Source of the DNA: Aureimonas sp. AU12
Lineage (GTDB): Bacteria; Pseudomonadota; Alphaproteobacteria; Rhizobiales; Rhizobiaceae
Assembly (NCBI RefSeq): GCF_001463705.1
Contig: NZ_BBWH01000028.1
Coordinates: forward strand, 62,001 to 126,000
DNA length: 64,000 nucleotides
Direction of reading: 5' to 3'
Shown: positions 1 to 64,000 of the stretch, in pieces
Layout: every line of letters starts with the position of its first letter
How positions within the stretch are numbered: position 1 is the stretch's first letter
Translations under genes and position numbers: made by a program
Notes under the pieces: generated by a model
Told to the model about the DNA's origin: nothing
Database searches by the model: none
Seen by the model: only the letters and a program-made list of their open reading frames with translations

Positions 1-5
1 AACCG

Positions 6-920
6 ATGCTGAGAACCGATACCGTCCGCAAGATCCTGTCCTGGTACGAGGGCGAGACGCCCGGCCTGAAGTCCAACCTCTCGCGCCTCCTGATGCACGG
101 GCGCCTGGCCGGTACCGGGCGCGTCGTCATCCTGCCGGTCGATCAGGGCTTCGAGCACGGGCCGGCCCGGTCCTTCGCGCCCAATCCGGCCGCCTACGAT
201 CCGCACTATCTCTACGAGCTCGCCATCGAGTCCGGCGTCTCCGGCTATGCGGCCCCTCTCGGCCTGCTCGAGCAGGGTGCCGACACGTTCGCCGGCGAAG
301 TGCCGCTGATCCTGAAGCTCAACAGCGGCAACTCGCTGGCCGAGGGCGCGGGCGACCAGGCGCTGACGGGCACGGTGGAGGACGCGCTGCGCCTCGGCTG
401 CGTCGGCGTCGGCTTCACGATCTATCCGGGCTCCGACAATGCCTACGGCATGATGGAGGAGCTGCGCGAGATCACCCTGCAGGCGAAATCGCGCGGTCTG
501 ATGACTGTGGTCTGGTCTTATCCGCGCGGCGGCAAGGTGACGAAGGCCGGCGAGACCGGCCTCGATATCATCGCCTACGCCGCACACATGGCCGCGCTGC
601 TCGGCGCCACGATCATCAAGGTCAAGCTGCCGACCTCGCATGTCGATCTGGCCGACGCCAAGTCGACCTACGAGAAGAACGACATCCCGTCGGCCACCGC
701 GGCCGACCGCGTGCGCCACATCATGCAGGCCTCGTTCGCGGGCAAGCGCATCGTCGTGTTCTCCGGCGGTGCCGCGAAGAACACCGAGGAACTGCTCGAG
801 GAGGTCCGGGGCATCCGCGACGGCGGTGGCAATGGTTCGATCATCGGCCGCAACTCGTTCCAGCGCTCGAAGGCCGATGCGCTGAAGCTCCTGTCCGAGG
901 TCATGGACCTCTACGCATGA
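6..920 (+). CDS. fbaB: Class I fructose-bisphosphate aldolase (FbaB/DhnA type)
   Basis: Cytosolic Schiff-base aldolase that interconverts fructose-1,6-bisphosphate with glyceraldehyde-3-phosphate and dihydroxyacetone phosphate. The 304-residue protein has the family landmarks GRLAGTG (about 32-38), ILPVDQGFEHG (42-52), a VVWSYPRGG strand (168-176) and IIKVKLP (203-209), where K205 or K207 should be the Schiff-base lysine. The C-terminal phosphate-binding part carries FSGGAAKN and the late GRNSFQR. It is shorter at the N-terminus than E. coli FbaB but of normal length for alphaproteobacterial members. Only five bases precede the ATG, so a slightly earlier start outside the window cannot be excluded. 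A strong hairpin follows the stop, so it seems to be the last gene of its unit. Confidence 0.88.
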   Translation: MLRTDTVRKILSWYEGETPGLKSNLSRLLMHGRLAGTGRVVILPVDQGFEHGPARSFAPNPAAYDPHYLYELAIESGVSGYAAPLGLLEQGADTFAGEVPLILKLNSGNSLAEGAGDQALTGTVEDALRLGCVGVGFTIYPGSDNAYGMMEELREITLQAKSRGLMTVVWSYPRGGKVTKAGETGLDIIAYAAHMAALLGATIIKVKLPTSHVDLADAKSTYEKNDIPSATAADRVRHIMQASFAGKRIVVFSGGAAKNTEELLEEVRGIRDGGGNGSIIGRNSFQRSKADALKLLSEVMDLYA

Positions 921-937
921 TCGGATCAGCCAGAAAA

Positions 938-968
938 GAGCGGGGCGACGCGCGGCGTCGCCCCGCTC
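938..968 (+). terminator. Hairpin terminator after the aldolase gene
   Basis: A perfect 14-bp inverted repeat (938-951 with 955-968) encloses a 3-nt loop, 18 nt after the aldolase stop. There is no clear T-run on the plus strand, but AAAA lies just to the left, so it could also stop minus-strand transcripts. Confidence 0.6.
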
Positions 969-1084
969 GAATGCCTTGCCGCGATGCCTTCGCATCGCTA
1001 CTTGCCATGTGAGGATGCCCCAGGGCACCCGCGACCGGCGCCGCGTGTTCCCGAGCGAGGCGGTGCCAGGGCAAGGACGAGACG

Positions 1085-1534
1085 GTGACCGACATCCACG
1101 CCAAGACCGGCTCGACCGGCAAGACGGTCTCCCTGACCCGCAACGAAGACCTGGTGCTGACCGCGCTGCGCGGTGAAAGTGCGCCTCAGACGGCCTACCA
1201 GCTCCTCGACCGGCTGCGTGCCGACGGCATCAAGGCCCCGCTGCAAGTCTATCGCGCGCTGCGCTCGCTCGGCGACCGCCGCCTCGTGCATCGCCTCGAA
1301 AGCCTCAACGCCTTCGTTGCCTGCTGTCACGATCACGGCGAGGTCCGCCATTCCGCGGTCTTTGCGATCTGCGACCGCTGCGGCCGGGTGGACGAGTTCG
1401 CCGATACCCTCGTGGACGAGCAACTGGACGCGCTGGCCGGGCGGATGCGCTTTCGCATGGAACAGGCGGCGGTGGAGATCCGGGGCGTCTGCGGCGATTG
1501 CGCCGACGAGGCGGGCTCCGCGGTCGAGGGCTGA
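1085..1534 (+). CDS. zur: Zinc uptake regulator Zur (Fur family)
   Basis: Fur-family repressor, 149 residues, of the Zur subgroup that represses zinc import genes when zinc is sufficient. The N-terminal winged helix has TAYQLLDRLR (37-46) and APLQVYRALRSL (51-62); the hinge LVHRLESLNAFVAC (67-80) is typical of alphaproteobacterial Zur. Structural zinc ligands are the two CxxC pairs C96/C99 and C136/C139. The start is GTG, preceded by AAGGA at suitable spacing. No znu transport genes or other obvious zinc genes lie nearby, so its targets are elsewhere. Fur, Mur and PerR were considered; the LESLNAFVAC hinge favours Zur. Confidence 0.87.
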   Translation: MTDIHAKTGSTGKTVSLTRNEDLVLTALRGESAPQTAYQLLDRLRADGIKAPLQVYRALRSLGDRRLVHRLESLNAFVACCHDHGEVRHSAVFAICDRCGRVDEFADTLVDEQLDALAGRMRFRMEQAAVEIRGVCGDCADEAGSAVEG

Positions 1535-2240
1535 AGCGAATCGCCTGACCTCGTCGAAGGCGTTTGGCCGCGGGCGGCCCACTCTTTCCGGTTCCGCAGG
1601 ATGGAATGAGATGAGTCGGACGGCAAGGGCACATCCGCAGATTTTTCTGCGCCGCCCTCTTGTCGGAGGCACCAGTCCTTCCAGAGGGCGTCTTCCCTGT
1701 GCAAGCCTTTGCAAGGATTTCGAGCCCGCTTCTCCGACGATGCAATGGCGCTAAATCATGGTTTCCATTTGGTTATCTTGCAACGATCCATTTGAAGAAC
1801 CCGTCTTGATGCCGCTTCGACAGGACAAGGGCATCAACAACTACCCAAACGATCGGCCTTCCCTTTTCGGATGTAGAAGCTGCAACTTCAGACCATCTTG
1901 TGGTTGCATTGTCACTTCCTTTCCGCCCCTGTCAAACTTCGTGATCGAACCCATCGAGCCGGAAGAAAATCATTGAAAATCAAGTAGTTGGATTAAGGCA
2001 CGCAGAGCTTCCGCTTTAAGGCGTGCTTAACCTTGCCCGATTATCTATCCCTTCGAACGCCATGACCGGCAGCCGGCCTTGTTGCCAAGCTGCCACAGGG
2101 CGGTCGGTATCGGGTTTGACGCCATTGCTTCGGTAGGGGTCCAGACCCTAAATCGCACTAACCCCGGACGAACCGGGTCCGTCATTCGGGGTTTCGGTCC
2201 CGGTAGAACAAATGTCGCAGCGCGACACTGGAGTATCATC
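1535..2240. other. Long non-coding gap with an AT-rich core and possible stem-loops
   Basis: About 700 bp between zur and the barrel gene without a supportable gene. The stretch at about 1740-2080 is clearly poorer in G+C than everything around it. An imperfect hairpin lies at 1654-1689 (arms GCCCTCT and AGAGGGC). A second, at 2160-2193 (outer arms AACCCCG and CGGGGTT), falls in the likely 5' leader of the outer-membrane protein gene. A 72-codon ORF at 1758-1976 has no ribosome-binding site or recognisable family. The gap probably holds promoters and possibly a small RNA. Confidence 0.4.
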
Positions 2241-3029
2241 ATGAAGCGTTTCGCCCTCCTCCTGGCTTCGGCCGCTTTCGTCACCCCCGCTTTCGCTGCC
2301 GACGTCGTCTATGAAGAGCCGGCAGCTCCCGTCGTCGCGCTGGCGCCCGCCTACTCCTGGACCGGCTTCTACATCGGTGGCCAGGCTGGCGTTGCGTTCA
2401 ACAACGACGCAGGCGACGTGAACTACAACTCGAACACCGGCGCGTTCTCCACGACCGCGTTCTCGGGCGGTTCGAGCAACAGCGACGACGCAGCCTTCAT
2501 CGGCGGCGTGCACATCGGCTACGACTACCAGATCAACAACTTCCTGATCGGTGCCGTTGCCGACATCAACTACATCGACGCTTCGTCGACCTCGACCTAC
2601 TCGATCACCTCGGCTCCGGGCGTCGTCGACAACTTCGGCATCTCGCAGGACATCAACTTCGTCGGCACCGTCCGTGCGAAGCTCGGCGTCACCGCTGACC
2701 GCTTCGCCGTCTACGCGACGGGTGGTCTGGCCTATGCCGACACCGACACCGAATACTTCGCGCCGGGCACGCTGGCCGCGACGAACGGCTTCGTGCCGAC
2801 CGTCAACTCCGACTCGAACGACGTCGGCTACGCCGTCGGCGCCGGCGTCGACTACCTCGTCACGCCGAACCTCTCGCTCGGCCTCGAGTACCTCTACACG
2901 GACCTCGGCGACTCCGACACGAAGGTCACCTACACCAACGGTCTGACCCAGACCTCGTTCGACGCCACGTCGAACGACAGCCTGGACTTCCACACGGTGT
3001 GGGCCAAGGCTTCGTTCCGCTTCAACTAA
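2241..3029 (+). CDS. Omp25/31-type outer-membrane beta-barrel protein
   Basis: Secreted 262-residue outer-membrane porin-like barrel. The signal peptide MKRFALLLASAAFVTPAFA is followed by the mature start ADVVYEEP. Family hallmarks are the YSWTGFYIGGQAGVAF strand after the Pro-rich segment, alternating hydrophobic beta strands, and a terminal WAKASFRFN strand ending in an aromatic-rich signal for the BAM complex. ATG 2241 was chosen because the signal peptide starts there; the frame stays open upstream by chance. It belongs to the abundant rhizobial/Brucella surface-antigen family (Omp25/Omp31/RopB). A long leader and a strong terminator fit a highly expressed single-gene transcript. Confidence 0.88.
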   Translation: MKRFALLLASAAFVTPAFAADVVYEEPAAPVVALAPAYSWTGFYIGGQAGVAFNNDAGDVNYNSNTGAFSTTAFSGGSSNSDDAAFIGGVHIGYDYQINNFLIGAVADINYIDASSTSTYSITSAPGVVDNFGISQDINFVGTVRAKLGVTADRFAVYATGGLAYADTDTEYFAPGTLAATNGFVPTVNSDSNDVGYAVGAGVDYLVTPNLSLGLEYLYTDLGDSDTKVTYTNGLTQTSFDATSNDSLDFHTVWAKASFRFN

Positions 3030-3075
3030 GAAGCGGTTCGCGGGTCGGTCGGCAACGACCAGCCGCACAGCCATC

Positions 3076-3109
3076 GAAACCCGTCGCAGCGAGAGCTGCG
3101 GCGGGTTTC
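3076..3109 (+). terminator. Rho-independent terminator of the barrel gene
   Basis: A 15-bp stem (3076-3090 with 3095-3109, one wobble pair) with a GAGA loop lies 47 nt after the stop, with a T-containing run at the 3' edge. Confidence 0.8.
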
Positions 3110-3252
3110 GTCGTTTGAGGGGCCGAGCCGAACCCTACCTCCGCGAGGAGGCGCATCATGCCGCAGGGGCCCCGTCGTATCGGGGCGCGGCGTTGGTCCG
3201 GCTCGCACACCATGCCGTCGATGACGGTCGAGAGGTGAGGGGTCGTCGAACG

Positions 3253-3287
3253 AAAAGGCCCTCGGCGCGGGGTTGCGCCGAGGGCCT
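3253..3287 (-). terminator. Rho-independent terminator of the PfkB kinase gene
   Basis: A perfect 13-bp stem (3256-3268 with 3275-3287). Read on the minus strand it ends in a TTTT run (complement of 3253-3256), just downstream of the kinase stop at 3331. Confidence 0.82.
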
Positions 3288-3330
3288 GACGGATGAGCGA
3301 GGACGCGCGAAGCGCCGGAGGAGCGTGCGC

Positions 3331-4284
3331 TCAGGCGAGCGGCGGCAGGCCGAGATCGGCGCGGCGCGGCAGATCGGCACCGCGGCGCGAGCAGGTGATG
3401 GCGGCGGCGCGCACCGCGAACTGCAGGAGTTCGGTCAGGGCCGTCTCGTCAAGCGCGGCGACGTTCGACGCCGACAGGCGACCATCCTCGTAGAGCTTGG
3501 CGAGGAGCGAGGCCTGGAACGTGTCGCCCGCGCCCACCGTATCGGCCACCGCAATGGCCTGTCCGGGCACGCGAACCGAAACGCCGCCGCGCGTCAGCGC
3601 CAGCGCGCCGTTCTCCCCGAGCGTCACCACCGCCAGCGACGCGCCGGCCGAGATCCAGTCCGCCAGCACCGTCTCCACCGCGCGGCCCGGCTGCACCTGC
3701 TCCAGATCCTCCTCGCTCGCCTTCACCAGCGACGCGAAGGGGATCGTCGCGCCGATGCGCGAGCGCCAGATGTCGAGATCGGGCTCGATCGAGGCGCGGA
3801 TGTTCGGATCGTAGGAGATGAAGCGGCGACCATGCTCCTGCGCGACCAGCTTGGCGAGCGCGCTGGCGGTCGGCTCGGTCACCGTCGAATAGGAGGCGAG
3901 GTGGATGGCCGCGAGTTCGGCCGGAAATTCGGCGGGCACTTCCGATGGTTCGATCGAGCGGTCGGCCGTCCCGTCGATGTAGAAATTGTACTGGGGCGTT
4001 CCGGCGCCCGAAAGCGAGACCATGGCGAGGGTCGTGTTGCGATCGGTATCGATGAGGAAGCGGGTGTCGATGCCCTCGCGCTCCATGAAGCCGCGAATGC
4101 GCCGCCCGAACGGATCGCCCGAGATCTTGGTGAAGAAGCCGGCCTTGTGGCCGAGCCGCGCCAGACCCAGCGCCACGTTGAGCGGCGAACCGCCGACGCG
4201 TCCGCTCAGCGCGATCGAGGCGATGTCGGCGTCCTCGCCGCCGGCGAACAGATCGAAGAGGGCATCGCCGCAGCTGAGGAACAT
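3331..4284 (-). CDS. PfkB-family carbohydrate kinase (fructokinase-like)
   Basis: ATP-dependent sugar kinase of the ribokinase/PfkB family, 317 residues from the preferred ATG. It opens with LSCGDALFDLF, has the early GGSPLNVALGLARLG signature, and carries the second PfkB signature DTVGAGDTF, whose aspartate is the catalytic base. Sequence style resembles rhizobial fructokinases, but the sugar is not proven. ATG 4284 is chosen over TTG 4299 because GGAG lies 7 nt before it. It is a single gene between two terminators, with no sugar transporter next to it. Confidence 0.83.
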   Translation of the reverse strand: MFLSCGDALFDLFAGGEDADIASIALSGRVGGSPLNVALGLARLGHKAGFFTKISGDPFGRRIRGFMEREGIDTRFLIDTDRNTTLAMVSLSGAGTPQYNFYIDGTADRSIEPSEVPAEFPAELAAIHLASYSTVTEPTASALAKLVAQEHGRRFISYDPNIRASIEPDLDIWRSRIGATIPFASLVKASEEDLEQVQPGRAVETVLADWISAGASLAVVTLGENGALALTRGGVSVRVPGQAIAVADTVGAGDTFQASLLAKLYEDGRLSASNVAALDETALTELLQFAVRAAAITCSRRGADLPRRADLGLPPLA

Positions 4285-4334
4285 CGAAGGTCTCCGCAAG
4301 GGCCCGGTAATGGGCCGTCACCCTCCGGGCTAGC

Positions 4335-4361
4335 AAAAAACCGCCGGGCAGGGAATGGCGG
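4335..4361 (-). terminator. Terminator of the DUF3750 gene
   Basis: On the minus strand a short GC stem (CCGCC/GGCGG, 4341-4345 with 4357-4361) is followed by six T residues (complement of 4335-4340). It sits between the DUF3750 stop and the kinase start. Confidence 0.6.
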
Positions 4362-4372
4362 CGATGCGGCGA

Positions 4373-5119
4373 TCAACCGGTGAGCGAGAGGCTGCCGAAT
4401 GCCGGGATCTTCACGGTCATGCGAAACGGGTCGAGCCCGGCCACGAGCCCGAGCAGGTTGACCTCGAAGCCGCTGCGCTCGCCGATCCTGAGGCCCGCAT
4501 AGCCGAACAGCGAGAGGCTGAGTTCGTGGCCTTCGCGATCGAGATCAATGATCCGCCCGTCCACCGGAAAGTCGCGCCCGACGGCCGCCGGCGGCAGCAC
4601 GGCGCCGAGGGCCGGAACCTGCCGCAGGACGTGGGCGACGAAGCTGTTGGAGTTCGGGCCGGGAAAGATACGGTAGCCGCCGCGCGCCGCGAACGGATAG
4701 TCGGCGATCGCTGCTTCCACCGCCGGGATGGCCGAGGTGGCGGCATCGCCGTGGAGCGCGGCCACGAGGCGCGGCTCGTTCGAATACCAGCGGCCGTCCG
4801 CCGGATAGCCGTTGCGCCGGATCGGCGAACCCCAGCCGACCTTGTCGAAGCGCTCGTAGCGGTCCGCGCCTGCGCGCTTCAGGACGATCCAGGAATGCTC
4901 CGCGAGCGCCCCCTTGAGGCCGCCGGTTCGCGCCGCCAGCACGTAGACCGCCGCCGCGCGATCGTCGGCTGCGGTCGGCAACAGCGCGGCGGAACTCCAG
5001 TCGGCGTCGCGCCACGAGCCGGGATGGCTGCCGAGCGCATAGAGCAGCGCGGCAAGTGCCGCCGGCAGGAGATAGACGACCGCGATGACGAGGAAGAAGG
5101 CGCGCAGGAAACGGCTCAT
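4373..5119 (-). CDS. DUF3750 family membrane-anchored protein
   Basis: A 248-residue protein with one N-terminal membrane segment (about 4-27, FLRAFFLVIAVVYLLPAALA) and a soluble domain. Recognisable DUF3750 features are AEHSWIVLKR, a YPADGRWYSNEP segment and the strongly conserved FPGPNSNSFV (about residue 150). The family is widespread in proteobacteria and has no assigned function; the conserved polar motifs hint at an enzyme facing the periplasm, which is inference. It is divergent from the asparaginase gene with about 90 bp between them. Confidence 0.8.
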   Translation of the reverse strand: MSRFLRAFFLVIAVVYLLPAALAALLYALGSHPGSWRDADWSSAALLPTAADDRAAAVYVLAARTGGLKGALAEHSWIVLKRAGADRYERFDKVGWGSPIRRNGYPADGRWYSNEPRLVAALHGDAATSAIPAVEAAIADYPFAARGGYRIFPGPNSNSFVAHVLRQVPALGAVLPPAAVGRDFPVDGRIIDLDREGHELSLSLFGYAGLRIGERSGFEVNLLGLVAGLDPFRMTVKIPAFGSLSLTG

Positions 5120-5211
5120 GAGATCCGGGACAGGGGGGAAGCGGGATGGTAGATCGGCCGGACCGCGGCCACCGACGATCTAGGCCGCCAAACCGGCGGG
5201 AATTGAGACCG

Positions 5212-6219
5212 ATGGCACAGGATCTCGTGATCGAAGTGACGCGGGGCGATGCGGTGGAAAGCCGGCATCGCGCGCGCCTCGCCGTGGTGGACGGCGCAGG
5301 GCGAACGGTGATCGAACGAGGTGACACGCTGGCCCTCGTCTTTCCGCGCTCGGCGGTGAAGGTGTTCCAGGCGATCCCCCTCATCGAGACCGGCGCGGCC
5401 GAGCGCTTCGGCTTCGGGGAAAGGGACCTGTCGCTCGCCTGCGCCTCGCATTCGGGCGAGGCCGGACACGTGGCGCTTGCCGCCGATCTTCTGGGCCGCG
5501 CCGGGCTCGGTGAGGCCGATCTCGAATGCGGCTGTCACTGGCCGTTCGACCAGCCGGTGGCGCTGGCGCTGGCGCGCGGTGGCGGCGAGCCTTCGCAACT
5601 TCACAACAATTGCTCGGGCAAGCATGCCGGTTTCCTCTGCACCGCCGTCCATGCGGGCGAGGCGACGCGCGGCTATGTCGGTGCGACGCATCCGGTGCAG
5701 GAGCGCGGGCGCGAGGTCATCGCCGATCTCACCGGCACGGCGGTCGGCGAGACGACGCCCGAAGGCATCGACGGCTGCTCGATCCCGACCTATGCGGCGC
5801 CCCTGCGCGGCTTCGCCGCCGGCTTCGCCAAGCTCGCTTCGGGGCAGGGCACCGGGCCGCTGCGCGCGGCGGCGGGGCGGCGGTTGATGGCGGCCTGCAT
5901 GGCCGAGCCCTGGTTCATGGCGGGCACGAAGCGGGCCTGCGTCGCGCTGATGGAGGCCGCGCCCGGCCGCGTCTTCGCCAAGACCGGGGCGGAAGGGGTG
6001 TTCTGCGGCGCGGTGCCGGAACTCGGCCTCGGCTTTGCGCTGAAGATCGACGACGGCGCGACGCGCGCCTCGGAAGCGCTGGTCGCGGCGACGCTGGCGA
6101 ACGTCCTGCGCCCTCACGACGGCGCGCTGGCCGAACGCTACGAGGCCATGGCCCGGCGCCCGATCCGCAACTGGCACCGCACGGTGACGGGCGAGGTCCG
6201 CGTCGGCGGCCTCGCCTGA
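5212..6219 (+). CDS. ansA: L-asparaginase of the Rhizobium etli AnsA (ReAII) class
   Basis: Hydrolyses L-asparagine to aspartate and ammonia. This class (PF06089) is unrelated to E. coli-type asparaginases and has a serine-lactamase-like fold. The 335-residue protein shows the active-site S47-x-x-K50, the ASHSGE motif with S79, and the HNNCSGKH segment with C134 and K137. C189 lies in DGCSIP; together C134, K137 and C189 match the metal site described for ReAII. ATG 5212 gives normal family length; a longer reading from 5146 adds an Arg-rich segment with no family likeness. It stands alone here, without an aspartase or asparagine transporter beside it. Confidence 0.85.
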   Translation: MAQDLVIEVTRGDAVESRHRARLAVVDGAGRTVIERGDTLALVFPRSAVKVFQAIPLIETGAAERFGFGERDLSLACASHSGEAGHVALAADLLGRAGLGEADLECGCHWPFDQPVALALARGGGEPSQLHNNCSGKHAGFLCTAVHAGEATRGYVGATHPVQERGREVIADLTGTAVGETTPEGIDGCSIPTYAAPLRGFAAGFAKLASGQGTGPLRAAAGRRLMAACMAEPWFMAGTKRACVALMEAAPGRVFAKTGAEGVFCGAVPELGLGFALKIDDGATRASEALVAATLANVLRPHDGALAERYEAMARRPIRNWHRTVTGEVRVGGLA

Positions 6220-6233
6220 ACCGTCACGACCGA

Positions 6234-7703
6234 TCAGCTGTCGGATGCCGCCCGCGAGCGCGGCGCCCGGCGCCGGGAGGGCCGGGCCGCCGGCTTGGCG
6301 ACAACCGCGACCGGTGCGTCCTTGGGATCCGTGGCCTTCAACCGGATGCGGATCATGCCGCCCGGCGTCTTCTCGATGTCGAAGATGCCGACGGCGCGCA
6401 CGAAGTCGCTGAGCTTGCGCTGACCGTAGGTGCGGGGATCGAAGTCCGAGAAGAGGTTGAGGAGCTGCTTGCCGAACGTGCCGAGCGGCACCCAGCCGTC
6501 TTCGGTCTCCATCAGGTCCATGACCTGCTGCAGCATCGGCACGGCGGCGGTGGACTTGTCGGCCACCGGGCGCCCCTCCGGCGAGCCGCCGGGCAGGAGG
6601 TTTTCGGTGTAGATGAAGCGCCGGCAGGCCTGACGGAAGCTCTCGGGCGTCTTCTGCTCGCCGAAGCCGTAGACGTCGAGGCCGTTCTCGCGGATGCGCG
6701 CGGCCAGCCGCGTGAAGTCGCTGTCGGAGGAGACGATGCAGAAGCCGTCGAAGCGGCCGGAATGCATCAGGTCCATCGCGTCGATGACGAGCGCGATGTC
6801 GGAGGCGTTCTTGCCGGTGACATAGGCGAACTGCTGCTGCGGGATGATCGCGTGCTTCGACAGGCAGTCGGCCCAGCCCTTCGAGCGGGTGGAGGAGAAG
6901 TCGCCGTAGATGCGGCGCACGCTGGCCTCGCCGATCGCCGCGATCTCCTGGAAGAGACCGTCCGCGATGCGGGCCGAGGCGTTGTCGGCATCGATGAGGA
7001 CGGCGAGGCGGGGAGATCGGACGTCGCTCATGAAGCTCTCGGGTCTGCGTTCGAGGGAGGGGCGATAGGCGGGTTCTGAATATCGTGCGAGCCGGGGCGC
7101 GGGGTCGCTGAACGCGGCCATGGCCGGCGGATTTTCCGCGACCGGGGGTTTGGGCGCGGGCGCCGGGGCGGCCACGGGAGCCGGAGCCGTCTCGACCGGT
7201 GTCGGCGCAGCCCTGGCGGGCGCCTGAGCGGCGGCGCGAGCCGCGGGCGGGCGGGCCGGACGGGCGGTTGTCGCCTCGCCGGGCTCGGCCGTGGTGGATT
7301 CAGAGGGAGCCGGAGCCTTGGCGGGCACCGCGGTGCTGGCGGTGTCGGGTGACGTCGATGATGCTGGCGCAGGCGCGTGCGGACGCGGCGCGGCGGGTGC
7401 GGCCTTCGCCGGCTGCGGCTTGGCCGAAGCGGCGGCCTCGGCCGTCGTGGCGGCGCGCGGCCTGGCGGCGGCGGGCTTCGCGTCGCCGGCCTTCGCATCG
7501 CCGTTCCGGGCCTGCCCGGTCTTCGCGGCGGCGGGCCTGGCGCCGGCGGGTTTGGCGGGCGCGGGCTTGGTGGCCGGGGGAGCCTTGGCCGGCTCGGCGG
7601 CGGGCGCCGCGTCGGGCGTCGGGGCGTCGGGCGCGTTCGCCTCGTCGCCGGTGGGGATGTTGAGGAAGGCGGGCGCTTGGCCCTCGCCCCAGCTTCGGTT
7701 CAT
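6234..7703 (-). CDS. NYN-domain nuclease with C-terminal OST-HTH/LOTUS domain and long Ala/Pro-rich N-terminus
   Basis: A LabA/DUF88-type protein. From residue about 232 there is an NYN (PIN-like) fold with AVLIDADNAS, SSDSDFTRLA and the YGFGEQKTPESF segment; the Asp residues are the expected metal ligands for RNA cleavage. After about residue 370 an OST-HTH/LOTUS-like domain follows, then a basic tail. The first 224 residues are almost entirely Ala, Pro, Lys and Thr. ATG 7703 overlaps the corA stop as ATGA and has GGAAGAA upstream. An internal ATG at 7031 would give only the folded part, so the start is uncertain. RNA binding or cleavage is inferred from the domains. Confidence 0.72.
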   Translation of the reverse strand: MNRSWGEGQAPAFLNIPTGDEANAPDAPTPDAAPAAEPAKAPPATKPAPAKPAGARPAAAKTGQARNGDAKAGDAKPAAARPRAATTAEAAASAKPQPAKAAPAAPRPHAPAPASSTSPDTASTAVPAKAPAPSESTTAEPGEATTARPARPPAARAAAQAPARAAPTPVETAPAPVAAPAPAPKPPVAENPPAMAAFSDPAPRLARYSEPAYRPSLERRPESFMSDVRSPRLAVLIDADNASARIADGLFQEIAAIGEASVRRIYGDFSSTRSKGWADCLSKHAIIPQQQFAYVTGKNASDIALVIDAMDLMHSGRFDGFCIVSSDSDFTRLAARIRENGLDVYGFGEQKTPESFRQACRRFIYTENLLPGGSPEGRPVADKSTAAVPMLQQVMDLMETEDGWVPLGTFGKQLLNLFSDFDPRTYGQRKLSDFVRAVGIFDIEKTPGGMIRIRLKATDPKDAPVAVVAKPAARPSRRRAPRSRAASDS

Positions 7704-8767
7704 AGCCATTTCTTGTGCCGGAAGAAGAGGAGGGGAAGCAGCGCCGACAACACCATGACGCCGATCGCCATGGGGTAGCCGAACCGCCACGTGAGTTCGG
7801 GCATGTGGGTGAAGTTCATGCCGTAAATGGAGGCGACCAGCGTCGGCGGCATGAAGCCGACGGCGGCCACCGAGAAGATCTTGATGATGGCGTTCTGTTC
7901 GATCGAGATCATGCCGACCGTGGTGTCGAGGAGGAACGTCGTCTTGTTCGACAGAAAGGACACGAAGTCGTTGAGCGAGGCGACGTCGCGCGCCATCGCC
8001 TTCACCCGCAGCTTCTGCTCCTTCTGCGGCTTGCGCCGGTCGAGCACGAACTGAAGATAGGGCAGGAGACGGTCGAGGGTCGCCAGACTCTCGCGTGTGC
8101 GCGAGGAGAGATCGCCGGCCGCGCCGATGCGCTTGAGAAGCTGCTGGAAATCGGCCGTGGGCGTCGGGGTCTTGTCGTCGGAGGAGCGGAAGATGTCGGT
8201 GCCGATCCGGTCGAGGTCGGCGGCGATGGCCTCGAGCATGTCGGCGACGCGATCGATGACGGTTTCGAGCAGGCCGATGGCGATCGAATCGGCGGTCGGG
8301 CCCTTCATGCGCGAGGGCTTGGGCGGAGCCGGCGGCGGGCCGTAATGGTCGCGGCTCGGCAGGAAATAGCCCTTGGCGGCCTCGGCGCTGCCGTTGCCGT
8401 CGCGGCAGAGCTTGGTGGCGAAGATCTGGAACGAGCGCGGATCGGTGTAGCGCAGGGTGATCAGCCGGTTCTGCACGAGGATGAAGGTGACCGGGCCGAA
8501 ATCCGGCTTGCCCTCGTCGAGCCCGTAGACGAGCGAGGCCGTCATGAAGTCGCCGCCGTCCTCGGAGTAGAGCCGGCTCGACACCTCGATCTCGCGCATT
8601 TCCTCGCGCGTCGGCACCTCGATGCCGCACAATTCCTCGACGGCCTTCTCCTCGTCGCGCGTCGGGTTGCGCAGATCCAGCCACACGGCTTCGGGCGGCA
8701 CCTCGTCGGGGCGCACCGCCGCGTATCGACGGACCTGGGAACCGAAGACCGTGTAGGCGTCGATCAT
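7700..8767 (-). CDS. corA: CorA-family magnesium transporter
   Basis: Inner-membrane divalent cation channel of the CorA/2-TM-GxN family, 355 residues. A large N-terminal cytoplasmic domain, rich in charged helices, leads to two C-terminal membrane segments. The signature YGMNF, followed by TxMPE, lies between them at about 317-326. The protein ends in a basic tail (RHKKWL). It is the first gene of a two-gene unit, since its TGA is shared with the start of the NYN gene. No Mg2+-responsive leader could be recognised in the 235 bp upstream. Confidence 0.9.
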   Translation of the reverse strand: MIDAYTVFGSQVRRYAAVRPDEVPPEAVWLDLRNPTRDEEKAVEELCGIEVPTREEMREIEVSSRLYSEDGGDFMTASLVYGLDEGKPDFGPVTFILVQNRLITLRYTDPRSFQIFATKLCRDGNGSAEAAKGYFLPSRDHYGPPPAPPKPSRMKGPTADSIAIGLLETVIDRVADMLEAIAADLDRIGTDIFRSSDDKTPTPTADFQQLLKRIGAAGDLSSRTRESLATLDRLLPYLQFVLDRRKPQKEQKLRVKAMARDVASLNDFVSFLSNKTTFLLDTTVGMISIEQNAIIKIFSVAAVGFMPPTLVASIYGMNFTHMPELTWRFGYPMAIGVMVLSALLPLLFFRHKKWL

Positions 8768-9002
8768 GAAGCGTCATCCCTGCCGCGGCGGCGCGCCGAA
8801 CTGCAACGGGACGGTGCCGAACGGGCGCGCGGCCCGGACACGACGCCGTCCTGGCGCAGGGTGAAGCGCGGGGAGCCCCGGAATGCAAGTCCGATTTCGG
8901 CGGGCGGGGCCGGGGAGGGGGCCGCAGTGGCGTTCGGGACCCCGGAAAGCGGAAGGCGTCACCCATCGATCGCGGCAAGGGATGGCGCGCTGTCTTGCGA
9001 CG

Positions 9003-9356
9003 TCAGACGAACTGCGAGAGCGCCGGCACCGAGGAGATCGCGCGGTTCACCGTGTCGTCGCTCGCCGAGGCTTTCGAATAGGCCACGAGTTCTTCCGCCA
9101 CGGTGCGGATCTGGCCCATGTCAAGCCCGAGGCCCATGAGCTTGGCGCCGAGCGCCATGATGCCGCCGCCGCCGAAATCGGTGTCGCCGACGCGCCCGAT
9201 CGCATCGCTGGCGCCGGGCGTGCCGCCGATCATCTCCTCGACGGCCGGGTCGGAGCTTTCCTCGCGCATGTAGGCGAGGATGTAGCCGACCGACTGCTGG
9301 GCGGTGTCCGGCTCGATCTCGGCGGAGGAGGCGATCCGGTTCAGAAGTTCGTTCAT
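9003..9356 (-). CDS. Small conserved alphaproteobacterial protein, DUF2267-like
   Basis: A 117-residue soluble protein with helical N-terminus (MNELLNRIASSAEIEPDTAQ), a glycine-rich centre (DTDFGGGGIMALGAKLMGLGL) and a helical C-terminus ending in LSQFV. The pattern of a helical bundle around a Gly-rich GLGL segment resembles small rhizobial proteins annotated as DUF2267-like. No function is known to me and no active site can be pointed to. ATG 9356 is preferred over an earlier in-frame start that gives an implausible Pro/Gly-rich leader. Confidence 0.62.
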   Translation of the reverse strand: MNELLNRIASSAEIEPDTAQQSVGYILAYMREESSDPAVEEMIGGTPGASDAIGRVGDTDFGGGGIMALGAKLMGLGLDMGQIRTVAEELVAYSKASASDDTVNRAISSVPALSQFV

Positions 9357-9524
9357 GGCAGAGGCAAGTCCTGTCGGGCACGGCGCTGGAAGGCCGGCCA
9401 AGGTCGGGTGGCCCGAGCATGGCAAGACTTCGGGCGCCGCGCAATCGGGCCCGCCGCGCCGATTGCATCGCCGGGAAACGGCGCCGCTCTATGTTGGACA
9501 TGTCGAGGGGCAAGGAGGGCGAGC

Positions 9525-11174
9525 ATGCTGGAACAGGGGAAGATCTTTCTCGGCGCGGTGCCGGCGGGCGAGGCCGGCGGCACCGCGACCGGCGAATACC
9601 TCGATCTCGCCTTCGCCAACCGCCACGGACTGGTGACCGGGGCCACCGGCACCGGCAAGACCGTGACGCTGCAGGTTCTGGCGGAAGGCTTCTCGGAGGC
9701 CGGCGTTCCCGTCTTCTGCGCCGACATCAAGGGCGATCTCGCAGGCATTTCGGCGCGCGGCGAGCCGAAGGACTTTCTCCTGCGCCGTGCCGCGGAGGTC
9801 GGGCTGGAGCCCTATTACAACGACTTCTATCCGACGATCTTCTACGACCTCTTCGGCGAACAGGGCCATCCCGTCCGCACCACCGTCTCGGAGATGGGAC
9901 CGCTCCTCCTCTCGCGCCTTCTCGACCTGACGGAGGCGCAGGAGGGCGTCCTCAACATCGCCTTCAAGATCGCCGACGAGGACGGGCTGCTGCTGCTCGA
10001 CCTCAAGGACCTGCAGGCGATGCTCGCCCATCTCCTCGACAATGCCGAGGAGATCTCGCGGCTTTACGGCAATGTCGCCAAGGCTTCCGTCGGCGCGATC
10101 CAGCGCCAGCTTCTGGTGCTCGACACGCAAGGGGCCTCGCATTTCTTCGGCGAGCCGGCGCTCGATCTCGCCGACATTATGCGCGTCGACCGCGAGGGTC
10201 GCGGCGTCGTGAGCGTGCTGGCCGCCGACCGGCTGATGCGCGCGCCGCGCCTTTACGCCACCTTCCTGCTCTGGCTCTTGTCCGAGCTCTTCGAGACACT
10301 GCCGGAAGTCGGCGACCTCGACAAGCCCAAGCTCGTCTTCGTCTTCGACGAGGCGCATCTCCTGTTCGACGATGCGCCGAAGGCGCTGGTGGATCGCGTC
10401 GAGCAGGTGGTGCGCCTGATCCGCTCCAAGGGCGTCGGCGTCTATTTCGTCACCCAGAACCCGCTCGACCTGCCGGAAAAGGTGCTGGCGCAGCTCGGCA
10501 ACCGGGTCCAGCACGCGCTGCGGGCCTATTCGCCGCGCGAGCAGAAGGCGGTGCGCGTCGCCGCAGAGACGTTCCGCGCCAATCCCGCCTTCGACAGCGC
10601 CGAGGCGATCACCCAGCTCGGCGTCGGCGAGGCGCTGGTCTCGGTGCTCGGCAAGGACGGCGTGCCGACGATGGTGGCGCGCACGCTGATCCGGCCGCCT
10701 GCCGCGCGCCTCGGGCCCATCAGCCCTGAGGAGCGCGTCGAAACCATGCGTCGAAGCCCCATCGCGGGGCGTTACGACACCGCCGTCGATCGCGAGTCGG
10801 CCTATGAGCTGTTGAACGGACGCGCCGAGGCCGAGCTTCAGCGCGAAGCCGAAGTGCGGAAAGCCGCCGACGACGCCAAGGCCGCGCGCCAGAGCGAAGC
10901 GGCGCGCCGGGCCGAGGCGGCGGAAGCCCGGCGCACGGCGCCTCGGGTGAGCGAGAGCCCCGGACCTTGGGGGCGGGGCGGCGACGAGGGCGACGAGCGG
11001 GATGCCGACCAGCCTGCGCCGCGCCGCGCGCCGGCCCGCAGACCGGCGGCCAGCGGATACCAGCGCCAGACCGTGGCCGAGACCGTGATGAAACAGGTCG
11101 GTCGCACCGTCGCCTCGACCGTCACCAACGCGATCGTGCGGGGCATCCTCGGCTCGTTCAAACGCGGGCGATGA
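9525..11174 (+). CDS. HerA-like ATPase (DUF853 / YjgR family)
   Basis: Cytosolic P-loop ATPase of the HerA/FtsK clade, 549 residues. Walker A is GATGTGKT (39-46); Walker B is LVFVFDEAHLLF (270-281), both in expected positions for DUF853 (YjgR) proteins. The core ends near residue 430; the remaining 120 residues are an Ala/Arg/Glu-rich, probably coiled and disordered tail, then a conserved-looking hydrophobic end (about 520-549). ATG 9525 has a textbook AAGGAGGG before it. No NurA nuclease gene is adjacent, so this is the stand-alone type of unknown role rather than the archaeal HerA-NurA resection pair. Confidence 0.85.
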   Translation: MLEQGKIFLGAVPAGEAGGTATGEYLDLAFANRHGLVTGATGTGKTVTLQVLAEGFSEAGVPVFCADIKGDLAGISARGEPKDFLLRRAAEVGLEPYYNDFYPTIFYDLFGEQGHPVRTTVSEMGPLLLSRLLDLTEAQEGVLNIAFKIADEDGLLLLDLKDLQAMLAHLLDNAEEISRLYGNVAKASVGAIQRQLLVLDTQGASHFFGEPALDLADIMRVDREGRGVVSVLAADRLMRAPRLYATFLLWLLSELFETLPEVGDLDKPKLVFVFDEAHLLFDDAPKALVDRVEQVVRLIRSKGVGVYFVTQNPLDLPEKVLAQLGNRVQHALRAYSPREQKAVRVAAETFRANPAFDSAEAITQLGVGEALVSVLGKDGVPTMVARTLIRPPAARLGPISPEERVETMRRSPIAGRYDTAVDRESAYELLNGRAEAELQREAEVRKAADDAKAARQSEAARRAEAAEARRTAPRVSESPGPWGRGGDEGDERDADQPAPRRAPARRPAASGYQRQTVAETVMKQVGRTVASTVTNAIVRGILGSFKRGR

Positions 11175-11261
11175 GAGTTGGAGAGTGAACGGGAGGTCGC
11201 AGGCACGCCGGCGGCTTCCTATCTTACCCCTGACTGAAACCTCTCGGGATCGACGCCTTCG

Positions 11262-11489
11262 ATGAAATCGGGTCTTGCAGCCTTCCTGCTTTGGCTCTGC
11301 TGCCTCATGGGCATCTGCGGCCTGCATCGCTTCTATCTCGGGCGCCCGCTGACGGGCCTTCTCTGGCTGCTGACCTTTGGCCTGTTCGGTATCGGCCAGT
11401 TGATCGACCTCTTCCTCCTGCCTTCGATGATCCGGCAGGAGAACCTGGAGCGTCGCATCGACCGGATGGAAGCGGCGCGCCTTCGTTGA
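11262..11489 (+). CDS. TM2-domain membrane protein
   Basis: A 75-residue protein with two hydrophobic segments (about 5-21 and 29-52) separated by GLHRFYLGRP, the diagnostic TM2 motif, followed by GLFGIGQLIDLFLL. It ends in a charged helix (RQENLERRIDRMEAARLR). TM2 proteins are small inner-membrane proteins of unknown function. It lies 87 bp after the HerA-like gene on the same strand and may be cotranscribed. Confidence 0.83.
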   Translation: MKSGLAAFLLWLCCLMGICGLHRFYLGRPLTGLLWLLTFGLFGIGQLIDLFLLPSMIRQENLERRIDRMEAARLR

Positions 11490-11517
11490 TTGTTGGCCGT
11501 TGCCGGACAGCGGCTGC

Positions 11518-11551
11518 AGCCGGGCGGCGGACGATGACCCGCCGCCCGGCT
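11518..11551. terminator. Bidirectional hairpin terminator
   Basis: A perfect 13-bp GC stem (11518-11530 with 11539-11551) with an 8-nt loop lies between the convergent TM2 and Rieske-FAD genes. Confidence 0.7.
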
Positions 11552-11557
11552 TGATCG

Positions 11558-13126
11558 TCAATCCTTCAGGAGCGCGGCCGGATCCCAGCCCGCCGCCGCC
11601 AAACGTTCGCTGGATGGCGTGGGGTCTGTGAGCATCAGGGCATGGAGCGCAGGCGTCCGGTCGCCCTTACCGAGCCCGAGCGCGGCGACGACCCGCCCGC
11701 CCTTCACGTAGAAGGCGGTGTAGGAATTGCCGTCGAGGTCGCCCTCGATATGAACCTCGTCGAAGCCCTTGGCATGGCCGAGATAGGCGAGGCGGCCTTG
11801 CTGGGCCGTCCAGAAGAAGGGCACGCCGCGGAAGGGCTCGGTGCTGCCGAGCATGGCCTGCGCGGCATGGCGCCCGTGCTGCTCGGCCAGCCGCCAATGC
11901 TCGATGCGGGCGCGCTCATGGCGCCCGTGAAGCGGAAATTCGGCGATGTCGCCGCCGGCATAGAGGCCATTCGCGACGCGCAAGGTCTCATCCGTGACGA
12001 CGCCCCGCCCGTTCGTCTCGACGCCGGACAGAAGTCCCGTGCGCGGCGCCGCGCCCACCGCTGCGAGGACGAGATCGGTTGCGATCCGCTCGCCGCCCGC
12101 CAGCCGGACGGCCACGACGCGCCCGTCTTCGGCCTCCAGCGTCTCGATCTCGGTCCCCGTGCGCACGTCGACGCCCTTGGCACGATGCGTCTTCAGGAGC
12201 TGCGTTGCCACCGCCTCGCCGAACTGCTTGGCGAAGGGCAGGGGATCACGCGACAGGACGGTGACGCTCTTGCCCTGCGCCGTCAGGCTGGCGGCCGCTT
12301 CCATGCCGATGAAGCCGGAGCCGATCACCGCGACGCGGCTCGCCGTTTCCAGTGCGGCCTTCAAGGCACGGGCATCCGCGTGGTCGCGCAACTGCAGGAC
12401 GTTGGAACATTCGGCGTTGGCGAGCGTCAGCGGTGCGGCGTCGCTGCCGGGCGCGGCGAAGCAGCGGTCGTAGGCAAGGGTGCTGCCGTCCGCAAGCTGC
12501 AGGGTCTTGGCGGCGGCATCGATGCGCTCGACGGTTCTAGCGTCGAGTTCGATTCCGAGCGCCTCCAGCCGCTCGCGCGGCAGAAGCGGCAGATCCTCGT
12601 CCTTCTTCTTGCCCGAGAGATAGGTCTTCGACAGGTCGGTCCGGTCGTAGGGCGGCTCGCCTTCCGGCGTGAAGAGGACGATCCGGCCGGCAAAGCCGCC
12701 GCGAACCAGCTCTTCGGCGCAGGCAAGGCCCGCCGCGCCGCCGCCGACGATGGAGAAGACCGCCTCGCCGCCGCGCTCGCGCGCCTCGGGCGCGGGGTCG
12801 GGCATGTGCGGTCCGTCGCCCTCGCGAATCTCGACCAGCACGCGCCCGCCCTCGACGCTGGCGGCGAAGCGGTTGAGGCAGCCCTTGCCGGGCGGCTGGA
12901 GATGGGCGCCATCCTCGAGATCGAAGACCGCATGGTGCCACGGGCAGATCACGCGGTTGCCGACGCGCTGGCCGTTCTTCAGCGGGGCGCCCTTGTGGGT
13001 GCAGGTCGCGCCGGTGGCGAGCACGCGGTCGCCATCGCGCGCAAGCAGGATCTTGAGATCGCCGACCGCGACCTCCGTCAGCCCGTCCGCGGGAAGGGCG
13101 TCGAGCGCGATGACATCGTGTTTCAT
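11558..13126 (-). CDS. Rieske ferredoxin-FAD/NAD(P)H reductase fusion
   Basis: A 522-residue electron-transfer flavoprotein. Residues 5-105 form a Rieske [2Fe-2S] domain with C42-T-H44 and C61-P-W-H64. The rest is a class I pyridine nucleotide-disulfide reductase-like module. Its FAD site is IVGGGAAGLACAEEL (about 143), the NAD site VAVIGSGFIGMEAA (about 270), and the second FAD motif LYAGGDIAEF (about 390). The architecture is that of AIFM3-like/dioxygenase-reductase fusions. No oxygenase subunit is adjacent, so the partner is unknown. ATG 13126 excludes an N-terminal extension without family likeness; the ribosome-binding site is weak. Confidence 0.85.
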   Translation of the reverse strand: MKHDVIALDALPADGLTEVAVGDLKILLARDGDRVLATGATCTHKGAPLKNGQRVGNRVICPWHHAVFDLEDGAHLQPPGKGCLNRFAASVEGGRVLVEIREGDGPHMPDPAPEARERGGEAVFSIVGGGAAGLACAEELVRGGFAGRIVLFTPEGEPPYDRTDLSKTYLSGKKKDEDLPLLPRERLEALGIELDARTVERIDAAAKTLQLADGSTLAYDRCFAAPGSDAAPLTLANAECSNVLQLRDHADARALKAALETASRVAVIGSGFIGMEAAASLTAQGKSVTVLSRDPLPFAKQFGEAVATQLLKTHRAKGVDVRTGTEIETLEAEDGRVVAVRLAGGERIATDLVLAAVGAAPRTGLLSGVETNGRGVVTDETLRVANGLYAGGDIAEFPLHGRHERARIEHWRLAEQHGRHAAQAMLGSTEPFRGVPFFWTAQQGRLAYLGHAKGFDEVHIEGDLDGNSYTAFYVKGGRVVAALGLGKGDRTPALHALMLTDPTPSSERLAAAGWDPAALLKD

Positions 13127-13241
13127 AGGATGGGGTTCCGTTCGTCCTGTTGGAACCCGAACGGATCGAAGATTGGAGCGGTTCCAGAAACCCTCGGCGG
13201 CCTGCGGCCTCTGCGGCAAAGCGACCGACAGGCCCAACGAA

Positions 13242-13271
13242 AGCGGGCGGAACCCGAAGGTCCCGCCCGCT
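13242..13271 (-). terminator. Hairpin terminator after the L,D-transpeptidase gene
   Basis: A 13-bp stem with one mismatch (13242-13254 with 13259-13271), followed on the minus strand by a short TTT run, 25 nt past the L,D-transpeptidase stop. Confidence 0.55.
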
Positions 13272-13295
13272 GGCAGTCATACAAGTGGAAGGCCG

Positions 13296-14021
13296 TCAGG
13301 CGACGCCGTTGCCCTGGTTGACGATCACCGTCGCGCCCGAGGCGGCCCGATTGTAGAGGTCGATGATGTCGTGGTTCATGAAGCGAACGCAGCCCGACGA
13401 AACGGCCTTGCCGATCGTCCAGTATTCCGGCGTTCCGTGGAGGCGGTAGAGCGTGTCCTCGCCGTTCTGGAAGAGGTAGAGCGCGCGGGCGCCGAGCGGG
13501 TTCTTAAGGCCGGGATCCATGCCGACGCCGCGCAGCGGCTCCAGCTCGGGCTGACGGTCGATCATCTCGTTGGGCGGGGTCCAGCGCGGCCATTCGCGCT
13601 TGAACTGGACGCGGGCGCGCCCGTCCCAGGCGAAACCGTCGCGGCCGATGCCGACGCCGTAGCGCATCGCCGTGCCGCCGGGCTCGATCAGGTAGGCGAA
13701 GCGGGTGGGCGTATCGATGATGATCGTGCCGGGCGTTTCCGGGCCGACATAGGTAACCTGCCGGCGCAGGAATTGCATGGGCACGCGGCGGAAGTCGATG
13801 CCGGGAATGAGGAAGCCGTTGTCCTCGATCGGACCGTAGGCCGCGGCATATTCGGGCGTGATGCCGCGCGGCAGCGGCTCGCCGCCCGAGAACGGCGTGA
13901 GGCTCGCGACGCGGGCTCGCGAGTCCGAGGCGCAGCCGGTCAAGACGGCGGTGGCGCCAAGGCCGAGGCCCATGAGGAGTTTGCGGCGGGTCAAGCCGCC
14001 GGAGGAAATGGGGTTCGTCAT
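13296..14021 (-). CDS. L,D-transpeptidase (YkuD domain), exported lipoprotein-like
   Basis: Periplasmic cysteine transpeptidase that forms 3-3 peptidoglycan cross-links or links proteins to peptidoglycan. The N-terminus TRRKLLMGLGLGATAVLTGC is a twin-Arg-containing signal with a lipobox ending at C30. The catalytic motif is HGT (H195) followed by SSGCVRF with nucleophile C211, the standard YkuD arrangement. Length is 241 residues. Two consecutive ATG codons (14024 and 14021) could serve as start. Rhizobiales depend heavily on L,D-cross-links and carry many paralogues, so the exact role of this one cannot be told. Confidence 0.87.
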   Translation of the reverse strand: MTNPISSGGLTRRKLLMGLGLGATAVLTGCASDSRARVASLTPFSGGEPLPRGITPEYAAAYGPIEDNGFLIPGIDFRRVPMQFLRRQVTYVGPETPGTIIIDTPTRFAYLIEPGGTAMRYGVGIGRDGFAWDGRARVQFKREWPRWTPPNEMIDRQPELEPLRGVGMDPGLKNPLGARALYLFQNGEDTLYRLHGTPEYWTIGKAVSSGCVRFMNHDIIDLYNRAASGATVIVNQGNGVA

Positions 14022-14343
14022 CATCCAGCCATGGAAGGTCAAACGGGCCGCGCTCCTTATGGTGGAGCTTTGCGGGGATCCGCCCGATAGGGGAACATGC
14101 TGCGACAACGCGCGCGAGCCCCGTTCGTTCCGGGTCGGCGCGGTGCGGCCGTCAGCATCGCTTACGACCCATTGCGGCGCCGATGTGTTGGCCGGGGCGC
14201 CGCTGCGCCGAACACGCTCGATCCCGGTCATTCGCCTGGTTTCGCGTGGCCGGGATGTGACAGGCGCGGCATGAGATCCTATACCGGCGGCGACCGCCGG
14301 CCGTCTTGATCCGAGGCCGGCACCCGGAAGGAGTTCGGCCTCG

Positions 14344-15219
14344 ATGGCAACCGCATTCTCGCGCACCTTCACCTATTTCGACGGCGAATGGCTGGAGGGC
14401 AATCCCGGCCTCGTCGGTCCGCGCTCGCACGTGTTCTGGCTGGGCTCGTCGGTCTTCGACGGCGCGCGCTGGTTCGAGGGCCTGAGCCCCGATCTCGACC
14501 GGCATGCCGCCCGCGTCAACCGCTCGGCGCTGGCGCTCGGTCTCGAGCCGACGATGGCGCCCGAGGAGATCGTGCGCCTGACGCATGAGGGCCTCGCCAA
14601 GTTCGACGGCGAAACCGCGGTCTACATCCGGCCGATGTACTGGGCCGAGGACGGCGGCTACATGGGCGTGCCCGCCGACCCCGAGACGACCCGCTTCTGC
14701 CTCTGCCTCTACGAATCGCCGATGATTCCGGCCGCCGGCTTCTCGCTGAGCGTCTCGCCCTTCCGGCGCCCGACTCCCGAATCGATGCCGACGCTCGCCA
14801 AGGCCGGCTGCCTCTATCCCAACAATGCCCGCGCCATCCGCGAGGCCGTCTCGCGCGGCTTCGACAATGCGCTCGTGCGCGACATGATCGGCAACGTGGC
14901 GGAGACCGGCACCTCGAACATCTTCCTCGCCAGGGACGGCGTGGTGATGACGCCGGTGCCGAACGGCTCGTTCCTCGACGGCATCACCCGCCAGCGCGTC
15001 ATCGCGCTCTTGCGGGCCGACGGGGTGGAGGTGGTGGAGCGCTCGCTCGGCGTCGCCGACTTCGCGGCGGCCGACGAGATCTTCTCCACCGGCAACCATT
15101 CGAAGGTCGTGCCGGTCACGCGGTTCGAGGATCGCTCGCTGAAGGCCGGGCCGATCTTCGAGCGGGCCCGCGAACTCTACTGGCGGTTCGCGCGGGAGGC
15201 GGGAAAAAGTCCGGCTTGA
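14344..15219 (+). CDS. ilvE: Branched-chain amino acid aminotransferase-like, class IV PLP enzyme
   Basis: PLP-dependent fold-type IV aminotransferase, 291 residues, of the IlvE/D-amino acid aminotransferase group. Landmarks are HVFWLGSSVFDGARWFEG near the N-terminus, the PLP lysine K153 in LAKAGCLYPNN, and E187 in GNVAETGTSNIF, followed by LDGITRQRVI. Branched-chain 2-oxo acids with glutamate are the likely substrates, but the K-A-G-C-L-Y variant around the lysine leaves room for another amino donor. GGAG lies upstream of ATG 14344. It is divergent from the transpeptidase gene, with 320 bp between. Confidence 0.78.
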   Translation: MATAFSRTFTYFDGEWLEGNPGLVGPRSHVFWLGSSVFDGARWFEGLSPDLDRHAARVNRSALALGLEPTMAPEEIVRLTHEGLAKFDGETAVYIRPMYWAEDGGYMGVPADPETTRFCLCLYESPMIPAAGFSLSVSPFRRPTPESMPTLAKAGCLYPNNARAIREAVSRGFDNALVRDMIGNVAETGTSNIFLARDGVVMTPVPNGSFLDGITRQRVIALLRADGVEVVERSLGVADFAAADEIFSTGNHSKVVPVTRFEDRSLKAGPIFERARELYWRFAREAGKSPA

Positions 15220-15273
15220 GGCGGTTTTGCGGCATGCGCGGCTGACAACAGCCGAAAACGGCCCTAGCTAAGG

Positions 15274-15330
15274 GCCCGGTTCCAACAGCCCGGCCCGGTT
15301 GCAACGGCTTGGCCCGGTTTCAACAACCCG
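15274..15330. repeat. Three 19-bp tandem repeats upstream of sodB
   Basis: Three adjacent units of exactly 19 bp (15274-15292, 15293-15311, 15312-15330), all beginning GCCCGGTT, then N, then CAAC, and ending CCG or CTTG. They end 48 bp before the sodB ATG. A fourth partial relative (GGGTTGCAAC) follows at about 15352. The regular spacing, close to two helical turns, suggests an array of regulator sites; this is inference. Confidence 0.75.
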
Positions 15331-15378
15331 GCATCCGCGTCGCCGACGCCGCCGGGTTGCAACACGAAGGAGACAACC

Positions 15379-15981
15379 ATGGCCTTCACGCTCCCCGAGC
15401 TGCCCTACGCCTACGACGCGCTTCAGCCCTACATGTCGAAGGAGACGCTGGAGTACCATCACGACAAGCACCACCAGGCCTATGTCGACATGGGCAACAA
15501 GCTGGCCACCGAGGCCGGCCTCGGCGACGCCTCGCTCGAAGACGTGGTGACGCAGTCCTTCGGCAAGAATCAGCCGCTCTTCAACAATGCCGGCCAGCAC
15601 TACAACCACATCCATTTCTGGAAGTGGATGAAGCCGAACGGCGGCGGCACGGCGCTTCCGGGCAAGCTGCAGACCGCGTTCGACAGCGATCTGGGCGGCT
15701 ACGCCAAGTTCCGCACCGACTTCGTGGAAGCGGGCAAGGGCCAGTTCGGCTCGGGCTGGGCCTGGGTCGCGGTGAAGGACGGCAAGCTTCAGATCATGAA
15801 GACGCCGAACGGCGAGAACCCGCTCGTCCACGGCGCCAAGCCGATCCTCGGCGTCGATGTGTGGGAACATTCCTATTACATCGACTATCGCAACGCGCGG
15901 CCGAAGTACCTGGAAGCGTTCGTCGACAACCTGATCAACTGGGACTACGTGCTCGAACGCTACGAGGCGGCGCAGGGCTGA
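15379..15981 (+). CDS. sodB: Superoxide dismutase [Fe/Mn]
   Basis: Cytosolic superoxide dismutase, 200 residues, normal for the Fe/Mn family. Metal ligands are H27 (ETLEYHHDKHH), H77 (YNHIHFW), D160 and H164 (DVWEHSYYIDY). Q73 in NNAGQHYNH sits in the second sphere; the metal cannot be assigned with certainty. AAGGAG lies shortly before the ATG. It is monocistronic, with the 19-bp tandem repeats upstream and a strong terminator downstream. Confidence 0.94.
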   Translation: MAFTLPELPYAYDALQPYMSKETLEYHHDKHHQAYVDMGNKLATEAGLGDASLEDVVTQSFGKNQPLFNNAGQHYNHIHFWKWMKPNGGGTALPGKLQTAFDSDLGGYAKFRTDFVEAGKGQFGSGWAWVAVKDGKLQIMKTPNGENPLVHGAKPILGVDVWEHSYYIDYRNARPKYLEAFVDNLINWDYVLERYEAAQG

Positions 15982-16009
15982 ACGGCCCCACCCCTCGATG
16001 ATCGATCCG

Positions 16010-16042
16010 CCCCGTCGCATCGCAGGATGCGGCGGGGTTTTT
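16010..16042 (+). terminator. Rho-independent terminator of sodB
   Basis: A 12-bp stem (16010-16021 with 16026-16037, one G-U pair) with a 4-nt loop is followed by TTTTT (16038-16042). Confidence 0.88.
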
Positions 16043-16094
16043 CGTTGGCCTTTGGCGACGCTTCGGTGACACCGCGCTTTGGCGATGGACAGGA

Positions 16095-16106
16095 CGGTTG
16101 CAACCG
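16095..16106. promoter_or_regulatory. Perfect 12-bp palindrome upstream of the cytochrome genes
   Basis: CGGTTGCAACCG is a perfect inverted repeat, 58 bp before the first cytochrome ATG. Its half CGGTTGCAAC also occurs in the middle unit of the repeat array before sodB, so it may be a binding site for the same regulator. No regulator is identified. Confidence 0.35.
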
Positions 16107-16163
16107 GATCAATCTGTGGTCTGGAATCGTTCCAAGCGGACCGCACCGGAGGAAACCGTCGCC

Positions 16164-16622
16164 ATGCATTCGATCGCCCGACCGCTCGCCCTCGTTCTCG
16201 CGCTGGCGCTTCCCGCCGTGGCGCTCGGTACCGCCTCGGCGCAGAATACCGACGTCATCGCCCAGCGCCAGCAGTTGATGAAGAACAACGGCAAGGCCGC
16301 CAAGGCCGCGAACGCGCTGATCAAGGGAGAGACGCCCTTCGACGCCGCCGCGGCGCTACAGGTCTTTCAGGTGATGAACGACGACGGCAAGAAGTTCGCA
16401 ACGCTCTTCCCCGAGGATTCCAAGACCGGGGGCAAGACCGAAGCCTCGCCGGCGATCTGGGAGAAGCCGGCCGAGTTCAAGGCGGCGAACGACAAGTTCA
16501 TTGCCGATACGCAGGCCGGCATCGATGCCAAGCCCGCCGATGTGGACGCCTTCAAGGCCGCCTTCACCAAGGTCGCCGCCAACTGCCAGAGCTGCCACCA
16601 GCAGTTCCGCGCCAAGGACTAA
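16164..16622 (+). CDS. Cytochrome c-prime / c556 family protein
   Basis: Periplasmic monohaem cytochrome, 152 residues including a signal peptide (to about residue 27, ending TASAQ). The mature part is a four-helix bundle with the haem site CQSCH close to the C-terminus (about 143-147), as in cytochrome c-prime and c556. GGAGGAAA precedes ATG 16164; an in-frame reading from 16098 only adds an unlikely leader. It lies 27 bp before a dihaem cytochrome gene on the same strand, suggesting an electron-transfer pair in one operon. Confidence 0.87.
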   Translation: MHSIARPLALVLALALPAVALGTASAQNTDVIAQRQQLMKNNGKAAKAANALIKGETPFDAAAALQVFQVMNDDGKKFATLFPEDSKTGGKTEASPAIWEKPAEFKAANDKFIADTQAGIDAKPADVDAFKAAFTKVAANCQSCHQQFRAKD

Positions 16623-16649
16623 GGCGATCGTCGGCCCGGGGACCCAACC

Positions 16650-17594
16650 GTGATCCGTCGCCTCGCGATCGGCCTCGTCTCGCTCGCCGTGCTCGGCGGC
16701 GTCGGCTTCTTTGGGCTGACGCTGCCCAGCCGCCTTCCGGCGGAGGCGGTGGCGGCGGAAGGCAGCGGCGATGCCGTGCGGGGCGAGCGGATCTTCTGGG
16801 CCGGCGGCTGCGCCTCCTGCCATGCCCCCGCCGGGGCGGACGGCGAGGGGCTCCTGCAACTTGGTGGCGGCGCGCCGCTGGTAACGAAGTTCGGCACGTT
16901 CCACGCGCCCAACATCTCCCCGGACCGTGGGCACGGGATCGGCGCCTGGACGCTCACGGACTTCGCCAATGCCATGCAGCGCGGCGTGACGCCGGAGGGC
17001 GAGCCGCTCTATCCGGCGTTCCCCTACACGTCCTATGCGCGCATGACTGCCGGTGACGTCGCCGATCTTCACGCCTATCTCGGCACGTTGCCGGCGGTCG
17101 CCACGGACGCGCCGGCCAACGAACTCGACTTCCCCTTCAACATCCGGCGCGGCGTCGCGCTCTGGCAGCGGGCCTTCCTGGACCCCGCGCCCGTGGTGGC
17201 CCTGCCGGCGGATGCCTCCGAGCTGGTGAACCGCGGGCAGTATCTGGTGGAAGGTCCCGGCCATTGCGGCGAGTGCCACACGCCGCGGCAGTTCGGGGGG
17301 CTCGGCGGGCTCGATCACGCGAACTGGCTGGCCGGCGGTCCCGCCCCGGAAGGACGCGGGCGCATTCCCAACATCACGCCGGGCGGCGCGATCGCGGATT
17401 GGTCAGAGGGCGACATCGCCACCTATCTCGAAACCGGCTTCACGCCGGACTTCGACAGCGTCGGCGGATCGATGGTCGAGGTCCAGCACAACATGGCCAA
17501 GCTGCCGGCGGAGGATCGACAGGCGATCGCCGCCTATCTGAAGGCCGTGCCGGCGGTGGCGGACATGGCGGAGGATGGAGCTGCGGCGAACTGA
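16650..17594 (+). CDS. Dihaem cytochrome c
   Basis: A 314-residue cytochrome with an N-terminal membrane segment (about 5-25) acting as signal or anchor. Two class I cytochrome c domains follow, with haem sites CASCH (about 54-58) and CGECH (about 208-212), each followed by a plausible axial Met region. The first domain has the NISPDRGHGIGAWTL segment and the second NITPGGAIADWSEG, typical of cytochrome subunits of membrane dehydrogenases such as alcohol or sorbitol dehydrogenase. No dehydrogenase subunit is adjacent. The start is GTG, with GGGGAC upstream. Confidence 0.86.
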   Translation: MIRRLAIGLVSLAVLGGVGFFGLTLPSRLPAEAVAAEGSGDAVRGERIFWAGGCASCHAPAGADGEGLLQLGGGAPLVTKFGTFHAPNISPDRGHGIGAWTLTDFANAMQRGVTPEGEPLYPAFPYTSYARMTAGDVADLHAYLGTLPAVATDAPANELDFPFNIRRGVALWQRAFLDPAPVVALPADASELVNRGQYLVEGPGHCGECHTPRQFGGLGGLDHANWLAGGPAPEGRGRIPNITPGGAIADWSEGDIATYLETGFTPDFDSVGGSMVEVQHNMAKLPAEDRQAIAAYLKAVPAVADMAEDGAAAN

Positions 17595-17623
17595 AGGTTG
17601 GCCGCAGCTGATGTGGATTGCTG

Positions 17624-17689
17624 GATGAGGGGCGGCGGCGTGTCGCCCCTCATCGTTCGCCTGGGCGCTTCTCCCCGGAGGGGAGAAGC
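17624..17689. terminator. Tandem hairpins between convergent genes
   Basis: Two consecutive stems lie between the cytochrome and oligopeptidase genes: an 11-bp perfect stem (17624-17634 with 17644-17654) and a 10-bp perfect stem (17667-17676 with 17680-17689). Neither has a long T-run. Confidence 0.6.
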
Positions 17690-17727
17690 TTGGCAGCGTC
17701 GACCGCGATTTCCCTTCCTGAGCCGCG

Positions 17728-19842
17728 TCAGCCCTTCGGCAGAGCGGTGAGGCCCATCAGCTTCAAGGCGAAGGCGTAGATCATCGCGACCTCGTCGAGC
17801 TTGGCGAAGCGGCCGGAGGCGCCGCCGTGGCCGGCGCCCATGTTGGTGCGCAGGATCACCGGATTGTCGTCGGTCTTGCGCTCGCGCAGCCGCGCCACCC
17901 ATTTCGCCGGTTCCCAATAGGTCACGCGCGGATCGGTCAGGCCCGCGAGCGCCAGGATCGGCGGATAGCGCTGCGCGGTCACGTTGTCGTAGGGGCTGTA
18001 GCTGGCGATGGTGGCGTAGTCCGCCGGGGAGGCGATCGGGTTGCCCCATTCCGGCCATTCGGGCGGCGTCAGCGGCAGCGTGTCGTCGAGCATCGTGTTG
18101 ATGACGTCGACGAAGGGCACCACCGCGATGATGCCGCCGAACTTCTCGGGCGCCATGTTCGCCACCGCGCCCATCAGCATGCCGCCGGCCGAGCCGCCCT
18201 GCGCCACGATGCGCGGATAGCTGGTGAACTTCTCGGCCACGAGGTTGTCGGCCACCGCGATGAAGTCGGTGAACGTATTGCGCTTGTGCTCGCGCCGGCC
18301 GGCCTCGTACCAGCGGAACCCCTTGTCCTTGCCGCCGCGAATGTGCGCGATGGCCCAGACGAAACCGCGATCCACCAGCGACAGGCAGTTGGTGTTGAAC
18401 GAGGCGGGGATGGTGATGCCGTAGGAGCCGTAGCCGTAGAGCATGCAGGGCGCCGAGCCGTCGAGCGGCGTGTCCTTGCGGTAAACGATCGAGACGGGAA
18501 TGGTCTCGCCGTCGGCCGCCGGCGCGAGGATGCGGCGCGTGACGTAGTCGGCGGGATCGTGGCCGGAGGGGACTTCCTGCGTCTTCAGGAGGCGGCGCTC
18601 GCGCGTCTCCACATTGTAGTCGAAGGTCTGGTTCGGCGTTGTCAGCGACGAATAGGAGAAACGGATCTCGTCGGTGTCGTATTCGTAGGTGCCGCCGAGG
18701 CCGAGCGAATAGGCCTCCTCGTCGAAGGCGACGACATGCTCGACGCCGTCGAGCAGGCGCTTCACGACGATGCGCGGCAGGCCGTTGCGGCGCTCCAGCC
18801 AGATCAGGTGGCGCTTGAGCACGAGATGGCCGAGCAGCAGGCGCCCGTCCTCGTGCGGAACGAGGTCGGTCCAGTGGGCGCGTTCGGGCGAGATCGCGGG
18901 GGCCGTCACGATCTTGAAGTCGCGGGCGCCGTCGGCATTGGTGAGGATGTAGAGGGTGCCGTCGCCCTCGTCGACATCGTACTCGACGCCGGTCTCGCGC
19001 GGGGCGACGAGGCGCGGGGCGGCACTCGGGTCGCCGGCCGGGATCAGCCAAGCTTCCGAGGTCTCATGGTCGTGGATGTCGACGACGATGTAATCGCCGG
19101 ACTGGGTGGAGCCGACGCCCATGAAGAAGCCGGTGTCGCCCTCCTCGTAGATCAGGCGGTCGTCCGCCGTCGCGGTGCCGAGCACGTGGTAGAAGACCTC
19201 GGCGGGGCGATGGTTGTCGTCGAGCCTCGTGTAGAAGAAGCCGGTCGAGTTCGCGTCCCACTCGACGCCGCCGCTGGTGTTCTCGATCCGCTCGGCGCGG
19301 TCCTCGCCGGTCGCGAGATCGCGCAGCGTGACCGTGTAGAATTCCGAGCCCTTGTCGTCGTAGGACCAGGCGAGCTTGGCATGGTCGGGCGAGTGCTCGA
19401 CGCCGCCGAGCGAGAAGTAGTCGATGCCCTCGGCTTCGCGTTCCGCGTCGAGGATGACGCTCTCCTCGCCGCCTTCTCGCGGCCGGCGCACGAAGCGCGG
19501 ATATTCAGCGCCATGGCGGTAGGAGACGCCGTAGGCGAAGGGCCCGTCCGGCGCGGGCACGGAGCTGTCGTCTTCCTTGATGCGGGCGCGCATCTCGGCG
19601 ATAAGCGCCGCCTTCAGAGGGTCGAGATCGCCGAGCGCCGCATCGGCATAGGCGTTCTCGGCGTCGAGATGAGCGCGGATCGCGGGTTCGAGCAGGCTCG
19701 TGTCCTTGAACATCGCCTGCCAGTTCCCGGCACGCAGCCAGCCGTAGTCGTCGGTACGGGCGATGCCGTGGCGCGTGTCGTCGACAGGCCGACGGTCGGC
19801 GTGCGGCGGCAGGGAGGTCGGCTTCGGCAGGGCGTCGTTCAT
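17728..19842 (-). CDS. ptrB: Oligopeptidase B (S9A prolyl oligopeptidase family)
   Basis: Cytosolic serine peptidase that cleaves short peptides after basic residues, 704 residues, matching the family. The N-terminal seven-bladed beta-propeller covers about residues 75-420. The alpha/beta-hydrolase domain contains the conserved HIRGG (500-504), the nucleophile S551 in GGSAGG, D637 (LTDPRV) and H672 (MGAGHGG). Substrate preference is inferred from family likeness (LYGYGSYG and the RGG segment). It is single-gene, convergent with the cytochromes. Confidence 0.9.
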   Translation of the reverse strand: MNDALPKPTSLPPHADRRPVDDTRHGIARTDDYGWLRAGNWQAMFKDTSLLEPAIRAHLDAENAYADAALGDLDPLKAALIAEMRARIKEDDSSVPAPDGPFAYGVSYRHGAEYPRFVRRPREGGEESVILDAEREAEGIDYFSLGGVEHSPDHAKLAWSYDDKGSEFYTVTLRDLATGEDRAERIENTSGGVEWDANSTGFFYTRLDDNHRPAEVFYHVLGTATADDRLIYEEGDTGFFMGVGSTQSGDYIVVDIHDHETSEAWLIPAGDPSAAPRLVAPRETGVEYDVDEGDGTLYILTNADGARDFKIVTAPAISPERAHWTDLVPHEDGRLLLGHLVLKRHLIWLERRNGLPRIVVKRLLDGVEHVVAFDEEAYSLGLGGTYEYDTDEIRFSYSSLTTPNQTFDYNVETRERRLLKTQEVPSGHDPADYVTRRILAPAADGETIPVSIVYRKDTPLDGSAPCMLYGYGSYGITIPASFNTNCLSLVDRGFVWAIAHIRGGKDKGFRWYEAGRREHKRNTFTDFIAVADNLVAEKFTSYPRIVAQGGSAGGMLMGAVANMAPEKFGGIIAVVPFVDVINTMLDDTLPLTPPEWPEWGNPIASPADYATIASYSPYDNVTAQRYPPILALAGLTDPRVTYWEPAKWVARLRERKTDDNPVILRTNMGAGHGGASGRFAKLDEVAMIYAFALKLMGLTALPKG

Positions 19843-20133
19843 CCGGCGTGTCCGTTCGGGTCTCGTGTTGTCGAAGATGCCCGCCCTCGCGATGCCGATG
19901 CCGGCATCGCGAGGGGAGGCGGTGTCATGGGGGAGAGGGATGGACTCGGGCGCCCGCGATGTCGAGAGCGACGCGGCTCGCCGTCACGTTCGCGTGCGTC
20001 GCACCATCCGCCAATCCCGTCCCACCGGGAGGCATCGGCGGTCCTTCCGCAGATGGGACCTGTCGCTCGCCGACTCAAGCCGGAAACCGACGTCTTCATC
20101 GCTCCAGACCCGCCCGGCAGCGCGGTTCCCGCC
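19843..20133. other. Intergenic region with a perfect 13-bp hairpin
   Basis: The gap between ptrB and the Mrp operon contains a 13-bp inverted repeat (19884-19896 with 19903-19915) with a 6-nt loop and no T-run. It lies 41 bp upstream of the ptrB start, so it is more likely a regulatory site than a terminator. No gene is supported here. Confidence 0.45.
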
Positions 20134-20220
20134 TTGAAACATAGCGCTTGCGCCATAGGGTAAAGGCTGGGATGCAGAAGGGGGCGACGGCCTGCCGCAC
20201 GAAGGGGATTGCAGGACCGG
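20134..20220 (+). promoter_or_regulatory. Candidate promoter and structured leader of the mrp operon
   Basis: TTGAAA (20134-20139) and TAGGGT (20156-20161), 16 nt apart, make a plausible sigma-70 promoter. It would give a leader of about 55 nt. An 8-bp helix with a single bulged A can form between 20188-20195 and 20211-20219, hiding AGGA right before ATG 20221. An upstream GCAG (20174-20177) can instead pair with CTGC (20192-20195). The two pairings exclude each other, as in a translational switch. Function is inferred. Confidence 0.45.
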
Positions 20221-22593
20221 ATGATCAGCCTGTCGAACGGATTTCTGTTTCTCGCGCTTGCCCTTCCGTTCATCGGGGCTCTCTTCGCACCGGTCTCCAT
20301 CATTCTCCTCGGACGGCTCGGCTCGCTCGTGCTCGCCCTGTTCCCGATCTCCGCGCTCGCGATCTTCTTCCAGCAGAGCGCGCAGGTGCAGAGCCGCGTT
20401 CCCATCCTCTTCGGCTTCGACTGGATTCCCGCCTTCGGCGTGCGCCTCGCCTTCCGCCTCGACGGCCTAAGCTTCGGCTTCGCCTTCCTCATCCTGTCGA
20501 TCGGCGCGCTCGTCGTGCTCTATTCCGGCGGCTACATGCCGAAGGGCTCGCGGCGCGGGCGGTTCTTCGCCTTCATCCTCATGTTCATGGGCTCGATGCT
20601 CGGGCTCGTCCTCGCCGACGATCTGATCACGCTCTTCGTCTTCTGGGAGCTGACCTCGATCACCTCCTTCCTGCTCATCGGCTTCGACCATGAGCGCGAG
20701 GCGGCGCGGCGCGGCGCGATCCAGGCACTGGTGATCACCGGCGGCGGCGGGCTCGCGCTGCTGGCGGGGCTGCTGCTCATCCGCGAGGCCACCGGCTTCA
20801 CCTCGATGAGCCAGCTTCTCGAAGCGCCCGACGCGCTGCGCACGAGCGCGATCTACGGCCCGGCGCTGCTTCTCGTCCTGGCGGGCGCCTTTACCAAGTC
20901 GGCACAGATGCCGTTCCACGTCTGGCTGCCGAACGCGATGGAGGCGCCGACCCCCGTCTCGGCCTATCTCCACTCCGCCACGATGGTGAAGGCCGGCATC
21001 TACCTGCTCATGCGCATGTTCCCCGTGCTCGGCGGCACCATGCTGTGGGAGACGATCCTGCCGTTCTTCGGCGGCGTGACGCTGGTGGTCGGCGCCTTCC
21101 TGGCGATCCGGCAGAGCGACATCAAGCTGATGCTCGCCTATACGACCGTCGCCTCGCTCGGCCTCCTCGTCATGCTTCTCGGCATCGGCTCGGAGCTCGC
21201 GATCGAGGCAGCCGTGCTCTACCTCTTCGCCCATTCGCTGGCCAAGGCCTGCCTCTTCATGGTGGCCGGCTCGATCGATCACGGCGCCGGCACGCGCGAC
21301 ATCCGCGCCCTTGGTGGCCTCGCCCGCAAGATGCCCGTCACCTTCGCCGCCGCGCTTCTGGGGGCCGCCGCGATGGGCGGCCTGCCGCCGCTCTTCGGCT
21401 TCCTGGCGAAGGAAGAGGTCTATGCGGCCACGGCGACGCTGGACGCCACCGGCATCCTCACCACCTCGGCAGCGCTCATCGGAAACGCGTTGATGTTCGC
21501 GGTGGCGCTGATGGTGGCGATCAAGCCGTTCACCGGCCCGCTGCCGTCGGGGCTTCGGCGCGCCCACGAGCCGGGCGTGCTCGTCTGGATCGGGCCGCTC
21601 ATCCTCGGGATCGTCGGCCTCCTCGCCGCGATCTTCTCGCGCACCACGCACCAGTTCATCTCCAACCCGATGTCGCCGCCGGATCCCTCCGGCGCGCTCG
21701 CGGTCGACATCGCGCTCGGCTTCCATCTCGGCCCGGCGCTCATCCTGTCGGTGATCACGGTGGCGGCCGGCATCGTGCTCTTCCTCAACGCCCAGCGGAT
21801 GCGCACGTTCGTCGCCTCGACGCTGCGCAGCATCGGCTGGGGGCCGGACAAGGGCTTCGACCAGCTGATGCGCGCCCTCGTCACCGGCTCGTTCCGTCTG
21901 ACCAACCGCCTGCAGCCGGGACGGCTCGACGTCTACATGCGCGTCACCTTCGGCGTGATCGTCGCCACCGTCTGGATCACCATGGTCTGGACGGGCTCGC
22001 TGCCGAGCATGCCGGCCATGCCGCGCCTGTTCTTCTACGAGTGGGCCGTCATCGGCATCATCGTCCTCGGCGTCTTCATCGTGGTGATGGCCAACAGCCG
22101 CCTGACGGCGATCGTCTCGCTGGGCATCCAGGGCCTTGCGGTGGCGCTTCTCTTCATGCTGCTCGGCGCGCCCGATCTCTCCTTCACCCAGTTCATGGTG
22201 GAGATCCTGTCGGTCGCGATCCTCGCCCTCGTGATGACGCGCCTGCGCCTGATGCCGGCCGACCGGCGGCCGCTGCGCAAGATCGTGCCGGAGGCCATTC
22301 TCGCCACCGCCGGCGGCGCCGGGCTTGCGCTCTTCCTCCTGTCGATCACGCAGCGCGCCTTCGACCCGACGATCTCCGACTTCTTCACGCGCTACAGCTA
22401 TACGATCGCCCACGGCCGCAACATCGTGAACGTCATCCTCGTCGACTTCCGCGGCGTCGACACGATGGGCGAGATCGCTGTGGTGCTGACCACGGGCGCC
22501 GCGATCCTCGCGCTGGTGCGCATCCGCGCTGCCAAGCCCGACGTGCGCCATTCCCGCAAGCGACGCCGGCGGTCCGGGGAGCTGCATTCATGA
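20221..22593 (+). CDS. mrpA: Mrp Na+/H+ antiporter subunit A
   Basis: Largest subunit of the multi-subunit Na+(K+)/H+ antiporter, 790 residues, with about 20 membrane helices. Residues 1-500 are homologous to complex I subunit Nuo[43 protein letters not shown] in two parts, and [12 protein letters not shown] carry the conserved Glu and Lys of the proton channel. Residues about 600-775 form the MbhD/MbhE-like C-terminal part with the [12 protein letters not shown] motif. ATG 20221 is preferred; a TTG at 20209 with AAGGGG upstream is possible. The stop overlaps the mrpB start (ATGA). Confidence 0.93.
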
Positions 22594-23009
22594 GAACGCT
22601 GATCTTCCGCGTCACCGCGCCGTATCTGACGGCGCTGATGCTGCTCTTCTCGCTCTTCGTGCTTCTGCGAGGCCACAACGAGCCGGGCGGCGGCTTCATC
22701 GGCGGGCTGATCGCCTCCTCGGCCATCGCCGTCTACGGCATGGCCTGCGGGGTCGACGCGGTGCGCCGCGCGTTGCACTTCCACCCGATCGGCTTTGCCG
22801 GTTTCGGCCTGATCATGGCGGTGGTCGCCGGCTTCCTGCCGGTCTTCGCCAGTTCCCAGTTCATGACCGGCCTCTGGCTGTTCATCAACATCGCGGGAAG
22901 CGAGATCGCCCTGTCGACGACACTGCTCTTCGACGTCGGCGTCTATCTGGTGATCGTCGGTGCCATCTCCGCCATCGCCCTGTCGCTCGAGGAGCGCTAC
23001 TCTGGATGA
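22590..23009 (+). CDS. mrpB: Mrp antiporter subunit B
   Basis: A 139-residue membrane protein with four hydrophobic helices, matching MrpB/MnhB. It contains the conserved [13 protein letters not shown] segment (about 28-40) and a late SLEERY. The ATG overlaps the mrpA stop by 4 bp, so translation should be coupled. In many rhizobial pha/mrp operons subunits A and B are one fused chain; here they are separate. Confidence 0.92.
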
Positions 23010-23021
23010 GCGAAGCCTGAC

Positions 23022-23399
23022 ATGAACATCGCATTGTCGTTTCTCGTCGGGATCATGTTCTCGGTCACGATCTACCTGCTCCTGTCGCGCTACATCATCC
23101 GCATGCTGCTCGGCGTGGTGCTGCTCGGGAACTCCGTCAACCTGTCGCTCTTCGTCGCCGGCCGCATCGGCCCGATCGCGCCGCCGCTGATCCCCAACGA
23201 CCTGCAGGTGCCGCCGCAGGCGGTCGCCAACCCGTTTCCGCAAGCGCTCATCCTGACCGCGATCGTCATCTCCTTCTCGTTCTTCGTGTTCCTGCTGGTG
23301 CTGACCTACCGCACCTATCAGGACCTCGAGACCGACGACACGAACGAGATGCGCGTCGCCGAACCCGAGGACGAGGGGCTGCCGCCCCTCGGCTACTAG
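23022..23399 (+). CDS. mrpC: Mrp antiporter subunit C
   Basis: A 125-residue NuoK-like subunit with three membrane helices. The conserved LGVVLLGNSVNLSLF segment (about 32-46) is followed by a proline-rich loop (PPLIPNDLQVPPQAVANPF) and the last helix TAIVISFSFFVFLLVL. The acidic tail is typical. It starts 12 bp after mrpB. Confidence 0.93.
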   Translation: MNIALSFLVGIMFSVTIYLLLSRYIIRMLLGVVLLGNSVNLSLFVAGRIGPIAPPLIPNDLQVPPQAVANPFPQALILTAIVISFSFFVFLLVLTYRTYQDLETDDTNEMRVAEPEDEGLPPLGY

Positions 23400-23410
23400 A
23401 GGCCGATCCG

Positions 23411-25099
23411 ATGGAGGAAACCCAGACCCTCATTGCGCAGGCCATGGTGTTCGGCGATTACCACGCCGACCAGTATCTCCTGATCATGCCCGTCATCGTC
23501 TGCTTCGTGTTCGGAGCGGCGCTTCTCATGATGCGCCGGCGCATGGACCTGCATCCGATCATCGCGGTCGCCGGCCTCGTGCTGCTGCTCATCTGCGACA
23601 TCCTGCTTCTGTGGCGCATTGCCGATGGCGGGCCGATGTCTATGGCGATGGGCGGATGGAAGCCGCCCTACGGCATCTCCTTCACCGCCGATCTCCTTTC
23701 GGCGCTGTTCCTCACCGTGGCGGGCTTCGCGGGTCTGGCCTGCGGCATCTATGCGGGCGCCTCGATCGACGAGGAGGGCCGGCGCTACGGCTTCTATCCC
23801 TTCCTGTTCATGATCATGGGCGGCGTGTCCGGCGCCTTCCTCACCGGTGATATCTTCAACCTCTACGTCTGGTTCGAGGTGCTGCTCATCGGTTCCTTCG
23901 GCCTCCTGATCCTCGGATCGGAGCGCGAGCAGCTCGACGGCGCCACCAAATACTGCTTCCTCAACCTCATTGGCGCGACGCTTTTCCTGCTGACCACCGG
24001 CTATCTCTACGGCGTGTTCGGCACGCTCAACATGGCCGACATCGCGCTGAAATCGGCCAAGCTCGAGGGCAACGGCGTCCTCCTCACCATCGCCTCGCTC
24101 TATCTCGTGGCCTTCTCGATGAAGGCGGCGGCCTTTCCGCTGAACTTCTGGCTGCCGGCCTCCTATCACACGCCCCGTTTCGTCGTATCGGCGCTCTTCG
24201 CCGGCCTCCTGACGAAGGTCGGCATTTACGCGCTGATCCGCGTCGTGCTCATGCTGTTTCCGCCAGAGCGGGGCGGCCTCGGCTTCGTCATCGCCTGGAT
24301 GGCGGCGCTGACCATGCTGATCGGCGCGATCGGCGCGCTGGCGCAGACCGACCTACGCCGTCTCCTCAACTACGTGGTGATCACCGGCATCGGCACGATC
24401 CTCGCCGGCCTTGCCATTCCGCCCGTCCTCGAAAGCACCTCCGACGCCATCACCACGGGCGCGGCCAACGTCATCCGCTCGGCGGCCACCGGCGCCTTCG
24501 CCGACGGCATCTCGGCGGAAGGACCGCTCGCCACCGGCCTGTCGGGCGCGATCTTCTACGCGCTGCATTCGGTCGTGGTGATGACCGCGCTCTATCTGGC
24601 AGCCGGCGTCGCGGCCTTCCGCAACGGCTCCTCTTCGCTGCACGAGATGGGCGGTCTCTGGCGCCGGCATCCGCTGTTCTCGGCGATGGTGCTGGTTCTG
24701 CTTCTGGCGGTTTCCGGCCTGCCGCCCTTCTCGGGTTTCTGGCCGAAGATGCTGCTGGTGCGTGCCTCGCTCGCCGCCGACCTGCCCTGGCTGGCGACGG
24801 CCGTGCTCGTCTCGGGCTTCCTCCTGACGATCGCCTGCGTGCGCGTCTTCGCGCTGGCCTTCTGGCGGCCGCTGCCGGTGCAGCCGGAAGGAGGCGACGC
24901 GCATGCCGGCTCCGACGACGCCTTCCGTGCGCCGCCGCCCGGCCGGCCGCTGGCGCTCGTGCCGCTCGTCGGCCTGTCGATCTTCGTCGTGGCGGTCGGG
25001 GTCTGGCCGGAATGGCTGGCCGAACTCACCTTCGCCTCGGCCCATGAGATCCTGAAGCCGACCGCCTATCTCTCCTCCGTGCTGGGGGGCACGCCATGA
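23411..25099 (+). CDS. mrpD: Mrp antiporter subunit D
   Basis: A NuoN/NuoM-like proton-channel subunit, 562 residues, with about 14 helices. Conserved elements are [17 protein letters not shown] with the key Glu (about 150-166), [20 protein letters not shown] (two parts) with the key Lys, and the C-terminal [17 protein letters not shown]. It works with MrpA in coupling proton and cation movement. The stop overlaps the mrpE start by 4 bp. Confidence 0.93.
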
Positions 25100-25569
25100 A
25101 CCCCTTCGTCGCCAACCTGCTGCTGGCGCTCGTCTGGCTGGTCGTCACCGGCGGTTTCAGCCTCGCCAATCTCATCTTCGGCTTCCTCATCGGGGCCGGG
25201 ACGCTGTTCCTCATCCGCGAGCAGATCGGCGCCGGCGGCTATTTCGGCCGGGGCCGGAAAGTCGTCTCGCTCATCGCCTTCCTGTTCTACGATCTGGCGA
25301 TCTCGGCCTGGCGCGTGGCGCGTGTCGTCTCGGCCCGCAAGCTCGACGTGAAGCCCGGCGTCTTCCTCTACAAGCACCGCGTCGACAGCGAATTCGAGAT
25401 CGCGCTCCTGTCCAACCTCGTCGGGCTGACGCCGGGCACGCTGATCTTCGACATTTCCGACGACGAGCGCACGTTGTTCGTCCACGCCCTCGACTGCTCC
25501 GACCCCGATGCGCGCCGCCGCGAGATCGCCGACGGGTTCGAGCGGCGCATCCTGGAGGTCTTCCGATGA
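25096..25569 (+). CDS. mrpE: Mrp antiporter subunit E
   Basis: A 157-residue subunit with two N-terminal membrane helices and a cytoplasmic domain. It shows the family motif [27 protein letters not shown] (in part at about 110-135) and the preceding [15 protein letters not shown]. MrpE helps assemble the complex rather than forming the ion path. ATGA overlaps link it to mrpD before and mrpF after. Confidence 0.92.
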
Positions 25570-25931
25570 AGTTCCAGCAGTTCTCCGAACGCTTCCTCGA
25601 AGTCTCGCTCGACATCGCGCTGGCGCTGCTGTGCCTGTCCTTCTTCCTCACGGTGATCCGCATCTGGCGCGGGCCGACCCTGCCGGACCGGGTGCTCGGC
25701 CTCGACGTCCTCACCGGCTCGGCCATCGGCTTCATCGCCGTCATCGGCATCGACACCGGCTTCACGCTCTATGTCGACGTCGCCATCGCGCTCGGTCTCG
25801 TCAGCTTCCTCGCCACCATCTCGTTCGCCCGCTTCATCCTGGCGCGCGGCGACACCGAGCGTTCGCCCGTCGCGGCGGTGACGGATGCCGATGCCGATCG
25901 CGCGGTGCTCGGCGACGGAGCGGCATCGTGA
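25566..25931 (+). CDS. mrpF: Mrp antiporter subunit F
   Basis: A 121-residue subunit with three membrane helices. The conserved [16 protein letters not shown] (about 33-48) carries the family Asp important for Na+ extrusion. The C-terminal 25 residues are an Ala/Asp-rich extension. It overlaps mrpE by ATGA and mrpG by GTGA. Confidence 0.9.
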
Positions 25932-26317
25932 GCGGGCTTGGCAACATCCTCGCCGGCATCTTCGTGATGCTGGGCGCGAGCTTCGCGCTCGTCGCCTCCG
26001 TCGGCATCCTGCGCCTGCCCGATTTCTACACCCGCATCCACGCCGCCTCGAAGGCGGGCACGGTCGGTTCCGTGCTGGCGCTCTTGGCGCTCGCCATCGT
26101 CTCGGTCGAGACGGCCGAAGTGCTGCGCGCCATCGCTGCCATCGTCTTCTTCTTCCTCACCGCGCCGATCTCGGCCCATCTCCTCGGCAAGGCCGCCTAT
26201 TCGGCGGGCTACAAGATGTGGGACGGCTCGGTGCTCGACGAGATGCACGACGGGCCGGCCCGTCCGCTGGAGCCCGGCGGACGCGAGAAGACCGTCGATC
26301 GCCGGCCGATCCTGTGA
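25928..26317 (+). CDS. mrpG: Mrp antiporter subunit G
   Basis: A 129-residue subunit, GTG start overlapping the mrpF stop (GTGA). It has three helices and the family signature [20 protein letters not shown] (within about 25-44), followed by the last helix [19 protein letters not shown]. The hydrophilic tail is longer than in Bacillus MrpG. The start is fixed by the overlap, since longer in-frame readings run into mrpF. Confidence 0.92.
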
Positions 26318-26724
26318 CGCCGATCCCAGTTGCGACGGACGCCTCGACCGCTTTCGATCGCCTGTGGCCGCGTCTGGCGGTCGCCTTCGCCGGCCTTTTC
26401 GGCGCCATGGGAACGGCGGGCGCCGCGCTTGCGGCCCATGGTGGCGGCGACCGATCGCTGATCATGGTTGCCTCGGCGATCGCCTTCGTCCATGCACCGG
26501 CCCTACTGGCGCTGGGGTTGGCGGCGAAGGGGCGGCTGCCGGCTCCTGCGATACCGGCGGCGTTCTGGACCGTCGGCGTGCTGCTGTTTTCGGGCGATCT
26601 GGGCTCGCGTAGCGTTCTCGCCGACCGGCTTTTCATCAATGCCGCGCCGACCGGCGGCAGTCTCCTCATCCTTGGGTGGCTGTCGCTCGTCGTGCTCGCC
26701 TTCATCCCGATCCGCCGCGCCTGA
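26314..26724 (+). CDS. DUF423 family membrane protein
   Basis: A 136-residue protein with four hydrophobic segments, matching DUF423 (E. coli YgdD): AFAGLFGAMGTAGAALAAHGG near the start (shown in part), a middle FVHAPALLALGLAA, and PTGGSLLILGWLSLV near the end. Its GTG start overlaps the mrpG stop (GTGA), the same junction type as within the Mrp operon. It is therefore translated with the antiporter genes. Function is unknown; a role in membrane or ion homeostasis is inferred only from this coupling. Confidence 0.8.
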   Translation: MTPIPVATDASTAFDRLWPRLAVAFAGLFGAMGTAGAALAAHGGGDRSLIMVASAIAFVHAPALLALGLAAKGRLPAPAIPAAFWTVGVLLFSGDLGSRSVLADRLFINAAPTGGSLLILGWLSLVVLAFIPIRRA

Positions 26725-26797
26725 CGCCGCCGCTTGACGGCCGGCCCTTCATGATGCCCAACCGGATCGGTGTCGGAATGACAGGGGAGGGGACGAG

Positions 26798-27580
26798 ATG
26801 ACCGGTTTCGACGGCGAACTGTTCGCGGGGCGTACCGTGGTGGTGACGGGGGCGGGCCGGGGCATCGGCGCGGCGGTGGCGGCGGCGTTCCTCGCCTGCG
26901 GCGCGCGCGTCGTCGCCCATGCCGGCCGCACGCTGGAGCATGCCGAGACGGACCTCATGGCGCGGGTGCCCGCCGAGACCCGGGATCGGCTCGTGCTCCT
27001 CACGCAGGATCTCGGCGCGCCCGACGGCGGCAAGGCGCTGGCCGACAAGGTGCTGGCCGAGGTCGGCGTGATCGACGTGCTCGTCAACAATGCGGGCACG
27101 ATGGGCGGGCGCATCCGGGCCGGCGAAGAGACGGCGGCCGACTACGACCACGTGCTCGACCTCAACATCCGCTCCGTGGTGGACCTCACCGGGCGCCTGC
27201 TGCCGGCGCTGCGGGCGGGCACCACGCCGGCCATCGTCAACACGGTCTCGATTTCCGCGCGCTCGGGCGGCAGCGCGGGATCGGCGCTCTATTCGGGCAC
27301 GAAGGCGTTCGTCTCGGCCTGGACGAAGACGCTGGCGAAGGAACTCGCGCCGGATGGCATCCGCGTCAACGCGGTGTCGCCGGGCACGATCATGACCGAT
27401 TTCCACCGGCGCTACTCGTCCGACGAGAAGCTGGCGGCCACCGCCGCCTCGCTGCCGCTGAAGCGCCTCGGGCTGGCGGAGGATTGTGCACCCGCCTACC
27501 TGTTCCTCGCCGCAGATCCGCTCTCGGCCTACATCACCGGGCAGATCCTCGAGGTGAACGGCGGCCAGCTCATGCCTTGA
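26798..27580 (+). CDS. Short-chain dehydrogenase/reductase
   Basis: Classical SDR, 260 residues, NAD(P)-dependent. The Rossmann motif TGAGRGIG lies at about 18-25, NNAG at about 98-101, the catalytic Ser in TVSISARSG and the Y-x-x-x-K pair in LYSGTKAF. The C-terminus ITGQILEVNGG is standard. A strong AGGGGAGGGG precedes the ATG. It follows the DUF423 gene by 73 bp and is convergent with acvB; substrate unknown. Confidence 0.85.
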   Translation: MTGFDGELFAGRTVVVTGAGRGIGAAVAAAFLACGARVVAHAGRTLEHAETDLMARVPAETRDRLVLLTQDLGAPDGGKALADKVLAEVGVIDVLVNNAGTMGGRIRAGEETAADYDHVLDLNIRSVVDLTGRLLPALRAGTTPAIVNTVSISARSGGSAGSALYSGTKAFVSAWTKTLAKELAPDGIRVNAVSPGTIMTDFHRRYSSDEKLAATAASLPLKRLGLAEDCAPAYLFLAADPLSAYITGQILEVNGGQLMP

Positions 27581-27605
27581 GCCACCCCACGGGAGCGCCG
27601 ACCCG

Positions 27606-29012
27606 TCAGGGCATCGGCGCCTTCGGGGCGGCGAGCGCCGCGGCCGGACCGGTGCGAAGGGCTGCGAGGAGACGTTCGGCCAGCGCCTCGTAATTGCCGT
27701 CGAAGTGGTGACCGCCCTCGATCGGCAGCTTCGTCAGCGCCGCGAGCGCGGGGTCGGTGCAGGCATTGTCCTCGTCATCTTCGGTGCCGTAGACGCAGAG
27801 GACTTTCGCCGCAGGAATCGCCGAGATGGCGGGCACCACCGGCTTGTCGCCGGTCGAGAGACCGAGCCAGCCGCCGACCGAGATCTGGAAGCCGGTCTCC
27901 TTGGAAGGTGCGAGCAGGCCGACGAGCCCGACCCGGTCGGCCCAGACCTGCGGCAGGTGCGCATAGGCGAAGGGCAGCGTGTCGGCGCCGAACGAGTAGC
28001 CGAGCAGAGCGACGGGCACGCCGGTCTTCGGGTTGGCATTGCCGAGCATGGTCGCGATGTCGGCGCCCATTTCCTCCGGGGTCTTCTCGGACCAGAAGTA
28101 GCGCAGCGCGTCGACGCCGATGACCTCGATGCCGTGTGCGGTCAGCCAGTCGCCGATCGTCTTGTCGAGATCGCGCCATCCGCCGTCGCCCGAGACGAAG
28201 ACCACGACGCCGGTCGGTTCGCCCGCCGGCTTGCCGACGACGATCGGCAGCGCCGTGGAATCGGCCTCGGCGATCGCGGACGCGGCCGCGACGGTGGCAT
28301 TCACCGCCTCGTCGCCGTTGGCGATCACGGTGCCCGCCGTCAGCGGCTCCGCCATCGGGGTAGCGGCGGCGGTGCCGGCGGCATCGACGAAGGTGAAGGG
28401 TGCGGGAAGGGCCGCCGTGCGCTCGTAGGAAAAGCTGCCGCCGGCGGCCGGGGTGGCCTTGGCGCCCGCGCAGATCGGCAGTTTCGAGCGCAGCGTCGGC
28501 GTCGCCCCCAGCGCCACGCCGCCGGCGACGGTGGCCGCGGGCGCATCGGCGACCGCCGTATAGGCGAAGGCGCCGCCGGCGCCGCGACCGACCACGACCG
28601 GGTGGAAATAGGTGTCGAGATCGAGCGCGCGCAGCGTCTCCTTGGCGATGCCCTCGATGTCGGAGCCGGGATAGATGCAGTCGTCACCGCTGTCGGCCTC
28701 GGCCTCCAGTTCGCCGCGCCAGCGGTCGAGATCGACCGGCAGGACGATCAGTCCGGCATTGACGAGGTCCGCCGCGAGGTCGCGGTCGGCCTGCGCGATG
28801 CCGCCGGTGTCGGAGACGAGCACCGCGAGGCCGACGGGATCTTCTGAGGGGACGAGCACCCCGACCTGTCGCAGGTTCTCGTAGGAGACGGTCGCGGCGG
28901 GCACCGCGGCGGCGGTCTGCCAGCCAACGCGCGACATGAGCGCCGCGCCGAAGAGGAGGCCGGCGAGGACCAGGGCGAGGAGCCCGGCGAGAAGAGGGAG
29001 ACTGCGCTTCAT
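27606..29012 (-). CDS. acvB: AcvB/VirJ-family lysyl-phosphatidylglycerol hydrolase
   Basis: Periplasmic alpha/beta hydrolase of the AcvB/VirJ/AtvA family, 468 residues, with an N-terminal signal or anchor (about 4-26). Agrobacterium AcvB is known to hydrolyse lysyl-phosphatidylglycerol made by LpiA; Rhizobium tropici AtvA is needed for acid tolerance. The C-terminal domain has VSGDGGWRDLDK (273-284) and the nucleophile S340 in GYSFGAD. The N-terminal half repeats the fold, with VSDTGG (66-71) and GRGAGG (142-147) where the Ser elbow should be, so it is probably inactive. Its ATG overlaps the lpiA stop (ATGA). No type IV secretion genes are present. Confidence 0.88.
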   Translation of the reverse strand: MKRSLPLLAGLLALVLAGLLFGAALMSRVGWQTAAAVPAATVSYENLRQVGVLVPSEDPVGLAVLVSDTGGIAQADRDLAADLVNAGLIVLPVDLDRWRGELEAEADSGDDCIYPGSDIEGIAKETLRALDLDTYFHPVVVGRGAGGAFAYTAVADAPAATVAGGVALGATPTLRSKLPICAGAKATPAAGGSFSYERTAALPAPFTFVDAAGTAAATPMAEPLTAGTVIANGDEAVNATVAAASAIAEADSTALPIVVGKPAGEPTGVVVFVSGDGGWRDLDKTIGDWLTAHGIEVIGVDALRYFWSEKTPEEMGADIATMLGNANPKTGVPVALLGYSFGADTLPFAYAHLPQVWADRVGLVGLLAPSKETGFQISVGGWLGLSTGDKPVVPAISAIPAAKVLCVYGTEDDEDNACTDPALAALTKLPIEGGHHFDGNYEALAERLLAALRTGPAAALAAPKAPMP

Positions 29013-31597
29013 GGATCCTGCTTCGGACGACCCGAGATGAGGGTGGTGACGTCGACGAGCACCTTGGCGGTGTCGAAGCCGCCGGGGCAGACGAGATAGT
29101 GCGGCGTCCAGACCGGGCCGAATTTCTGCTTGAAGGCCTTGAGGCCATCGAAGCGGTAGAACGAGCCCCCGCGTCGGTAGAGGAAGGAGCCGAAGCGGTT
29201 CCAGCGCGAGGCGCCGCGCCGGTCGACGAGGCCCGAGAGCGGCGCCGCGCCGAGGTTGAACCAGCGATATCCCTCGTCCTTGCCATAGAGCAGGATGCGG
29301 GTGAAGAGCGCGTCCATCACCACCTTCGAGACGTCCGGCCGGAAGCGCATCAGGTCGATCGACAGCTCTTCCTTGCCCGCGCCGCGCCAGAGATTGGCAA
29401 AGGCGACGATGGCGCCGTCCTTCTTCAGGACCGCCATGTCGAAATGGGCGAGGTAGGTGGCGTCGAAATAGCCGAGCGAGAAGCCCTTCTCCGAGCCCGA
29501 TTTCATGTCGAGCCAGGCATCGGAGACGCCGCGCAGCTCGTCCATCGCGGCCACCACCTCCTCGCGGGTGAGGATCGAGAAGGCGAGGCCCTCGCGCTCG
29601 GCCCGGCGGGTCGCGGTGCGCAGGTCCTGCTTCTTGGGGCCCTCGATGGTGAAGCGGGCGAGATCGACGCGCGCGACCTCGCCGAGCTTCAGCGCCACGA
29701 GGCCCATGTCGAGAAAGAGCGGCAGGCTCTCGGGCATCACCTCGTAGAAGACCGGACGCTCGGCCTGCCGGTCGGCGAGGTCGCGGAAGGCCCAGGCGAG
29801 TTCAGAGACGACCTCCGGCGGGCCGACGGGCTCGCCCAGCGCAACGAGGCTGCCGCCGGCGCGGGCGTACATGACGAAGCCGCGCTTGTCGGGCGAGAAC
29901 AGGAACTGCTTGTCGCCGAGCAGCGCCAGCGCCGCCACGGTCTGCGGCGAGGCTTCGACCACGGGCAACACCTCGTCGGGGATGCGGGAGCGCTTCTGCA
30001 CGCGCTCGGTGCGCCGGTGGATGGCGACGTCGAGGCCCACCGCCGCGATGAGCGCCACGGCGATGACGCTGGCGCGCAGGAAGCGCGAGGCGTTGTCGTG
30101 GACGGCGAAGTTCCACCACATGTCGTTGGCGTATTCGACGTGGCGGTAGGCGAAGAGGCCGAGCCAGACCGAGGCGATGACGGTGGCGAGGACGGCGGCG
30201 AGCCAGCTCCAGGTGACGGCGAAGGGGTTGATCGCCGAGCGCCGGTAGAAGGCGTCGCGGAAGCCCAGGAGCAACACGGCGAGAACGATGAGGAGCGTCG
30301 CCTCCTCCCAGTCAAGGCCCTTCGACAGCGAGAAGACGGCACCGGCGACGAGAAGCCCGAGCGAGACGACCCAGGCCCGCCACAGGCGTTTGGCAAGGCC
30401 CCGCGCGGTGACGAGCAGCGCCGTGCCGACGAAGCTCGCCGCCAGATGCGACATCTCGATGAAGGGGAGGGGGAGGACGTCGCCCAGAAGGCCCAGCCGG
30501 TCGGTGACGCCAGGTGTCGCGCCCGAGAAGAGCAGCACCAGTCCGCCGCCGAAGGCCAGCACGGCCACGGTCGGCGGCACCATCGGCTCGAAGGCCCGCA
30601 CCAGTTCCAGCGCCGGGCCCTTCAGCACCGCGCGCCGGCGCACCGCCTCGACGATGAGAAGGCCGATCACCGTCACGATCAGCGGCAGGACGGTGTAGAT
30701 CAGCCGGTAGAGCAGCAGGGCGGCGACGACGTCGGCGCGATCCGACAGGCCGAGGCTGACGATGATCGTCGCCTCGAAGGCGCCGAGACCGCCGGGCGCG
30801 CTGGACGCGACGCCGATGATGACCGCGACGGCGAAGACGAGGGCGAAGAGCGTGAACGAGCCGACGCTGCCGGCCGGCATCAGGACGTAGAGCGTCGCGG
30901 CGGCCGCGCCGATATCGACGATGCCGGCGAGGATCTGCACGACGGCGCCGCCCTGCGATGGCAGGGGCAGCGCGAAGCGGCCGATGCGGGCCGTGCGTTC
31001 GCCGCCCGACAGCCAGACCACGAAGCCGGCGACGAGCGCGATGAGCACGAGGCCGAGCGCGATGTCGAGGGTGGGCGAGATGTCGCGCAGCACGGGCACG
31101 TCGCCGGGATCGACGACGAGCGCGGCGCCCACCATGATGGCCAGCGCGAACCAGAGCGCGAACCAGGAGGTGCCGACGATCCGGCCGATATCGGCCAGCT
31201 CGATGCCGCCGGACTTGTAGACGTGGTAGCGCAGCGCGCCGCCGGTGAGCAGCGGAAAGCCAAGCGCGTTGGACACGGCATATCCGGCGGCGCCGACCGT
31301 GGCGGCGACGGGCCGCGAGACCCGGCCGGGTGCGATCGTCTCCACCGCCACGACGTCGTAGAGCGACACGGCCGCAAAGCTGATGACGGTGAAGAGCAGC
31401 GCCAGCGCCAGCGTGCCCCCGGAGACGGCCGCGAAGGCGGCATCGACGTCGCGCATCGTCAGGGTCGAGACCATGCTTTCGAGCGCGGCGAAGGCGGCGA
31501 TCGTGATCGCGAGGCCGACGACGATCGGCAGGTACTTGCGCCAGGCCGGGGTCGGCGAGCCGGTGGGAAGCGGCGCAGGGGCTGCGTCAACGCTCAT
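29009..31597 (-). CDS. lpiA: Lysyl-phosphatidylglycerol synthase/flippase LpiA (MprF family)
   Basis: Inner-membrane enzyme that transfers lysine from lysyl-tRNA to phosphatidylglycerol and flips the product, lowering negative surface charge. 862 residues: about 14 membrane helices in the N-terminal 530 residues (flippase), then the DUF2156 GNAT-like synthase. The synthase shows FSPDKRGFVMYARAGGSLVALGEPVG (in parts), MKSGSEKGFSLGYFD and DLMRFRPD, and ends with FKQKFGPVWTPHYLVCPGG motifs. ATG 31597 avoids an unlikely Pro/Ser-rich extension. It precedes and overlaps acvB, the same gene order as in Rhizobium and Agrobacterium. Confidence 0.92.
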   Translation of the reverse strand: MSVDAAPAPLPTGSPTPAWRKYLPIVVGLAITIAAFAALESMVSTLTMRDVDAAFAAVSGGTLALALLFTVISFAAVSLYDVVAVETIAPGRVSRPVAATVGAAGYAVSNALGFPLLTGGALRYHVYKSGGIELADIGRIVGTSWFALWFALAIMVGAALVVDPGDVPVLRDISPTLDIALGLVLIALVAGFVVWLSGGERTARIGRFALPLPSQGGAVVQILAGIVDIGAAAATLYVLMPAGSVGSFTLFALVFAVAVIIGVASSAPGGLGAFEATIIVSLGLSDRADVVAALLLYRLIYTVLPLIVTVIGLLIVEAVRRRAVLKGPALELVRAFEPMVPPTVAVLAFGGGLVLLFSGATPGVTDRLGLLGDVLPLPFIEMSHLAASFVGTALLVTARGLAKRLWRAWVVSLGLLVAGAVFSLSKGLDWEEATLLIVLAVLLLGFRDAFYRRSAINPFAVTWSWLAAVLATVIASVWLGLFAYRHVEYANDMWWNFAVHDNASRFLRASVIAVALIAAVGLDVAIHRRTERVQKRSRIPDEVLPVVEASPQTVAALALLGDKQFLFSPDKRGFVMYARAGGSLVALGEPVGPPEVVSELAWAFRDLADRQAERPVFYEVMPESLPLFLDMGLVALKLGEVARVDLARFTIEGPKKQDLRTATRRAEREGLAFSILTREEVVAAMDELRGVSDAWLDMKSGSEKGFSLGYFDATYLAHFDMAVLKKDGAIVAFANLWRGAGKEELSIDLMRFRPDVSKVVMDALFTRILLYGKDEGYRWFNLGAAPLSGLVDRRGASRWNRFGSFLYRRGGSFYRFDGLKAFKQKFGPVWTPHYLVCPGGFDTAKVLVDVTTLISGRPKQDP

Positions 31598-31859
31598 GAG
31601 ATGTCCGATCGAGATCCGCCGCGGCAACGCAGAGGCCGCGGACGGCGATGTACGGGAATTTGATGGCCGGACAAGCGGCGGAACCGCCATGGATGAAATT
31701 TAAGTCGGCGTGACGATCGTCGACGCCGAAGCCAACGCGTCTCCTGTCGAGAGGCTTGCAGGAAAAAACGCCACCGTAACGGAACCTTATCGCGACTGCT
31801 GTTGAATGAGCCTGTCCCGCGTCTCGAAGACGAGCGCGCCGAACCGACAGGATCGCTCG

Positions 31860-33542
31860 ATGCGCTTGACCATCTCACGCAAGCTGACGTTGTTGACCCT
31901 CTTCGCCCTCGTGGTCTTCGCCGGCCTGATGGCGTTGCAGCTCTTCCAGCTCGAAAGCCAGATGTGGAGCGACCGCCGGCTGATGCTGAAGGGTCAGGTC
32001 GATGCGGCGGTGTCGACGGTCTCCGATTTCAGCAAGCGCGCCGCCAGCGGCGAGATCACCACCGAGGACGCCGAGCGTCAGGCGCGCGCCGCCATCCGGC
32101 CGATCCGCTATGGCGCCGAGGACTACATTTTCGCCTACAATTCGCAAGGTATTCGCCAGATCTTCCCGAAGGCGGCGGAAGAGGGCGCGAACGTCTGGGA
32201 CAAGACCGACCCGAACGGCGTGAAGCTGACGCAGGAGATGATCGCCCGCGCCAAGGAAGGCGGCGGCTACACCGCCTATTCCACGACCCGCCTCGGCAGC
32301 GACGTCCTCGCGCCGAAGGTCTCCTATTCCCGCTACATTCCCGAGTTCGACTGGATCGTCGGGACCGGCGCCTATGTTGACGACATCCAGGCCGTGGTGC
32401 GGGAACGGGCGACGACAAGCATTCTCTGGGCGCTCGGCGCCGGCGCGCTGCTGGCGATCGGCTCGTTCTGGATCGGGCGCGGCATCACCCGTCCGCTGAA
32501 GTCTGCGGTCAAGCTTGCCGAGACGATCGGCGCCGGCGACCTGACGCATCGCATCGCGGTGAAATCCCGCGACGAGATCGGCGACTTGCAGCGGGCGATG
32601 GCGACGATGGCCGACAACCTGTCGGGGATCGTGCGCGATGTCCGGGGTTCGGCGGCGCAGGTGGCGTCCGGCTCCATGCAGTCGGCCGCCACCGCCGACC
32701 AGCTCTCGTCCGGCTCGACCGAGCAGGCGGCGGCTTCGGAACAGGCCTCGGCCGCGGTCGAGGAGATGACGGCCAACGTGCGTCAGAACGCCGACAACGC
32801 CTCGACCACCGAGAAGATCGCGGCGCAGGCCAGCATCAGCGCCGAGAAGACCGGCGCGGCGGTGGCGCTCTCGGTCGAGGCGATGCGCGTGATCGCGCAG
32901 AAGATCCAGGTGGTGCAGGAGATCGCCCGCCAGACCGACCTTCTCGCGCTGAACGCTGCGATCGAGGCGGCCCGCGCCGGCCAGCACGGCAAGGGTTTTG
33001 CTGTCGTCGCGTCCGAAGTGCGCAAGCTCGCTGAGCGTTCGGCGCTTGCCGCCTCCGAGATCGGGCAGGTGTCGGCTCAGACGCTGGCGGCATCCGAGGA
33101 AGCCGGGCAGATGCTACTGCAACTGGTGCCGGATATTCAGCGCACGGCCGAACTCGTCACGGAGATTTCCGCAGCGTGCCGGGAACAATCGGTCGGCATC
33201 GACCAGATCAACCAGGCGATCCAGCAACTGGATCAGGTGACGCAGGCGAACGCCGGTGCGGCCAACGAGATGTCGGCGACCTCCGAGCAGCTCTCGGCCG
33301 AGGCCGGGCGACTCGACGAGCGCGCCGCGTTCTTCCGCATCGACGGCGCCGCGCCGGTTGCAGCCGCGACCGCAACCGCGTCCGTCAAGCCGGCGGGCGA
33401 CGTGCGGGCGCTCCAGGCCAGCGCCGCGCAGTTCGCCGCCGGTCGCAAGGCACCGTCGAAGGCGGCAGCCGCCAGCCAGCCCGGCGAGGGCTTCGATCTC
33501 GACATGGGCGGTGCCGGTGGCTTCGAGCGCATGAGCGGCTGA
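31860..33542 (+). CDS. Methyl-accepting chemotaxis protein with single Cache domain
   Basis: Membrane chemoreceptor, 560 residues. A first membrane helix (about 10-29) is followed by a periplasmic sCache_2-like domain (about 30-180, with [12 protein letters not shown] and [13 protein letters not shown]), a second helix (about 190-208), HAMP and the signalling domain. The hairpin tip is [21 protein letters not shown], split around about 375. The tail is a low-complexity linker ending [17 protein letters not shown], shared with the receptor at 47962. Small carboxylates are the usual sCache_2 ligands, but the ligand here is unknown. ATG 31860 has AGGA at 7 nt. No che genes are nearby. Confidence 0.9.
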
Positions 33543-33590
33543 TCGTTGGAGCCCCCGATCGGCGGCTCCCCGGATCGGCCGGCCGTCCCG

Positions 33591-34244
33591 TCAGTCCTGC
33601 GCCGCGAGGGCGCCCCGGATCAACCATTCCGCCGCCCGCACCAGCGAGGCGGCGGGCCTGTTTTCGGGGAAGGCATGGGTGCCGGCATTGGCCCCCTCGA
33701 ACAGCATCATCAGCCCGTCGCCGAGACCCTCCGCATCGCTCGCGCCCATCGCCAGCGCTTTCTCGCGCAAGCGCTGGCGCAGTGCCGCCTTGCTGGCGAT
33801 GCAGACGAGCCGGGCCGGATGGGCCTCGTCGGCGAATTCGGCCGCCGCGTTCGTCAGGCCGCAGCCGCGCGAGGCCGGCCGCGCCGCGCGCCGTTCCACC
33901 CGCCCGAAGAAGGCCAGAACCTGCGCTCGCGGATCATCGGGGAACTCGGCCTCGGCGGCGGCGAAGCGCTCCCAGAAGGCCACGTCGTAGCGCTTCAGGT
34001 AGGCGGCGGCGAGGTCGTCCTTCGAGGCGAAGGCCCGGTAGAGGCTCGGCTTGGTGACGCCGGCCTCGCGCACGATCTCCTCGATCCCGACGGCCCGGAT
34101 GCCTTCGCGGTAGAACAGCTCCTCCGCCACGTCGAGGATGCGCTCGGCCGCGCGCTTGGGCGGCACGGCACAAGGCTGGTTACCATCGCAGGTCGGCAAC
34201 GTCTCGGGCTCGCTTGACAATGTGACTGACCGGTACGTACTCAT
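33591..34244 (-). CDS. TetR/AcrR-family transcriptional regulator
   Basis: DNA-binding repressor, up to 217 residues. The helix-turn-helix lies in ERILDVAEELFYREGIRAVG (start of domain) and EAGVTKPSLYRAFASKDDL. The ligand domain has GCGLTNAAAEFADEAHPAR, a pattern common in regulators of small efflux or catabolic genes. It is divergent from the MFS gene, its likely target. The start is uncertain: ATG 34244 gives a 29-residue N-terminal extension before the HTH, whereas GTG 34166 gives the usual short N-terminus. Neither has a good ribosome-binding site. Confidence 0.82.
   Translation of the reverse strand: MSTYRSVTLSSEPETLPTCDGNQPCAVPPKRAAERILDVAEELFYREGIRAVGIEEIVREAGVTKPSLYRAFASKDDLAAAYLKRYDVAFWERFAAAEAEFPDDPRAQVLAFFGRVERRAARPASRGCGLTNAAAEFADEAHPARLVCIASKAALRQRLREKALAMGASDAEGLGDGLMMLFEGANAGTHAFPENRPAASLVRAAEWLIRGALAAQD
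34214..34243 (+). promoter_or_regulatory. Candidate promoter/operator for the MFS gene
   Basis: A perfect TTGACA at 34214-34219 and a weak -10-like TACTCA at 34238-34243 lie 18 nt apart. Between them are ACCGGT and the 8-bp palindrome GTACGTAC (34233-34240), possible TetR contact sites. The position supports the MFS start at 34273 rather than 34243. Confidence 0.35.
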
Positions 34245-34272
34245 GATCCAACGATACGATCCGGTGACGCCG

Positions 34273-35550
34273 ATGACAAGCACACGCCCTTTCGGCCCGC
34301 GCTACGCCTTCGTGGTGGTGGGCGTCGTCTTCGTCGCGCTGCTCGTCTCGGCGGGACTGCGCTCGGCGCCCTCGGTGATGATGCTGCCGCTGGAGGACGC
34401 CTTCGGCTGGCGCCGCGACACGGTCTCCTTCGCCGCGGCGGTCGGCATCTTCCTCTACGGTCTCGCCGGCCCTTTCGCCGCCTCGATGATGGAACGCTTC
34501 GGCCTGCGGCGCGTGCTCGTGGGCGCCATCCTGCTGATGTCGGCCTCGACGGCGTCCAGCCTCTTCATGAGCCAGCCCTGGCATCTCGTCGCCACCTGGG
34601 GCGTGATGTCGGGCGTCGGCACCGGGGCGGTGGCCACGGTTCTCGGCGCGACAGTCGTCAACCGCTGGTTCAAGACCAATCGCGGCCTGATGATGGGCCT
34701 GATGTCGGCGAGCGGCGCCACCGGCATGCTCGTCTTCCTGCCGTTCTTCGCCATGCTGGCCGAATCCGGCGGCTGGCGCCCGGTGGTGATCACCGTCTGC
34801 ATCGCGACGCTGGCGCTGGTGCCGCTCGTCTGTCTGCTCGTGCCCGAGCGCCCGGCCTCGATCGGCCTTCGCCGCTACGGCGCCACCGAGGACGAGCCGG
34901 CGGCGGCCCCCGTCACCGGCAACTTCGTCGCCAACACGCTGCGCACGCTGCGCGACGCCGCGAAGACGCGGGTCTTCTGGTTTCTCTTCGCCACGTTCTT
35001 CATCTGCGGCTTCACCACGAACGGGCTCGTCGGCACCCATCTCATCGCCTTCTGCGGCGACATGGGCATTCCCGCCGTTCAGGCCGCCGGCTTCCTGGCG
35101 GTGATGGGCATCTTCGACCTCATCGGCACCACCGCGTCGGGCTGGCTCACCGACCGCTTCGACCCGCGCAAGCTCCTCGGCATCTATTACGCGATCCGTG
35201 GCCTGTCGCTGATCTACCTGCCCTATTCCGGCTTCTCGGTGGGCGCGCTGACGGTCTTCGCGGTGCTCTACGGGCTCGACTGGATCGCCACCGTGCCGCC
35301 GACGCTGCGCCTCGCCAACGAGTCCTTCGGCGACCGGCGCGGGCCGCTCGTCTTCGGCTGGATCGTCGCCGGCCATCAGGTCGGCGCGGCCTCGGCCGCC
35401 TATTTCGGCGGCTTCATGCGCGAGTTGCAGGGCAGCTACGCCTCCGCCTTCGCGATCGCGGGGCTCACCGCGATCCTCGCCGCCGCGCTCGCCCTCCTCA
35501 TCGAGCCGAGCCGCAGCGCGGGCGGCGAAGGCCGCTTGCAGCCGGCCTGA
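34273..35550 (+). CDS. MFS transporter (oxalate/formate or monocarboxylate-like)
   Basis: Twelve-helix major facilitator, 425 residues from ATG 34273. The N-terminal half shows the loop 2-3 motif MERFGLRRVLVGA and the VVNRWFKTNRGLMMGLMSASGA segment, a pattern of the oxalate:formate/monocarboxylate branch. The second half has SGWLTDRFDPRKLLG. An alternative ATG at 34243 would add ten residues and overlap the TetR start codon. Substrate unknown; control by the divergent TetR gene is likely from position. Confidence 0.85.
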   Translation: MTSTRPFGPRYAFVVVGVVFVALLVSAGLRSAPSVMMLPLEDAFGWRRDTVSFAAAVGIFLYGLAGPFAASMMERFGLRRVLVGAILLMSASTASSLFMSQPWHLVATWGVMSGVGTGAVATVLGATVVNRWFKTNRGLMMGLMSASGATGMLVFLPFFAMLAESGGWRPVVITVCIATLALVPLVCLLVPERPASIGLRRYGATEDEPAAAPVTGNFVANTLRTLRDAAKTRVFWFLFATFFICGFTTNGLVGTHLIAFCGDMGIPAVQAAGFLAVMGIFDLIGTTASGWLTDRFDPRKLLGIYYAIRGLSLIYLPYSGFSVGALTVFAVLYGLDWIATVPPTLRLANESFGDRRGPLVFGWIVAGHQVGAASAAYFGGFMRELQGSYASAFAIAGLTAILAAALALLIEPSRSAGGEGRLQPA

Positions 35551-35566
35551 TCGGAGTGCTTGCCGG

Positions 35567-36760
35567 TCAGGCGACCGGCGCGGTGAGGAGTTCCACGGCG
35601 GCGAGCGACAGCGCCACGACGCCGTTGCGGATCGAGCGCTCGTCGGGCTGGTAGTCGGAATTGTGCAGTTCGTCCTTGCGTCCGGGAACGCCGGATCCGA
35701 CCCCGAGCTGGAAGGCCGGCACGCGCTCGCCGATGAGGGCGAAATCCTCGGCGCCGAGCGAGGGCTGGGACTGCAGCACCACGTCGTCGCCGTAATGCTC
35801 GCGGATCGCCTTCATCGTCTTGTCCATCACGCCGGCATCGCTGACGAGGGGCGGGGTGCCGCGATCCATTTCGAAGCGGCACTCGACGCGCATCGAGGCG
35901 GAGACGCCGGCGCAATGGCGCGTGATCGCCGCCTCCATCGCCCGCCGGTCGTCCTCGTGATGGGTGCGCACGGTGCCGACCAGGCGCACGCTATCGGGAA
36001 TGATGTTCGGCGCCAGCCCGCCCTCGATGACGCCGATCGTCAGAACGATCGGGCGCATCGGGTCCATCTCGCGCGAGACGATCGTCTGCAGCTGCAGGAC
36101 GAGGGTGGCGGCGGCGACGATCGGATCGCTCGACAGATGCGGGCGCGCGGCATGGCCGGAGCGCCCGGCCACCTTTATCATGAATTCGTCCGACGAGCCG
36201 CCGGCGACGCCGGGCACGAAGGAAAAGGTGCCGACCGGTTCGTTCGGATAGTTGTGGAAGCCGAGCGCCATGTCGACGCCGTCGAGCGCGCCGTCCTTCA
36301 TCATCGCCGCCGCGCCGCTGTCGGACACCTCCTCGGCCGGCTGGAACATCAGCTGGATGCGCCCCGACAGGAGCGGTTTCAGGCCGGCCAGCACCTCGGC
36401 GACGCCGAGCAGCGTCGCGGTGTGAAGGTCGTGGCCGCAGGCATGCATCTTGCCGGGACTGGTGGAGGCGTAGTCGAGCCCGGTCTGCTCGTGGATCGGC
36501 AGCGCGTCCATGTCGGCGCGCAGGAGCAGCGTCGGACCCGGCCGGCCGGTGTCGATCGTGCCGAGCACCCCGGTGCGCCCGACGCCGGTGCGGTGCTCGA
36601 CGCCGATGGCGGCGAGGCGCTCGGCGACGATGCGGCTGGTGCGCACCTCCTCGAAGGCGAGTTCGGGATGGGCGTGCAGGTCGCGCCGGATCGCCACGAG
36701 TTCAGGCTCGATCCGCTCCGCCGCCGTCTCGATACGGGTGCCGATATGGTTGGAAGTCAT
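35567..36760 (-). CDS. M20 family amidohydrolase (HipO-like)
   Basis: Zinc-dependent amidohydrolase, 397 residues, of the M20D group (hippurate hydrolase, IAA-amino acid hydrolase, N-acyl amino acid amidohydrolase). N-terminal AIRRDLHAHPELAFEE, then LRADMDALPI, the metal-ligand motif GKMHACGHDLHTA, and MFQPAEEVSDSGAAAM. A dimerisation domain occupies about 190-300 (GRSGHAARPH at its start). C-terminal LGAEDFA and a late LHNSDYQPDE complete the metal site. It is convergent with the MFS gene; ATG 36760 gives the normal N-terminus. The actual amide is unknown. Confidence 0.87.
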   Translation of the reverse strand: MTSNHIGTRIETAAERIEPELVAIRRDLHAHPELAFEEVRTSRIVAERLAAIGVEHRTGVGRTGVLGTIDTGRPGPTLLLRADMDALPIHEQTGLDYASTSPGKMHACGHDLHTATLLGVAEVLAGLKPLLSGRIQLMFQPAEEVSDSGAAAMMKDGALDGVDMALGFHNYPNEPVGTFSFVPGVAGGSSDEFMIKVAGRSGHAARPHLSSDPIVAAATLVLQLQTIVSREMDPMRPIVLTIGVIEGGLAPNIIPDSVRLVGTVRTHHEDDRRAMEAAITRHCAGVSASMRVECRFEMDRGTPPLVSDAGVMDKTMKAIREHYGDDVVLQSQPSLGAEDFALIGERVPAFQLGVGSGVPGRKDELHNSDYQPDERSIRNGVVALSLAAVELLTAPVA

Positions 36761-36983
36761 CGCCGCCGTCCTCGCGCTCGTTCGCCCGGCCAACGCTTCG
36801 CCCGAAGGGGAGGCCATCGTCTGGCGCGCTTGTCCCGCGTTTTGGCGCCGTGCGCCAGTCCCTCGTCAGGCCGCCGCACCGTCTCACGGCTCACCTTGAC
36901 GTAAAGGGAAGGCGGTTCCGTTCGCTCCCGGCTTGCGCTAACCCTTGATGCCAAGAACAAGACGGACCGGGAGGACGACGACG

Positions 36984-38651
36984 ATGGAAAGGCCTTGGCT
37001 CGCGCATTACCCCGAAGGCATGCCGCACGAGATGGGGGCGATCCCCTTCGAGACCATCGCCGACCTGCTGGCCGCCTCCTTCGCATCCTATGCGGATCGG
37101 CCCGCCTTCCGCCTGATGGGCGCCGTCCTCACCTATCGCGAGCTCGACGCCGCCTCGGCGCGCTTCGCCGCCTATCTCCAGTCGCTGGGGCTGAACGCCG
37201 GCGACCGGGTGGCGCTGATGATGCCGAACGTCTTCCAGTATCCGGTGGCGGTGGCGGGCATCGCGCGCGCCGGCCTCGTGGTGGTCAACGTCAACCCGCT
37301 CTATACGCCGCGCGAGCTTGAGCACCAGCTGGTGGATTCCGGCGCGCGCGCGATCGTCATCCTTGAGAACATGGCGTTGACGCTTCAGAAGTGCCGCGAG
37401 GCCGTGCCGCTCGAGTATGTCATCGTCACCGGCGTCGGCGACATGCTGCCCTTCCCGAAGGGCGCCATCGTCAATTTCGTGCTGCGGCACGTGAAGAAGG
37501 CCGTGCCCGCCTACAGCCTGCCGGGCGCCGTGCGCTGGCGCCAGGCGATGGCCGCCGGCGGAAAGGCGCACCTCAAGCCCGTCGCGCGGCGCGCCGAGGA
37601 CCCGGCGGTGCTGCAATATACCGGCGGCACGACGGGGGTCGCCAAGGGCGCGACGCTGACCCATCGCAACATCGTCGCCAACGTCCTCCAATCGGAACTC
37701 TGGAACGAGCCGGCGGTGCGGGGCATCCCGGCGGACGAGCAGGTCGTCACCGTCTGCGCCCTGCCGATCTACCATATCTTCGGCTTCACGGTGAACATGC
37801 TGCTGTCGCTGCGCGGCGGCGGCTGCAACCTGCTCATCCCCAACCCGCGCGACATTCCCGGCCTCCTCAAGGTGCTGAAGGGCGAGCGCTTCCATCTGTT
37901 TCCCGCCGTCAACACGCTGTTCGGCGCCATCGCCCGCCATCCGCAGGCCCGCGAGGTGGACTGGAGCCATGTCCGGCTGTCGGTGGCCGGCGGCATGGCG
38001 GTGCAGAAGGCGACCGCCGACCTCTGGGAAAGCGTAACGGGCTCGTCGATCTGCGAGGGATACGGCCTGTCGGAGACCTCGCCCTCGGCCAGTTGCAACA
38101 TCACCTCGGGCACGCGCTTCACCGGCACGATCGGTTATCCGCTGCCCTCCACCGACTTCCGCATCCTCGACGACGAGGAGCACGAGATGCCGGCCGGCGA
38201 GCGCGGCGAGATCGTGATCCGCGGGCCGCAGGTCATGGCCGGCTACTGGAACCGCCCGGAGGAGACGCGCCGCGCCTTCACCGTGGACGGTTCCTTCAAG
38301 ACCGGCGACATCGGCGTGATCGACGCGGACGGATCCATCCGCATCGTCGATCGCAAGAAGGACATGATCAACGTCTCGGGTTTCAACGTCTATCCCAACG
38401 AGATCGAGGATGTGATGACCCGCATGCCCGGCATCGTCGAGGCCGCCGCGATCGGCGTCGCCGACGAGAGCTCTGGCGAAGCGGTGAAGCTCTTTGTCGT
38501 GACGAGCGATCCGGCCGTCACCGCCGAGACCGTGAAGGCCTACTGCCGCGAGAACCTGACCGGCTACAAGCGCCCGCGCGACGTCGAGTTCCGCAAGGAG
38601 CTGCCGAAGACCAGCGTCGGCAAGGTGCTGCGGCGCGCGCTGCGCGACTGA
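36984..38651 (+). CDS. fadD: Long-chain fatty acid-CoA ligase
   Basis: AMP-forming acyl-CoA synthetase, 555 residues, activating fatty acids for beta-oxidation. Motifs in order: A3 P-loop LQYTGGTTGVAKGATLTH (about 209-226), ICEGYGLSETSP (about 360), FKTGDIGVIDADG (about 442), the hinge IVDRKKDMINVSGFNVYP (about 455) and the C-terminal lysine in KTSVGKVLRR. The N-terminal HYPEGMPHEM resembles proteobacterial FadD. GGGAGG precedes ATG 36984. It stands without other beta-oxidation genes. Confidence 0.9.
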   Translation: MERPWLAHYPEGMPHEMGAIPFETIADLLAASFASYADRPAFRLMGAVLTYRELDAASARFAAYLQSLGLNAGDRVALMMPNVFQYPVAVAGIARAGLVVVNVNPLYTPRELEHQLVDSGARAIVILENMALTLQKCREAVPLEYVIVTGVGDMLPFPKGAIVNFVLRHVKKAVPAYSLPGAVRWRQAMAAGGKAHLKPVARRAEDPAVLQYTGGTTGVAKGATLTHRNIVANVLQSELWNEPAVRGIPADEQVVTVCALPIYHIFGFTVNMLLSLRGGGCNLLIPNPRDIPGLLKVLKGERFHLFPAVNTLFGAIARHPQAREVDWSHVRLSVAGGMAVQKATADLWESVTGSSICEGYGLSETSPSASCNITSGTRFTGTIGYPLPSTDFRILDDEEHEMPAGERGEIVIRGPQVMAGYWNRPEETRRAFTVDGSFKTGDIGVIDADGSIRIVDRKKDMINVSGFNVYPNEIEDVMTRMPGIVEAAAIGVADESSGEAVKLFVVTSDPAVTAETVKAYCRENLTGYKRPRDVEFRKELPKTSVGKVLRRALRD

Positions 38652-38755
38652 TCGCGGCGAGGGCGTTTCCCTCGGTACTCTCCGGTGGCAGTCTCGATCC
38701 CCACGCGAGGCGATCGCTTGGGGATCGAGCCTTGCGCCGTCAGGAGGGACGAGCG

Positions 38756-39175
38756 ATGCGCGTGATGGTTCTGGTGAAGGCGACGGCGACAAGCGAGGCG
38801 GGCCTCCTGCCCTCGATCGAGCTCATGGAGGCGATGGACCGCTTCAATGCGGATCTGGCGAAGGCCGGTGTCCTTCTGGCGGGCGAGGGGCTTCATCCCT
38901 CGGCCAAGGGCAGGCGCGTCGCCTTCGACGGCCCGCAGCGTTCGGTGACCGACGGCCCCTTCGTGCCGGCGGGCGAACTCGTCGCCGGCTTCTGGCTGTG
39001 GCAGGTGCACGACATGGACGAGGCGATGGATTGGGCGATGCGCTGCCCCAACCCGATGCCCGGACCCAGCGAGATCGAGATCCGCCCGCTCTACGAGGCC
39101 GCCGACTTCGGCGGGGCGCTGACGCCCGAGCTGGCGGAACGCGAAGCACGGATGCGTTCGATGCTGGAGCGCTGA
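38756..39175 (+). CDS. YciI-family protein
   Basis: A 139-residue protein of the YCII-related family. It starts MRVMVLVKATATSEAG, has FNADLAKAGVLLAGEGL and the hallmark SVTDGPF (about 62-68), then FWLWQVHDMDEAMDWA. The fold is a ferredoxin-like alpha-beta sandwich, usually dimeric. YciI-like proteins have been linked to enzymes and sigma-factor-associated genes, but no function is assigned. AGGAGGGA precedes ATG 38756. Confidence 0.85.
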   Translation: MRVMVLVKATATSEAGLLPSIELMEAMDRFNADLAKAGVLLAGEGLHPSAKGRRVAFDGPQRSVTDGPFVPAGELVAGFWLWQVHDMDEAMDWAMRCPNPMPGPSEIEIRPLYEAADFGGALTPELAEREARMRSMLER

Positions 39176-39506
39176 GCGGCGCTCGGCCGAGCCTGTCATC
39201 GTCATCAAGGTGCCATCCGGCGATCGAGCGAGGGCGGACCCGCGCGCCCGCGGCCGTTCGATTCGTGCTTGCGGGTCCCCCAAACCACGGGTGGCCGCAG
39301 CGATTCTCCTCGTAGGCCCACCGGAGATTGCAGGGGCTTGCATCCGAGCCCCGCTGGAGTAGCATCATGACGTTCGATGACAGGCTTGCAGCCCCGGTTG
39401 CGAGAGCGTCTTTCGCTTTTTTCGCAGTCCGCGAAGATTTCGCTTTCCATTCATCGGGCCGTCGCATACATAGACATCACCGGCGGCCGAGACGCCCCGG
39501 ACGTGA
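39176..39506. other. Intergenic region upstream of the initiator tRNA
   Basis: No gene is seen. The right half is more AT-rich and should hold the tRNA promoter; CATACATAGACAT (about 39465-39477) looks like a -10 region. A small hairpin (39333-39338 with 39346-39351) could end the yciI transcript but has no T-run. Confidence 0.4.
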
Positions 39507-39583
<77 letters not shown>

Positions 39584-39621
39584 AAAAGACCCGGTCGGCC
39601 GCAAGGCTTGCCGGGTCTTTT
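39584..39621 (+). terminator. Rho-independent terminator of tRNA-fMet
   Basis: An 11-bp stem (39584-39594 with 39611-39621) begins one base after the CCA end and finishes in TTTT. The A-rich left arm makes it work in both directions. Confidence 0.88.
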
Positions 39622-39695
39622 GCTGTTTGGGTCCGCGGCGCTGATCCGCCGGGGGATGCGACCCGCCCCACGGACGGGCCGCTCGTGTTCTCGCT

Positions 39696-40592
39696 TCAGC
39701 CTGCCAGCGCGCGCGCCAGCCCACGCCCGATCTCGGCGATGCCGGCATTGCGGTCGTCGAAGCTCGCCGCGGTCTCGGTCATGTAGACCGCGATGATCAC
39801 GGGCTCGCCGCCGGCCGGCCAGATCACCGCGACGTCGTTCATCGTTCCATGGTCGCCGCCGCCGGTCTTGTCGCCGACGCGCCAACCATCGGGCAGGCCC
39901 GCGCGCAGCTTGGCGCCGCCCGTCCGGTTGGCGACCATCCAGCCGGTGAGCACCACCCGCGAGGTCGGCGACAGGGCGTCGCCAAAGGCCAGCGCCCGCA
40001 AGTTGCCGGCCATCGCCGCCGGGGTGGTGGTGTCGCGGGGGTCGCCGGGCGTCGCCTCGTTGAGGGCGGTCTCGATCCGGTCGAGACGGGTCTCCTGGTC
40101 GCCGATCGAGCGGGCATAGGCGGTGACGGCGGCGGGTCCGCCGAGACTGGCGAGGATGAGATTGGCCGCCGTGTTGTCGCTCTGCGTCATCGCAGCCTCG
40201 CAGATCGCACGAAGCGTCATGCCGTCGCCGCCGACATGGCGCTCGGTCTCCGGCGAATAGGGCACGAGATCGCTCGTCTCGAAGCGGATTCGCCGGTCGA
40301 GGTTCTCTGCTCCCGCATCGACCCGCGCCAGAACCGCGCCGCAGGCGACGACCTTGAACGTGCTGCACATCGGGAAACGCTCGTTCGCCCGGTGCTCCCA
40401 GCGCCGACCCGATCCCGTGTCGAGGGCGAAGACGCCGAGGCGGGCGCCAAGCCTCGTCTCGATCCTTTCGGTGAGGTGCGAGAAGGCTTCGGGCTCGTCC
40501 GCCTGCGCGGCCGCCGCGCGGGGGAGGGTGCCTGCGACAAGCGTCGCCGCCAGGGTGGTGAAATGTCGTCTCGTCAGCATGCTCGGCGTCAT
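39696..40592 (-). CDS. Class A beta-lactamase
   Basis: Periplasmic serine beta-lactamase, 298 residues. All class A motifs are present: S77-T-F-K80 (Ambler S70xxK), S138-D-N (SDN loop), E174-T-A-L-N (E166xxLN) and K242-T-G (KTG). The N-terminus [16 protein letters not shown] has the twin-arginine pattern, so Tat export is likely. The residue before the nucleophile is Cys (Ambler 69) but position 238 is Gly, so no carbapenemase-type disulfide can form. No ampR-like regulator or mobile element is adjacent; it looks intrinsic. Start ATG 40592 or 40580. Confidence 0.93.
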
Positions 40593-40822
40593 CGTCCCGT
40601 GCGAGGAGGCGGGCGATCGGTCGGTCTTCGACCGGTCGTCCCCGTCCCGTTGGATCGCCGTTGCTTCATGTCGAATTGATGGTATGGCTCCCTGATGATG
40701 GGTCCGACCGGTATCGACGGTATTCCCGGCCTGCATGGGTGGCCTGCGCAGACAACATTGGTGGACACCGCCGGGACGTGGTCTCGATCGCACCTCCGAC
40801 TGAACTTCAGGACCGTTGCCCG

Positions 40823-42082
40823 ATGACCGTATCCGTGGCCGTTGATTCCCGTTCGGCCGGCGACGCGCCGGATGTCCCGGCGCGCAAGGTCCACGTGGGC
40901 CTGGCGCTGGCGGCGCTCTCGCTCGGCTCCTTCGTGATCGGCTCGGGCGAGTTCGGCATCATGGGCCTCCTGCCCAATCTCGCCGGCGATCTCGGCGTCT
41001 CCATCCCGCAGGCGGGCCTGCTCGTCACCGGCTATGCGCTCGGCGTCGTGTTCGGCGCGCCGGTGCTGGCCGTCCTCACCTCGCGCATGGAGCGCCGGCG
41101 GGCGCTCATCATCCTCGCGGCGATCTTCGTGATCGGCAATCTCGCCTGCGCCCTGTCGCCGACCTACGGGCTGCTGCTCGCCGCCCGCGTCTTCACCGCG
41201 CTGGCGCACGGCACGTTCTTCGGCATCGGCGCCGTGCTGGCGGCCGAGATCGCGCGGCCCGGCAAGGAGGCGCAGGCGATCTCGCTGATGTTCGTCGGCA
41301 TGACGCTCGCCAACGTCCTCGGCGTGCCCGCCGGGACGCTGATCGGCCAGACCTTCGGCTGGCGCGCCGCCTTTTGGGCGGTCACCGGGCTTGCGGTGCT
41401 GCTGACGATCGCCATCGCCGCCTTCGTGCCGGTGAACCGGCCGCGCGCCGACATCCGCTTCAAGGACGAGTTGCGCGCCCTGACGCGCCCGCAGGTGATG
41501 CTCGCCATGTCGATCAGCGTGCTCGCCTCCTCGGCGCTCTTCTCGCTCTACACCTACATCGCGCCGATCCTCGAAGAGGTGACGGGCGTCGCGAGCTCCA
41601 GCGTGCCCTACGTGCTTCTCGTCTTCGGCGTCGGCATGACGATCGGCAATCTCGCGGGCGCGCGGCTGGCCGACTGGAAGCTGATGCCCTCGATCATCGG
41701 CCTCTTCGCCCTGATGATCGCCGTTCTTCTCGGCGTGCATTTCGCGGCGTCCAGCCCGGCGGTGATGATCGCGCTGCTCTTCGTCTGGGGCGCGCTCGTC
41801 TTCGGGCTGGTCTCGCCCATCCAGATGCGGATCGTCAGCCAGGCCAAGGGCGCCCGCAACCTCGCCTCTACGATCAATCAGAGCGCCTTCAATCTTGGCA
41901 ATGCCGGCGGCGCCTGGGTCGGCGCGATGATGATCAATGCCGGCATCTCCTACGACACCCTGCCGCTCGGCTCCGCGGCGATCGCGGCCGCGGCAATGGT
42001 GGTGGCGATCGTCAGCTGGCGGATGGAGAAGGCCTCGGGCGAGCCGGCCGCGGTGGTTCACGGCCTGCCCGCCGGTCACTGA
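40823..42082 (+). CDS. MFS exporter, DHA1 AraJ/YdhP-like
   Basis: Twelve-helix drug:H+ antiporter-type exporter, 419 residues. N-terminal [24 protein letters not shown] is diagnostic of the AraJ/YdhP/chloramphenicol-resistance branch (shown in part), followed by the motif A-like [13 protein letters not shown] and [21 protein letters not shown] lies 9 nt before ATG 40823. It is divergent from the beta-lactamase gene with about 230 bp between. Substrate unknown; resistance to a small molecule or sugar efflux are the usual roles. Confidence 0.86.
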
Positions 42083-42112
42083 CGCGGCAAATCTGGTCCT
42101 CATAGGTCAAGA

Positions 42113-42146
42113 AAAAGGCCGGTCCGCGCAAGCGGACCGGCCTTTT
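42113..42146. terminator. Bidirectional rho-independent terminator
   Basis: A perfect 15-bp stem (42113-42127 with 42132-42146) with a GCAA loop, flanked by AAAA and TTTT. It ends both the exporter gene and the OmpA lipoprotein gene. Confidence 0.9.
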
Positions 42147-42172
42147 CGTATCGAGCCGAGGTTCGAGCGTGA

Positions 42173-42838
42173 TCAGCCGGCCTGGAGCGGGGAGATCGAG
42201 ATCTCGACGCGGCGGTTCTGCGCGCGGCCGGCTTCCGTCGAGTTGGATGCGATCGGGCGCGACATGCCGTAGCCCTGGTTGTTGAGGCGGCGCGGGTTGA
42301 CGCCCTGGCTCGCGAGGAACTGAGAGACCGACGAGGCGCGACGCTGCGACAGCGCGAAATTGTAGCCCTCGCCGCCGACATTGTCGGTGTTGCCGGCGAC
42401 GTCGACGATCGACTGGTCGTACTTGTTGAGGACGATCGCGACCGACTGCAGCGTCGGGTAGAATTCCGAGCGGACCTGATCCTCGTTCGTGTCGAACGTG
42501 ATGTTCGAGGGCATGTTGAGGATGATGCGGTCGCCCTGGCGGGTCACGGAAACGCCGGTGCCCTGCAACTGGGCGCGAAGGTCGGCCTCCTGCCGGTCCA
42601 TGTAGGCGCCGATGCCGCCGCCGCCGATCGCGCCGATGCCGGCGCCGATCAGCGCGGCGCGGCCGGGATCGGTGCCCGTCGCGCGGCCGACGAGATAGCC
42701 GCCGAGCGCGCCGGCGCCCGCGCCGATGCCGAGCCCCCCGGCCGTGTTCGAGAGCTTCTGCTCGCCCGTGTAGGGATCGGTGGTGCAGCCCGCCAGCAGC
42801 GTTGTGGCGGCGACGGTGGCCAGGACGAGTTTCTTCAT
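42173..42838 (-). CDS. OmpA-family outer-membrane lipoprotein (YiaD-like)
   Basis: A 221-residue lipoprotein that anchors the outer membrane to peptidoglycan. The signal ends in the lipobox LAGC (C18). A glycine-zipper segment follows (about 34-80: GGLGIGAGAGALGGYLVG and later GIGAIGGGGIGAYM). Then comes the OmpA-like domain with NITFDTNEDQVR, VAGNTDNVGG and NFALSQRRASSV, whose Asp and Arg bind diaminopimelate. The layout matches E. coli YiaD. Confidence 0.9.
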   Translation of the reverse strand: MKKLVLATVAATTLLAGCTTDPYTGEQKLSNTAGGLGIGAGAGALGGYLVGRATGTDPGRAALIGAGIGAIGGGGIGAYMDRQEADLRAQLQGTGVSVTRQGDRIILNMPSNITFDTNEDQVRSEFYPTLQSVAIVLNKYDQSIVDVAGNTDNVGGEGYNFALSQRRASSVSQFLASQGVNPRRLNNQGYGMSRPIASNSTEAGRAQNRRVEISISPLQAG

Positions 42839-43051
42839 GGACGCGGGCTTTCCCTCTCGGATGCGCGGCGCAGTCTCGCCGCGGATGGTTGACGAAACCT
42901 TAACGGCTCCCCCGCCAGCGCCTTGCGGCGCCGGCTTCTCGCCCCCGCGCTAGTCCCGATCCGTGGCGCCATCGGGGCGGGGCTCGCGGATTCGTGGCGA
43001 CGGGGGAGGGACTGTGGCCGCGAAGCTGCGCTGTGATGTTAGCATCGCCCA

Positions 43052-43080
43052 GAAAAAAGGGCCGCCGAACCGGCGACCCT
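43052..43080 (-). terminator. Rho-independent terminator of asd
   Basis: On the minus strand a 10-bp stem with one mismatch (43058-43067 with 43071-43080) is followed by six T residues (complement of 43053-43058), 28 nt after the asd stop. Confidence 0.82.
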
Positions 43081-43108
43081 CGTGTCACGTCGATGAGCCG
43101 ATGATGCC

Positions 43109-44140
43109 TCAGGCGGCCTTCTTGGCGCCGATCAGCTTGCGGTTGACGAGAAGCTCGGCGATCTGGATCGCGTTGAGCGCGGCGCCCTTGCGCAGGTTGT
43201 CGGCGACGACCCAGATGTTCAGGCCGTTTTCGAGCGTCTGGTCCTCGCGGATGCGGCTGATATAGGTTGCGTCCTCGCCGGCGGTCTCGATCGGGGTGAT
43301 GTAGCCGCCGTCCTCGTGCTTGTCGATGACGAGGCAGCCCGGCGCCTCGCGCAGGATCGCCTTGGCCTCCTCGGCGGAGATCGGGCGTTCGAACTCGATG
43401 TTGACGGCCTCGGAATGGCCGATGAAGACGGGTACGCGCACCGCGGTGCAGGTCACCTTGATCTTCGGGTCGAGCATCTTCTTCGTCTCGGCCATGACCT
43501 TCCACTCTTCCTTCGTCGAGCCGTCTTCCATGAAGACGTCGATATGGGGAATGACGTTGAAGGCGATGCGCTTGGTGAACTTCTTGTTCACCGTCGGGTC
43601 GGCGACGAAGACCGCGCGCGACTGCTGGAACAGCTCGTCCATGCCGTCCTTGCCGGCGCCCGACACCGACTGGTAGGTCGAGACGACGACGCGCAGGATC
43701 TTGGCGTGGTCGTGCAGCGGCTTCAGCGCCACCACGAGCTGCGCGGTCGAGCAGTTTGGATTGGCGATGATGTTGCGCTTGGTGAAGCCGGTGATGGCGT
43801 CGGCGTTCACCTCCGGCACGATCAGCGGAACGTCCTGATCGTAGCGGAAGGCCGAGGAGTTATCGATGACGACGCAGCCCTTGGCCGCGATCTTCGGCGC
43901 CCATTCCTTCGCCACCGCGCCGCCCGCCGACATCAGGCAGATATCGGTGCCGGCGAAGTCGTAGGTGTCGAGCGACTTCACCTTCAGCGTCTTGTCGCCG
44001 AACGAGACCTCGGTGCCCTGCGAGCGGCGCGAGGCGAGCGCCACGACCTCGTCGGCGGGGAAGCCGCGCTCTTCGAGGATGTTGAGCATTTCGCGGCCGA
44101 CATTGCCCGTCGCGCCGACGATCGCAACCTTGTAACCCAT
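43109..44140 (-). CDS. asd: Aspartate-semialdehyde dehydrogenase
   Basis: NADP-dependent enzyme that reduces aspartyl phosphate to aspartate semialdehyde, the branch point to lysine/diaminopimelate, threonine and methionine. 343 residues. The Rossmann motif is VAIVGATGNVGREM (5-18), the catalytic C130 lies in NPNCST and H242 in GHSEAVNIEF. AAGGACAGGG precedes the ATG. It is monocistronic, ending in a T6 terminator. Confidence 0.95.
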   Translation of the reverse strand: MGYKVAIVGATGNVGREMLNILEERGFPADEVVALASRRSQGTEVSFGDKTLKVKSLDTYDFAGTDICLMSAGGAVAKEWAPKIAAKGCVVIDNSSAFRYDQDVPLIVPEVNADAITGFTKRNIIANPNCSTAQLVVALKPLHDHAKILRVVVSTYQSVSGAGKDGMDELFQQSRAVFVADPTVNKKFTKRIAFNVIPHIDVFMEDGSTKEEWKVMAETKKMLDPKIKVTCTAVRVPVFIGHSEAVNIEFERPISAEEAKAILREAPGCLVIDKHEDGGYITPIETAGEDATYISRIREDQTLENGLNIWVVADNLRKGAALNAIQIAELLVNRKLIGAKKAA

Positions 44141-44340
44141 GGTGTGACCCTGTCCTTCGCCCCCCGCGACCGTCGTCATGCGCTCGGAACCCCGTCCCGG
44201 GGGAGCGCGGGACGAGGATTCAGATAATCGCGGTTTTGGTGGTGAAGCGCGTGAACATGGTGTGGCGATATGCGCCGCGGTTCGAGCGAAGTCAATCCGC
44301 TGCAACCCGGTTGCCATCGGGTGTTCGACCACCGGACAGC

Positions 44341-44373
44341 AAAAAGCCGATCGTTCCTTTCGGAACGATCGGC
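44341..44373 (-). terminator. Rho-independent terminator of the small ORF
   Basis: A perfect 12-bp stem (44346-44357 with 44362-44373), followed on the minus strand by TTTTT (complement of 44341-44345). It begins 32 nt after the 39-codon gene. Confidence 0.85.
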
Positions 44374-44404
44374 CCTCGTCGATCTGTCTGTTGCCGTCGA
44401 GCGA

Positions 44405-44524
44405 TCAGACGCGGCGATCCGGATACGAATTGCCTGCCACCGTGCCGTTGCGGCGTGCGCTGCGCTGGGCGAACTTCTTGGTCACCCAACCGACGAGCAG
44501 GGTCTTGATGATACCGCGGATCAT
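44405..44524 (-). CDS. 39-residue basic small protein
   Basis: Starts MIRGIIKTLLVGWVTKKF and continues with Gln, Arg, Ser, Gly and Asn-rich residues to a basic end (DRRV). A short amphipathic or hydrophobic N-terminus (residues 4-13) is followed by nine or more basic residues. A strong GGAGAGAG ribosome-binding site lies at the right distance before ATG 44524, and a textbook terminator follows. No family is recognised. It could sit at the inner membrane surface; function unknown. Confidence 0.62.
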   Translation of the reverse strand: MIRGIIKTLLVGWVTKKFAQRSARRNGTVAGNSYPDRRV

Positions 44525-44749
44525 GATCTCTCTCCGTTGAGCTGTGTTGCTCTGATAAGTCGCAGCTACGCCAGGAGTTCCACGAAGAGGACGAAGAGCG
44601 TCCGCGATCACGCAATTGCGAGAGCCTTGCCGGATTGTGGCGAAATCGCGTCGGCGCGCTTTCCATTTCCTAAAAAGTCGTTAGCGTCCAGGTTGCGCCG
44701 GGGGAGGCGCGACACTGTCCACCGCATGGCAGTTCGGGAGGAAATGCAC

Positions 44750-46453
44750 GTGACGAGTTATCAACCGAGCGCCGCCGGCGCTCCGGCGCGCACGCCGATG
44801 ACGAAAGCGGAGCGGAAGGTGATCGTCGCCTCTTCGCTCGGCACCGTCTTCGAGTGGTACGACTTCTATCTCTACGGAACGCTCGCCGCGATCATCGGGC
44901 GGCAGTTCTTCTCGCAGTTCGAGCCGTCGACGCAGGCGATCTTCGCGCTCCTGACCTTCGCCGCCGGCTTCCTCGTGCGTCCGTTCGGCGCCCTCGTCTT
45001 CGGCCGGCTCGGCGATCTCGTCGGCCGCAAGTACACGTTCCTCCTCACCATCCTCATCATGGGCGTGTCGACCTTCGCGGTCGGCCTTCTGCCGAGCTAC
45101 GACCAGATCGGCGTCGCCGCGCCGATCCTCCTCGTGGTTCTGCGCATGGCGCAGGGCCTGGCGCTGGGCGGCGAATATGGCGGCGCCGTCGTCTATGTCG
45201 CCGAGCACGCACCGCGCAACCGACGCGGGTTCTACACGGCCTGGATCCAGACCACCGCGACGCTCGGGCTGCTGCTCTCGCTCGCCGTGATCGTGACGCT
45301 GCGCATCAACATGGGCGAAGACGCCTTCCAGACCTCGCTGCCGCTGTTCTTCGGCCTCGAGGGTGGCTGGCGCGTGCCGTTCCTGCTGTCGGCCGTGCTC
45401 CTCGCCATCTCCGTCTACATCCGGATGCAGATGCACGAGTCGCCCGTCTTCCAGAAGATGAAGGAAGAGGGGACGCAGTCCAAGGCGCCGCTGAAGGAGG
45501 CCTTCGGCACCTGGAAGAACGGCAAGATCGTGCTGATCGCGCTGTTCGGCCTCGTCATCGGCCAGGCCGTCGTCTGGTACACCGGCCAGTTCTACGCGCT
45601 CTTCTTCCTCCAGAGCATCCTGAAGGTCGATCTGCTGACGGCCAACGTGCTGATCGCCTGGTCCTTGATCATCGGCACGCCGGGCTTCCTGATCTTCGGA
45701 TCGCTGTCCGACCGGATCGGGCGAAAGCCGGTGATCCTGGCGGGGTGCCTCCTCGCCGCGCTCACCTACTTCCCGCTGTTCCATGCGCTGACCTCGTTCG
45801 CCAACCCGACCTACGCGTCGGCGATCGACAACGTGCAGGTTCAGGTCGTGGCCGATCCCGCCACCTGCGGCTCGCTCTTCGATCCCGTGGGCATCCGCAC
45901 CTTCACGCAGCCCTGCGACATCATGCGGCGAACCCTGTCGCAGCAGGCCTATCGCTACACGCAGGCCCCGGGCGCGGCGGGCAGCCCGACGCAACTGGTG
46001 ATCAACGGGGCGACGACGATCCCCTTCACCGACGCCAAGACCTTCGCGGCGGCGCTGACCCCCGCGATGATCGCGGCGGGCTATCCGGCCGCCGACGACG
46101 CGGCCAAGGTGAAGGTCGACGGGTTCTTCGCCGCGCTCGGCAACTGGCAGGCGATCAAGGTCATCGCGGTTCTGGCCGTGATGGTGATCTACGTCACGAT
46201 CGTCTACGGCCCGATCGCCGCCGCGCTCGTGGAGTTCTTCCCGACGCGCATCCGCTACACCGCCATGTCGCTGCCCTACCATATCGGCAACGGCTGGTTC
46301 GGCGGGCTCCTGCCGGCGACGTCCTTCGCGATCGTCGCCTCGACCGGCGATATCTTCGCCGGCCTCTGGTACCCGGTGGGCTTCGCCCTGCTGACGGTGG
46401 TGATCGGCGCGATCTTCGTGCGGGAGAAGCGCAACGCCAGTCTCGTCGACTGA
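44750..46453 (+). CDS. MHS-family MFS transporter
   Basis: Metabolite:H+ symporter, 567 residues. It has the MHS signature ASSLGTVFEWYDFYLYGTLA near the N-terminus, FLVRPFGALVFGRLGDLVGRK across loop 2-3 (shown in part), GEYGGAVVYVAEHAP and FGSLSDRIGRKPV. Between about residues 360 and 470 there is a long hydrophilic insertion with a C-x(18)-C pair (ATCGSLF and QPCDIM). GTG 44750 is chosen because GGAGG is 8 nt upstream; ATG 44744 is the alternative. Related transporters carry shikimate, proline/betaine or dicarboxylates; substrate unknown. Confidence 0.86.
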   Translation: MTSYQPSAAGAPARTPMTKAERKVIVASSLGTVFEWYDFYLYGTLAAIIGRQFFSQFEPSTQAIFALLTFAAGFLVRPFGALVFGRLGDLVGRKYTFLLTILIMGVSTFAVGLLPSYDQIGVAAPILLVVLRMAQGLALGGEYGGAVVYVAEHAPRNRRGFYTAWIQTTATLGLLLSLAVIVTLRINMGEDAFQTSLPLFFGLEGGWRVPFLLSAVLLAISVYIRMQMHESPVFQKMKEEGTQSKAPLKEAFGTWKNGKIVLIALFGLVIGQAVVWYTGQFYALFFLQSILKVDLLTANVLIAWSLIIGTPGFLIFGSLSDRIGRKPVILAGCLLAALTYFPLFHALTSFANPTYASAIDNVQVQVVADPATCGSLFDPVGIRTFTQPCDIMRRTLSQQAYRYTQAPGAAGSPTQLVINGATTIPFTDAKTFAAALTPAMIAAGYPAADDAAKVKVDGFFAALGNWQAIKVIAVLAVMVIYVTIVYGPIAAALVEFFPTRIRYTAMSLPYHIGNGWFGGLLPATSFAIVASTGDIFAGLWYPVGFALLTVVIGAIFVREKRNASLVD

Positions 46454-46474
46454 CGGAACGCAACTGACGCCATG

Positions 46475-46508
46475 AAAAAGGCCCCGGCATCGCTGCCGGG
46501 GCCTTTTT
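46475..46508. terminator. Bidirectional rho-independent terminator
   Basis: A perfect 15-bp stem (46475-46489 with 46494-46508), flanked by AAAAA and TTTTT, between the MHS transporter and leuB. Confidence 0.92.
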
Positions 46509-46527
46509 CGTGCGGGGTCCGAACGCG

Positions 46528-47643
<1,116 letters not shown>

Positions 47644-47961
47644 GGGGTCTCGTCCTTCGCAGGGGCCTTGGGGGGATGGGGCGTCCGGGTCGTCGTCGCC
47701 TGCCTCCTACAACGACGCCGCCCCGCGGGCCAAAGGCTTTTTGCCCGATCATGCCGAGCCTCCGGCCGGTGCGCCGGGTCGCGGGCGGTCGTCGCGCAAC
47801 GAGGAAACGGGGACGCCGCGCCGCAGACGAACGCACAGGGTGCCTTAACCATCGACGGGAATACCGGCTCCGGCATGCCCGCGGATTCACCAGCCCTTCA
47901 GGTCGTGGGCTCACGTTGATGTCATCGCGATCCCTTCCGGATCCCAACGTCGAAGGCCCCC
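47644..47961. other. Divergent intergenic region, leuB to chemoreceptor
   Basis: This 318-bp gap must hold both promoters. No leader peptide rich in Leu codons is evident before leuB, and no gene is supported. TTAACC at about 47847-47852 resembles a common alphaproteobacterial promoter element. Confidence 0.3.
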
Positions 47962-50049
47962 ATGAGACTGTCGATCAAGACCAAACTCGCCGCCTCCTTC
48001 GCATCCGTCGTGGTTCTGTCGGCCGTTGCGGGCTGGGCGGGCATCCAGAGTCTGGGGGCAGCCAACGAGCGAGCCGACGCGTTCGCGAACGGGCCGTTCG
48101 CACAGGTCCAGCGCCTGTCGGATCTCCTGACGATGCAGAACGCCTCGCGGCGCGCGCTGGCGGAGATCGTGCTCAGCGAGGACGAGGCCGGAACCAACGA
48201 ACTGGTGACCGAGTTCGAGGCCTCGAACGCGGCGCTCGCGACGACGCTGACGGCCTATCTCGCCGCGCTGCCGGCCGAGCGCCGGGCGCAGGCCACCGAT
48301 CTCGAAGGCACGCTGGCCGAGTTGAAGGCCGGGTTCGGCCAGGCCCTGCCGCTGGCGATGACGACGCGGCGCTCCGACGCGATCGAGGCGATGGCGAAGG
48401 CCGAGCCGCTTTCGCGCGGAATTTCCGGTGATCTCCTGCAACTCCAGAGCGCCATCAAGAACGCCACGCAGACGCCGCTCAGCGTCATCGCGCAGCAGGT
48501 CATCGCCGACATCCGCGTCCGCTTTCCCGAGCTGAAGATGATCTCGGCGCAGGCGCTGCTCGAAAGCGACGACGCCAAGCTCGCCGCCATCGCCAAGAAC
48601 GTGAAGGCCGGCGCGACCCAGATGGACTCGCTTCTCAAGCAGGTTCGCGGCGCCGTCGGCACCAACCTCCTGCCGCGCGTCGACAAGGTGGACAAGAACT
48701 GGGCGGCCTTCCGCACCGCCATGGACGAGTGGGTGGCCGGCGGTCTCTCCAACGACAACACGCGCGCTTCCGAACTCAACAGCGGGACGGTCCTGCCGGT
48801 CGCCGAGCGCTTCGAAAGCCGTCTGCGCGAACAGCTCGACGCCGAGCGCGGCGTCGCCGCCGACTTCGTCGCCGACACGACGCAGTCCTACGCGTCGACC
48901 CGGCTGATGCTGACCGCGCTCGTCGCGGCCGCCGCTCTTCTCGGCGCGCTGGCCGCGACCTTCATGGCCGTCTCGATCTCGCGCGGTCTGAAGCGCTCGC
49001 TCAACCTTGCCGACGCCATCGGAAGTGGCGACCTGACCGCCTCCGTCGATGCTAGGGCCAAGGACGAGATCGGCGATCTCCTGCGCTCGATGAACGCGAT
49101 GCGCGAGCATCTGGCCTCGATCGTCTCGGACGTGCGCGGTTCGGCAGGGCAAGTGGCCTCCGGCTCGGCCCAGTCCGCCACGACCGCCGATCAGCTCTCG
49201 TCCGGCTCGACCGAGCAGGCCGCGGCGTCCGAGCAGGCGTCCGCCGCGATGGAGGAGATGACCGCCAACATCCGCCAGAACGCCGACAACGCATCGACCA
49301 CCGAAAAGATCGCCGCGCAGGCCAGCATCAGCGCCGAGAAGACCGGCGTGGCCGTGGCCCACTCCGTCGAGGCGATGCGCATCATCGCGCAGAAGATTCA
49401 GGTCGTGCAGGAGATCGCCCGCCAGACCGACCTTCTGGCGCTGAACGCGGCGATCGAGGCGGCGCGCGCCGGGAGCCACGGCAAGGGCTTCGCGGTGGTG
49501 GCCTCCGAGGTGCGCAAGCTTGCCGAGCGCTCGCAGCAGGCCGCGGCCGAGATCGGCACGCTGTCGTCGCAGACGCTGACGGCGTCGGAAGAGGCAGGCC
49601 GCATGCTCGGCAATCTCGTGCCGGATATCCAGCGCACGGCCGAACTGATCACCGAGATCTCGGCCGCCTGCCGCGAGCAGACGATCGGCGTGGAGCAGAT
49701 CAACCAGGCGATCCAGCAGCTGGATCAGGTGACGCAGGCCAATGCCGGTGCCGCCAACGAAATGTCGGCGACCTCTGAGCAGCTCTCGGCGGAAGCGGGA
49801 CGCCTGAACGAGCGCGCTGCGTTCTTCAAGCTGAACGAGAGCGAGACGGCCTCGGTGCCGACTGCGGCCGTCGGCGAGGCGCATGCACCGGCGAGCGAAC
49901 TGCCCGTCCATCGCCTTCAGGCGAACGCCGCGACCTTCGCGGCCTCGCGCCCGGCTTCCAAGGCGAAGGCCTCGAAGGCGCCTGCGGATGACGGGTTCGA
50001 CTTCGATCTCGGTGGCAACGAAGGTGGCTTCGAGCGCATGAGCGCCTGA
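47962..50049 (+). CDS. Methyl-accepting chemotaxis protein with helical sensor domain
   Basis: Chemoreceptor, 695 residues. A membrane helix (about 8-28) leads to an extended all-helical periplasmic domain (about 30-310), a second helix (about 315-340), HAMP ([20 protein letters not shown]) and the signalling coiled coil. From about residue 400 it is nearly the same as the receptor at 31860, including the hairpin tip [15 protein letters not shown]. The tail ends [18 protein letters not shown]. The sensor domain is unlike the other receptor, so the two share output but not input. Ligand unknown. Confidence 0.9.
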
Positions 50050-50070
50050 TCCCGGCACCCGATCCGAAGA

Positions 50071-50119
50071 CGACAAGGCGAGGCCCGGATGCGGGGAGCA
50101 TCCGGGCCTCGCCTTGTCG
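50071..50119. terminator. Very long perfect hairpin terminator
   Basis: A 22-bp perfect inverted repeat (50071-50092 with 50098-50119) with a 5-nt loop lies between the chemoreceptor and ridA. The minus-strand gene ridA stops at 50124, so it serves both directions. Confidence 0.8.
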
Positions 50120-50123
50120 GGGG

Positions 50124-50537
50124 TCACCGGCGAAAGGCCGTCGCCTCGATCTCGACCTTCATCTCCGGCCGGATCAGACCGGCGACGATCATGGTGGCGG
50201 CCGGGCGGATTTCGCCGAACCAGCGCCCGGTCACCGCGAACACGGCGTCCTGGAACGCGGCGTCCGTGATGATGTACCGAACGCGCACCACGTCGCTCAT
50301 CGCGAAACCGGCCTCGCGCAGCGCCGCCTCGATCGTTCGAAGCGCGCTCTCGGCCTGCTCGCCGACATCGTCCGGCATGGTCATCGCCGCGTAGTCGTAG
50401 CCCGTGGTGCCCGAGACGAAGCACCAGGGGCCGTCGGCGACGGCGCGCGAATAGCCCGCCTGCCGCTCGAAGGGCGAACCGGTGGAGACGAGCCGGCGTC
50501 CCGCGCAGGCCTGCGGGTCCTCCGTCCCGGCCGTCAT
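50124..50537 (-). CDS. RidA-family protein (YjgF/YER057c)
   Basis: A 137-residue trimeric enamine/imine deaminase family member. It has VADGPWCFVSGTTGYD, the helix EQAESALRTIEAALREAGF, VVRVRYIITD and the C-terminal KVEIEATAFRR. The conserved Arg of true RidA is best matched by R in VVRVRYIITD, so activity on 2-aminoacrylate is possible but unproven. It starts 4 bp after the leuD stop and is surely cotranscribed with it. RidA is known to protect PLP enzymes, including the branched-chain aminotransferase. Confidence 0.84.
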   Translation of the reverse strand: MTAGTEDPQACAGRRLVSTGSPFERQAGYSRAVADGPWCFVSGTTGYDYAAMTMPDDVGEQAESALRTIEAALREAGFAMSDVVRVRYIITDAAFQDAVFAVTGRWFGEIRPAATMIVAGLIRPEMKVEIEATAFRR

Positions 50538-50541
50538 CCGG

Positions 50542-51147
50542 TTAGGCCCAGGGACGCTCAACGGCGAGCTTCTGCTCGAAGGTCGTGATGTCGCCCTCGC
50601 GCTCCAGCGTCAGGCCGATATCGTCGAGCCCATTGAGGAGGCAATGCTTGCGGAACGGGTCCATCTCGAAGGCGATCGTGCCGCCATCGGGGCGGCGGAT
50701 TTCCTGCGCGGCGAGATCCACCGAGAGCGTCGCGTTCGCGCCCTTCTCGGCATCGCCCATCAGGGCGTCGAGTTCGGCTTGGGTCACGCGGATCGGCAGG
50801 ATACCGTTCTTGAAGCAGTTGTTGTAGAAGATGTCGGCGAACGAGGTCGAGATCACGCAGCGGATGCCGAAGTCGAGAAGCGCCCAGGGCGCATGCTCGC
50901 GCGAGGAGCCGCAGCCGAAATTGTCGCCGACGACGAGGATTTCCGCCTTGCGGTAGGCCGAGCGGTTGAGCACGAAGCTCTCGTTCTCCGACCCGTCCTC
51001 GCGGTAGCGCAGGTTCGCGAAGAGGCCGACGCCGAGGCCTGTGCGCTTGATCGTCTTCAGGTAGTCCTTCGGGATGATCATGTCGGTGTCGACATTCATC
51101 GTGGGCAGCGGCGCGGCGACGCCGGTCAGGTGATCGAACTTCTGCAT
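50542..51147 (-). CDS. leuD: 3-isopropylmalate dehydratase small subunit
   Basis: Isopropylmalate isomerase small subunit of leucine synthesis, 201 residues. It contains [16 protein letters not shown], the swivel-domain signature [21 protein letters not shown] (shown in part at about 74-90) and [22 protein letters not shown] precedes ATG 51147. The large subunit LeuC, which holds the Fe-S cluster, is not in the window. Confidence 0.95.
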
Positions 51148-51375
51148 GGGAACCGGTCCTCGAACGGGCGATCGGGCGATGGGAGGCCCCGTCCTACACC
51201 CGCGACGCCCCGCACCCAAGATGCCCCGAGCATTTCCAGAGGAAGGGGCTGCTCTTCCTTGTCGGACAAGCCGGATCAAAAACAAGGCTCTTGCCGAAAA
51301 CCGGCGGCGGAACATGGGTCGGGAGCCGGGCGCGCACCGCTTGCCCGCCCGGCGCCGATGGGGCAGAGGAGGGCC

Positions 51376-52275
51376 ATGCTGCCCGTCGAACCGCTCCTGC
51401 GCTCCGTGCTCTTCGTTCCCGCCGCCCATGCGCGGGCCCTCGCCAAGTCCGCCGCGATCCCGGCCGACGCGCTGATCTTCGACCTCGAGGATTCCGCCGC
51501 GGACGAGGAGAAGGACGCCGCGCGCGAGAGCCTGCGCGCCCATCTGAAGGCGGTGCCGAGGCGCGCCGGCGACCCGCTGCGCGTCGTGCGCATCAACCCG
51601 CTGCGAACCCGCCACGGCACCGAAGACCTGTTGATGGCGCGGGGCGCGCGGGTGGATGCGATCCTCCTGCCGAAGGTCGATGGCCCCGAGCGGCTGCGCG
51701 AGGCCGACGGCGCCCTGATCGAGACCGACGCCCCGACGACCCTGCGGCTCTGGGCGATGATCGAGACCGCGCGGGGAGTCGCCAACGCGCTCGCCATCGC
51801 CGACGCGGCGTTGCACTATCGCCTCGGCGCGCTCGTCGTCGGGCCGAACGATCTCGTGGCGGAAGCGAACCTTCGCCTCTCGCCGGGGCGCTCCGAACTG
51901 ATGCCCTGGCTCGGCCCGGTGCTCATTGCCGGACGCGCGGCCGGCGTGCCCGTGCTCGACGGGGTCTTCAACGACTTCTCCGACGCCGCCGGGTTCGCCG
52001 CCGAATGCCATGCCGCGCGCGACCTCGGCTTTTCCGGCAAGACGCTCATTCATCCCGCGCAGGTCGGCGCGGCCGAGGCCGCCTTCTCGCCGAGCCCGGC
52101 CGAGATCGCGGGGGCGCAAGCCATCGTCGCGGCCTTCGCCGATCCGGCCGCGGCGGGCCGCGGGGTCGTGCGGCTGGACGGCCGCATGGTCGAGCGCTTG
52201 CATCTCGTGCGCGCCGAAGCGCTTCTCGCCCGCGCCCATTTCATCGCCATCCAATCGAGGGAGACCACCCCATGA
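51376..52275 (+). CDS. HpcH/HpaI aldolase, CitE-like lyase
   Basis: Mg2+-dependent acyl-CoA lyase of the CitE/malyl-CoA lyase family, 299 residues. It shows [18 protein letters not shown], the [15 protein letters not shown] segment (about 36-50) with a metal-binding Glu/Asp, [16 protein letters not shown] with the substrate Arg, LLPKVDGPE and [19 protein letters not shown]. Likely substrates are malyl-, citramalyl- or beta-methylmalyl-CoA. GAGGAGGG precedes ATG 51376. Its TGA overlaps the start of the DUF1737 gene. No citDF genes are present, so it is not part of citrate lyase. Confidence 0.85.
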
Positions 52276-52478
52276 AGCTCTATCGCCTGATCACCGGACC
52301 CGACGACGCCGCCTTCTGCCACCGCATCTGCGACGCGCTCGCCAAGGGCTGGGAGTTGCAGGGCAGCCCGGCCTACGGCTTCGACGCGGCGGCCGGCGTG
52401 ATGAAATGCGCGCAGGCCGTGGTGAAGACCGTCGAGGGCAAGACCTACGAGCCCGACATGAAGCTCGGCCAACAGTGA
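52272..52478 (+). CDS. DUF1737 small protein
   Basis: A 68-residue soluble protein with the DUF1737 pattern: [18 protein letters not shown], then [16 protein letters not shown] and a C-terminal half ending in DMKLGQQ. The ATGA overlap couples it to the CitE-like lyase gene. Function unknown; it occurs widely as an orphan small protein in proteobacteria. Confidence 0.82.
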
Positions 52479-52539
52479 CGGCACCCGCCGTCGCGAGCGA
52501 GCATCGCCAGCTCATGGACGAGGTCGGCCGCCGCTCGCG

Positions 52540-53244
52540 TTGGATCGCCCGCTCTTGAAAGCTCTCGCCCGAGCGCTGGCTCTCGCGCTGGCGTGCCTCG
52601 CCGTCGTCGCCGGGCTGATGGTCCTCGGCGTCGTGCTGCCGCGCGGCGGGGCGGGCGGGTTCGCGCCGGCGGGTGAGGGGGCGGGTTCGCATGTCGTCAC
52701 GCTCGTCGCCAACCCGATCCACACCGACATCGCCCTGGAGGCGACGCCGGAGCTCCTCGAGCGCTTCGGGTTTCTCGCCCGTGACGGCCTGCCGCTGGCC
52801 CATCCCGACCTTCGCACGATCGTGGTGGGCTGGGGCGGCCGCGCCTTCTACACGCAGACGCCGACCTGGGCCGATCTCACCTTCGATGCGCTCTGGCGCT
52901 CGCTGACGCTCGACCGCTCGGTGCTGCATGTCGGCCTCGGCGGCGCCATCGACGACAGCGTGCCGGGCGTGCGCCGCGTCGTGCTCGGCGATGCCGCGTT
53001 CGAGGCGCTGGTGAGCTTCATCGAGGCGAGCTTCGTGCCGGGACGCGACGGCACGCCGGACGTTCTGCCGGGCGTCGCCTACGGCCCGTTCGACCGCTTC
53101 TACGAGGCACAGGGGCGCTTCAACGTGCTCGTGGGCTGCAACACCTGGACGGCGGCGGCGCTGCGCGCGGCCGGCCTTCGCACCGGCTTCTGGTCGCCGC
53201 TGCCGCCGAACCTCCTCTGGGGGCTCGACCTCCACGCGGGCTGA
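52540..53244 (+). CDS. DUF2459 (TIGR02117) family protein
   Basis: An exported or membrane-anchored protein of 234 residues, with an N-terminal hydrophobic helix (about 7-35). It has NPIHTDIAL (about 58-66), IVVGWGGRAFYTQTPTW and FNVLVGCNTWTAAALRAAG, which are the DUF2459 landmarks; the conserved His and Cys suggest a papain/NlpC-like thiol enzyme, which is inference. The start is an unusual TTG at 52540; no ATG fits, and a second TTG at 52555 is possible. Separate from the DUF1737 gene by 61 bp. Confidence 0.72.
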   Translation: MDRPLLKALARALALALACLAVVAGLMVLGVVLPRGGAGGFAPAGEGAGSHVVTLVANPIHTDIALEATPELLERFGFLARDGLPLAHPDLRTIVVGWGGRAFYTQTPTWADLTFDALWRSLTLDRSVLHVGLGGAIDDSVPGVRRVVLGDAAFEALVSFIEASFVPGRDGTPDVLPGVAYGPFDRFYEAQGRFNVLVGCNTWTAAALRAAGLRTGFWSPLPPNLLWGLDLHAG

Positions 53245-53251
53245 GCCAGCC

Positions 53252-53674
53252 TCAGTCGGCGGCGGCTTCCAGCGCTTCCATGTCGTCGTCCGACAAGCCG
53301 AAATGGTGGCCGATCTCGTGGATCAGCACGTGGCCGACCAGCGTGCCCAGGCTTTCCTCGTGCTCGGCCCAATAGTCGAGGATCGGCCGGCGATAGAGCA
53401 GGATGCGGTTCGGCATCTCGCCGGTGACGGGGGTGCCGAGCGCGCCCACCGCGCGCCCCTCGAACAGGCCGAGAATGTCGAACTGGCTCTCCAGTCCCAT
53501 TTCCTCGATCACGTCCTCCTCGGGAAAGTCGGCGACACAAAACCGGATCTCGCCCGACAACGCCCGGAACTCGGCCGGTAGCGCCGCATAGGCTTCGAGC
53601 GCGAGCGATTCGAGTTCTTCGAGGCTCGGCGCGAGCCGGCGGCCCCAGTCGCTCGTCTGATCCAACTGTCCCAT
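53252..53674 (-). CDS. Zincin-like metallopeptidase family protein (DUF1025/PF06262)
   Basis: A 140-residue acidic protein with the minimal zincin active site H119-E120-x-x-H123, followed by HFGLSDDDM, the third-ligand Asp region. It also has ILGLFEGRAVG and MPNRILLYRRPILDYW, characteristic of this family of compact metallopeptidases. Substrates are unknown. ATG 53674 gives family length; it is convergent with the DUF2459 gene, with 7 bp between stops. Confidence 0.85.
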   Translation of the reverse strand: MGQLDQTSDWGRRLAPSLEELESLALEAYAALPAEFRALSGEIRFCVADFPEEDVIEEMGLESQFDILGLFEGRAVGALGTPVTGEMPNRILLYRRPILDYWAEHEESLGTLVGHVLIHEIGHHFGLSDDDMEALEAAAD

Positions 53675-53845
53675 GCGGTCCCCGTGACGAATGCGCGGGC
53701 TCGCACTGGAGCCCGCGCCGATCCTGTTGCCACAAGTTCGGCCGGCGGGCGAAAATTTCAACGCCCGCGTGGTGAAGCAGGCCTCGCCGTCACACCTTGC
53801 CCGCGAGGCGCGATGGCGCGGCTCGTCCGTCCGCCGTCCCGCGCG

Positions 53846-56428
53846 TCAGCTGCGCGGGTTGAGGTTCTCGGGATCGTAGAGCGCCCGCGAGCCCACCGCC
53901 GCGACCTCCACCGGATAACGCTCGCCGAAATACTCGATCTCGAGCGCCCGGCCGAGGATGGCATGATCCGCCGGCAGATAGGCCAGCGCGATGGTGCGCC
54001 CGATCGACGGTCCGTAGGCGATCGAGGTGGTGAAGGAGCGTCGTCCCAGCGCATCGACCAGCGTCTCGCCCGTCGCCGGGTCGAGCACCGGCAGGATGCC
54101 GACGGGATAGCGCGCGACGCCGTTGCGGTCGGTATTCCCCGTCATCACGAGGGTGCAGAGCGTCGCGGGCTGGCGCTCGCGGGCGCGATATTCGAGATGG
54201 CGGGCCTTGCCGCGGAAATCGGCGTCTTTCACCTTCGGGCGCGCGAGATCCGCCTCGTAGAGATTGTACTCGGTCAGGAGATCGGCGTTCTGCAGGCGCA
54301 GGCTCTTCTCCATGCGCCGCGAGTTGGCATAGGTCTCGATGCCCACCGGCACCGCCCCGGTCGAGGCCAGCGCGTCCCAGACCGCGAGGCCGTCCGCATA
54401 GGGCACGTGCAGCTCGAAACCCTGCTCGCCGACATAGGAGATGCGGAAGGCGAGGACGTCGACGCCCGCGATCCGCACAGGCTTCAGCGCCGCGAAGGGG
54501 AAGGCCGCGGCCTCCAGCGCGGCCGGGTCCTCGACGATCCCCTGCAGCTTGGCGCGCGCGTTCGGGCCCCAGATGCCGACCGTGACGAGGTCGCTCGTGC
54601 GGTCCTCGATCGTCACATCGAGGCCGCGCTCGCGGGCGACCTCAGTGATGTAGTGGAAGTCGCGCGGTGCGGCGTCCGCGCCGTCGACGACGCGCAGGCG
54701 GTCGGCGAGGCGCAGCACCGTCAGGTCGGAGCGCACCATGCCCTCGTCGTCGAGGAAGTGCGTGTAGATGCCCTTGTCGATATTGGCGTCGCCCCCGATC
54801 CGCGCCGCGCAGAGCCATTCGAGCAGGGCGACGTGGTCGGGGCCGGAAACTTCGAGGATGGCGAAGTGCGAGAGGTTGATGATGCCGGCATCCTCGCTCA
54901 TGGCGAGTTGCTCGGCGTTCGACACCCGCCAGAAATGGCGCGCGTCCCACTCGTTCTCGCGCACCGGGATGCGGTCGCCGTATTTTTCGAGCAGCGGTGC
55001 GTTCGCGGCGTAGCCGTGGGCGCGCTCCCAGCCGCCGAGCTCCATGAAGTGGCCGCCGAGCGCGACTTCGCGCGCGTGGAAGGGCGAGCGGCGCACGTCG
55101 CGTCCGAGCGAGAAGGGCTCGCGCGGATGCACGGCGGGGTTGTAGATCTTCTTCGCCGTCTCGGTGCAGCGCTCGAAGATCATCTCCTCGGTGAGCTGGT
55201 GCGGATAGAAGCGCGCGACGTCGATCGCGTGATGGTCGATCTGCGTGCGCCCGTCGGTCATCCAGTCGGCGATGAGCTTGCCGTAGGCCGGCCCGTCCTT
55301 CACCCAGATCGCCACGCAGTACCACAGGCCCTTCACCTTGCGGCTTTCGCCGCAGGAGGGGCCGCCGTCCGAGGTCACCTGCAGCAGGCCGTTGAAGGAA
55401 TGGCTCTCGTTGTAGCCGAGCTCGCCGAGGATCGGCGTCAGCTCGATGGCGCGCTCCAGCGGCTCAAGGATCTGCTCCATGTCGAGGTCGCGCTGCGAGG
55501 GCGAGAGCCGCGCCTCGCGCTTGGAGAGGATGTCGCGGGGGTGGCAGAGGCGGGGATCGTTCTCCTCGTAGTAGCCCCACTCGATCTGCCCGCCCTCGGC
55601 GGTGGTCGGGTCGCCGGTGTCGCGCATGTAGGCGGAATTGCCCTGGTCGCGCATCAGCGGATAGCCGATCTCCTTGCCGGTGCCCGCGAACTCGTTGTAG
55701 GGCCCGAAGAAGGTCAGCGGGTGGTCCACCGGCATGACCGGCAGGTCCTCGCCGGCCATCTCGGCGATCAGCCGGCCCCAGATGCCGGCGCAGACCACGA
55801 CGTGCTCGGCCATGATCGTGCCGCGCGGGGTAACGACGCCGGCGATGCGGCCGTTCTCGATGACCAGCGAGTGCGCGGCCGTGTTGGCGAAGGCCCGGAG
55901 CTTGCCGGCGGCCTCGCCCTGGTCGACGAGCTTGCCGGCGACGGTCTGCGATCGCGGGATGACGAGCCCGGCATCGGGATCCCACAGACCGCCCTGGACC
56001 TGGTCCTCCTCGATGAGCGGGAATTTTTCCTTGATCTCGGCGGGCTCGATCAGGCGGACCCGCGTGCCGAACGCCTTGCCCGAGGAGACCTTGCGCCGGA
56101 TCTCGTCCATCCGCGCATCGTCCCCGACGCGCGCCACCTCGAGCCCGCCGACGCGCGCGTAGTGACCCATCTTCTCGAAGAAATCGATGGAGTAGAGCGT
56201 CGTCCAGCACGAGAGGAAGTCGTGGCTGGTCGTGTAGCAGAAGTCGGAGGCATGCGCCGTCGAGCCGACGTCGGTGGGGATGCCGCTCGCGTCGATGCCG
56301 ACGATGTCGTCCCAGCCGCGCTCGATCAGGTGGTGGGCGACCGAGGCGCCGACGATCCCGCCGAGCCCGATGATGACGACGTTCGCTTTGGTGGGAAACC
56401 CGGACAAGTCTGCTGCTCCGATTGCCAT
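53846..56428 (-). CDS. FAD-dependent dehydrogenase with GcvT domain (dimethylglycine/sarcosine dehydrogenase-like)
   Basis: An 860-residue two-module flavoenzyme. Residues 1-450 are a DAO-type FAD domain with VIIGLGGIVGASVAHHL (18-34) and GSTAHASDF (55-63); H59 matches the histidine that binds FAD covalently in dimethylglycine dehydrogenase, while the usual Trp before it is Ala. Residues about 470-860 are the GcvT tetrahydrofolate-binding domain (ILEVSGPDHVALLEWLC, ISYVGEQGFELHVP). Such enzymes oxidise N-methyl or similar amines and pass formaldehyde to folate. It is the last gene of the minus-strand cluster, 107 bp after an SDR gene. Substrate unknown. Confidence 0.85.
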   Translation of the reverse strand: MAIGAADLSGFPTKANVVIIGLGGIVGASVAHHLIERGWDDIVGIDASGIPTDVGSTAHASDFCYTTSHDFLSCWTTLYSIDFFEKMGHYARVGGLEVARVGDDARMDEIRRKVSSGKAFGTRVRLIEPAEIKEKFPLIEEDQVQGGLWDPDAGLVIPRSQTVAGKLVDQGEAAGKLRAFANTAAHSLVIENGRIAGVVTPRGTIMAEHVVVCAGIWGRLIAEMAGEDLPVMPVDHPLTFFGPYNEFAGTGKEIGYPLMRDQGNSAYMRDTGDPTTAEGGQIEWGYYEENDPRLCHPRDILSKREARLSPSQRDLDMEQILEPLERAIELTPILGELGYNESHSFNGLLQVTSDGGPSCGESRKVKGLWYCVAIWVKDGPAYGKLIADWMTDGRTQIDHHAIDVARFYPHQLTEEMIFERCTETAKKIYNPAVHPREPFSLGRDVRRSPFHAREVALGGHFMELGGWERAHGYAANAPLLEKYGDRIPVRENEWDARHFWRVSNAEQLAMSEDAGIINLSHFAILEVSGPDHVALLEWLCAARIGGDANIDKGIYTHFLDDEGMVRSDLTVLRLADRLRVVDGADAAPRDFHYITEVARERGLDVTIEDRTSDLVTVGIWGPNARAKLQGIVEDPAALEAAAFPFAALKPVRIAGVDVLAFRISYVGEQGFELHVPYADGLAVWDALASTGAVPVGIETYANSRRMEKSLRLQNADLLTEYNLYEADLARPKVKDADFRGKARHLEYRARERQPATLCTLVMTGNTDRNGVARYPVGILPVLDPATGETLVDALGRRSFTTSIAYGPSIGRTIALAYLPADHAILGRALEIEYFGERYPVEVAAVGSRALYDPENLNPRS

Positions 56429-56535
56429 TCGGGCGCCAGCATAGGCGGGGCGCGGCGCCGATGCAGTCCTATTTCCGACATAGGACGGTTTCGTCGCGAC
56501 CCAATGCGACGTGCGGCATCGCGCCCGACGCCCCG

Positions 56536-57372
56536 TCAGGCGCAGCGCGAGGAGAGCCCGCCATCGACCACGAGAAGTTGGCCGGTGATGTAGCGCGCCT
56601 CGTCGCTGGCGAGGAACACGGCGGCGTTGGCGACGTCCCATGCGTCGCCGGCAAAGCCCATCGGGCAGAGCGCGGCGCGCTCGCGCCGGGCCGCCTCGAT
56701 GTCGCCGCCGAAGCGGGCGCCGAGCTGGTTGTGGACGAGCGGCGTGTCGAGGATGCCGGGCACCACGGCATTGGCGCGGATGCCGTTGGCGGCGTGTTCG
56801 AGCGCGATCGAACTCGTCAGCTGGTTGAGCGCCGCCTTCGAGGCGGCATAGCCGGCATAGGTGATGCCGCAATAGCGCAGCGAGCCGACGGTGGAGATGT
56901 TGGTGACGACGCCGCCGCGTGGCTGGGCGCGCATCTGGCGGATGGCGAGCCGGCAGGCGATGAAGGGCGCGGTGACGTTGAGCGCGAAGGCGCGCGCCCA
57001 GGTCTCGTCGCTCATCTCGGCGGTGGGCGCGACCTCGGCGATCCCCGCATTGTTGTGGAGGACGTCGATCGCGCCGAAGGCGTCGAGCGCGTGCGCGAAG
57101 ACGGTTTCGACGGCTTGGCCGTCGGTGGCGGAGGCGGCCAGCGGCAGGGCGCGCACGCCCGCACCCTCGCAGAGCCGGGCGGTCTCCTGCGCCCGCTCCT
57201 TCACGAGATCCACCACCACGAGGTCGGCCCCGGCCAGCGCATAGGCAACGGCCGCCGCCTGTCCGTTGCTCCAGCCGGGGCCGGACGTGCCGGCGCCGAA
57301 CACGAGCACCGTGCGCCCGGCCAGCCGGCGCGAGGGGGCGGGGGCATGCGCGGGAAGCGCGAGCGCGCTCAT
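56536..57372 (-). CDS. Short-chain dehydrogenase/reductase with atypical cofactor motif
   Basis: A 278-residue SDR. The cofactor loop is FGAGTSGPGWSNG (about 25-37), longer than the classical TGxxxGIG, and resembles a subgroup found with catabolic clusters. HNNAG, ISTVGS and the Y-A-A-S-K catalytic pair are present, and the C-terminus has YITGQLLVVDGG. Its start overlaps the hydrolase stop by 4 bp. Probably oxidises a hydroxy or hydroxyacyl intermediate of the pathway. Confidence 0.83.
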   Translation of the reverse strand: MSALALPAHAPAPSRRLAGRTVLVFGAGTSGPGWSNGQAAAVAYALAGADLVVVDLVKERAQETARLCEGAGVRALPLAASATDGQAVETVFAHALDAFGAIDVLHNNAGIAEVAPTAEMSDETWARAFALNVTAPFIACRLAIRQMRAQPRGGVVTNISTVGSLRYCGITYAGYAASKAALNQLTSSIALEHAANGIRANAVVPGILDTPLVHNQLGARFGGDIEAARRERAALCPMGFAGDAWDVANAAVFLASDEARYITGQLLVVDGGLSSRCA

Positions 57373-58232
57373 GGCGCGGCCTCGATCACCGGGGCGGGCG
57401 CGTCGAGGAAGCGAGCGAGAACGGCGTTGAAGGCGGCCGGCGCTTCGAGGAACGGGAAATGCGCGCCGCCCTCGGCCTCCTCGAAGACCACGAGCTGCGA
57501 GCCGGGGATCTGGCGATGGATCCAGTCCTGCGAGCGCGGGTTCACGTGGCTGACGCGCCCGCCGATTACGAGGGTCGGCCGATCGACGCGCGCGAAGAGG
57601 TCCCGCCAGTCGATCGCGCAGTGATTGACGAAGAGCGAGGCGATATCGGCGGGATCGGCGCGTAGATTGATCCGGAGGAGGACGTCGCGGAGATCGTGGG
57701 GAATGCCCTTGGTGATCATCGCGTCGAGAAAGCCCTCGCGCGCCGCGTGGCCCTCTGCGCTTGCGATCTGCCGGGCCACGGCCAGCATGGTCTCGCCGTC
57801 GAACAGCGCGCCGGCGTCGAGGGCATCTTCGTCGCTCATGCCGACCTGCCGCATCACGGAGGCCGGCTCGTCGACGAAGACGAGGCGGTCGAGCCGCGCC
57901 GTGCCGTAGAGGTCGATGAAGGCCCAGAGCACCGAATTGCCCATCGAGGAGCCCAGGACGCTCGCGCGCTCGACCCCGGCATGGTCGAGGAACTCGGCGA
58001 GATCGGCCGCGAAGCGGTAGATGCGATGGCCGCGCGCCGCATCGGGCGAAGCGCCATGACCGCGAAAGTCGAGGGCAAGGACGCGGTGCGTCCTGGAAAA
58101 CTCGGCGATCTGGTGCCGGAACATCTCGGCCGACTGCGACCAGCCGTGCAGCAGCACGAGCGCCGCGCCGTCGCCCTCCTCGACATAGGACAGATCGGCC
58201 CCGTCGGAGGTGATGAAGGATCGGGTCGCCAT
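57369..58232 (-). CDS. Alpha/beta-fold hydrolase
   Basis: A 287-residue hydrolase resembling enol-lactonases and carboxylesterases. LVLLHGWSQSAEMFR holds the oxyanion region, the nucleophile elbow is LGSSMGN (S96), and the catalytic His is in GGAHFPFLEAP near the C-terminus. An in-frame upstream ATG (58295) would add a Pro/His-rich stretch; ATG 58232 is preferred. Stop overlaps the next SDR start. A lactone, ester or CoA thioester substrate is inferred from the neighbours. Confidence 0.82.
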   Translation of the reverse strand: MATRSFITSDGADLSYVEEGDGAALVLLHGWSQSAEMFRHQIAEFSRTHRVLALDFRGHGASPDAARGHRIYRFAADLAEFLDHAGVERASVLGSSMGNSVLWAFIDLYGTARLDRLVFVDEPASVMRQVGMSDEDALDAGALFDGETMLAVARQIASAEGHAAREGFLDAMITKGIPHDLRDVLLRINLRADPADIASLFVNHCAIDWRDLFARVDRPTLVIGGRVSHVNPRSQDWIHRQIPGSQLVVFEEAEGGAHFPFLEAPAAFNAVLARFLDAPAPVIEAAP

Positions 58233-58250
58233 CGCGGGGTTCCTTGCGCC

Positions 58251-58282
58251 GTGCGGTTTGAGGGGGGCGTCGTGCGGTTTGA
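58251..58282. repeat. Short direct repeat upstream of the hydrolase gene
   Basis: GTGCGGTTTGA occurs twice (58251-58261 and 58272-58282), 21 bp apart, in the only sizeable gap (about 80 bp) between coupled genes of this cluster. Confidence 0.5.
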
Positions 58283-58311
58283 AGGGGATGGTCAAGCCGA
58301 AGGCGCCCGGT

Positions 58312-59064
58312 TCAGGCCATCAGGCCGGCGGCGGTGAAGCCGCCGTCGACCGCGAGGATCTGGCCGGTGACGTAGGAGGCGCGGGCCTCGTCGCAGAGGA
58401 AGGCGACGGCCTCGGCAATCTCCTCGGGCGTGCCGTAGCGGCGCATCGGCACGGTGCGGTGCCACTCCTCGCGCGTCGCGGCGGTGTGCGCCTCGCGCAC
58501 CATCGGCGTCTCGATCGGGCCGGGCGCCACGGCGTTGACGCGGATGCGCTCACTGGCGAGTTCCACCGCCATGATCTTCGTCAGCGTGACGAGCGCGCCC
58601 TTCGAGGCGCCGTAGGCCGAGCGGCCGAGATTGCCCTTGATGCCGGAAACGGAGGCGATGTGGACGATGGCGCCGCCGCCGGCCGCCGTCATCACCGGCG
58701 CCAGCGCCTGACTGAGCGCGAAGGCGCCGACGACGTTGACCTCGTAGAGCCGGCGCATCTGTTCGGCCGTCGTGTCGAAGAAACGCGCGTTGGCGGGAAT
58801 GCCGGCGCAGTTGACGAGGCCGCGTAGCGGCACGGGCGCCTGCGCACAGGTCTCGGCCAGCGCCGCGATGCCGGATGCGTCGGTCACGTCGAGGGTCCGC
58901 GTCGTGAGCTTCGCGCCTGCGTCGTGCTGCCCGGCGGAGCGCGCGAGGGCCTCGCCCTCGCGGTCCACGGCGACGACGTGCCAGCCGTCGCGCAGGAGCC
59001 GGCCGACCGTCGCGAGGCCGATGCCGGAGGCCGCTCCCGTGACGACGATGCTGCGAGCGCTCAT
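58312..59064 (-). CDS. Short-chain dehydrogenase/reductase (FabG-like)
   Basis: Classical SDR, 250 residues. It has VVTGAASGIGLATV (7-20), VNCAGIP in place of NNAG, the Ser in HIASVSG, and SAYGASKGAL with the Y-x-x-x-K pair, then VTGQILAVDGG. The look is that of 3-hydroxyacyl-CoA or alcohol dehydrogenases. The start overlaps the PCC-protein stop (ATGA). In the pathway it probably oxidises a hydroxyl group before thiolysis. Confidence 0.86.
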   Translation of the reverse strand: MSARSIVVTGAASGIGLATVGRLLRDGWHVVAVDREGEALARSAGQHDAGAKLTTRTLDVTDASGIAALAETCAQAPVPLRGLVNCAGIPANARFFDTTAEQMRRLYEVNVVGAFALSQALAPVMTAAGGGAIVHIASVSGIKGNLGRSAYGASKGALVTLTKIMAVELASERIRVNAVAPGPIETPMVREAHTAATREEWHRTVPMRRYGTPEEIAEAVAFLCDEARASYVTGQILAVDGGFTAAGLMA

Positions 59065-59918
59065 GCCGGTTCCTCCTCATGCGCCGCGATCACCAGTTCG
59101 AAGGTGACGCCGACGGGGTTGTCGCCGTGCCGCAGCCGCCCGCGCGACACCGCACCGGCGATGTCGACGGCCGCGACGTCGAGCCGGACGGACCCGGCCG
59201 CGAGCGTCCCCGTCTCGATGGCGATTTCGGTGGCGAGGCAGCGCACCGCCGCGCCGTCCTCGAAGACGATCTCGTTGATGCTGCCGATGCCGTGGACCGT
59301 GCCGTTTCGAAGGCCGGCCTGCGCCGCCGCCGTCTCGATGGCGGTGCAGACGTCCTCGTTCGGCCGCAGCCGCAGGAAGAGGCCGTGCCGGCCCGTCGCC
59401 GGGCCTGGAGACCCGGCGAACTCGCGCGGCGAGAACAGGGTGAAGGCCGTCTCCGCGTCGGCCACCGCCTCGAACCCGGCATCGGGCGAGGCGAGGCCGC
59501 GCACCACGACACGCTCGGCGACCCGGCATTCCAGCGGCAGCATGTGGCCCATGCGCGGGGCACCCTCGCCGGTGTCCCAAAGCCCGTGGCAATGCAGGAA
59601 GGGCGCGCCGTCGCGCATGCCGACGATGGCGGTGGCCCGCAGGCGCTTGGCCCCGTCCGGCGGCGCGATCGTTTCGCTGTACCAGGCGGCGTGCAGCCCG
59701 TCGGTGGAGAGGGCCGGCAGCACGTAGCGGAACGGCTCGCAGCGCCCGCCCTCGAGATGGAGGACGCCGCCCCGGCAGCCGGCCTCGTCGAGGATGCGCG
59801 CCACCTCGTCCATGACGAGGGCGCCGGGCCGCAGCTCGCCCGCGATGCTCTTCAGCCGCGTCGCGATGGCTTCGCGCCGGGGCTCGGCCGGCGGGCCGGG
59901 ATGGGCGAGGCGCCGCAT
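59061..59918 (-). CDS. Tandem PCC/PPC (DUF296) domain protein
   Basis: A 285-residue protein built from two PPC-like halves. The first (about 15-165) has FRYVLPALSTDG, APFLHCHGLWDT and MGHMLPLECRVAERV, matching the HxHxxL and GGHL-type strand of DUF296. The second (about 180-280) has DVCTAIETAAAQAG, NGTVHGIGSINEIVFEDG and FELVIA, again PPC-like. Plant and bacterial PPC domains form trimers, and some are thought to bind DNA or small ligands. Here the position between a CoA ligase and an SDR argues for an enzyme or acyl-CoA-binding role. It starts 1 nt after the ligase stop. Confidence 0.68.
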   Translation of the reverse strand: MRRLAHPGPPAEPRREAIATRLKSIAGELRPGALVMDEVARILDEAGCRGGVLHLEGGRCEPFRYVLPALSTDGLHAAWYSETIAPPDGAKRLRATAIVGMRDGAPFLHCHGLWDTGEGAPRMGHMLPLECRVAERVVVRGLASPDAGFEAVADAETAFTLFSPREFAGSPGPATGRHGLFLRLRPNEDVCTAIETAAAQAGLRNGTVHGIGSINEIVFEDGAAVRCLATEIAIETGTLAAGSVRLDVAAVDIAGAVSRGRLRHGDNPVGVTFELVIAAHEEEPA

Positions 59919-59919
59919 C

Positions 59920-61581
59920 TCAGGCGCTCCGGCGCAGCGTGGCGTCGCCGGGCGGCGGCGTCAGGTCGCCGCGCCGCTCCAGCTCCTCGCGGACCATTTT
60001 TTTCGTGATCTTGCCATAGGCCGATTTCGGCAGCGCCTCCCAGAAGACGAAGCGCCTGGGGAGCTTGTAGCGCGCCATCCGCCCGTCGAGATGGGCCGCC
60101 AGCTCGGCCTCCGTGACGCTCATCCCGGCGCGCACCACGCAGACGGCGACCCCGACCTCGCCCCAGAGCGGATCGGGCATGCCCAGAACCGCCACTTCGT
60201 CGATCGCCGGATGCGTGAGGATCTTCTCCTCGATCTCGCGGGGATAGACGTTGGAGCCGCCGGAGATGAACATGTCGGAGGCGCGGCCGGTGATGAAGAG
60301 GAAGCCGGCCTCGTCGAGATGGCCGAGATCGCCGGTGCGGAACCAGCCGTTGCGGAAGGCCTTCGCGTTGGCCTCCGGGTTGTCGTAATAGCCGGGAAAG
60401 ACCGCCGGTCCGGCGCAGCAGATCTCGCCGGTCTCGTTCGGCCCCACGGGCTCGCCGGCCTCGTCCTGCACCTCCACCGCGATGCCGGTGCGCGCCACCC
60501 CGCAGGTGCCGGCCCGCACACCTTCGCCGTCCTCGGCCGAATGCAGCGCCGCGCCGAGCACGGTGATGGCGCCCGTCACCTCGCCGAGGCCGAAATATTG
60601 CGTGATCACGGGGCCGAGCACGCGCAGCGCCCGCTTCTGGTCCTCGCGATACATCGGCGCGCCCGCATAGATGACGTAGCGCAGCGACGAATGATCGTGG
60701 CGCCCGACTGCGGGATGCTCGACCATGAGCTTGAGGATGGTCGGCACGGTGAAGAGGGTGGAGACCCGCCAGCGCTCGACGAGGGCCCAGGCCGCTTCGA
60801 TGTCGAAGCGCTCGGTCGGCAGCAGGATCGTCTTCACGCCCTTGGCGACCTGCGTCAGCTGGTGGACGCCGGCCCCGTGCGACAGCGGCGCGACGACGAG
60901 CGCGGCGTCCTCGCCGGAGAGGCCCGGCATCAGGTCGCAGAGATGGTTGTTGACCACGAAGGCCATCTGCCCGTGCGTCAGCACGGCGGCCTTCGGCCGG
61001 CCGGTGGTTCCGGAGGTGAAGAAGAACCAGCAGGGATCGTCGCGGTTCACCGCGGCTTCCGGCACCTGCCGCCCGAGATGCTCATCGACGAGGTCGTCGT
61101 AGGCGGGGCCGAACGGGGCCTCGCCGATGGCGATCGTAAAGCCGATGGCGGGGGTCGCGCGCAGCACCGCCGCGGCATGGTCGGGGAAGGCGGCGTTGCA
61201 GATGAGGCCGGTGGCGCCCGAGGCCTTGGCGAGATAGGCGACCTCGTCCGGCGTCTGCCGGAAGTTGGTGGGCACCCAGACCGCGCCGATGCGAAAGCAC
61301 GCGAACATCGATTCGAACATCTGGTTGCAGTTCTGCGACTGCACGAGGATGCGGTCGCCCTTCGCGACGCCGAAGCGCTCCGTCAGCGCCGTCGCCATCG
61401 CGTCAATGCGCGCCTCCATCTCGGCCCAGCTCCAGATCGCCTCGCCCCAGACGAGCGCGATTCCGGCGGGATCGCGGCGGGCGGCCTGCGTGACGAAGCG
61501 CGCGAGATTCATCACCCGCGTTGAGACCGGCGGCAGGCCGCCGCGCGGGGTCTCGGGCGCGGTCGAGCCGGTCCCGCTCAT
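59920..61581 (-). CDS. AMP-forming acyl-CoA synthetase
   Basis: Acid:CoA ligase, 553 residues. Motifs are the P-loop FFFTSGTTGRPKAAVLTH (about 186-203), QYFGLGEVTGAI (about 328), WFRTGDLGHLDEAG (about 416), the hinge ITGRASDMFISGGSNVYP (about 432) and the terminal lysine in KSAYGKITKK. It should activate the imported acid. The substrate pocket gives no clear hint. The start overlaps the thiolase stop (ATGA), so the two are translationally coupled. Confidence 0.9.
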   Translation of the reverse strand: MSGTGSTAPETPRGGLPPVSTRVMNLARFVTQAARRDPAGIALVWGEAIWSWAEMEARIDAMATALTERFGVAKGDRILVQSQNCNQMFESMFACFRIGAVWVPTNFRQTPDEVAYLAKASGATGLICNAAFPDHAAAVLRATPAIGFTIAIGEAPFGPAYDDLVDEHLGRQVPEAAVNRDDPCWFFFTSGTTGRPKAAVLTHGQMAFVVNNHLCDLMPGLSGEDAALVVAPLSHGAGVHQLTQVAKGVKTILLPTERFDIEAAWALVERWRVSTLFTVPTILKLMVEHPAVGRHDHSSLRYVIYAGAPMYREDQKRALRVLGPVITQYFGLGEVTGAITVLGAALHSAEDGEGVRAGTCGVARTGIAVEVQDEAGEPVGPNETGEICCAGPAVFPGYYDNPEANAKAFRNGWFRTGDLGHLDEAGFLFITGRASDMFISGGSNVYPREIEEKILTHPAIDEVAVLGMPDPLWGEVGVAVCVVRAGMSVTEAELAAHLDGRMARYKLPRRFVFWEALPKSAYGKITKKMVREELERRGDLTPPPGDATLRRSA

Positions 61582-62747
61582 TTGGCGCGCTCCAGGATCG
61601 AGACGTAGTTGGCGACGGCGGCGCCGCCCATGTTGAAGACGCCGGCGAGCGAGGCACCGGGCAGCTGCATCTCGCCGGCTTCGCCGCAGAGCTGCATCGC
61701 CGCCATCACATGCATCGAGACGCCGGTGGCGCCGATCGGATGGCCCTTCGACTTCAGCCCGCCCGAGAGGTTCACCGGCAGCCGGCCGCCGCGCTGCGTC
61801 GTGCCCTCGCGCACCACGCGGTAGCCCTCGCCCGGCGCGGCGAGGCCCATCGCCTCGTATTCGATGAGCTCGGCAATGGTGAAGCAGTCATGCGTCTCGA
61901 CGAGGTCGAGATCATCGAGCTGGAGGCCGGCGCTCTCCAGCGCACCGCTCCAGGCGCGGCGGGCGCCCTCGAAGGCGATGGGGTCGCGCCGCGACAGGGC
62001 GAGCACGTCGTTGACCTGCCGCCGCGCGCGGAAGGCGACGGCGCGCGACAGGCCGGCGGCGGTCTCGGCGTCGGCCAGCACCAGCGCGGCGGCGCCGTCC
62101 GAGATCAACGAACAGTCGGTGCGCCGCAGGGGCGCGGCGACGAGCGGGTTCTTCTCCGACACGGTGTCGCAGAACTCGACCGAGAAATTCTTGCGCATGT
62201 GGGCGTAAGGGTTGGCGAGCCCGTTGTGGTGGTTCTTGGCCGCGATCATCGCCAGCTCATGCGAGCGGTCGCCGTGGCGCTGGAAGTAGTTGGCGGCGAT
62301 GCGGCCGAAGAGGCCCGCGAAGCCCCCGGCGACGTCCGCCTCCTCTTCGCGGAAGGAGGCCGAGAGGAGGATGTCGCCGGCCTCCGCCGTCGGTACGCCC
62401 GTCATCTTCTCGGCGCCCACCACGAGCGCGATCCGGCCGCGCCCGGCGGCGATGAAGTCCATCGCGGTGTTGATCGCCGCCGACCCGGTGGAACAGGCAT
62501 TTTCCAGCCGCACGGCGGGCACGTGGTCGAGACCCTCGCAGGCCATGCCGACGAGGGCGCCCTGGAAGTCCTGACGCGAGAAGCCGTTGTTGTAGACGCC
62601 GACGAAAATGCCATCGACGTCGCCGGCCGAGACCCCGGCATGGTCGAGCGCGGGGCCCACGACCTCCGCCATCAGCTCGCGCGTCGAGGGCGCCTCCGAC
62701 TTGCCGAACTTCGAATGGGCCCAGCCGACGATCTGCGGATCTGCCAT
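61578..62747 (-). CDS. SCP-x type thiolase / acetyl-CoA acetyltransferase
   Basis: Thiolase-fold enzyme, 389 residues. The nucleophile C85 lies in LENACSTGSAA; ETHDCFTIAE and GGLKSKGHPIGATG carry the catalytic His residues. The HDCF motif and ending NMGGAAVANYV mark the SCP-x branch, which cleaves 3-oxoacyl-CoA with branched or cyclic groups and often works with a DUF35 OB-fold protein. No DUF35 gene is seen here. AGGA in GAGGACACC precedes ATG 62747. The reaction direction in this cluster is presumably degradative. Confidence 0.88.
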   Translation of the reverse strand: MADPQIVGWAHSKFGKSEAPSTRELMAEVVGPALDHAGVSAGDVDGIFVGVYNNGFSRQDFQGALVGMACEGLDHVPAVRLENACSTGSAAINTAMDFIAAGRGRIALVVGAEKMTGVPTAEAGDILLSASFREEEADVAGGFAGLFGRIAANYFQRHGDRSHELAMIAAKNHHNGLANPYAHMRKNFSVEFCDTVSEKNPLVAAPLRRTDCSLISDGAAALVLADAETAAGLSRAVAFRARRQVNDVLALSRRDPIAFEGARRAWSGALESAGLQLDDLDLVETHDCFTIAELIEYEAMGLAAPGEGYRVVREGTTQRGGRLPVNLSGGLKSKGHPIGATGVSMHVMAAMQLCGEAGEMQLPGASLAGVFNMGGAAVANYVSILERAK

Positions 62748-62757
62748 GGTGTCCTCC

Positions 62758-63660
62758 TCAAGTCTTCGGCCGCTTCGGCCGGATGGGGGCGGGCGCGGCA
62801 TCGGCGTCGCCCTGCGGCGCGCCGGCCTCGGCCCGGAAGAGGCGGTCCAGCCTCGTTTCGATCTCGGCGGCCTCTCTGGCCAGCAGCGCGGCGAGGTCGC
62901 GGCGGCGGTCCTCGCCCATGCGGCCGTCGATCGCCGCCAGAGACAGGGCCCCGGCCAGCCGCCCGCCGGGAAAGCGCAGGGCGCAGCCGATGCCCCAGGA
63001 ATTGGCGAGGACACGGCCGGGATTGAACGCATGGCCGGCCTCACGGGTGAGGCTGACGTCCCGCGCGACGATCTCCGGCGTGTAGCCGGGATAGCGCGCC
63101 GCCAGCACCGGGGCGATGCGCGCCAAGACGGCCTCGACCTCGGCGTCCGTCAGCGCCGCCAGCATGGCCAGCGACCCCGCGCCGACGCCGAGCGGGTGCT
63201 GGTCGCCGGCCTGCAGCGCGTGGGTGCGGATCGGATAGCCGCCTTCCTCGCGATGCAGGCAGACGGCGAAATCGTCGCGCCGCATCGACAGGAAGGCGGT
63301 GTCAGCCGAGGCGGCGGCGAGCCGTCTCAGGCTCTCGCCGGCGATTTCGAGGAGCCCGTGGCGGCGCGAGGCGATCTGGCCGAGCACGTAGAGCTCGGAT
63401 CCCAGGTGATAGCGCCGCGTCGTCTCGTCCTGCTCGACCATGCGGGCCGAGATCAGCGCCACGAGCAGCCGGCGCGCGGTGGGCTTGTTCAGCCCGCTTG
63501 CCGCCACCGCCTCGCTCAGCGCCAGCCCGCGCTCGCCGCTGCCGCCGACGAGGGAGAGGAGCCGGAAGGCCCGCTCCACCGCCTGCGCGCCCGACGCGCC
63601 GGGCAGAGCGTTGCCCAGACTGGCGCCGAGGCCGGCCAGCGTCGTCACCGGATGCTCCAC
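62758..63660 (-). CDS. IclR-family transcriptional regulator
   Basis: A 300-residue regulator. The winged helix (about 25-85) has AVERAFRLLSLVGG, LALSEAVAASGLNKPTARRLLVAL (in parts) and TRRYHLGSELYVLG. The IclR effector domain follows, with GGYPIRTHALQAGDQHPLGVGAGSLAML and SWGIGCALRFPGG. It lies within the operon, 10 bp before the thiolase, and probably controls it in response to the substrate or an intermediate. IclR proteins commonly regulate aromatic or carboxylate catabolism. Confidence 0.91.
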   Translation of the reverse strand: MEHPVTTLAGLGASLGNALPGASGAQAVERAFRLLSLVGGSGERGLALSEAVAASGLNKPTARRLLVALISARMVEQDETTRRYHLGSELYVLGQIASRRHGLLEIAGESLRRLAAASADTAFLSMRRDDFAVCLHREEGGYPIRTHALQAGDQHPLGVGAGSLAMLAALTDAEVEAVLARIAPVLAARYPGYTPEIVARDVSLTREAGHAFNPGRVLANSWGIGCALRFPGGRLAGALSLAAIDGRMGEDRRRDLAALLAREAAEIETRLDRLFRAEAGAPQGDADAAPAPIRPKRPKT

Positions 63661-63687
63661 TCGCGCGGCTCCCGCCCGTGGTCCGCC

Positions 63688-64000
63688 TCAGCCGAGCGCG
63701 TGGCCGGCCGAGGTTTCGAGGATCTTCCAGGCCTCGTCGCCGTACTTGCCCTTCCACTCGGCATAGAAGCCGGCACTCGACAGCTTCTCGCGGAAGGGCG
63801 CGGGATCGGGCGCGTTGAAGGCCATGCCGTTGCCCTCCAGCATCCCCTGGAGCGACTGGTTCAGCGCCATCACGTCGGCCCGTTGCAGCAGGGCGGCGGC
63901 GTTGAAGTTGCGCGAGACGATCTCCTGGCAATCCTCCGGCAGCGCCGCCCAGGCCCGCCGGTTGGCGAGGATCCAGAACCCGTCCCACATGTGGTTCGTC
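63688..64000 (-). CDS. TRAP transporter solute-binding protein DctP-type (3' part, cut by window edge)
   Basis: The last 104 codons of a periplasmic TRAP binding protein; the gene continues past the right edge. The segment TNHMWDGFWILANRRAW, followed by LPEDCQEIVSRNFNAAA, is typical of the C-terminal lobe of DctP proteins. The chain ends EAWKILETSAGHALG. TRAP carriers import carboxylates with Na+ or H+; DctQ and DctM genes are expected outside the window. It precedes iclR by 27 bp, so the transporter and pathway appear to form one unit. Confidence 0.82.
   Translation of the reverse strand, partial: TNHMWDGFWILANRRAWAALPEDCQEIVSRNFNAAALLQRADVMALNQSLQGMLEGNGMAFNAPDPAPFREKLSSAGFYAEWKGKYGDEAWKILETSAGHALG

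Follow-up and report, generated by a model that had tools for sequence, protein, structure and literature searches.

The window, a stretch of 64,000 nucleotides from Aureimonas sp. AU12, carries nine consecutive genes on the minus strand at its far end (Table 1). All nine are present and fall in the families that the first-pass annotation had named for them. Eight are complete open reading frames with proper stops, and the ninth, encoding DctP, is truncated at the window edge. As read from the sequence, the predicted operon begins beyond this edge with a TRAP permease gene, whose orthologues carry the annotation 'TRAP transporter large permease subunit'. Most junctions are tight. Four ATGA overlaps had been claimed and three exact ones were counted (61578-61581, 59061-59064 and 57369-57372). 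The gaps from DctP to IclR, from IclR to thiolase and from CoA ligase to PCC are 27, 10 and 1 bp, respectively, and that from SDR1 to the hydrolase is 16 bp with the TTG start or 79 bp with the ATG start. The tight packing described earlier does not extend to the flavoenzyme, whose first homology-compatible ATG lies at 56428, 107 bp beyond the SDR2 stop.

Table 1. Genes and features of the locus, in window coordinates unless L005 is given
Feature	Position	Strand	Remarks
TRAP permease gene	outside window, L005 12280 to about 14154		upstream of DctP; DctQM-type by length
TRAP solute-binding protein DctP, C-terminal part	63688..64000	-	entire gene at L005 11189-12208
IclR-family regulator	62758..63660	-	start GTG; Pfam HTH_IclR and IclR_C
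SCP-x type thiolase (NF005704/PRK07516)	61578..62747	-	389 aa
Acyl-CoA synthetase (NF005676/PRK07470)	59920..61581	-	ATGA overlap with thiolase stop
Tandem PCC (DUF296) protein	59061..59918	-	HxH...GH motif: H109, H111, H125
SDR 1	58312..59064	-	ATGA overlap with PCC stop
Alpha/beta hydrolase	57369..58232	-	start ATG 58232 or TTG 58295; rare accessory gene
SDR 2	56536..57372	-	ATGA overlap with hydrolase stop
TGTCGGAAATAGG	56468..56480	-	degenerate copy of element TGTCGCAAACAGG
DAO + FAO_M + GCV_T flavoenzyme (dimethylglycine oxidase/dehydrogenase superfamily)	53846..56428	-	judged outside the module

Distribution and composition of the core module

The TRAP system, IclR, SCP-x thiolase, PRK07470 CoA ligase, tandem PCC protein and SDR are predicted to form the core of an uncharacterised catabolic module. 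The core recurs in many genomes, mainly of Alphaproteobacteria, including Sinorhizobium meliloti and Paracoccus denitrificans, and the grouping of these genes is therefore more than chance. The first-pass annotation knew of no named pathway with this exact set; the core proved to be conserved and no paper on it was found in an open-licence collection of PMC papers, in keeping with that statement. VceA/VceB was considered as a ligase-thiolase precedent and does not fit, as the source terms VceB a thioesterase (PMC11837543).

The frequency of each component was counted over 70 loci, the window among them, that had been selected for their tandem PCC gene. Of these, 68 have the CoA ligase, in 61 cases on the same strand and at most 1 kb away, and two lack it. 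The distance between the aligned stretches of PCC and ligase genes is often below 50 bp. At least one SDR occurs in 56 of the 70 loci, IclR in 53, DctP in 51 and the thiolase in 48. The thiolase was thus rejected as an indispensable part, 22 loci having none in the stretch examined; in at least one of these, L152, the stretch starts at the ligase, so that an upstream thiolase there could not be seen. The hydrolase, proposed earlier as a possible pathway step, belongs to the family named but is a rare extra found in 2/70 loci. In the window the tandem PCC gene and the PRK07470-type ligase gene stand together, as in the definition of the module.

Two loci were left out of the 70 as duplicates: L127 covers the contig stretch of L033, and L131 that of L019. 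L011 and L070, with identical PCC DNA, were both counted, and L166, annotated as two genes, was counted as tandem. Eleven loci of the set came via DctP and were retained for having PCC, which is present in 11 of the 20 DctP-anchored regions; the nine others were excluded. PCC is split over two genes in 12 further loci, where the ligase is found in 12/12 and the thiolase in 11/12. Of 13 split-PCC genomes, 11 were fetched, and split PCC genes were scanned for with a profile search; L133, in which PCC is broken up, was assigned to the split set.

Enzymes, receptor and the predicted route

The thiolase scored 649 bits against the PRK07516 model (cut-off 412), which itself names no function, and has the C, HDCF and GHPxGATG motifs of SCP-x type thiolases of this group. 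Its catalytic residues C84, H285-D-C287-F and H335 (the numbering omits the initial Met) are intact, and an alignment of 35 cluster thiolases, solo thiolases excluded, shows them conserved in at least 95%. SCP-x thiolases in other systems take 2-branched 3-oxoacyl-CoAs. No DUF35 partner was found among the cluster genes of the window. The solo thiolases of relatives have mixed neighbours. The ligase scored 944 bits against PRK07470 (cut-off 774). The best NCBIfam model for the IclR protein was BhcR, at 86 bits against a cut-off of 350.

The closest PDB chain to DctP is 4oan (466 bits, 67% identity), that is RPB_2686 of Rhodopseudomonas palustris HaA2, with which it shares IWDNGFRQ, KIRVPVSPLWTSMF, GQENPLAI and NHMWDGFW. 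The ligand of 4OAN we take to be acetolactate, a C5 compound. According to a review, 2-acetolactate is among the ligands found in the large TRAP survey (PMC5812351). Receptors 81-87% like 4OAN occur in five fetched regions, which differ from the present locus in having another ligase family adjacent and no PCC; the ligase is PRK08162 in the two regions tested. On the basis of this receptor relative and of the weak fold match of the PCC protein given below, the imported acid may resemble 2-acetolactate.

The families, gene order, conservation and motifs are read directly from sequence, whereas the reactions, their order, the control and the substrate of the module are what we infer. The genes from 56536 to beyond 64000 would form one operon, probably controlled by IclR. 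The acid imported by the TRAP system would be a short monocarboxylic acid with hydroxy and/or oxo groups. A hydroxyl on it would be oxidized to a ketone by one or two SDRs, the PRK07470 ligase would form the CoA ester and the SCP-x thiolase would cleave it to acetyl-CoA and a shorter acyl-CoA. That an acid is imported, activated with CoA, oxidized by SDRs and cleaved by a thiolase had been suggested before, and the families support each of these predicted steps. In its most specific version, the acid would be 2-acetolactate-like, i.e. a 2-hydroxy-2-alkyl-3-oxo acid or the corresponding 3-hydroxy compound, and on this skeleton the PCC protein would work much as acetolactate decarboxylase, its possible fold neighbour, does. 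In loci without the thiolase, the cleavage would be made by a thiolase coded elsewhere or by the PCC protein.

The substrate could instead be a different acid activated with CoA, such as an aromatic, an alicyclic or a medium-chain hydroxy acid. No enzyme of the cluster passed the cut-off of any named model that specifies a substrate, and the ligase and the SDRs belong to broad families. The best model for the hydrolase is the enol-lactonase PcaD, far below cut-off, and the cluster of Paracoccus denitrificans lies about 5 kb from phenylacetate genes. Against such acids, neither acyl-CoA dehydrogenase nor enoyl-CoA hydratase is coded in the cluster of the window, the receptor relative 4oan points to the C5 ligand assumed above, and a gene for a short-chain fatty acid transporter comes after the Enemella cluster, which fits a short acid. 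Another acid is a lesser but appreciable possibility. Among the neighbours of the distant clusters, the short-chain fatty acid transporter was the sole hint.

The tandem PCC protein

With 46.2 bits against a cut-off of 25, the match to PF03479 places the protein in the PCC/DUF296 family. At E 0.001 Pfam PCC matches one stretch only; at a loose threshold it matches two, and the structure model (pLDDT 94) has two similar halves, which agrees with the earlier naming of the protein as a tandem PCC. PF03479 matched 37 of 39 tandem PCC members at E 5. In an alignment of 39 of the 44 full-length sequences, the invariant residues include H109, H111, E156, T157, E231 and E274, and H125 is nearly invariant. 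The best Foldseek match of the model was AF0104, a metal-containing PPC protein. One PCC half shares with AF0104 and PH0802 (PPC/PCC, DUF296) both the fold (TMt 0.73-0.74) and the HxH...GH motif, while the tandem protein differs from them in its two fused domains, in extra invariant residues and in a C-terminal half without invariant histidine. The tandem PCC protein, with its conserved three-histidine motif, is probably a metalloenzyme.

The common annotation of DUF296/PCC proteins is DNA-binding, and the titles of several PDB entries in the PCC family call them putative DNA-binding proteins. One paper describes LmiA, a DUF296 protein of E. coli, as a regulator of virulence and states that its histidines 85, 87 and 101 seem to make up a zinc site (PMC7667037). 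The histidine spacing of the tandem PCC protein is the same. As LmiA also has the histidine motif, the motif alone does not decide between enzyme and regulator. Within the same module, the PCC protein could then be a DNA-binding or effector-sensing regulator working with IclR, yet this is unlikely: the loci that code for IclR already have a regulator, the PCC gene tracks the CoA ligase, and many invariant polar residues lie outside the histidine motif. Most likely, the tandem PCC protein is a metal-dependent enzyme working beside the ligase rather than a DNA-binding protein.

A weak fold match of this putative enzyme was observed with alpha-acetolactate decarboxylase (PF03306). The structures 4bt2 and 4bt3 appeared in rows 27 and 30 of the Foldseek result, with probability 0.72-0.75, E 0.08-0.11 and TM 0.23-0.29. 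The HxH...GGH motif of the decarboxylase resembles the HxH...GH of PCC, which PPC proteins share. The histidine spacing is 2+11 in the decarboxylase and 2+14 in the tandem PCC protein, and the other conserved residues of the decarboxylase could not be mapped onto the latter. Comparison of the PCC and PF03306 profiles gave a probability of 0.25% and hence no sequence-profile relation, profile searches of the PDB linked the two in neither direction, and PF03306 had no match in this genome. Membership of the PCC protein in the acetolactate decarboxylase family was thus rejected as unproved. Our tentative suggestion is that the protein may be a two-domain metalloenzyme of the acetolactate decarboxylase fold group, distantly placed in it, whose substrate would be a 2-hydroxy-3-oxo acid, either free or as the CoA ester. 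It would belong to a conserved route in which the ligase and SCP-x thiolase give acetyl-CoA and a 2-hydroxyacyl-CoA from such acids.

The flavoenzyme gene and the meaning of the module

The flavoenzyme contains DAO, FAO_M, GCV_T and GCV_T_C domains, which assign it to the dimethylglycine oxidase/dehydrogenase superfamily. It aligns end to end with dimethylglycine oxidase (PDB 1PJ5, 345 bits) and shares with it GSTxH, the His and Tyr of the active site and the Asp of the folate site, the roles of these residues (FAD-linking His, active-site His/Tyr, folate-site Asp) being presumed. It represents an orthologous group distinct from 1PJ5, and the next paralogues listed in relatives reach at most 35%. 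Against the NCBIfam models of folate-linked demethylases (soxA, GcvT, TMAO demethylase, syringate demethylase), it stayed below cut-off in all 16 of the 16 models listed.

The first-pass annotation had made this enzyme a folate-dependent step of the pathway. Among the 70 tandem-PCC loci, with a reach of 9-14 kb each side at most, the gene occurs in the window alone, against 68 loci with the ligase, so it is probably not a member of the module. Its orthologues are solitary in three annotated plasmids, and in 7 of the 13 fetched regions a soxA-family gene shares the 19-kb stretch with the orthologue. In a draft genome of the same genus (G007), the PCC cluster and the flavoenzyme orthologue lie on different contigs. 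The element TGTCGCAAACAGG, picked by eye from upstream regions, precedes the flavoenzyme orthologues in 15 of 29 regions, the window included, with at most 2 mismatches (0.02 expected per region). Its copy in the window, TGTCGGAAATAGG, likely marks a separate promoter or operator of the flavoenzyme. A nine-gene pathway including oxidative, folate-dependent N-demethylation is very improbable on these counts, even though the flavoenzyme is next in order on the same strand and the gap before it, in which a consensus scan of little information detected no terminator-like and no sigma-70-like site, could be read through. The flavoenzyme as a pathway step was accordingly rejected.

Taken together, one operon, a short-acid route with a PCC enzyme and a separate flavoenzyme make up a reading to which we give about an even chance; the case for its acetolactate-like version is thin. 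To our knowledge, no enzymatic role is known for a prokaryotic DUF296/PCC protein, nor a role as catabolic enzyme for any other member of the family. The pairing of PCC with a CoA ligase in 68/70 loci offers a direct, testable enzymatic context for DUF296/PCC proteins, and would identify a carbon source for Alphaproteobacteria that live in soil, associate with plants or denitrify, among them the laboratory organisms S. meliloti and P. denitrificans.

Gene order in the window

The last 10 kb of the window carries nine genes on the minus strand, as the first-pass annotation had described, and the eight complete ones are open with proper stops. In the order of transcription they encode the TRAP receptor DctP, an IclR regulator, an SCP-x thiolase, a CoA ligase (PRK07470), the tandem PCC protein, SDR1, an alpha/beta hydrolase, SDR2 and the flavoenzyme. 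DctP is cut by the window edge; the adjoining stretch of the same contig contains the whole DctP and, upstream of it, a TRAP permease gene, which is probably of the DctQM type by its length. Among the four ATGA overlaps described earlier, three were exact (thiolase/ligase, PCC/SDR1 and hydrolase/SDR2), while the fourth was not found. A plausible flavoenzyme ATG at 56428 leaves 107 bp after SDR2. On the downstream side, an L-PSP-type gene and a zincin-like metallopeptidase gene were observed, both ordinary-looking.

Coordinates of features in the window and in two plasmid loci
Feature	Sequence	Positions	Strand	Remark
L-PSP-type gene	window	50127-50561		downstream side
Zincin-like metallopeptidase gene	window	53255-53761		downstream side
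Flavoenzyme gene	window	53846-56428	-	DAO, FAO_M and GCV_T
TGTCGCAAACAGG copy	window	56468-56480		retained, upstream of flavoenzyme
Tandem PCC gene	window	59061-59918	-	two-half PCC (DUF296)
Tandem PCC gene	L160, Skermanella mucosa plasmid	9001-9840		beside plasmid partition genes
Single-PCC gene pair	L161, Agrobacterium tumefaciens CFBP5877 plasmid	9909-10869	opposite to cluster	just past tandem-PCC cluster

Distribution of the module

The PCC protein was used as anchor in the search for the module because it is the rarer part. A genome-contig scan gave 33 loci, and more came from plasmid records, relatives, a class-wide search and the DctP search. Presence was called by bit-score thresholds in 70 tandem-PCC loci, the window included. 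In this set, where species are non-independent, Paracoccus is over-represented and contig ends cutting some loci lower the counts, the ligase was present in 68 loci (all except L035 and L160), SDR in 56, IclR in 53, DctP in 51, DctQM in 50 and the thiolase in 48, while the hydrolase was found in 2 and the flavoenzyme in 1. The presence of PCC in 70/70 is uninformative since the loci were selected for it; the remaining counts are informative. In 61/70 loci the ligase and PCC genes share a strand and are less than 1 kb apart. The loci are mostly from Alphaproteobacteria, along with a gammaproteobacterial bin (L034) and the actinobacterium Enemella (L036). The most similar PCC protein listed by the contig scan is from Aureimonas glaciei (59% identity), though nearer relatives are possibly missing from that list. 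In the stretch of L160 examined, the tandem PCC gene has no ligase.

Publicly annotated clusters were found in Paracoccus denitrificans PD1222, Haematobacter, Sinorhizobium meliloti pSymB and an Agrobacterium plasmid. The annotated Chelatococcus cluster is without thiolase, and those of Alloyangia and Sulfitobacter have a different TRAP system on the opposite strand. Searches of the open-licence PMC literature yielded no paper on the cluster. In a set of 101 relatives that includes the window's own genome, 14 had a PCC match (one, G066, by half only) and 48 a thiolase match at E 1e-60; therefore, the thiolase also occurs outside the module.

The class-wide profile search matched 18 of 385 genomes examined, and in 13 of them two PCC halves matched separately, side by side. 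Loci of 11 of these genomes together with L133 formed a split-PCC set of 12, of which all possess the ligase and 11 the thiolase, so the thiolase-ligase-PCC association is independent of the fused form. Eleven N-terminal PCC proteins of the split form, those listed by a profile search, keep HCH...GH and D-x-E-T, and the HAAWYS stretch is absent from them. The single-PCC gene pair of L161 adjoins an Lrp-type regulator gene.

The flavoenzyme and its upstream region

The flavoenzyme had been included in the operon earlier and is judged here to lie outside the module. Its full length aligns with dimethylglycine oxidase (1pj5, 345 bits), and the alignment matches up the GSTxH stretch, the His and Tyr of the active site and the Asp of the folate site. 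GSTxH is conserved in 28/28 orthologues checked, window included. Among stricter strings, P.DH..TF was found in 26/28, YMR.TGD in 21/28 and RSDLTV in 1/28; in this form, the last string thus does not characterise the family. In the 101 relatives, the flavoenzyme group is set apart at identities of at least 69%, the next matches listed being at most 35%. Within the dimethylglycine oxidase superfamily it is an orthologous group of its own, well separated and uncurated. Matches at E 1e-100 occur in 151 plasmid records, of which 126 are from Rhizobium.

Leaving out the window's own, 13 flavoenzyme regions were fetched; a soxA-family gene lies within the 19-kb stretch in 7 and purU in 3. Of the representatives tested near orthologues, soxA, soxB and PurU scored above cut-offs, and soxG and GbdR-like regulators below. 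The gene is without soxA-family or purU-type neighbours on plasmids of S. meliloti, P. aminovorans and R. etli. In S. meliloti Ak57 pSymB the PCC cluster is about 0.9 Mb from the flavoenzyme gene, and the window's genome carries soxA on a different contig.

The element TGTCGCAAACAGG was found within two mismatches in 15/29 regions upstream of flavoenzyme orthologues. The other 14 are outside this limit, including the closest orthologues L041 and L042 (three mismatches). In total, 17 matches in 309,060 positions of flavoenzyme loci give about 0.02 expected per region, which is not an independent test because the element was picked by eye from 14 of the loci later scanned. A sigma-70 consensus scan of the region upstream of the window's flavoenzyme found nothing.

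Possible TRAP ligand, PCC protein and the proposed route

Among PDB entries, DctP is closest to 4oan (RPB_2686 of Rhodopseudomonas palustris HaA2), at 67% identity in an alignment from a DctP model of moderate confidence (pLDDT 79). The 4oan entry reportedly has density modelled as (S)-2-acetolactate. A review names 2-acetolactate as one of the ligands identified by the EFI TRAP survey (PMC5812351). At E 1e-60, the DctP search matched 56 of 397 genomes of the order, and PCC was present in 11/20 regions fetched. In loci L251-L254 and L267 the receptor DctP is 81-87% like 4oan; all five also have DctQM and a ligase of a single different family (PRK08162 in both regions scanned), and PCC is absent from them. 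This context counts against easy transfer of the 4oan ligand to DctP. A CoA ligase is paired with the 4oan-type receptor in both PCC-bearing and PCC-free contexts.

Residue conservation in 39 aligned tandem PCC proteins showed, among others, P7, G8, P68, A78, S81, G100, H109, H111, W114, G124, E156, T157, F159, E231, T272 and E274 as invariant, and H76, W79, Y80 and H125 as near-invariant. With the AlphaFold model (mean pLDDT 94), Foldseek against the PDB placed PPC proteins on top (2h6l 'metal-containing protein', 2dt4, 3hwu and others), with 8 rows below E 0.001. Acetolactate decarboxylase came at ranks 27 and 30 (E 0.08-0.11, probability 0.72-0.75). SCOP unites this enzyme with AF0104-type PPC proteins in one fold group. 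An hhalign comparison gave a probability of 0.25%, its decarboxylase side holding 5 sequences only (of 6 genomic matches, L220 being dropped). The families matched by the 39 aligned proteins did not include PF03306, which also had no match in the window's genome, and PDB profile searches from the two sides never crossed. Sequence comparison lends no support to kinship between the two.

The protein families point to import, oxidation, CoA activation and thiolysis; in the best reading the substrate is a short hydroxy/oxo acid. Cys84, the HDCF motif and the His of GHPxGATG are all retained in the thiolase. If the substrate had an acetolactate-type skeleton, the thiolase would split 2-hydroxy-2-methyl-3-oxobutanoyl-CoA into acetyl-CoA and lactoyl-CoA. 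The PCC protein may contribute metal-assisted decarboxylation, ketol rearrangement or thioester hydrolysis. SDR1 scored 203 bits against the butanediol dehydrogenase model BudC, which is at most a hint to the reaction since the cut-off is 270 and many SDR models are close behind. In L251-L254 and L267, from another family of the order, the receptor closest to 4oan, DctQM and an acyl-CoA synthetase form a three-gene unit, which perhaps represents a second CoA-linked route for a related ligand.
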